Origin: Candidatus Bathyarchaeota archaeon
GTDB lineage: Archaea > Thermoproteota > Bathyarchaeia > 40CM-2-53-6
Reading direction: 5' to 3'
DNA length: 33,341 nucleotides
Assembly (NCBI GenBank): GCA_005888755.1
Contig: VBBQ01000039.1
Coordinates: 1 to 33,341, forward strand
Position 1 is the stretch's first letter. Every line of letters starts with the position of its first letter. Both the position numbers and the translations under genes were made by a program. The notes below the pieces were generated by a model. It worked only from the letters and a program-made list of their open reading frames with translations, was not told the origin of the DNA and did not search any database. Shown here piece by piece: positions 1 to 33,341 of this stretch.

Positions 1-8815: not shown

Positions 8816-9700
8816 CAATTTCTCGCCAGAATCTCTGATGATCCACAATCTCCCACGCTTCTTGAAAATCCGTCGCCACTCAGCCCCAGCCTTTGAGGGA
8901 CCGAACCTGCGTAAGAGTTCTAGCGCAATCAACATTTTCCGCTGTTTCCTGCGAATCGCGAAGCCAATACGGTCAGCAAATAATTCCTGGTCACTACGCC
9001 GCCCGATCTTCAGATAATAGCAGGGGACTTTACTCCACATGCTTCGATGCTTCTTTCCTTCCAGCAACCGCGAATCGATCCCGAACCTTGACTTCATCAG
9101 GCGACTGATCCATTTCAGCAATCGAACATCTGTGTTTACTATGACAATGTAGAAACCGAATGATGAATTCCTAGAACACCCTGCGGAAATTGCCGGAGAA
9201 CCCTCAGCATCAGCAAACCCCTGGACAAATTCGGATGGAAACCGATCCACCGTTTTCCGAATGGCAGCGGTATATGACAGGTATTCATACAGAATGCGAC
9301 TCCAAACTCTAACTAGATAGAACCCATGAGAATCCTTCCTAACTATCTTCGGCTTCCCCAAGACAGAGCCAAAGCAGGAACAGACTTTTTCCGCAAAATC
9401 CAGGTCCTTGACTCTCAACCTAAGAAGATAGTGATACGAGGTTGTCCGTATCAGATCCCCATCGCCAAGCATAGCGCCCGCAAGATAGCTTAGCGACGGC
9501 GAAGGAGTGAGGGTCGGGATGACAAAACTCCCTAATGGCGAATTCTTACCTGTGATCCAATTGTAAACTGTCGAACTAGGGAGGTCTAGCAGCTTGGCAA
9601 TCGTCTCGCAAGAAACCCGGCGATCGTGTCTCAGCCGGAGGACCCTGGCATACACCCTAACGCGAGCGTCGAGGGAGAGATCCTGCAATCTTCTTGGCAT
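8786..9700 (-). CDS. Free-standing LAGLIDADG homing endonuclease
   Basis: 304 residues. An N-terminal helix-turn-helix (about 11-52, with SCETIAKLLDLPSSTVYNWI) is followed by a two-motif LAGLIDADG domain: YLAGAMLGDGD at about 72-82 (catalytic acid in GDG) and FVQGFADAEG at about 158-167 (DAEG form, as in active monomeric enzymes). The region near 255-290 is basic. Such enzymes make site-specific double-strand breaks and spread introns or themselves. The frame runs into the neighbouring tRNA-Thr(GGU): its last residues, WSPGRDLNS, are the antisense of the tRNA acceptor and T arm, and the stop lies in the T stem/variable-loop border. The true protein may once have ended earlier. It sits beside, not inside, the tRNA introns. 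Both acidic motifs are intact, so activity is possible. Confidence 0.88.
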   Translation of the reverse strand: MPRRLQDLSLDARVRVYARVLRLRHDRRVSCETIAKLLDLPSSTVYNWITGKNSPLGSFVIPTLTPSPSLSYLAGAMLGDGDLIRTTSYHYLLRLRVKDLDFAEKVCSCFGSVLGKPKIVRKDSHGFYLVRVWSRILYEYLSYTAAIRKTVDRFPSEFVQGFADAEGSPAISAGCSRNSSFGFYIVIVNTDVRLLKWISRLMKSRFGIDSRLLEGKKHRSMWSKVPCYYLKIGRRSDQELFADRIGFAIRRKQRKMLIALELLRRFGPSKAGAEWRRIFKKRGRLWIIRDSGEKLWSPGRDLNS

Positions 9701-9888
9701 CGCTTACCGGTCGACCAGTCCTCCGTCGACCATGAAACGGCATAATACCCCCAGAGCAAAACGAAACTACCCGGTCAAAGATAGGCGTTGTTTTGTGCTG
9801 ACTTGCTCGGAAGTGCTACAAACGTTGGAGTTCAATCCGAACTAGAGGCCGAAGAAACGCTGTCCGGGGGGCCCCACCGATAAAGCGG

Positions 9889-10170
9889 CTAGGCGGCGCT
9901 AGCGCCCTGCTTCATCTGGGCGACACGGTCCCGCCATGCAGGCAGCTCAGCCATCTGCTTTAGAGCGTTCTTCTCAGCTTGCTCACGATTCATCCACCGC
10001 GTATCCATCGCCGTCTTCACCAGACCCTCGAACTTCTTCTCAAACGGCAAAAGCTTCCCGTTCATATCAGTGCAATGGATACAGTAAGGATTATTCGGGT
10101 TCTGAGCGCCGTGCTGCTCGTTCGTCTCCATGGGCATTCCGCAACTTTCACAGCGCGAAGCGAGAGACAT
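9889..10170 (-). CDS. Small zinc-ribbon protein (Zn_ribbon_2-like)
   Basis: 93 residues. An N-terminal zinc ribbon is formed by CESCGMPM (about 7-14) and CIHC (about 30-33), followed by a helical region (KKFEGLVKTAMDTRWMNREQAEKNALKQM, given here as description of about residues 45-73) and a conserved-looking LPAWRDR end. The pattern CxxCGMPM...YCxxC fits the 'putative zinc ribbon' family found in many bacteria and archaea, often with an unknown role. No membrane segment is seen. It is monocistronic and divergent from the coiled-coil protein at 10313. Confidence 0.8.
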   Translation of the reverse strand: MSLASRCESCGMPMETNEQHGAQNPNNPYCIHCTDMNGKLLPFEKKFEGLVKTAMDTRWMNREQAEKNALKQMAELPAWRDRVAQMKQGASAA

Positions 10171-10265
10171 GGATCCAACACGAACGAGAGACGGAACAAG
10201 AACTAATAACCTAACTGGACATTACGCGAGAAGGCGCGAGTAACAAATAATCCCGCACTTCTAAA

Positions 10266-10275
10266 CCTATAATAG
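10266..10275 (+). promoter_or_regulatory. TATA-like box upstream of the coiled-coil protein/rpiA operon
   Basis: CCTATAATAG lies about 40-45 nt before the ATG at 10313, compatible with a start site near 10295 and a short leader. Confidence 0.4.
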
Positions 10276-10312
10276 TCTATAACCCAGCCCATCGAAGAAT
10301 ATCGCTAGAGGA

Positions 10313-10999
10313 ATGCTTCTATTGCGGGGAAAGGGCTCCGGAGCCCCGTTCCGACTTCTCACACAACTAATCCTATTCGGAAGAAAGAAACCCACAGAAG
10401 AACCAGCACCGGGCCCTCCAACAAACATGACGAAACTAGAACCCTTTCCGATTCCTGACACCATACGGAAAACAGTAACCGAATCGGATATCGCGAAAGC
10501 GCGAGACAAACTCCGAGTCGCCAACCTCGAGAGAGACATCATAGGCGACGCCCTCACCAAGATCTACGAGGCAGAAGCAAAAGGCACCATCAACGAGCCT
10601 GAAAAAAACAAGATGATACAACCCTACAAGAACGACCTCAAACGAGTAGACTCCGAGATAGACACTTACAAGAAGACAGTTGACCTCTACGAGCTAGAAG
10701 CAGCTAAAGAGGACCTGTTCAAGAGATTCCAGGAGACATTCCTCGACATACAAGCCCGGATAGAAAAGATACGACCATCCCTCAACCTAACAGGCTCAAT
10801 CGAGACCAAACCCGCCGAGCCGAAACCAGCCGCGCCAGCTAAGACCGAACCAACGGAACCCGCAGAGGAAGACGTTCCTCCGAAAGAAAAGCCTCCAAGA
10901 GAAAAGGCGAGAAACAAGGCTGAAGAAAAGATCGAGACCATCAGAGAAGAAGTCCTCAAAGCCATGGAACGATTGGAGCAGATAGAGACGGAAGGGTAA
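10313..10999 (+). CDS. Charged coiled-coil protein of unknown function
   Basis: 228 residues. After a short N-terminal stretch the chain is almost entirely helical and highly charged: about residues 55-155 form a long heptad-like coiled coil, about 160-200 is a Pro/Ala/Lys/Glu-rich linker, and about 200-226 is a final helix (ending MERLEQIETEG). No catalytic motif or membrane helix is seen. An internal ATG at 10427 (MTKLEPFPIP) could be the real start; the upstream TATA-like box at 10266 is compatible with the first ATG. The stop is only 10 nt before rpiA, so the two are probably cotranscribed. I do not recognise the family. Confidence 0.7.
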   Translation: MLLLRGKGSGAPFRLLTQLILFGRKKPTEEPAPGPPTNMTKLEPFPIPDTIRKTVTESDIAKARDKLRVANLERDIIGDALTKIYEAEAKGTINEPEKNKMIQPYKNDLKRVDSEIDTYKKTVDLYELEAAKEDLFKRFQETFLDIQARIEKIRPSLNLTGSIETKPAEPKPAAPAKTEPTEPAEEDVPPKEKPPREKARNKAEEKIETIREEVLKAMERLEQIETEG

Positions 11000-11009
11000 G
11001 CGGGCAAGA

Positions 11010-11711
11010 ATGAGCTGGGTAGAAAAGGCGAGGCTCAGCGCAGCAGCGCAGGCCATACGCGAACTGAGAGACCGCACCACCGTCGGCCTCGGCAGCGGAA
11101 CCACCGTCCTCAAAGCCCTCGACCTAGCCGCTGAGAGAATCAAGAAAGAACATCTCAACATCCACTGGGTCCCGACAAGCTACCAGATGGAGATCGCAGC
11201 AAGAAGACTCGGCCTGAAAACAACCACGCTATCCGAGAACACCGAACTCGACCTAGCCATAGACGGCGCCGACCAAGTCCAGTGGAGATCACTCGACCTC
11301 GTCAAGGGCGGCGGCGCAGCTCTCCTTAGAGAGAAGATAGTAGACTCGACAACCAAGAAGCTCATCATCATTATCGACGAAAGGAAACTTGCCAAGACAC
11401 TCGGCGGAGAACAACCAATCCCTGTAGAGATTACACCGTTCGCCTACCACGCCACCCTAGCAAAGATCAGCAAAATATCCGAGAAAGCCACGTTGCGCGA
11501 AGCACCAAGCGGCAAGGTAGGACCGGTAATAACTGACAATGGCAACCTGATCATAGACGCATATTACCGGAACCTCCGACGGCCTGATATCATCAATGAA
11601 AAACTCAGGAAGATCCCTGGAGTAGTGGAAACTGGGCTCTTCCTAGAGATGTGCGATGTCGCGTATGTTGGCCGGAAGGATGGTAAAGTGGATATTCTAA
11701 GACGAAGCTAG
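11010..11711 (+). CDS. rpiA: Ribose-5-phosphate isomerase A
   Basis: 233 residues, the normal length for RpiA. It interconverts ribose 5-phosphate and ribulose 5-phosphate in the cytoplasm, supplying ribose for nucleotides. Family motifs are clear: the phosphate-binding GLGSGTTV at about 27-34, DLAIDGADQV at about 81-90 (D85 and D88 correspond to the catalytic-site aspartates), and KGGGAALLREKI at about 99-110 (K99 and the catalytic base E108). VPVEITPFA-type sequence follows near 140. The ATG at 11010 sits 10 nt after the preceding stop and gives a normal N-terminus, so translation is likely coupled to the coiled-coil gene. Phosphoglycerate kinase lies 0.8 kb downstream but is separated by a minus-strand gene and a tRNA. 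Confidence 0.95.
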   Translation: MSWVEKARLSAAAQAIRELRDRTTVGLGSGTTVLKALDLAAERIKKEHLNIHWVPTSYQMEIAARRLGLKTTTLSENTELDLAIDGADQVQWRSLDLVKGGGAALLREKIVDSTTKKLIIIIDERKLAKTLGGEQPIPVEITPFAYHATLAKISKISEKATLREAPSGKVGPVITDNGNLIIDAYYRNLRRPDIINEKLRKIPGVVETGLFLEMCDVAYVGRKDGKVDILRRS

Positions 11712-11753
11712 AAAGCTCCCGATCCAGATCCGCATTCAAGTTTGCGAATCCCA

Positions 11754-12095
11754 TCATTCCTCCCGAGCGTACTGCTCCTCTCTCGCGTCTTCTTCCTCCT
11801 TCCCTGCGTCATAGTCAATCTTCTCCTCCTCATCCTCCGCGTACTCCCGGGGACCCCCAGTCTCCCGAATCCTGAACTTGTTCCACTCCTTTCCGCAGTC
11901 CCCGCACTTGTACGCAAATCTATAGGTAACAAACGCCTCCGGATTGTCGGCGACCCTTTCTCCGGTTTCGATGCTAATTCCCATCTTGAAAAAAGCGTCC
12001 TTCTCCTTAAGCGCCTCCGTCGTGTCAATCTCTTCCTTCGACAACAGCTCGCCTGCAAGGAACTTGTGGCAGAAGGGGCACTCTTCCAAAGCCAA
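11754..12095 (-). CDS. Small zinc-ribbon protein with acidic tail
   Basis: 113 residues. CPFC at about residues 6-9 and CGDCGKEW at about 64-71 give the four cysteines of a zinc ribbon split by a long insert; the tail from about residue 88 on is almost all Glu, Asp, Lys and Arg. No signal or membrane segment. The fold suggests a nucleic-acid or protein-binding accessory factor, but no family is recognised. It is convergent with rpiA. Confidence 0.65.
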   Translation of the reverse strand: MALEECPFCHKFLAGELLSKEEIDTTEALKEKDAFFKMGISIETGERVADNPEAFVTYRFAYKCGDCGKEWNKFRIRETGGPREYAEDEEEKIDYDAGKEEEDAREEQYAREE

Positions 12096-12270
12096 CGATG
12101 ATCCAGAACCCGTTCACGACTCAGACAAATTAGTCTTCCCCCCAGGGAGACAAGTGATACAACGCCCTATTGTTTGGAACCAAGAAGAAACCGGCAGGTG
12201 AGAACTCACGGCTGTTAGTGAAGAAAAAGCACGTTTTTTCGGTGCTCGAGCCCCGCCGAATAATGAGAAG

Positions 12271-12397
12271 TGCCGGGGGCGGGAGTCTCGGACATCGCTG
12301 TTTTCGAACCCGCGACTTCCGGATCTCTCACGTTGAAGATATGAGTCCGGCGCTGTGGTTCCCCTTTCGGGGTCTGACCAGGCTGAGCCACCCCGGC
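12271..12397 (-). tRNA. tRNA(CAU), probably elongator Met, with three introns
   Basis: Read on the minus strand from 12397: acceptor GCCGGGG pairs with CCCCGGC at 12278-12272, discriminator A at 12271, no encoded CCA. The anticodon stem CCGGA (12350-12346)/TCCGG (12323-12319) holds CAT at 12343-12341. The T stem is GCGGG (12313-12309)/CCCGC (12283-12279). Three insertions interrupt it. Inferred intron 1 is 12373-12355 (19 nt, position 22/23), containing a CCCC-GAAA-GGGG hairpin. Inferred intron 2 is 12339-12325 (15 nt, 37/38), with central helix CTCA/TGAG. Inferred intron 3 is 12302-12285 (18 nt, T loop 59/60), with central helix TTCG/CGAG and an ACA-GCGA-TGT hairpin. Removal gives a standard 75-nt tRNA with loop TTCGAAT. 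Intron 1's central helix has one C-A mismatch. CAU could also be a tRNA-Ile2 with a modified C34; the sequence alone does not settle this. Confidence 0.9.
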
Positions 12398-12420
12398 AAA
12401 ATAGCCGCCGAACTTCCGCG

Positions 12421-12430
12421 GCTAAAAGCA
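12421..12430 (-). promoter_or_regulatory. TATA-like box of the tRNA(CAU) gene
   Basis: On the minus strand this reads TGCTTTTAGC, 24-33 nt before the tRNA 5' end at 12397, the expected place for an archaeal TATA element. It lies back-to-back with the likely promoter of the kinase gene (12445-12450). Confidence 0.45.
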
Positions 12431-12444
12431 TTCCTGACAAATCA

Positions 12445-12450
12445 TTAAAC
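12445..12450 (+). promoter_or_regulatory. TATA-like box of the phosphoglycerate kinase gene
   Basis: TTAAAC within CATTAAACAAGA. The same TTAAACAAGA string lies before the serine hydroxymethyltransferase gene (17189-17198), which supports it as a promoter element. It would give a leader of roughly 20 nt before the CTG at 12494. Confidence 0.45.
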
Positions 12451-12493
12451 AAGACCCCAAAACCGGCCTTGACGTCGGCAAGAGGATCCTCAC

Positions 12494-13732
12494 CTGAAAA
12501 AATACGATTTCCTAACCCTCGACGATATAGAAACGAGAGATAAGAGGGTCTTTCTCAGAGTCGACATCAACGTCCCATTAGATCCTTCGACACACCAGAT
12601 ACTCGATGACACCCGCATCAAAGCCATCTCCAAGACCCTCTCCGAACTAGACGAGGCACGGGTCACTCTTGGCTCCCACCAAAGCCGACCCGGAAAAGAC
12701 GACTTCACCTCGCTCGAACCTCATGCAAACCTCCTCGCTCAATACTGCTCCCAACAAATCAAGTTCGTGGAAGATGTCATAGGCCCCCATGCGATACAGA
12801 AAATCACCAAGGTCCAGCCGGGCGAGATTCTAGTTCTCGACAATCTGAGATTCTGCGCAGAAGAAAATATCGATGACAAACGCGAAAAACTCGTCAAGAC
12901 GCACTTCGTCCGACGGCTCGCACCTCTCTTCGACTTTTACATCGACGATGCCTTTGCAACGGCCCACCGGTCACAACCCTCCATTGCAGGCCTACCAGAA
13001 TTGTTGCCGAGTGCAGCGGGCCGTCTGATGGAGAAGGAGCTAGACGCGGTTTCAACTCTACTCGAAGAGCCAAAGAGACCATGCATCTACTCTCTCGGCG
13101 GATCAAAGGTCGAAGACAAGATCCCAGTCATCGAAAACATATTCTCGCGGGGGAAAGCAGACAAGGTCATCCTCGGGGGAGTGCCGGCGAAACTGTTCCT
13201 TCAAGCCCGAGAAATGAAGACAAAGATCAATGAAGAAGAAATACGCGACTTCAAACAATACCTAGACCGGGCAAGGAATCTGACGCGGAAGTACGGAGAT
13301 CATATAGAAGTCCCTTTGGACTTAGCGTACGAGGACGAGCAGGGTAGGAGAGTCGACCAGCCCGTCAGCTCACCCGATATTGAAGAAGAGGCTCTTGACA
13401 TCGGCGCTAAGACACTGGAGAAATATTCCAAGATCGTAAGAGGAGCAGCCACAGTAGTTGCTAACGGTCCTCTAGGAGTTTTTGAGAGAAACGGGTTCGA
13501 TAAGGGAACAAAGGAACTACTCGTGTCAATGGCCGAGAGCAACGGCTACACGGTCATAGGAGGAGGACACCTTGTTGGCCTAGCGTCAATCCAAGGCATA
13601 GAAGAAAGGTTCAGCCACGTCAGCACAGCAGGTGGAGCAATGCTCTCACTCTTGTCCGGTCAGAGCCTTCCTGGAGTGGACGCCCTTGTCCGAGCAGCAA
13701 CGAGAATGCGAATTGCGAATCCGATATCCTAG
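12494..13732 (+). CDS. pgk: Phosphoglycerate kinase, apparent CTG start
   Basis: 412 residues if started at CTG 12494, the normal archaeal length. It transfers phosphate between 1,3-bisphosphoglycerate and ADP in glycolysis/gluconeogenesis. The N-terminal domain has VFLRVDINVPL at about 19-29 (R22, D24, N26 bind 3-phosphoglycerate) and the SHQSRPGK form of the SHxxRP motif. The C-terminal nucleotide domain has YSLGGSKVEDKI, ANGPLGVFE and GGGHL. The frame has a TGA at 12470 and no ATG, GTG or TTG before the conserved N-terminus; the first ATG (12767) would remove most of the substrate-binding domain. CTG with GAGG 8-11 nt upstream is the only reasonable start codon visible. A sequencing error upstream is the alternative. 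Confidence 0.92.
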   Translation: MKKYDFLTLDDIETRDKRVFLRVDINVPLDPSTHQILDDTRIKAISKTLSELDEARVTLGSHQSRPGKDDFTSLEPHANLLAQYCSQQIKFVEDVIGPHAIQKITKVQPGEILVLDNLRFCAEENIDDKREKLVKTHFVRRLAPLFDFYIDDAFATAHRSQPSIAGLPELLPSAAGRLMEKELDAVSTLLEEPKRPCIYSLGGSKVEDKIPVIENIFSRGKADKVILGGVPAKLFLQAREMKTKINEEEIRDFKQYLDRARNLTRKYGDHIEVPLDLAYEDEQGRRVDQPVSSPDIEEEALDIGAKTLEKYSKIVRGAATVVANGPLGVFERNGFDKGTKELLVSMAESNGYTVIGGGHLVGLASIQGIEERFSHVSTAGGAMLSLLSGQSLPGVDALVRAATRMRIANPIS

Positions 13733-13752
13733 ACTGTGAGTATGCCGAGAGA

Positions 13753-13762
13753 TTTTATCTTA
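13753..13762 (+). promoter_or_regulatory. TATA-like box of tRNA-Thr(UGU)
   Basis: TTTTATCTTA, 28-37 nt before the tRNA start at 13790, in the short gap after the kinase gene. Confidence 0.5.
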
Positions 13763-13789
13763 GACGGGTCTTCGAGACAATCCATGCTC

Positions 13790-13875
13790 GCCCCGGTAGC
13801 TCAGTGGTAGAGCGACGGCTTTGTAAAAGCCAAAAAAGCCGTAGGTCATGGGTTCAACCCCCATCCGGGGCTCCA
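13790..13875 (+). tRNA. tRNA-Thr(UGU) with one canonical intron
   Basis: Acceptor GCCCCGG (13790-13796) pairs with 13865-13871; discriminator T at 13872; CCA encoded at 13873-13875. D stem GCTC/GAGC is uninterrupted (13799-13802, 13810-13813). Anticodon stem ACGGC (13815-13819)/GCCGT (13838-13842) encloses anticodon TGT at 13822-13824. The inferred intron is 13826-13836 (11 nt, position 37/38): TTTG (13820-13823) pairs with CAAA (13831-13834) and leaves two 3-nt bulges, a minimal BHB-like structure with only a 4-nt loop. The mature length is 75 nt with CCA. The stop codon of the convergent MFS gene begins at the very next base. Confidence 0.95.
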
Positions 13876-15327
13876 CTATGCCTTACGAGGAAGAGATTCT
13901 TCTGGTTCTGTTCGTGGTCCGCGGAGAAACGAGAATATTGCCGATCCGAGGATTAGAACCGATAGGACGATTAGAGAGTGCTGGAGTCCGTTGAGGAAGC
14001 TTCCCAGATCACTGCTGGCTAGCTGAGTGACTCCTCCCAGATTCACATTTCCCAAGCTCACCAGTTTGCCATAAGGGACGTCCGCGGTCATCAAGGCGAG
14101 GACAAGTGGAATACTGGCGACGATGCTCGTGTTTATTATCGTGGCTCGGACGCCTGACGAGATTCCTCTCTTTGCACTTGGAACCGACCCCATCACCGAG
14201 CTCGCGTTAGGGCTACGAAATAATCCAATACCAAAACCCACAACAGCTAGCCACAGCGCAATTACAGGATAGGGCGTATTTAGATCGAGTCCGGAGAGGA
14301 AGAAGAATCCCGCAGAAGCGATGAGCAAGCCCATAGTGCTCAGTCCTCTAGCACCCCACTTGTCGGACAGCCACCCGCTAACAGGACCAACGAGAATCAG
14401 AGTTACGTCCAGAGGGATGAGAAATATTCCTGCGTGGAGAGGGTCGTACCCTCTTACTAATTGGAAGTAGAGCGTCATGACAAACGCCAAGGCTGCAAAG
14501 GCTAGTCCGCTCAGGAGGTTCGCTATGTTGCCCGCCGTGAACAACCGAATCTTGAACAGGGATAGGTCCAACGCTGGATACCGGGACTTTCGCTCTATCA
14601 CGATGAAAATCGCAAAGCAAAAGATGCTCGCAACGACCACGGCTTGGTTCGTGAAATCTGTTAGGCTGCCGAGTGTTAGTCCCAGGAGTAAAAGCGTGAT
14701 GGCGAAGGAGAACGTGATGGCTCCGGGGGCATCGAACTTCTCTCCCATTGCCGGGTGAGAGATCTCTTTCAGCCGCTTACGCGACCAATAAGTTCCAAAG
14801 ATGCCCACGGGAACGTTCACCAGAAAGATCGAGCGCCAGGTAAAGAGCTGGATGAGGACACCGCTGAGTGTGTATCCTGTTATCGTCCCGGCGTTAATCG
14901 CGACCTGGTTCATCCCGATCCCCTTGCCAAGATCCTTGCCCGAAAAAGCATCCGTGACGATAGCAACACTGTTGACGAACAATAGAGCGGCTCCAATACC
15001 CTGAACCAATCTGAAAGCTAGAAGCGCCTCAGCCGTAGGGGAAAGACCGGAGAGAAGTGAGCCTATTGTGAAGACTGCGAACCCCATGTTGTAGAGCCGG
15101 ACTCGCCCATGCATGTCAGCCCAGCGTCCAATCCCAACAAGCAGCACCGTGATCATGAGACGGTATATCGTGATAATCCAGACTCCAACGACAAGGTTGG
15201 TCTTCAGATCGGACACGACCTGTGGAAGCCCAACTACAACAATGCTGGAGTCAAGGGTCGCCATGAAAATCCCGACGGTGGTGACCGTCAGGACAACCCA
15301 CTTGTACTCCAAGAGAAACCGACACAC
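13876..15327 (-). CDS. MFS multidrug efflux transporter, DHA2 (EmrB/QacA) type
   Basis: 483 residues, with a pattern of about 14 membrane helices as in the drug:H+ antiporter-2 family. The first helix has the family-typical FMATLDSSIVVVGLP (about 21-35). Loop 2-3 has the MFS motif A relative IGRWADMHGRVRLY (about 66-79), and helix 5 has the antiporter motif C-like stretch NAGTITGYTLSGVLIQ (about 147-162). A second motif A-like loop, SGWLSDKWGARGL, lies in the C-terminal half. It likely exports toxic hydrophobic compounds using the proton gradient. The start is a GTG at 15327, with a TATA-like box 35-45 nt upstream. The stop codon abuts the tRNA at 13875. Confidence 0.9.
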   Translation of the reverse strand: MCRFLLEYKWVVLTVTTVGIFMATLDSSIVVVGLPQVVSDLKTNLVVGVWIITIYRLMITVLLVGIGRWADMHGRVRLYNMGFAVFTIGSLLSGLSPTAEALLAFRLVQGIGAALLFVNSVAIVTDAFSGKDLGKGIGMNQVAINAGTITGYTLSGVLIQLFTWRSIFLVNVPVGIFGTYWSRKRLKEISHPAMGEKFDAPGAITFSFAITLLLLGLTLGSLTDFTNQAVVVASIFCFAIFIVIERKSRYPALDLSLFKIRLFTAGNIANLLSGLAFAALAFVMTLYFQLVRGYDPLHAGIFLIPLDVTLILVGPVSGWLSDKWGARGLSTMGLLIASAGFFFLSGLDLNTPYPVIALWLAVVGFGIGLFRSPNASSVMGSVPSAKRGISSGVRATIINTSIVASIPLVLALMTADVPYGKLVSLGNVNLGGVTQLASSDLGSFLNGLQHSLIVLSVLILGSAIFSFLRGPRTEPEESLPRKA

Positions 15328-15359
15328 GACACGCAGTATTTTTCTGGAAGACTGGAAAA

Positions 15360-15374
15360 ACCATGATATAAACT
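15360..15374 (-). promoter_or_regulatory. TATA-like box of the MFS gene
   Basis: On the minus strand this reads AGTTTATATCATGG, about 35-45 nt before the GTG start at 15327, suggesting a short 5' leader. Confidence 0.45.
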
Positions 15375-15517
15375 CCGGCCGACTGATCCTGAAGACAGGG
15401 TGCCTCTCTAGCCAGAGATAGGGATAGGTTTCTCACAGGCAAGATTTGCGCGTCCCCTTGGACAAATCAAAGGACGAGACAGTCAAGAATGCTGATAGCC
15501 ATCTGAAACGTGGTCAG

Positions 15518-15541
15518 GATTCGCCCATTATCAGCCCTGAT
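15518..15541 (+). repeat. Dispersed intergenic motif A, copy 3 (reference copy)
   Basis: Reads as core TCGCCCATTATCAG plus CCCTGAT; ATCAG and CTGAT form a 5-bp inverted repeat around CC. Other copies are at 8221, 8345, and on the minus strand at 22165 and 22294. Confidence 0.55.
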
Positions 15542-15701
15542 CTTGAAAATGGGAGGGGGGCTCCCTACACTTCCCTAGAATCGTTCGGGGACACGCCGAC
15601 AACACCCCTAAACTTGCCCTGCCCATCCACGCCGGAATCATGCCCAGAATAGCCTGTTTCGCCCACAATCACAACCAGACACCGAATCATTCCTAGGGGG
15701 A

Positions 15702-15732
15702 GGGGGGTATTGCACAGAGCATCTCACGACGC
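15702..15732 (-). repeat. Dispersed repeat B, copy 1
   Basis: On the minus strand these 31 nt match 22350-22380 of the plus strand at 29 of 31 positions; only two single-base differences are seen. Both copies end in a run of six or more C and both contain a frame encoding RREMLCAIPP, which is probably incidental. Confidence 0.75.
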
Positions 15733-15931
15733 AAGAGCCTCCTCTCCGGAGCCTGCCAGGCACAATGTTTCCATCTTTGTAAGAAGAACCACGTCAAGAA
15801 AAACAAACCAACAAGAACTCGCCGGCATCTTTGTTCAACGAAACAGAGTGAACACGCTAGGAGCCTGGCACGATACCATTTCCAATCCTCCGGTCTTGGA
15901 CAAGGCGAAAGCATTTCTTTAACATGCAAGC

Positions 15932-16321
15932 GTGGAAGCGAATGATTCCCGCTTGAGTAGGCCCCAAACCCGGCTCGTAGACGAGCTGTTCGCCCTAGAC
16001 TCCCGAATACGCTACGTTGCCCTCCTAGATAGAAACAGCAAACTCCTCGAGTCCAGGATGCGGTCAAACGTGATGAGCCTGACCCCTGAAACCTACGACC
16101 GGAAGTTCATGGCTAGCGTTCCCCCAATGATCCTTGACACGCTGTCCCAGCTCGAAAACCAATGCGGACCACTCACACACATCTCAATACAATACCAGAA
16201 AGTCGACCTAGTCATCTTCCCACACAACAACCAGATCGTCGCCATCAGCCTCGAACCAGGCCCTCTCGAACCAATTCTACGAAAGCTCAGAGACAGCCTC
16301 AACATACACATACACCTCTAA
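15932..16321 (+). CDS. DUF6659-like conserved archaeal protein
   Basis: 129 residues with no signal or membrane helix. The pattern (LDSRIRYVALLDRNSKLLES, then a Met/Ser-rich turn, LTHISIQYQKVDLVIFPHNN, IVAISLEP and a final amphipathic helix) resembles a roadblock/profilin-like sensory fold and matches my memory of the thaumarchaeal DUF6659 family; the exact family is not proven here. The start is a GTG at 15932; no ATG is available in frame nearby. It lies 20 nt upstream of the DtxR-like regulator on the same strand, so the two may form an operon. Function is unknown. Confidence 0.7.
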   Translation: MEANDSRLSRPQTRLVDELFALDSRIRYVALLDRNSKLLESRMRSNVMSLTPETYDRKFMASVPPMILDTLSQLENQCGPLTHISIQYQKVDLVIFPHNNQIVAISLEPGPLEPILRKLRDSLNIHIHL

Positions 16322-16340
16322 CTGACCTGAAACCAGCCAG

Positions 16341-16847
16341 TTGTCCAAAACCCAACCTCCCAGAACCATGCCGCCGACTCGTGCTGGAAAAAGCCAGCTC
16401 GCAAAACTAGCCCGAGCACACAAACCCAGCGCCAGAGGCCAGACACCCCGAAACGAAGACTACGTAGAAATCATCTACGAACTCATAAGAGAAAAAGGAT
16501 ACGCGAAACCGGTCGACATAGCCAGCCATCTGCACGTTCGGCCTCCCACGGTCACGGGAATGCTTGACAGGCTCCACTCGGAACAGCTCATCCTCCACGA
16601 AAAATACGGCGGCATCACGCTCACCGAGAAAGGAAAAAGCATGGCTCGCTCACTCGGACAGCGTCACGCTCTACTCGTCGCCTTTCTCAAACTCTTCGGT
16701 GTCGAAGAGACAACAGCACAGAAAGACACGGAGGGTCTAGAGCACTACATTGACTCACGGACCCTAGACCTCCTCGCCAGGTTCGTCAAGTACGTCGACC
16801 AGAACCCCCAATGGTGGAGCCAGTTCAGAAAACAAGCAAAAACCTGA
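16341..16847 (+). CDS. DtxR/MntR-type metal-dependent transcriptional regulator
   Basis: Up to 168 residues. Residues about 37-95 form a winged helix-turn-helix: EDYVEIIYELIREKGYAKPV, then ASHLHVRPPTVTGMLDRL (recognition helix) and a wing with YGGITLTEKGK. This is the exact layout of DtxR/MntR proteins. The helical dimerisation domain follows (RHALLVAFLKLFGVEE, with TEGLEHYIDSRTLDLLARF). There is no SH3-like third domain, as in MntR. Such regulators bind Fe or Mn and repress uptake genes. The start could be TTG at 16341 or ATG at 16368 (MPPTRAGK); the basic N-terminus is not conserved in the family, so the start is open. Confidence 0.85.
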   Translation: MSKTQPPRTMPPTRAGKSQLAKLARAHKPSARGQTPRNEDYVEIIYELIREKGYAKPVDIASHLHVRPPTVTGMLDRLHSEQLILHEKYGGITLTEKGKSMARSLGQRHALLVAFLKLFGVEETTAQKDTEGLEHYIDSRTLDLLARFVKYVDQNPQWWSQFRKQAKT

Positions 16848-16987
16848 TCAGTAGTGAAACCCACATTTTCCTAATCATCCAAGGGATCAAGGAAAGCGCT
16901 TCTCACAGAAAAGGTCGAGAAACAACCATCCGAAATCAACAGCTGAAACCATATTTTGAGATCAAACTCTCAGAACGTCTTGAACTT

Positions 16988-17001
16988 CGGTTTCGAAACC
17001 G
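16988..17001. promoter_or_regulatory. Perfect 14-bp palindrome CGGTTTCGAAACCG, possible operator
   Basis: A perfectly self-complementary site about 220 nt before glyA and 140 nt after a DtxR-like regulator gene. Palindromes of this size commonly bind dimeric winged-helix regulators, but its distance from the likely glyA start site makes direct control uncertain. Confidence 0.35.
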
Positions 17002-17187
17002 GATCTTGAAACCACTATTGGAAACGCGTTTTTTGAAATCGAAAAGGGAATTTTCCAGCCCCCGGGGGCCTACTCAAGTCTCGCGACGCTCCGCGAGAAC
17101 AATCCACCAAACAAACTCGACACCTACCCTGAAGAAAAGGCCAACTAACTCGGCCATACACAAGTCGAACCGAATACCCTTGTGAAA

Positions 17188-17194
17188 CGTTAAA
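17188..17194 (+). promoter_or_regulatory. TATA-like box of glyA
   Basis: GTTAAAC, about 26-32 nt before the ATG, implies a leaderless or nearly leaderless mRNA. The string TTAAACAAGA is shared with the kinase promoter at 12445. Confidence 0.45.
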
Positions 17195-17219
17195 CAAGAA
17201 CACCAGACCAACCTCCGCC

Positions 17220-18539
17220 ATGGCATCGCAACCGAGAGAATCCTACCAGCGAGTATTCCAGCTCCTACAAGCCCACCACGAATGGTTCTCAGGGGCCCTT
17301 CCCCTAATTGCCAGCGAGAACATCCCAAGCCCCGCCGTCAAAGAAGCAATCCTTTCTGATTTCGGCAACCGTTATGCAGAAGGCTGGACAGGCGAACGAG
17401 TCTACGCAGGCTGCAGATATATCGACCAAGTAGAACAAATCTGCATAGACCTAGCCAAGGAACTATTCCGCGTCGACTTCGCAGACGTGCGACCGATCTC
17501 CGGCGTATGCGCAAACCTGGTCGCCTATACGACATTCACGAATCCAAGCGACACAATGATGGCGCTTGCAATCCCGGCCGGCGGCCACATTAGCATGGGC
17601 AAGAAAGAGTTCGGAGGAACCGCTGGCTCCGTCAGAGGACTGAACGTGGAGTATTTTCCCTTCGACACCGAAGAGATGAATATCGATATTGACGCCACCG
17701 AGAAAAAGATCAGGAAACTAGCCGCGGAAGGAAAGAAACCATCACTAGCCATGTTCGGCGGCTCCGTTCTTCCATTCCCTCATCCCGTCAAGGAACTTGC
17801 TCCCATTCTTCAAGAACACGGAACTAAAAGCTGCTTTGATGCAGCACACGTTGCCGGCCTAGTTGCCGGAGGCCAATTCCAGGACCCAATGCACGAAGGC
17901 GTGGACGCCATGACCTGCAGCACCCACAAGACACTGCCCGGACCCCAAGGAGGACTCATATTGTCCCACCCGGAAAACGCCGAGAAGATCAAGAGAGCAA
18001 CCTTTCCGGGCAACGTTAGCAACCATCATCTTCACCATCTCGCCGGAAAAGCGATAATGTTCGCCGAGATGCTCACGTACGGAAAAGAATACGCTGCTCA
18101 AATCGTCAAGAATAGCAGAGCACTCGCTCAATCTCTCCACGAACTCGGATTCAAGGTCCTCGGCGAGAAGAAAGGCTTCACGAAATCCCACCTCCTAGTC
18201 GCCGACATAACAAAGTACGGCGACGGAAAGACAATCGAGAAAAAACTCGAAGACGCCAACATCATCCTCAACCGCAACCTCCTACCCTACGATATCAAAG
18301 AAGGAAGACACTTCGAAGCCCCCGGAGGAATCAGAGCCGGCGTCTCAGAAGTCACGAGACTCGGGATGAAAGAATCCGAGATGAAAGAAATAGCACAAAT
18401 GATGCACCGCATCGTAGTCAAGAACGACGACCCGAAAAGAGTCGCCGAAGACGTCAACGAATTCCGGAAAGAATTCACAAGAGTACACTATGCTTTCGAG
18501 TCCACGAGAGACGCGTACGAGTACATCCAGTTACGATAG
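17220..18539 (+). CDS. glyA: Serine hydroxymethyltransferase
   Basis: 439 residues, normal for the archaeal branch. It is a cytoplasmic PLP enzyme converting serine to glycine while charging a one-carbon carrier (tetrahydrofolate or tetrahydromethanopterin in archaea). Visible motifs: LPLIASENIPSPAV at about 27-40 (family LxxSEN), YAEGWTGERVYAGC at about 52-65, GGHISMGKK, the DAAHVAGL strand at about 204-211 (PLP pyridine contact), and the PLP-lysine motif TCSTHKTLPGPQGG with Lys near 237. The C-terminal GGIRAGVSEVTRLGM matches the substrate-binding Arg region. A TATA-like box 26-32 nt upstream supports this ATG. Sec61-beta follows on the same strand after 57 nt. Confidence 0.96.
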   Translation: MASQPRESYQRVFQLLQAHHEWFSGALPLIASENIPSPAVKEAILSDFGNRYAEGWTGERVYAGCRYIDQVEQICIDLAKELFRVDFADVRPISGVCANLVAYTTFTNPSDTMMALAIPAGGHISMGKKEFGGTAGSVRGLNVEYFPFDTEEMNIDIDATEKKIRKLAAEGKKPSLAMFGGSVLPFPHPVKELAPILQEHGTKSCFDAAHVAGLVAGGQFQDPMHEGVDAMTCSTHKTLPGPQGGLILSHPENAEKIKRATFPGNVSNHHLHHLAGKAIMFAEMLTYGKEYAAQIVKNSRALAQSLHELGFKVLGEKKGFTKSHLLVADITKYGDGKTIEKKLEDANIILNRNLLPYDIKEGRHFEAPGGIRAGVSEVTRLGMKESEMKEIAQMMHRIVVKNDDPKRVAEDVNEFRKEFTRVHYAFESTRDAYEYIQLR

Positions 18540-18596
18540 CCACGCGAGCCTTATTACAGGCGGTTAACCCGAGCACTCGAAGAAGGAAACAGATCC

Positions 18597-18779
18597 ATGA
18601 GTAAGCGCGAGAAGAGACGCAGAGACGAGGCACCTATGCCAGCAGCAAGTGCTGGACTACTGCGCTTCTTCGAAGAAGACACCCCAGGCATAAAACTGAG
18701 CCCCCAACTAGTCGTCATATCCGGTGTAGGTCTAGTCGCCCTCGCCCTCATAGCATACTTCCTGCTACCCGTCACTTGA
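18597..18779 (+). CDS. Preprotein translocase subunit Sec61-beta (SecG type)
   Basis: 60 residues. A basic, polar N-terminus (SKREKRRRDEAPMPAASAGL) precedes a conserved amphipathic stretch, LLRFFEEDTPGIKLSPQ (about 20-36), and a single membrane helix at about 38-58. This is the standard archaeal/eukaryotic Sec61-beta layout, in which the FxEDxxGxKxxP segment lies on the cytoplasmic face and the helix packs beside SecY. It is a non-essential partner of the SecYE channel. The size and motif make the call firm despite the short length. Confidence 0.9.
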   Translation: MSKREKRRRDEAPMPAASAGLLRFFEEDTPGIKLSPQLVVISGVGLVALALIAYFLLPVT

Positions 18780-18806
18780 ACAAGACAGGAACTCCCAACC
18801 AGCGGG

Positions 18807-19847
18807 CTAGTAATCATCTGACAAAGTTCGCTGGTTAATCGAAGGCACAGCCTTCGCCTCCAATCCCAGCTCGGTCCTGATCAGCCGTCTCAGTCCCTCA
18901 GCAGATCCGGTAAAAATGTAAACCTTCCGTGGGCTACACGCTTTGATAAACGAGACTAGCTGCTCAAAGTCCGCATGACTACTTAGCGGAAACGCGGCGT
19001 TACGCCCTCTCATAGAGAGAGCCCACCCTGTCGCAAATGCACGCGCAGTCTTCCTGCCAATACTTCTCCGGTCGTTTGGTGTGGTAACATAGACACATGG
19101 GTTGTTCTCAAGAACTTCCCCGCCCTCAACAGAGGCCGCGGACATCCAATCCAACGCATGCCCAGCCTTCTGGTAGGCCATGTTCACCCCGTCCAAGAGA
19201 GGATTAACGATCACAGGCAGGTGAGTGTAGACGTTAAAGAGACGAACTATTTCCTGGGCTTTACCCGCCGCATAAACGTGCAAGCATGGAATGTATCCCT
19301 GCTTGATCATGTCAACTGCCCATTCAACCACGTTGGCGTAGATCGTCTCCCGCGACGGAAAATGGTAGAAGGGCGAGCCGTACGTTGCTTCAATCACTAG
19401 AACATCGCATCGGTGAGGCTGAGCAGCCTTTGTCGTTAGCGTGTCCACGCAGTTGATGTCGCCCGTGTACAAAATCGATGATTCAGGAGTGCGCACTAGA
19501 AACTGGGCCGACCCTAGCATATGCCCAGCGTTTAGTGCCTTTACTTCTACATCGTCTATCGAGACCTTACGGTTTAGGTCGATGGCTTGGAAATTGGAGA
19601 CACGGTGAGAATTCAGGACGCTGTGAATCTCCCTTGTCTCAGTAGTTGACTGTTTCATTCCCTTATGCCTGAATCCGCGGGTGTGGTCGCTGTGAGCGTG
19701 CGAGACGAGAACCCTCGACGTCGAGGAGATTGTGCGGAGCTTGACGGGGTCGATGACGATTGTAACGCTTGAGGTAGCGACCACCAGACCGTCAAGCCAG
19801 GCGATCTTATCGCCGCGCGCTCGCTTTTCCCTCCGAAGATGTCTCAA
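18807..19847 (-). CDS. Metallo-beta-lactamase/beta-CASP RNA-processing exonuclease-like protein
   Basis: 346 residues. MBL metal motifs: SHAHSDH at about 49-55 (HxHxDH), GHMLGSAQ at about 108-115, and TGD at about 128-130. Beta-CASP motifs: an acid in VIEATYG near residue 153 and a histidine in LSSHADF near 291, followed by GSAEG near 314. The order and spacing fit the short COG1236-type 'exonuclease of the beta-lactamase fold involved in RNA processing', related to CPSF73/Ysh1 and SNM1 nucleases. Unlike aCPSF1 there are no KH domains. It likely cuts or trims RNA (or DNA) with two zinc ions. Its N-terminus overlaps the Sm-like gene by 41 nt, indicating cotranslation. Confidence 0.85.
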   Translation of the reverse strand: MRHLRREKRARGDKIAWLDGLVVATSSVTIVIDPVKLRTISSTSRVLVSHAHSDHTRGFRHKGMKQSTTETREIHSVLNSHRVSNFQAIDLNRKVSIDDVEVKALNAGHMLGSAQFLVRTPESSILYTGDINCVDTLTTKAAQPHRCDVLVIEATYGSPFYHFPSRETIYANVVEWAVDMIKQGYIPCLHVYAAGKAQEIVRLFNVYTHLPVIVNPLLDGVNMAYQKAGHALDWMSAASVEGGEVLENNPCVYVTTPNDRRSIGRKTARAFATGWALSMRGRNAAFPLSSHADFEQLVSFIKACSPRKVYIFTGSAEGLRRLIRTELGLEAKAVPSINQRTLSDDY

Positions 19848-20097
19848 GCCTCTGAATCGCGTCTAGGTGCAAGAAAGTCTCACCCTTCGGTTCTCTATTC
19901 ACAATCTGGGGAATCGGACTGACAACAGTTGAACGCAAGATAACCGCCTCGGACTCAGTCAGCCAGATTCCTGGCGGCTCATGTGAGACAACCGCGACTC
20001 GTCCTTCGTAGCCAAAATCGCGGTTAATCACTGCCAACACCCTTTTCCCAACTAGTCTTTCCAGCATGTGGAAAACTGTCGGGTTGGCAGAGTCCAT
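19807..20097 (-). CDS. Small Sm-like (LSm-fold) protein, tentative
   Basis: 96 residues from the ATG at 20097 (an earlier ATG at 20133 would add an odd, Cys/Trp-rich N-terminus; the TATA-like box at 20146 also fits the later start). LERLVGKRVLAVIN, then FGYEGRVAVVSHEPPGIWLTESEAVIL, has the strand order of an Sm1 motif: a long bent strand with GxV followed by a loop and another strand. The Sm2 end is not clear. The 41-nt overlap with the beta-CASP nuclease gene suggests the two act together, probably on RNA. The fold call is by strand pattern only. Confidence 0.6.
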   Translation of the reverse strand: MDSANPTVFHMLERLVGKRVLAVINRDFGYEGRVAVVSHEPPGIWLTESEAVILRSTVVSPIPQIVNREPKGETFLHLDAIQRLETSSEGKASARR

Positions 20098-20145
20098 GGC
20101 GCAAGACCACATCCAAAGAGAAGAGGGACTCACTCCGGCCAGTCA

Positions 20146-20152
20146 TTTAAAA
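20146..20152 (-). promoter_or_regulatory. TATA-like box of the Sm-like/beta-CASP gene pair
   Basis: TTTTAAA on the minus strand, about 50 nt before the ATG at 20097, giving a leader of about 25 nt. Confidence 0.4.
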
Positions 20153-20283
20153 GCAGGACCCGGAAGTATCAGCTCGAACGTAATCGCTCCGTTAAGGATC
20201 AGTCCTTACATCAATCGCCATCGGTTTGGCAAGGTTAATCTTAGAGGAACGGCTACAAGACCACTATCTTCGCAGGCGGCACC

Positions 20284-20607
20284 ATGTCAAACACCTTGCC
20301 CGAGACAGATATTGACGATGGATTCGAAGACGAGGAGCCAGCTCCAAACATCGTTAGGATCGGCAAGAAGCCAACAATGAACTACGTTGTAGCCTGTGTG
20401 ACCTTGTTCAACACCGGCGTTCCTGAGGTCATGGTTAGGGCTCGCGGTCAATCCATCAACAAAGCAGTCGAGACCGTTGAGATGCTAAGGAAAGCCTTCT
20501 TCAAAAACGTCCAGATCCACTCTATTGATATCGGCACTGAACAGGTACAGCGGGATGACGGTTCAATGGCAAGTCTCTCCACAATAGAGATCACTCTGGG
20601 CAACTAA
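20284..20607 (+). CDS. Alba family DNA/RNA-binding chromatin protein
   Basis: 107 residues. An acidic N-terminal extension of about 20 residues is followed by the Alba core: NIVRIGKKPTMNYVVAC at about 22-38 (K28 and K29 match the nucleic-acid-binding lysine pair), VMVRARGQSINKAVETVEML at about 49-68 (family ARGxxIxKAVD signature), and the final STIEITLGN strand. Alba dimers coat DNA and also bind RNA in most archaea. The acidic leader is longer than in crenarchaeal Alba. It stands alone, 70 nt before the aminotransferase on the same strand. Confidence 0.93.
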   Translation: MSNTLPETDIDDGFEDEEPAPNIVRIGKKPTMNYVVACVTLFNTGVPEVMVRARGQSINKAVETVEMLRKAFFKNVQIHSIDIGTEQVQRDDGSMASLSTIEITLGN

Positions 20608-20677
20608 CCGTTCTTGCAGAACGGATGTTCTGCGCAATCTTATTATCGGAATAGCAATCGAGACGCCGGCCATAACC

Positions 20678-22024
20678 ATGCCGGCCACAAAATATCCAAA
20701 GATCATTGTTACCCCTCCTGGTCCCAAGGCGAGGGCTTTGCTCAAAGAGGACGAGTCTCTAATCTCGCCATCAATCGTCAGATTCTATCCTCTGGCAGCG
20801 GACTCGGGCCAGGGCTGCATAGTAAGGGATGTGGATGGAAACGAATTTATCGACTTCAACTCCGGTCTAGTCTGTCTTGCCGTCGGACATTCACACCCAA
20901 AGGTCGTCGGTGCGATCAAGGCTCAAGCCGAGAAACTGATTCATTATTCCTGGACCGATTTCTATTACGAAAAGGTCGTTCAGCTATCGAAAGAACTGGT
21001 CAAGATAACTCCCGGGAATTTTCAGAAGAAAGTGTTTCTCAGCAATAGCGGGACAGAAGCGATCGAAGCAGCAATGAAACTGGCCAAGTGGCACTCCCGC
21101 AAACACGGCTTCATCAGCTTCATCGGAGCCTTCCACGGAAGAACACTGGGATCATTGAGCCTCACCGCAAGCAAGCCTGTCCAACGTCGACACTTCCTCC
21201 CGATGGTTCCAGGCGACACCCACGTTCCGTTCGCCTACTGCTACAGATGCCCTTTCAAGATGACTTACCCGGAATGCGATATGTACTGTGTTGATTTCAT
21301 CCAAGAACAAGTCCTTGACAAATACCTCCCGCCAGAAGATGTTGCAGCGTTCTTCATCGAACCGATTCAGGGAGAAGGAGGATACGTGGTTCCTCCGCCC
21401 GAATATTTCAAGAGACTCAGAAAACTCTTGGACAAGAATGGAATTCTCATGGTTGACGATGAGGTCCAGTCGGGGATGGGAAGGACTGGACGCTGGTTCG
21501 GAATCGAGCATTGGGGCGTGGAACCCGATATCCTCTGTACGTCCAAGGCGCTGGCGTCGGGTATGCCGATAGGCGCGACGGTTGCCAACACGGATGTCAT
21601 GGATTGGGATGGAGGGTCGCACGCAAACACTTTCGGCGGGAATCCGGTGTCGTGTGCTGCTGCGCTCGAGGTCATCAATGCGATCAGAGATGAACACCTG
21701 ATGGAAAACGCCACAAAACAAGGCGACTATATGATCAAACGGTTAAAGGAGATGCAGGAGAAATACGATATCATCGGTGATGTGAGGGGAAAAGGCTTGA
21801 TGATCGGGGCAGAGATCGTGAAAGACCCCAAGACGAAAGAGTCCGGCGACAACGAGGCACACGAGATCATTATGAAATCGTTCCGCCGAGGCCTCGCGCT
21901 GATCACAGCGGGCCACTCGACTCTCCGCATTGCACCTCCGCTAATAATTTCGCGGGATCTCGTTGACTCTGGGCTGGAAATTCTAGAGGGTGCAGTAAAG
22001 GAAGTCGCGAAATCTAGCAAGTAG
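20678..22024 (+). CDS. Class III PLP aminotransferase (GABA/ornithine type or amino-acid racemase)
   Basis: 448 residues. A fold-type I subgroup-II aminotransferase: GHSHPKVV near 71-78, SNSGTEAIEAAMKLA near 126-140 (phosphate cup), GAFHGRTLGSLSLT near 150-163, and the central IEPIQGEGGY followed by DDEVQSGMGRTG near 263-274 (Asp binds PLP nitrogen). The PLP lysine is K290 in SKALASGMPIGA, and HANTFGGNPVSCAAA completes the site. A four-cysteine insert at about 187-206 (CYRCPF...CDMYC) is characteristic of the archaeal branch containing the Pyrococcus ornithine aminotransferases and broad-specificity racemases. The substrate cannot be settled from sequence. A T6 tract follows the stop. Confidence 0.88.
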   Translation: MPATKYPKIIVTPPGPKARALLKEDESLISPSIVRFYPLAADSGQGCIVRDVDGNEFIDFNSGLVCLAVGHSHPKVVGAIKAQAEKLIHYSWTDFYYEKVVQLSKELVKITPGNFQKKVFLSNSGTEAIEAAMKLAKWHSRKHGFISFIGAFHGRTLGSLSLTASKPVQRRHFLPMVPGDTHVPFAYCYRCPFKMTYPECDMYCVDFIQEQVLDKYLPPEDVAAFFIEPIQGEGGYVVPPPEYFKRLRKLLDKNGILMVDDEVQSGMGRTGRWFGIEHWGVEPDILCTSKALASGMPIGATVANTDVMDWDGGSHANTFGGNPVSCAAALEVINAIRDEHLMENATKQGDYMIKRLKEMQEKYDIIGDVRGKGLMIGAEIVKDPKTKESGDNEAHEIIMKSFRRGLALITAGHSTLRIAPPLIISRDLVDSGLEILEGAVKEVAKSSK

Positions 22025-22025
22025 A

Positions 22026-22036
22026 GGTTTTTTCTT
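22026..22036 (+). terminator. T-tract terminator after the aminotransferase
   Basis: A run of six T at 22028-22033 followed by CTTC, starting 4 nt after the stop codon. Confidence 0.45.
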
Positions 22037-22164
22037 CCCGGTTTGAAGGAAACGATTGGCCGAGCCACCGGATTTTACTCTCGCACGGGTCCGCGGAGAC
22101 CACTCATGCCACCCAAAACCACCAAAGAATACCCCACTTTTTTGATCGGATGATTCGCTGTCCG

Positions 22165-22184
22165 GTGCTGATTCTGGGCGAGTC
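22165..22184 (-). repeat. Dispersed intergenic motif A, copy 4
   Basis: On the minus strand it reads GACTCGCCCAGAATCAGCAC, matching the copy at 8345 at 16 of 20 positions. Confidence 0.4.
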
Positions 22185-22293
22185 TCACGATTCAGGGTGC
22201 AATCCAGGCTTGAACGCCAAGGCGAAACTTGCCATCATTTCAGCCATCCCACACGATTCACGGCGAACGACCAGACGGCATCCCAGAATCGCA

Positions 22294-22317
22294 ATCAGGG
22301 CTGACAACGGGGGGATT
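22294..22317 (-). repeat. Dispersed intergenic motif A, copy 5
   Basis: On the minus strand it matches 15518-15541 at 19 of 24 positions, including the unbroken 11-nt right end TCAGCCCTGAT. Confidence 0.45.
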
Positions 22318-22349
22318 TGGGGAACGGGAATGTTCCCTCAACCTCTCTC

Positions 22350-22380
22350 GCGTCGCGAGATGCTCTGTGCTATACCCCCC
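22350..22380 (+). repeat. Dispersed repeat B, copy 2
   Basis: Inverted relative to copy 1 at 15702-15732; 29 of 31 positions identical. A run of seven C and then six T follows. Confidence 0.75.
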
Positions 22381-22514
22381 CTTTTTTCTAGAGAAGATTT
22401 CCTGCCTGGCACTGATACGTCCCTATCGTCATGTTCTAGCTTAACGGGATAAGACGTTCTCCGTTTAGAGCGGGCGAACGAGACATACATTACTGGAACG
22501 ATAACCCCCTAAAT

Positions 22515-23228
22515 ATGTCGCGAGAAAGAGCTTGGACTATGACCGAACCGGTTCTTCCCCTTGTGGAACCTGATCTTGTCGGAGTTTGGAGGAAGAATGT
22601 GTGGTGGTTCGGTCTCCGCTGGCCATTCAGCACGGTCCTCTTCTCCTGGGTTACGGTCGCGTCGACGCTGGCTCCAGAGTTTCACCTTGACCGTTATCTA
22701 TTGACGATGCTGGCAGGATTCTTCGGCCTCGTCATCGGAGCACACTACATCGACATAACCGCCAGCAAAGACAAGTACCTTCCCTACTTCCCAAACATGA
22801 ACCGGAGAGCGATCAGAACAGTCGGCGTTCTCGCGGTCCTAGTCGGTATGGCCGTGGGAATCTACATGTCACTCCTCTACTCCCTATGGTTCCTGGTGTT
22901 TGTGATCCTAGGAGGATTCTTCGCGCTCCTCTATCCCATCGAGAAGCCGAAATGGCTCCACACATATCCCGGTTTTGGTCTAGCCTGGGGCTTCATACCC
23001 GTCTTGGCCAGCTACTACATTCAAGCAACGAGAATAGACCTCCTAGGCCTAGGCTTGGCAGTTTTCCTAGGAATAACAGTGGTCGAAATGCACCACATGG
23101 CCGTGCTGACAAACGAGAAAGAGTACAGCACCGACTTAACGAAGAATTCCCGGCTACTGTTGAAAATTCATAGGACAGCCGCCTACTCGATCGGACTGAT
23201 CCTACTAATGTCGCGACTCATAGGATGA
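22515..23228 (+). CDS. Polytopic membrane protein, possibly UbiA-superfamily related
   Basis: 237 residues with about six or seven hydrophobic helices (near 32-50, 61-78, 100-118, 121-142, 155-170, 177-193 and 219-235). A charged, polar loop, AHYIDITASKDKYLPYFPNMN, lies after helix 2 and another, EMHHMAVLTNEKEYSTDL, after helix 6; these two Asp/His-bearing loops are placed like the two polar motifs of UbiA prenyltransferases, but the canonical NDxxDxxxD pattern is missing, so that link is weak. The function is unknown. An alternative start is the ATG at 22539 (MTEPVLPL). It is monocistronic. Confidence 0.65.
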   Translation: MSRERAWTMTEPVLPLVEPDLVGVWRKNVWWFGLRWPFSTVLFSWVTVASTLAPEFHLDRYLLTMLAGFFGLVIGAHYIDITASKDKYLPYFPNMNRRAIRTVGVLAVLVGMAVGIYMSLLYSLWFLVFVILGGFFALLYPIEKPKWLHTYPGFGLAWGFIPVLASYYIQATRIDLLGLGLAVFLGITVVEMHHMAVLTNEKEYSTDLTKNSRLLLKIHRTAAYSIGLILLMSRLIG

Positions 23229-23275
23229 AGTCCCGGAACTACGATCGCGCCGGAAGAGAACTAAAAGAAAACCAT

Positions 23276-23836
23276 CTAGTTGCTTTGAATTGACCAGACA
23301 TGATAGATGGCGTTCCCATGGCTGTCAGTGTCACATACCCAAGGCCCAACGAAAGTGATATGCTGCCCGACAGCCGGGACCGGAACCCTAGCTTGATTCT
23401 CGGCAATCAGTTCGACGATAAGCAAGGTGTTCTGGTAGTTCGAGTTACCCACCGCGATCAACTTTGCATAATAGGGATCAAGACGCACATAGATCCGCTG
23501 ATCACCACTCTCCTGGAGAGTAAGGGACTCTACGATCCCGCTCGCCACCTCGCACTTTGACAGGACCCGGAACCGAAGAGGATTGTAGACTCCCTCCAAT
23601 GGATCACCGCTCCGGCAGTATGGTGAAGGAGGCGGTGTATCGCGGGCCACATGTTGTGAAGGGGTCTGAGTCAGAGTACTGTACCGAACAACCACTACCG
23701 TGGCAAGCACCATCCAGATAATGGGAACCACGAGATAGCGCCCGCCGAAACGGCACTTTAGACCGGTGAAGACGCATCTGGAAAAGTCAGATTGCGGAAA
23801 CATAACATTACCTTTCGAGGGCCACTCTAAAGTCAA
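23276..23836 (-). CDS. Membrane-anchored OB-fold-like extracytoplasmic protein
   Basis: Up to 186 residues; a likely start is the ATG at 23803 (MFPQSDF). One membrane helix lies near 33-50, then a Pro/Thr linker and a compact domain from about residue 72: CRSGDPLEGVYNP, a strand with SKCEVASGIVESL, YVRLDPYYAKLI, LLIVELIAE, a Pro-rich turn, GQHITFVGPWVCDTD and AIYHVWSI. This string (beta-barrel strands, LDP, VGPWV-D-D, H-W at the end) is a domain I associate with secreted bacterial, mainly actinobacterial, proteins of OB-like fold and unknown role. Two cysteines may form a disulphide. It is last on the minus strand after thioredoxin but with a 26-nt gap, so it might be the end of that operon. 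Confidence 0.65.
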   Translation of the reverse strand: MTLEWPSKGNVMFPQSDFSRCVFTGLKCRFGGRYLVVPIIWMVLATVVVVRYSTLTQTPSQHVARDTPPPSPYCRSGDPLEGVYNPLRFRVLSKCEVASGIVESLTLQESGDQRIYVRLDPYYAKLIAVGNSNYQNTLLIVELIAENQARVPVPAVGQHITFVGPWVCDTDSHGNAIYHVWSIQSN

Positions 23837-23861
23837 GATGTCGCACAGCCCCGTGACAAGA

Positions 23862-24302
23862 CTAGATCTTCGCTGTGCTCTTCGATCCTATGATTGCGCA
23901 GAGCTCTTCTTCGACAGTGCCGAATTTTTTCGGGGTCTCAACGAATCTTCCAATTTCCTTCCAGTTCTTGTCGTAAACGATTATTGTAGGGATCGCTCGG
24001 ATATTGAATTCTTCAGCCATGTCTCGGTAGGCGTCATAATCTACTACGCGGGCCTGGAGCATGTTGTTCTTTGCCATTATCAACGACTTTGCGAGGCCTG
24101 GGATGTACGCGATACAGTCTGAGCACCAATCTGCTGAGAAAACTATCAAGTGATATTTCTCGTCAACTCTTTCAAGAGTATCAATCGAGCTAGCTTTGGG
24201 ATGGTACTCTTGAAGTCGGCGTTTCATAGACTGGCGGGATTTCTCGACTTTGATCTCGTTGATGTAGTCGAAAGGGTCCTTTCCTACTCTTAGCGCCATC
24301 AT
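23862..24302 (-). CDS. Thioredoxin-like protein with CSDC active site
   Basis: 146 residues. A helical N-terminal extension of about 48 residues precedes a thioredoxin fold: LIVFSADWCSDC at about 52-63 (active-site C60 and C63, CxxC), and the cis-proline in IRAIPTIIVYD near 97-107. The CSDC active site is unlike the CGPC of standard thioredoxins and is seen in the thioredoxin-like family often labelled 'thioredoxin family protein' in archaea and Firmicutes. It has no signal peptide, so it acts in the cytoplasm. It lies 18 nt after the RPA stop, probably cotranscribed. Confidence 0.85.
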   Translation of the reverse strand: MMALRVGKDPFDYINEIKVEKSRQSMKRRLQEYHPKASSIDTLERVDEKYHLIVFSADWCSDCIAYIPGLAKSLIMAKNNMLQARVVDYDAYRDMAEEFNIRAIPTIIVYDKNWKEIGRFVETPKKFGTVEEELCAIIGSKSTAKI

Positions 24303-24320
24303 GGGCTTTCAGCAGAATCT

Positions 24321-25457
24321 CTATGATTTCTCGATCTGGGTTAGAAATACAGTCGACGCTTCCAGCTCTCCATTAGATGACTCTCGCGCCTTGATCCCTG
24401 TCAACCTTATCGCGTCTCCCATTCTTAGACTTTCAGCAAATTGGGCATGATTATCCCAGAGGGCGATCCTGATCTTACCAGTACCATCTTCCACCCTAAT
24501 ATTTGAAACCCTTGTTCTGCGACCTTCCTTAGTTTCGATTTCCCGGGGATCTGTTCGCTCAACCACTACTCCTCGCGTGGTGTAGAGTTTGGGGCCGGGT
24601 TTGATTGATGCGATCGTCACGGGAGGAGGAGATTCGATATTGACAAGCGTCTCTTTTGTTATGGAGGATCTTGATCCTGCGTTCAGGTAGACCATCCCGT
24701 TCCTCTCCGTGATCCAAGGATTCTTTATTGTGATTACACTTCCTTCTCCCATGGAAAGAACTGTCTCCATATTATCATCCCAGAACTTCGCCATCGTGAG
24801 CCCATCTTCGTTCTCGCACAAGGCCCACGCAGGCCCGTTCTCACCCCGGCTCTTCTGCAGTTTCCTGATACGGACCCGCACGGTTTCGGCAGAGATAGTT
24901 GCTGGCGGGCTCTCTTGGGACAACAGGGAGCTAATTGCAGGTCCGTTGGGAGAGGTCTTGCTCAAGACTTCAAGGTGGCTACGAGATCCAAGATGAAACT
25001 CGACTTCCCCTGCGAGTCCCAACCTAGTGTAGCCGTGCGAAAGGCGCAGCTTGCACCCGGTTGCGAGCTGTTGCTTCTCAACGATTTCCGCCGTCGAATC
25101 CCACAGGACACAAGTGATCTGTCCAGAACCATCTTTCAGTTTGATTCTTACTAGTTTGCCAACCGACCCATCGGACCGCTGAAACTCGCGCAACTGGCTT
25201 ATCAAAAGAATTTCTCCGGAGATGGTCGCGTCCGACAGTCCAGTTTGGACACTTGAAATCCGAAGGTCAGACATATTGACCGATTGTCCCGATAGACCTG
25301 CAAGTTGTTGGGCGAGGAGTCGTACCGCCCCTTCGTCGGATAATAGACCATGCGATTCCTGTTTCTTCCGCTCGATAAGCGAAAGCAATTCTTCCCTTGG
25401 CATACCCGGGTTTTTTTCTAGAATATGATCGAGCAGATTATCAGAAGACTCTGTCAT
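24321..25457 (-). CDS. RPA-like single-stranded DNA-binding protein with three OB folds
   Basis: 378 residues. After a helical N-terminus (about 1-55) there are three OB-fold segments at about 70-165, 190-275 and 285-375. OB1 has KLVRIKLKDGSGQITCVLWD and OB3 has RVSNIRVEDGTGKIRIALWDN, both with the strand pattern and aromatic WD of archaeal RPA. No zinc finger is seen at the C-terminus. It coats single-stranded DNA in replication and repair. Only 6 nt separate it from the Lhr stop upstream, so the helicase and its likely partner are transcribed together. Confidence 0.87.
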   Translation of the reverse strand: MTESSDNLLDHILEKNPGMPREELLSLIERKKQESHGLLSDEGAVRLLAQQLAGLSGQSVNMSDLRISSVQTGLSDATISGEILLISQLREFQRSDGSVGKLVRIKLKDGSGQITCVLWDSTAEIVEKQQLATGCKLRLSHGYTRLGLAGEVEFHLGSRSHLEVLSKTSPNGPAISSLLSQESPPATISAETVRVRIRKLQKSRGENGPAWALCENEDGLTMAKFWDDNMETVLSMGEGSVITIKNPWITERNGMVYLNAGSRSSITKETLVNIESPPPVTIASIKPGPKLYTTRGVVVERTDPREIETKEGRRTRVSNIRVEDGTGKIRIALWDNHAQFAESLRMGDAIRLTGIKARESSNGELEASTVFLTQIEKS

Positions 25458-25463
25458 TCAGTT

Positions 25464-28286
25464 CTAGTCCCAGAACATTCGGGTACGCTCGAAGTCTCGC
25501 TCCGCCCTTAGAACGCTCAGGTATAAGTCATCTTCTCTCGCCAAACGGTTTCTAAGAATTCGAGTGGCTGTAGTGGGTCCGACTCCTCTAGCTGCCAGAA
25601 CTATGCCGGCTCTCTTTCCATAATTCTGAATCAGACCTGCTGACCGCCACGCTGTCATCCACTCCTTCTCTTCTTCCGGACTCAGCTTGCTTCCTCTCTT
25701 TTTCTTGTTGATTATCGGGCCCAACGCATCGTTGCTTCGGTATGTCGCGGCGATCAAAGACGATCGACACTTTGGACAACGCACGACTTCTCTGAGAGTG
25801 TCGACTCCTCTGATGCTGTCCCATTCCCCGCAGTTCATGCAGAGAAGTCGGAGATTGGTGGAGAGCAATCTGCTCTTCACTACCTCGATGATAGATGCTT
25901 CTTCGACTGCGGGTCTGAGTAGACCGTGTGGGACGATCCTGTCAAGAATGGGAAGAGCAAACGGAGTGCATTGACCCACGTCCTGGACAGTTTCGATCGT
26001 GATCTCTCCTGATCCAACCCTTTCAAGAACTCTTCTGGCGCCTTTGAGATCCAGTTTCTCCGTGAAGAGTTCTCTTCGGGTTTCATCATTAGCTATGGAG
26101 GTCTTGAAAATGTCGATCAGGAGCCTTGCTTGGCGAGCTTTGTACTCTGCCTCTCTGCTCACTGCGCCGAGCCGGCGGAGGACGTGCCAGTGCCTCCAAG
26201 CGAAGAGGTCCGAGGCGTCGATCGTGTCCCCGACAATCTTCTCCATGTCGTCAGCCGAGAGCTTTCTGAACTCCTCTGCAACCAGCAACGCGCTAACTGG
26301 ACGCGGGAAGATTAGGGCGAATCGATACTGATCGACCTGTGTGCCGATATTCGATCCCAAGCGGGACCCGAAGAGAGCGGCCATGGCAGTGGCGAGAGTC
26401 TCGTTGACCAGGTTTCCGAAGCAGGAATGGATTACCACACTGTTCTCGAAGGTCTCCACCAGGACGAGTTGGTCGGAAGGAATCGCAGCCTGACGCCTTT
26501 GAGCGGAGAGAGTGGACTCTACCCGGTCGACCTCGCCTCTCTCCAGAAACCCTTCCGGAACTATTCCGTCAGAGAGGAGCCGTCTTGAGCGACCCACCTC
26601 CTCTGCAACATCGATCTGGACAGGAATCATGTCTCCCTCCCAGCCAGGAATGGCGGTCAGGCTTGGAGGGGCAACTTCCACCTCAACGTGATATTGCTCT
26701 TCGTCAACCGAGAGCACTCGCCAAGTTTGACCGTGCAAAATGAACTCTGTTCCGCTTGCACATCTGCGGGCGACGAAGTCTTGGTCCAGGCTTCCAATAC
26801 GCCTCTTTCGAAAGAAGTCGAACACAGTATACTTCTGAACATCAGGAATGACAGAGAGGTTCGTGAAATAGTACTGAATCGCTTTAGGGTTACGCGCGGT
26901 AAGAAACTGGTCGAACTTCCTCAACAACCTCAGCTCATCGAGCTGCGCGATGACACGGCCGAGCTCTACCGGATCGATTTCGCGAAACGGGTAAGATCGA
27001 TGAACGATCTCGCCGATCTCCTCAACCGTCATCCGACCCTTCTGAAGTAATAGACCAATTATCTGATGTGCGAGGACATCATAGGCTTTCTCATGGATGA
27101 TGGGCCGCTCCAGCCTACCTTCTCGGGCCCGCTGGATCAGAACAGCAGATTCTAGTACATCGTCTGTGTTGGTTGTCAGAATGACTCCGCGAGAAGTTCC
27201 TCCTAAGGTATGTCCGCTACGACCGACTCGCTGGACCAGCCGTGTCGTCTCTCGTGGAGACGTGTATTGGATGATGAAGTCAACGCTACCGATGTCGATT
27301 CCAAGCTCAAGAGAGCTTGTGCAGATGAGGGCTTTCAGTTTGCCCTCTTGGAATTCCTTCTCAGCTTCTTCCCGCAGCTCTCTTGACAAAGATCCGTGAT
27401 GAACCCGGACGGGGATGCCACCTCCAAGTGCTTGAATCTGAGCGGCTAGAGCTTCAGCATGCTCGCGCGTGTTGGTGAATACCAGGGTTGATTTGTGGGA
27501 TTGAATGATACCGAGTATCATTCGCGCCCGAGAAACGGTTGAAGCAGGGAGGCCCAGGTTGACGGATTCTTTCTGGTCTCCCGAGCTGGGATGAACGGAC
27601 CGGACGCTTATCTGAAGTCCCCTAGTCTCGTCAGAACGTAGCACTGTAACCCTTCGCCCAGAGCCGACTAGGAACTGGCCTATGCGCTCGGGCTCGCCGA
27701 TGGTGGCGGAGAGGCCGATTCGCTGAAACTCAACACCTGTTAGTTCTGTGAGTCGTTCCAACGCGAAAGACAGCTGGACGCCTCTTTCGTCTGTTGCTAG
27801 TTCATGGACTTCGTCTACGACGACCCATCGGACGGCTCGGAGATGTTCTTTCATCCTCTTCCCGATCAGAATGGCTTGGAGGGTCTCGGGGGTTGTGATC
27901 ATGACGTCGGGGGGGCTTTTCGCCTGGCGAGTTCTCGCACTGATGGGAGTGTCTCCGTGTCGGACCTGGATCTTGATGTCGAGATCTCTTCCCATCTCCT
28001 CAAGGCGGCGGAGAAGGTCTCTGTTGAGAGCCCGGAGTGGAGTTACGTAGAGGACTGAGATTCCGCGAGGTTTTCCTTCTGCTCTGACTTCGATGAGCTT
28101 GTCGAGTACGGGGAGGATGGCGGCCAGGGTCTTGCCGGTCCCGGTTGGAGCGATCAATAGGACGTTTTCGCCGCTAAGAATTGCGGGAATCGCGAGTTCT
28201 TGTATCGGGCTGGCTTCGAGGAATCCTTCTTTCTCCAGCCTCTGTAGAACTGGAGGTTTGAGGGTTGAGAATGCCGAGTTCCGCAT
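25464..28286 (-). CDS. lhr: Lhr-type ATP-dependent DNA/RNA helicase (SF2)
   Basis: 940 residues, typical of archaeal Lhr. Motif I APTGTGKT at about 46-53, Ia PLRALNRDL, II DEVH at about 158-161, III SATIG near 197, IV/V VFTNTREHAE and SLELGIDIGSVDF, VI QRVGRSGHTLGG. After the two RecA domains comes the winged-helix and beta-sheet Lhr-core region (about 420-760). The C-terminus has a zinc-finger-like CMNCGEW...CPKC pair at about 800-850 and a helix-hairpin-helix-like end (GVGPTTATRILRNRL). Lhr unwinds DNA and RNA:DNA hybrids with 3'-5' polarity and is linked to replication-coupled repair. It is first to be followed by RPA and thioredoxin in one minus-strand unit. Confidence 0.95.
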   Translation of the reverse strand: MRNSAFSTLKPPVLQRLEKEGFLEASPIQELAIPAILSGENVLLIAPTGTGKTLAAILPVLDKLIEVRAEGKPRGISVLYVTPLRALNRDLLRRLEEMGRDLDIKIQVRHGDTPISARTRQAKSPPDVMITTPETLQAILIGKRMKEHLRAVRWVVVDEVHELATDERGVQLSFALERLTELTGVEFQRIGLSATIGEPERIGQFLVGSGRRVTVLRSDETRGLQISVRSVHPSSGDQKESVNLGLPASTVSRARMILGIIQSHKSTLVFTNTREHAEALAAQIQALGGGIPVRVHHGSLSRELREEAEKEFQEGKLKALICTSSLELGIDIGSVDFIIQYTSPRETTRLVQRVGRSGHTLGGTSRGVILTTNTDDVLESAVLIQRAREGRLERPIIHEKAYDVLAHQIIGLLLQKGRMTVEEIGEIVHRSYPFREIDPVELGRVIAQLDELRLLRKFDQFLTARNPKAIQYYFTNLSVIPDVQKYTVFDFFRKRRIGSLDQDFVARRCASGTEFILHGQTWRVLSVDEEQYHVEVEVAPPSLTAIPGWEGDMIPVQIDVAEEVGRSRRLLSDGIVPEGFLERGEVDRVESTLSAQRRQAAIPSDQLVLVETFENSVVIHSCFGNLVNETLATAMAALFGSRLGSNIGTQVDQYRFALIFPRPVSALLVAEEFRKLSADDMEKIVGDTIDASDLFAWRHWHVLRRLGAVSREAEYKARQARLLIDIFKTSIANDETRRELFTEKLDLKGARRVLERVGSGEITIETVQDVGQCTPFALPILDRIVPHGLLRPAVEEASIIEVVKSRLLSTNLRLLCMNCGEWDSIRGVDTLREVVRCPKCRSSLIAATYRSNDALGPIINKKKRGSKLSPEEEKEWMTAWRSAGLIQNYGKRAGIVLAARGVGPTTATRILRNRLAREDDLYLSVLRAERDFERTRMFWD

Positions 28287-28314
28287 CTACTCTACTAATC
28301 GTCGATGGGACGAT

Positions 28315-28467
28315 TTATTCTTCTTCCTCTGCAGTCTTCTTCTTTGCCTCTCCTGGACGTTCGGCTGCGATGTACAAGAAGATCAGGATGAGTGAGACGA
28401 AGCTGAAAATGTAGAGTAGGAGCTGGAGGAGCGCGAACCCCTGGTCCGGTGGAAGACTGTAGGACAA
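28315..28467 (-). CDS. Tiny single-pass membrane protein
   Basis: 50 residues from a TTG start at 28467 (in-frame TAA lies 6 nt upstream, so the frame is bounded). The translation reads MSYSLPPDQG, then one membrane helix of about 22 residues (LLQLLLYIFSFVSLILIFLY), then a charged tail AAERPGEAKKKTAEEEE. This is a well-formed type-II-like layout, not a random shadow, and it fills the gap between the SWIM-protein gene and lhr on the same strand. There is only a weak GGGG-type ribosome-binding site. No family is recognised. Confidence 0.5.
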   Translation of the reverse strand: MSYSLPPDQGFALLQLLLYIFSFVSLILIFLYIAAERPGEAKKKTAEEEE

Positions 28468-28526
28468 ATCGGCTTACCCCAGTTCGTTCTCGACAACCCT
28501 CGGAAACGGCTACTAAAACCTTGAGA

Positions 28527-28934
28527 TTACTCACGTGCTGCAATGGTGGTAAGTTTGGAAGTAACCTCCTGGTAGCGCGAGTCACTCATCTCCGTAATAT
28601 TCTGTTTGCCCATTGCTTCGGAGAGCTGTTGAGCTATGATATGATAGCAGAGTTGTTTTTTGTGCTCCATCACCCGAAAATAGTAATCGTCACAAGTACA
28701 GAACAGGCTATCTGGGAGTACTTGATAATCCCGGCCGCGACCGGTTACCACCCAGACGGTTCGGCCACTCGGCGAGAACTGATACTTCCGAACTTTTCCC
28801 GCCTCAACAAGGCCGAGGGCTTGTTGGAATCTCTTCTGGAAAACGGTCGTTAGAGTCTGCTTCTGGTCCTCGGAGAAGATCCTCGTCCTACCTATCTCTT
28901 GACAGGCAACTTTGAGGATCTTGTTCTCGTTCAC
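28527..28934 (-). CDS. SWIM zinc-finger protein
   Basis: 135 residues. A helical N-terminus is followed by strands RKYQFSPSGRTVWVVTG and YQVLPDSLFCTCDDYYFRV, then KQLCYHIIAQ, giving the CxCx(n)CxH arrangement of SWIM domains (two Cys in FCTC, then C and H in LCYH). Archaeal SWIM proteins are linked to recombination mediator complexes with RadA paralogs (as in Shu-type complexes) and may bind DNA or partners. It lies at the head of the minus-strand lhr-RPA cluster, a fitting context. TnpB starts divergently about 100 nt away. Confidence 0.85.
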   Translation of the reverse strand: MNENKILKVACQEIGRTRIFSEDQKQTLTTVFQKRFQQALGLVEAGKVRKYQFSPSGRTVWVVTGRGRDYQVLPDSLFCTCDDYYFRVMEHKKQLCYHIIAQQLSEAMGKQNITEMSDSRYQEVTSKLTTIAARE

Positions 28935-29033
28935 GATAGGTGGCGAATCAGTTCACACTACTGCAGTCGGATTCGCCAAGAGGCACTGTAAAGTCTTCGG
29001 TTGGTTGCCGTTCACTTGCATCTGACTCTCGAG

Positions 29034-30299
29034 ATGAAATACTTGAAGCTTTATCACGATAATAGTTTGCTCGCCATCAAGTCAGGGAGACAGAGCTACT
29101 ACCCCAGTCAAAGGGTGAAGGAGTTGCTCGAAATCTTCCGTTGCATGGTCAATGACTGCATGAAAACTGGGCTAGAGACAGACACTTCATCGCTGAAAAG
29201 ACTTTCAACGTTATCCTACCGACAACTCAAGGGGTACAAGTGCCCATCAGCATACCGTCTCGCTGCCATATCTAGGGCTGCAGGTATCCTCGCCTCGAGA
29301 AAAAAATCGCTCAGACGAGGCTACCCAACAAAAACGCCGTACATGTCCAAACTTGTTCTCATTTCGTGCTACGGATTCAAGATAGAAGTTGGAAATCTCA
29401 GAATTCCTCTCGGCGAGAGGAAGTTCGAATTTATCCTGCTAACTCCTCACCTCGTCCGGATCCTCTCCGATCCACTGTTGAATGTTCGATCCTTCACACT
29501 GAACGAAACTATTGTCTCCCTCTGCTTCTCGAAAGAAGTAGTGCAAGTCAAGTGCTCAGGAACGGTAGGCGTGGATAGGAACCTGCGTAATCTGACCATG
29601 GGCAATCAAAACCAAGTGACAAAATTTGACCTTTCAGACGCAGTGAGAATCGCCGATACGACTAGAAGGATCATAAGTTCGTTCAAGCGTGACGATGATA
29701 GAATCAGAGAAGAGCTTAGTTCAAAATATGGCCGGCGAAGACACAATCGCATCCAGCACACCCTCCACAACACAACAAAAGCTATCGTGGCCGACGCCCT
29801 CAAGCACAAGGAGGCTATTGTCCTTGAGAACATCGAGGGCATCCGACGTCTCTACCGCAGAGGCAACGGGCAGGGTCCAAAACGGAGGCACCGGATGAAC
29901 AGCTGGAGCTACGGTGAGGCTCAACGCCAGCTAGTATACAAGGCCCAATGGGTGGGATTGCCGATTATTCGTCTGAGCAGAAGCGAGACTAGGGGTACGA
30001 GTATCATCTGTCCTCGATGCGGGGAGAGACTCCAAGAGGATAGACGACTAAGGCGAAAATTGTGGTGTCAGAGCTGTAGATGTATAATGGACCGGGACGC
30101 GGTTGCAGCGATCAACCTGTCTCGGCGCGGACGGTTGAGGTTCGACCGTTCACGGGCCCCCGTTGGGCTGCAAGGCGGAGCAGTTGAAGCTGTGAAGGGG
30201 AATCCGATTACTACGGTAATCCCCGGAGTCGATGCCCCGAAGCCAAGTCTAGACTCGACCAACCCCAGACTTGACAGAACCAGAATACCTTTTCATTAG
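29034..30299 (+). CDS. tnpB: TnpB RNA-guided nuclease (IS605/IS607 OrfB), stand-alone
   Basis: 421 residues from ATG 29034 (a TTG at 29001 would add 11). The chosen start gives the typical MKYLKLYHD opening. RuvC acids in this numbering: D181 in GVDRNLRN, E265 in VLENIEGI, and D355 in MDRDAVAAIN. A zinc ribbon sits between (CPRC at about 326-329, CQSC at about 345-348). TnpB is a DNA nuclease guided by an omega/reRNA that overlaps the gene's 3' end; two hairpins found there fit (30206-30221 and 30244-30273). No TnpA transposase is visible within reach, so the element may be non-autonomous or captured by the host. All catalytic residues are intact. Confidence 0.9.
   Translation: MKYLKLYHDNSLLAIKSGRQSYYPSQRVKELLEIFRCMVNDCMKTGLETDTSSLKRLSTLSYRQLKGYKCPSAYRLAAISRAAGILASRKKSLRRGYPTKTPYMSKLVLISCYGFKIEVGNLRIPLGERKFEFILLTPHLVRILSDPLLNVRSFTLNETIVSLCFSKEVVQVKCSGTVGVDRNLRNLTMGNQNQVTKFDLSDAVRIADTTRRIISSFKRDDDRIREELSSKYGRRRHNRIQHTLHNTTKAIVADALKHKEAIVLENIEGIRRLYRRGNGQGPKRRHRMNSWSYGEAQRQLVYKAQWVGLPIIRLSRSETRGTSIICPRCGERLQEDRRLRRKLWCQSCRCIMDRDAVAAINLSRRGRLRFDRSRAPVGLQGGAVEAVKGNPITTVIPGVDAPKPSLDSTNPRLDRTRIPFH
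30206..30273 (+). ncRNA. Possible reRNA/omega-RNA scaffold overlapping the tnpB 3' end
   Basis: Two perfect stems lie in the last 100 nt of tnpB: GATTAC (30206-30211)/GTAATC (30216-30221) with a TACG loop, and CAAGTCT (30244-30250)/AGACTTG (30267-30273) with a 16-nt loop. Guide RNAs of TnpB are encoded exactly here and end at the element's right border. The 3' border and guide cannot be placed without a related copy. Confidence 0.4.
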
Positions 30300-30336
30300 G
30301 GATGGATGGACGACTTTGACGTAGTAGGCATACTTA

Positions 30337-31206
30337 GTGGCTGATGATGTTACTGTGAAACCGGTGGCCGATCAACCGGCCCTTCTCTTAGAGCGCAAGG
30401 GAGAGCGGGTTCTCGTCATCGCCGACCTTCATCTCGGCTGGGAAGTGACCTTGGCGCACCAGGGAATACATGTGCCCTCCCAGGTTCCACGACTGCTGGA
30501 AAAACTTCGAAAGATTCTGGCGGAGACCAATCCGAAGCTCCTGGTTCTATTAGGGGATGTGAAACATGCTGTTTCGAAGGTTGAGCTTGAAGAGTGGAAG
30601 TATGTCCCGGAGTTTTTCGACAGTCTCGTCGAGATCATACCGGATGTTGAAGTGGTTCCGGGAAACCATGATGGCAACCTTGAGCCGCTGACGCCGCCCT
30701 CTGTCAAGATCAACAAGTCCAATGGGATGGTTCTTTGGGATTCTGTGGGGTTGTTTCACGGCCACGCCTGGCCTGCGCCACCTCTGCTCGGCTGCAAGTT
30801 CCTAATCATGGGTCATCTGCACCCTGTAGTAGTGTTCAAGGACCCGTTAGGCTTCCGGATTACAAGACAAGCTTGGGTTAGAGCAAAAAGTGACGGGAAC
30901 AAGCTCGCAGAAGGAGTCCTGAGACGTGAAGATGCCAAATTCGAGGGAAACGCCACTGAAGAGGTGAAGAAAAAATTCGGGGTTTCGGTCGCCGACGCCG
31001 ACGTCATCATAATGCCGTCATTCAACGATTATCTGGGAGGACAGCCTATCAACAAGAACTACCAGGAAGGTTGGACGGAACTCTTCAAAGAATACATGGG
31101 ACCCGTGTTGCGTTCTGGCGCGGTCGATTTCGAAAACGGGGAAGCCTATCTCTTTGATGGAACGTTTCTCGGCAAGGTTCAGGACCTTCGACGTCTCGCG
31201 CAATGA
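30337..31206 (+). CDS. ICC-like metallophosphoesterase
   Basis: 289 residues. All calcineurin-type metal motifs are present: ADLHLG near 28-33 (DxH), LLGDVKH near 72-78 (GDxxH), VPGNHDGN near 106-113 (GNHD), FHGHAW near 139-144, and MGHLHPVV near 158-165 (GHxH). This is the COG1407 'predicted ICC-like phosphoesterase' layout, whose members often sit near DNA repair helicases. The substrate is unknown. The start is a GTG at 30337. It is convergent with the zinc-ribbon gene, with a 13-nt gap. Confidence 0.88.
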   Translation: MADDVTVKPVADQPALLLERKGERVLVIADLHLGWEVTLAHQGIHVPSQVPRLLEKLRKILAETNPKLLVLLGDVKHAVSKVELEEWKYVPEFFDSLVEIIPDVEVVPGNHDGNLEPLTPPSVKINKSNGMVLWDSVGLFHGHAWPAPPLLGCKFLIMGHLHPVVVFKDPLGFRITRQAWVRAKSDGNKLAEGVLRREDAKFEGNATEEVKKKFGVSVADADVIIMPSFNDYLGGQPINKNYQEGWTELFKEYMGPVLRSGAVDFENGEAYLFDGTFLGKVQDLRRLAQ

Positions 31207-31219
31207 ACAATATGAGCAG

Positions 31220-31612
31220 CTAGTTTTGTTCGCGAGGCGCGAGTCTAGCGAGAATCTTACTCGTGTCGCCACCATTCAGTTTGGCGATCTCTCTCAGAAG
31301 GTCGTAGTAGGATCTGACGTGCCGCTTGCCATCGCGGCCATGATAGAGGCTTACATTGGCGTACATTGTAGTCACTAGTTCGTGGTTGTACATAGGATAC
31401 TGAGTATCGCCAAGGCCCAGTTCGCTCAGTTGTTGGCTGATAGCTCCTTCGCGGAGATCAAGAACCTTCCTCCCCTTCCGCTGGCGGTTTCTGTTCTTTA
31501 ACCGTGTTCCTTCAATGCGGCAGTCGTCGCTGCAGTATTTCTCGGAAAACCAGCCTAGGAATTTCTTCTTGCAGACGACGCACGTCTTTAGGACTTTTTT
31601 GTCGACGGCCAT
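31220..31612 (-). CDS. Zinc-ribbon protein with C-terminal helical domain
   Basis: 130 residues. TCVVCKKKFLGWFSEKYCSDDCR at about 10-32 is given here by its cysteines: CVVC and CSDDC, a DUF2116-like zinc ribbon. A basic stretch KNRNRQRKGRK follows, then a folded domain with YHGRDGKRHVRSYYDLLREIAKL near 90-112. It is probably nucleic-acid binding. A TATA-like box (31661-31670, minus strand ACCATATATC) lies about 50 nt before the start. Confidence 0.7.
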   Translation of the reverse strand: MAVDKKVLKTCVVCKKKFLGWFSEKYCSDDCRIEGTRLKNRNRQRKGRKVLDLREGAISQQLSELGLGDTQYPMYNHELVTTMYANVSLYHGRDGKRHVRSYYDLLREIAKLNGGDTSKILARLAPREQN

Positions 31613-31660
31613 GTTTCGTAACCGTGTGTCTATGTTTGTACCGAATCCCTTCGCTTGTGG

Positions 31661-31670
31661 GATATATGGT
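31661..31670 (-). promoter_or_regulatory. TATA-like box of the zinc-ribbon gene
   Basis: ACCATATATC on the minus strand, about 50 nt before the ATG at 31612. A second, plus-strand TATA-like AGTATAAAA at 31682-31690 has no clear gene behind it. Confidence 0.4.
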
Positions 31671-31872
31671 AGAGAGGTCCCAGTATAAAACTAACATGCC
31701 TCTAACGAGCCCGAACCTACAGGGAAGATTGATTGACCATGCTTTGTACTACGCAAAAATCATCCCCGAACAGACGCGCCAGTTTCACCTTTCTTGTCAG
31801 AAACAAAAGAGTCGCCCCGGAGGATTTTGAAAGGTAAGAGCTAAAGCAACATCGCACTTTGGAGGCAAACGA

Positions 31873-32004
31873 GGGGCTGTCGGATAGCCAGGTCTAGAGG
31901 ACCAGGATATCCTCGATGCGTCCGGACAATCCGCGTGGCTTGGGAGCGATCTGTCGCGCCAGGAACCCACGAAATCGCAGGTTCAAATCCTGCCAGCCCC
32001 ACCA
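31873..32004 (+). tRNA. tRNA-Pro(UGG) with two introns (D-arm and anticodon loop)
   Basis: Acceptor GGGGCTG (31873-31879) pairs with CAGCCCC (31994-32000); discriminator A at 32001; CCA encoded at 32002-32004. T arm GCAGG/CCTGC with TTCAAAT. Anticodon stem CGTGG (31934-31938)/CCACG (31967-31971) with anticodon TGG at 31941-31943. Inferred intron 2 is 31945-31965 (21 nt, 37/38): CTTG pairs with CAGG and GCG/CGC forms the inner stem. Inferred intron 1 is 31897-31929 (33 nt, 22/23): inner stem GGAC (31899-31902)/GTCC (31920-31923); the central helix is imperfect. Removal restores D stem GGAT/ATCC and a 78-nt tRNA close to other archaeal tRNA-Pro. The exact D-arm junction could shift by a base, and two smaller introns are not fully excluded. 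Confidence 0.87.
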
Positions 32005-32125
32005 CCACTTCAATTTCTCTGATGTGTACCCAGCGTGAAGCTGCCAACAAAAGCCTAGATCCTCCTTGCTCTTCCTCAATCGATTCAAGAAGCTCTTATG
32101 AGCTGTCCAACGGATTTCATGTTCT

Positions 32126-32542
32126 ATGCCGAGTAAAGTGGTAGCTGACAAGATCAGGAATAGTGCGGTGCCAGCCTTGGCTGTCCATGATGCGGAGCGT
32201 GCACTTGCTTTCTATGCAAAAGCGTTTGATGCAAAGGAAGTTTCCGAGCGAATACCGTGGGAGGGAGAGATCGGCCACGCGGAGATTGAGATCGAAGGTG
32301 CACATGTAATGCTTGCCGACGAGTTCCCGATTTACAACAAGAGTCCAAGGACTCTCGGCGGTACCCCCGTCATAATCCACGTCGACGTGAAGGATGTTGA
32401 TTCATTCTTTGAAAGGGCGCTTGCAGCCGGGGCGACAGTGCTTGAACCCGTCAAAGATGAGCCGTATGGGAGAATCTGCAAGCTACAAGACCCATTCGGG
32501 CATGAGTGGTTCTTCAACACCGCGCCCAATCAACGTCACTGA
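32126..32542 (+). CDS. VOC (glyoxalase/PhnB-like) family protein
   Basis: 138 residues. Two beta-alpha-beta-beta-beta modules: VPALAVHDAERALAFYAKAFDA at about 15-36 with IGHAEIEIEGAHVMLADE, and PVIIHVDVKDVDSFFERALAAGA at about 80-102 with PYGRICKLQDPFGHEWFFNT. The DPFGHEW ending and YGR are typical of PhnB/YdcJ-like VOC proteins. Possible metal ligands are H55, H85 or E130-type residues, but the set is incomplete to my eye. The substrate is unknown; such proteins range from lyases to antibiotic-binding proteins. It follows tRNA-Pro on the same strand. Confidence 0.85.
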   Translation: MPSKVVADKIRNSAVPALAVHDAERALAFYAKAFDAKEVSERIPWEGEIGHAEIEIEGAHVMLADEFPIYNKSPRTLGGTPVIIHVDVKDVDSFFERALAAGATVLEPVKDEPYGRICKLQDPFGHEWFFNTAPNQRH

Positions 32543-32594
32543 GCTCTCGCGACAAGGCCTCGCGAGATTCTCAACCGTTAATTCCTCGAAGTCG

Positions 32595-32940
32595 ATGGTG
32601 GCGGAGAGACCGTTGTACGCCGCCCAGGCCGAGTCAGATAACGAAAAGATGAAAATTGTTCTCCCTGTTGGGAAGAGCAGAGCATGGAGACTCCTCACTA
32701 CTCGTCGGGGGAATTTGCTCATGGTATGCGGTCAGTTGCAACGGGAAGATAAGTCCAGGAGAACAATTAGAGCTTAGCTGGACTCACGAAAGATCAGTGA
32801 AACATAGAGTTCTGAGCATGGGCCAAAAGCATTCCTCGTTCCTATTGGAACGAACAGACGGGAACAAGATTTTGATTCTATCTTCATGGCAGACTTACAA
32901 CATTGATATTGGAAATAGCGCACCCCTCTACTATCCGTAG
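32595..32940 (+). pseudogene. Possible frameshifted remnant of a small protein
   Basis: A frame from ATG 32595 to 32777 and a second, overlapping frame from about 32656 to 32940 together look like pieces of one protein. The second ends with a strand-rich stretch (ISPGEQLELSWTHERSV, ERTDGNKILILSSWQTYNI) that resembles an extracytoplasmic beta-sandwich. Neither piece is clean: the first lacks a fold and the second lacks a start. This could be decay or chance. Confidence 0.25.
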
Positions 32941-33341
32941 ACGAGATCGAATCGCAGATGTTCGCCTCTGGGCCTTCTTTCTAGCCAATTTGAAATCTGT
33001 GGCGCTTGGAGGACCAGACCTAAGAAACACTCTTCGCGGCCGTTCATGGAAACGAGGCTTCATCGACTAGAGGGGGAAGTAAAATTGCGCATGTGCTCCA
33101 CCTTAGAAACAAAGGAATGTTTTTTTGGGTCTCTTAGCTACTCGCGAACACCGACCTCATTGGTTTTTAGCTTTGCTAGCTTGGCCACTGGTATCATTTC
33201 TTGAACAATGGCAAACATGAAGTGGAGCAAGCGAGTCTCCTATCCTTTTGTCAATGCGGCCTATCAGACTGTCAGGTTGACTTGCTCAGAATCGGCGTGC
33301 AGAAAATAACACAAATGTAGTCGACGGGCTACGTCGGATGA
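32941..33341. other. Right-edge region without a recognisable gene
   Basis: About 400 nt with stops in all frames at short intervals. A T7 tract at 33120-33126 and a plus-strand frame of 30 codons (from about 33220) are seen, but nothing I can support as a gene or RNA. Confidence 0.4.

Follow-up and report, generated by a model that had tools for sequence, protein, structure and literature searches.

A Three-Intron Elongator tRNA-Met Gene, Probably Functional, in an Intron-Laden Bathyarchaeia tRNA Set

The window, that is, the whole stretch of 33,341 nucleotides that was analysed, carries a tRNA(CAU) gene whose sequence and conservation mark it as real, conserved and probably functional. We read it, with a probability of about 0.95, as a functional and probably single-copy elongator tRNA-Met(CAU), predicted to be spliced from a 127-nt precursor by a heteromeric endonuclease. 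It is no isolated oddity: introns are unusually abundant in the tRNA set as a whole, of which this gene is typical. Three-intron genes of this kind are already known, though the lineage is one without a report that we could find; the genome-wide intron load and the four-intron tRNAs are more surprising. It is likely that this soil Bathyarchaeia tRNA set is among the most interrupted known (introns average about two per gene, with 40 of the 42 parsed genes interrupted), that it includes genes with four introns, above the stated maximum of three (Phe here and in relatives, Trp in another family), and that introns have been gained or lost between congeners.

Results and Discussion

Structure and Detection of the tRNA-Met Gene

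A complete cloverleaf and a tRNA identity emerge only once three introns are excised (table 1). The unspliced minus-strand sequence, read from 12397 to 12271, is GCCGGGG...CCCCGGCA; its four joined exons, GCCGGGGTGGCTCAGCCTGGTCAGAGCGCCGGACTCATAATCCGGAAGTCGCGGGTTCGAATCCCGCCCCCGGCA, make a product of 75 nt which ARAGORN identifies as tRNA-Met(cat) and in which all stems are paired (acceptor 7 bp, D 4 bp, anticodon 5 bp and T 5 bp). The first-pass annotation, made from the letters alone, had placed introns at 22/23 (about 19 nt), 37/38 (about 15 nt) and 59/60 (about 18 nt) and held that the stems pair perfectly only after their removal; its coordinates are exact. A BHB or relaxed BHB is present at every exon-intron border, with the geometry that had been described: all four central pairs form at 37/38 and at 59/60, the latter with 3-nt bulges AA^A and AC^T, and a single C-A mismatch accounts for the fourth position at 22/23. 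The GNRA caps pointed out on two of the introns are real in the window gene but are not conserved between species, and so are not a defining feature; we dropped them as an important one. At the T loop, a cut at 56/57, 57/58 or 58/59 yields TTCGACT and a cut at 59/60 yields TTCGAAT. The cut is thus ambiguous over four positions by sequence alone, with 59/60 the choice favoured both by BHB geometry and by most orthologues. In the upstream flank, GGAATSCTTTTAGC is common to the window and four other loci (L002, L004, L005 and L006), and a CTTTTAG motif is a candidate promoter element.

Table 1. Parts of the elongator tRNA-Met(CAU) gene, with window coordinates.
Feature	Position	Strand	Evidence
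Elongator tRNA-Met(CAU) gene, unspliced, 127 nt	12271..12397	-	Sequence, structure, ARAGORN
Exon 1, positions 1-22	12374..12397	-	Spliced product; near-invariant among orthologues
D-arm intron 22/23, 19 nt	12355..12373	-	Relaxed BHB (three of four central pairs form) with a perfect CCCC/GGGG inner helix
Exon 2, positions 23-37, anticodon CAU	12340..12354	-	Spliced product
Anticodon-loop intron 37/38, 15 nt, canonical site	12325..12339	-	4/4 central pairs
Exon 3, positions 38-59	12303..12324	-	Spliced product
T-loop intron 59/60, 18 nt	12285..12302	-	Central helix TTCG:CGAG
Exon 4, positions 60-73	12271..12284	-	Spliced product
CTTTTAG, TATA-like, candidate promoter element, ~25 nt 5' of the gene	12422..12428	-	Upstream-flank conservation

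The warning that a standard scan may miss the gene was borne out: neither ARAGORN, whether its intron option is on or off, nor Rfam RF00005 at the gathering cut-off reports the unspliced sequence. An intron-aware search does recover it: our purpose-written finder scores it 54.0, whereas the 460-nt region, dinucleotide-shuffled 2000 times, reached 43.1 at most, and 550 kb of reversed sequence gave nothing above 40.2. The MFE fold of the unspliced gene has BHB-like arms in the window species and is inconsistent in other species, for which reason it is not counted as evidence.

Conservation and Empty Intron Sites

Relatives were gathered through RpiA, encoded in the window at 11010-11711 (+), which led to 36 of 41 related genomes. 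The tRNA-Met gene adjoins rpiA in many of their contigs, some from the window's family and others from a second family of its order. Counting the window's own, 16 distinct sequences located next to rpiA, drawn from two families of this one Bathyarchaeia order, share the 22/23, 37/38 and 59/60 introns. Between the nearest species and the window the exons show no difference over 75 positions, but 5-7 of 52 intron positions have changed where the lengths are equal; in farther orthologues the intron lengths range over 19-23, 14-28 and 15-22 nt, respectively. Pairing persists through these changes. The inner-helix pairs at 22/23 shift from CG to TA, CG to GC and CG to TA with pairing kept in 15-16 of the 16 sequences, the first inner-helix pair at 37/38 is CG, TA or AT, and the four intron bases opposite T54-G57 keep the central pairing at 59/60 in all 16. 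The C-A mismatch in the 22/23 central helix is found in most of the genus, and six of the 16 sequences have a standard pair there. Since several of the sequences share ancestry, these changes represent few covariation events, not many; yet both sides of the pairs change.

Other Bathyarchaeia have varied intron sets, so that each of the three sites is uninterrupted in some relative: 22/23 in L100, L106 and L112, 37/38 in L029 and L106, and 59/60 in L100 and L163. Their tRNA-Met genes carry an intron at 45/46 only (L106, L107, L110, L116-L119, L122 and L123), at 30/31 only (L029), at both 30/31 and 45/46 (L016 and L023), at 37/38 only (L100 and L112), or at 22/23 plus 37/38 (L163). The uninterrupted relatives match the exon junctions predicted for the window gene, reading CTCATAATC at 37/38 and GGTTCGAA[TG]CCC at 59/60. 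One locus is discordant: the genome of L023 (G019) is assigned to the window's family, yet its tRNA-Met has the 30/31 and 45/46 introns seen in another family (L016), and its RpiA shares only 45% identity with the window's, the discordance being either a binning error or a gene replacement.

Identity of the Gene and Alternative Readings

A CAU anticodon is common to elongator Met, initiator Met and Ile2, the last with an agmatidine-modified C34, and on that ground the window gene might be one of the latter two. This is very unlikely. An initiator-type tRNA-Met is encoded separately in the host genome (contig C44, L050), reading AGCGGGG...GGGCTCATAACCC with introns at 47/48 and 59/60, whereas the window gene has no initiator features, the three consecutive G-C pairs at 29-31/39-41 being absent. 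An Ile2-type CAU gene, GGGCCCG...CGGGCCCA, from which the window gene is distinct, lies beside tRNA-Asn in congeners (L290-L292 and L294), and the host contig carrying tRNA-Asn (C28) ends where they have it. BLAST of the mature tRNA-Met against the host genome returned its own exons in the window and otherwise partial matches to other tRNAs; no second elongator tRNA-Met was found by this search of the 95% complete draft assembly, in which such a copy could be missing. The separate initiator gene, the Ile2-type gene of congeners and the BLAST result together point to the window gene as the elongator Met, with no spare copy seen.

The same results bear on the alternative raised at first pass, namely that the gene is a decayed copy with insertions and that a working gene lies elsewhere. 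Its being missed by standard finders and the draft state of the genome would fit such a pseudogene, but every stem is intact, the exons are conserved over two families while the introns drift and covary, and with the initiator gene separate and no other elongator Met in the assembly we consider decay extremely improbable. A milder departure would leave the gene as described and move a splice site, the T-loop cut falling between 56/57 and 58/59 (C59 for A59) or the 22/23 intron being processed at a neighbouring position. The sequence repeats at the T-loop boundary, and our intron-aware scorer prefers 56/57 in some congeners; nevertheless, in the window species 59/60 is the site that best accommodates a 4-bp helix flanked by two 3-nt bulges, and orthologues with other sequences (L006, L010, L012, L013 and L017-L019) choose 59/60, which makes a shifted cut unlikely. 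We retain the elongator tRNA-Met with introns at 22/23, 37/38 and 59/60.

Splicing Machinery

The host genome encodes two PF01974 proteins, paralogues of the splicing endonuclease. The copy on contig C46 (189-194 aa) has Aeropyrum pernix EndA (3p1z) as a match at E 4e-42, and Y, H and K align, in the segments FAVYxxGPGIDHAPFIV and VRKxF; we take these three to be the catalytic residues established for the family. The copy on contig C32 (176 aa) is a weaker EndA match and has no histidine segment. The two copies display the pattern of alpha-beta enzymes, and their assembly as two subunits is suggested by this sequence pattern. Alpha-beta endonucleases have been linked to non-canonical introns (PMC4090602, PMC4033280). 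We propose that the tRNA-Met gene would be transcribed as a 127-nt precursor, that a heteromeric endonuclease (catalytic alpha plus structural beta) would recognise three BHB-like junctions, one each in the D arm, the anticodon loop and the T loop, and cut after the second bulge base on each side of each intron, and that the four exons would be joined by the cell's RNA ligase and the spliced tRNA charged with methionine.

Intron Load of the Host tRNA Set

The host genome is a 2.0-Mb MAG, 95% complete, whose nearest named relatives are the Candidatus Bathyarchaeota MAGs BA_23, BA_25 and BA_3 (RpiA 92-94% identical); the soil habitat is our reading of depth labels of relatives, such as 30cm and 40cm. 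For the tRNA inventory, genome stretches seeded by Rfam and T-arm patterns were parsed for introns, a procedure that may miss genes. At least 42 tRNA genes were parsed, and these 42 carry 86 predicted introns (2.05 per gene; median length 22 nt), with 40 genes interrupted and 14 having three or more introns. In 80 of the 86, no more than one of the four central BHB pairs is missing. The six introns with no convincing BHB (Ile-GAT V arm, two in Glu-TTC, the 5' intron of Asp, Gln-TTG D arm and Ser-CGA) have hand-set or uncertain borders. Nine-nt V-arm "introns" had also been proposed in Leu genes; we discarded them, since they are simply the long variable arms usual there. Among the matches listed for the seeded stretches there was no gene for Ile2, Tyr, Gly-GCC or Gln-CTG. 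L048 resolves as Gly(TCC) with a 53/54 intron (border set by hand, product checked with ARAGORN), L037 as Arg(CCT) and L036 as Arg(TCT); the two Arg genes, on the plus and minus strands, respectively, have an apparent C33 in place of the usual U33.

ARAGORN assigns the expected isotype to all 42 spliced products, a consistency check and not an independent test, since some exon choices were made with its outcome in view; from the unspliced genes it reports anything at all in only five cases. Rfam at cut-off gives 16 tRNA matches in the host genome. For MAGs of this sort, tRNA counts, and the quality scores that use them, will therefore be too low. Rfam-detectable tRNAs number 6-19 per genome in the host genus, 8-30 in the order's other families and 14-37 in the class's other families, a trend that fits a heavier load in the host genus and is confounded by incompleteness and a stricter filter.

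Four-Intron tRNA Genes

The host tRNA-Phe(GAA) gene (L056; G000:C4:90839-91003, +) has four predicted introns, at 8/9, in the D loop, at 37/38 and at 46/47, and its orthologues in two further genomes (G010 and G011) likewise have four. Within this one genus, the 8/9 intron is present in L056, L295 and L300 and cleanly absent in L297-L299 and L301-L304; the seven genomes G002, G005-G009 and G012, devoid of it, read GCCGAGGTAGCTCAG straight through, exactly the predicted joined exons, and G024, devoid of both the 8/9 and D-loop introns, reads AGCTCAGCCTGGGAGAGC. This pattern appears to be a recent gain or loss. With single introns present or absent among such close genomes, intron gain, loss and relocation become testable at a fine scale. 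A different set of four (8/9, D loop, 37/38 and 59/60) occurs in tRNA-Phe of two genomes of another family, so that the four-intron tRNA-Phe loci, from the host genus and that family, are L056, L295, L300, L305 and L306. Four introns are also predicted in tRNA-Trp of G027 (L286), in a third family, and in the elongator tRNA-Met of the Asgard Borrarchaeum weybense (L126). Reviews and surveys state three introns per tRNA gene as the archaeal maximum; our search of the open-licence literature returned nothing relevant on archaeal four-intron tRNA genes, and no paper in it takes Bathyarchaeia tRNA introns as its topic.

Comparison with Other Intron-Rich tRNA Sets

Intron-rich tRNA sets have been described mainly from Thermoproteales and, recently, from some Asgards. 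Pyrobaculum calidifontis has 71 introns in 46 tRNA genes (PMC8450103), and its tRNA-Glu(UUC) and the tRNA-Pro(UGG) of P. islandicum have three introns each (PMC4390854). The first-pass annotation had multi-intron tRNAs as mostly reported from Thermoproteales and a few other TACK archaea; the present host is a Bathyarchaeia MAG outside Thermoproteales. The likeness to Thermoproteales genes extends to small BHB introns, canonical together with non-canonical sites, up to three introns per gene and an alpha-beta type endonuclease; the lineage, the soil host and the tRNA concerned differ, as do the average of 2.05 predicted introns for each parsed gene and the gene with four. In wetland-soil Asgards, the Atabeyarchaeia and Freyarchaeia, 92-95% of tRNA genes have introns, over half of them multiple, at non-canonical sites included (PMC11291895). 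These lineages are unrelated to the host, their three genomes together have 228 introns where our 42 genes have 86, and we found no mention there of a four-intron gene (PMC11291895). Caldiarchaeum subterraneum resembles the host genus in having non-canonical introns in the D, V and T arms and an intron that is present or absent within one population, but only 13 of its 45 tRNA genes are interrupted, three by multiple introns (PMC3293823). The red alga Cyanidioschyzon merolae has a tRNA-Ile(UAU) with three introns, in the D, anticodon and T arms, this being a eukaryotic nuclear gene for a different tRNA (PMC9602550). The host load stands at or above the highest that we found reported; counting methods differ between studies, so "highest" is a claim to test. 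The same or a heavier load in a soil Bathyarchaeia genus suggests that several lineages either evolved the trait or retained it.

Other Features of the Window and the tRNA Set

Three further tRNA genes of the window are interrupted: tRNA-Thr(TGT) at 13790-13872 (+) by an 11-nt intron at 37/38, ARAGORN reporting it as tRNA-Tyr(gta), and tRNA-Thr(GGT) at 8707-8812 (+) and tRNA-Pro(TGG) at 31873-32001 (+) by two introns each, one at 22/23 and one at 37/38. The 3' end of tRNA-Thr(GGT) overlaps that of an opposite-strand gene (8786-9700, -) for a homing-endonuclease-like protein with HTH and LAGLIDADG_3 domains, and a TnpB-like protein with a Cas12f1-like_TNB domain is encoded at 29001-30299 (+). 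Elsewhere in the genome, the 37/38 intron of tRNA-Trp (L057 and relatives) is 62-73 nt long, with a strongly conserved 3' half that reads GGGATGAGGAAATTCGGGAGCGCGTGAAGAT in the host genus; it is a possible guide RNA. Upstream of tRNA-Asn, at positions 7-42 of L047 (G000:C28), lies a 36-nt sequence, GAAGCTAACTCATCCGACGAAGAGTTAACAGAACCT, with many matches across genomes of the genus, some of them near contig ends.
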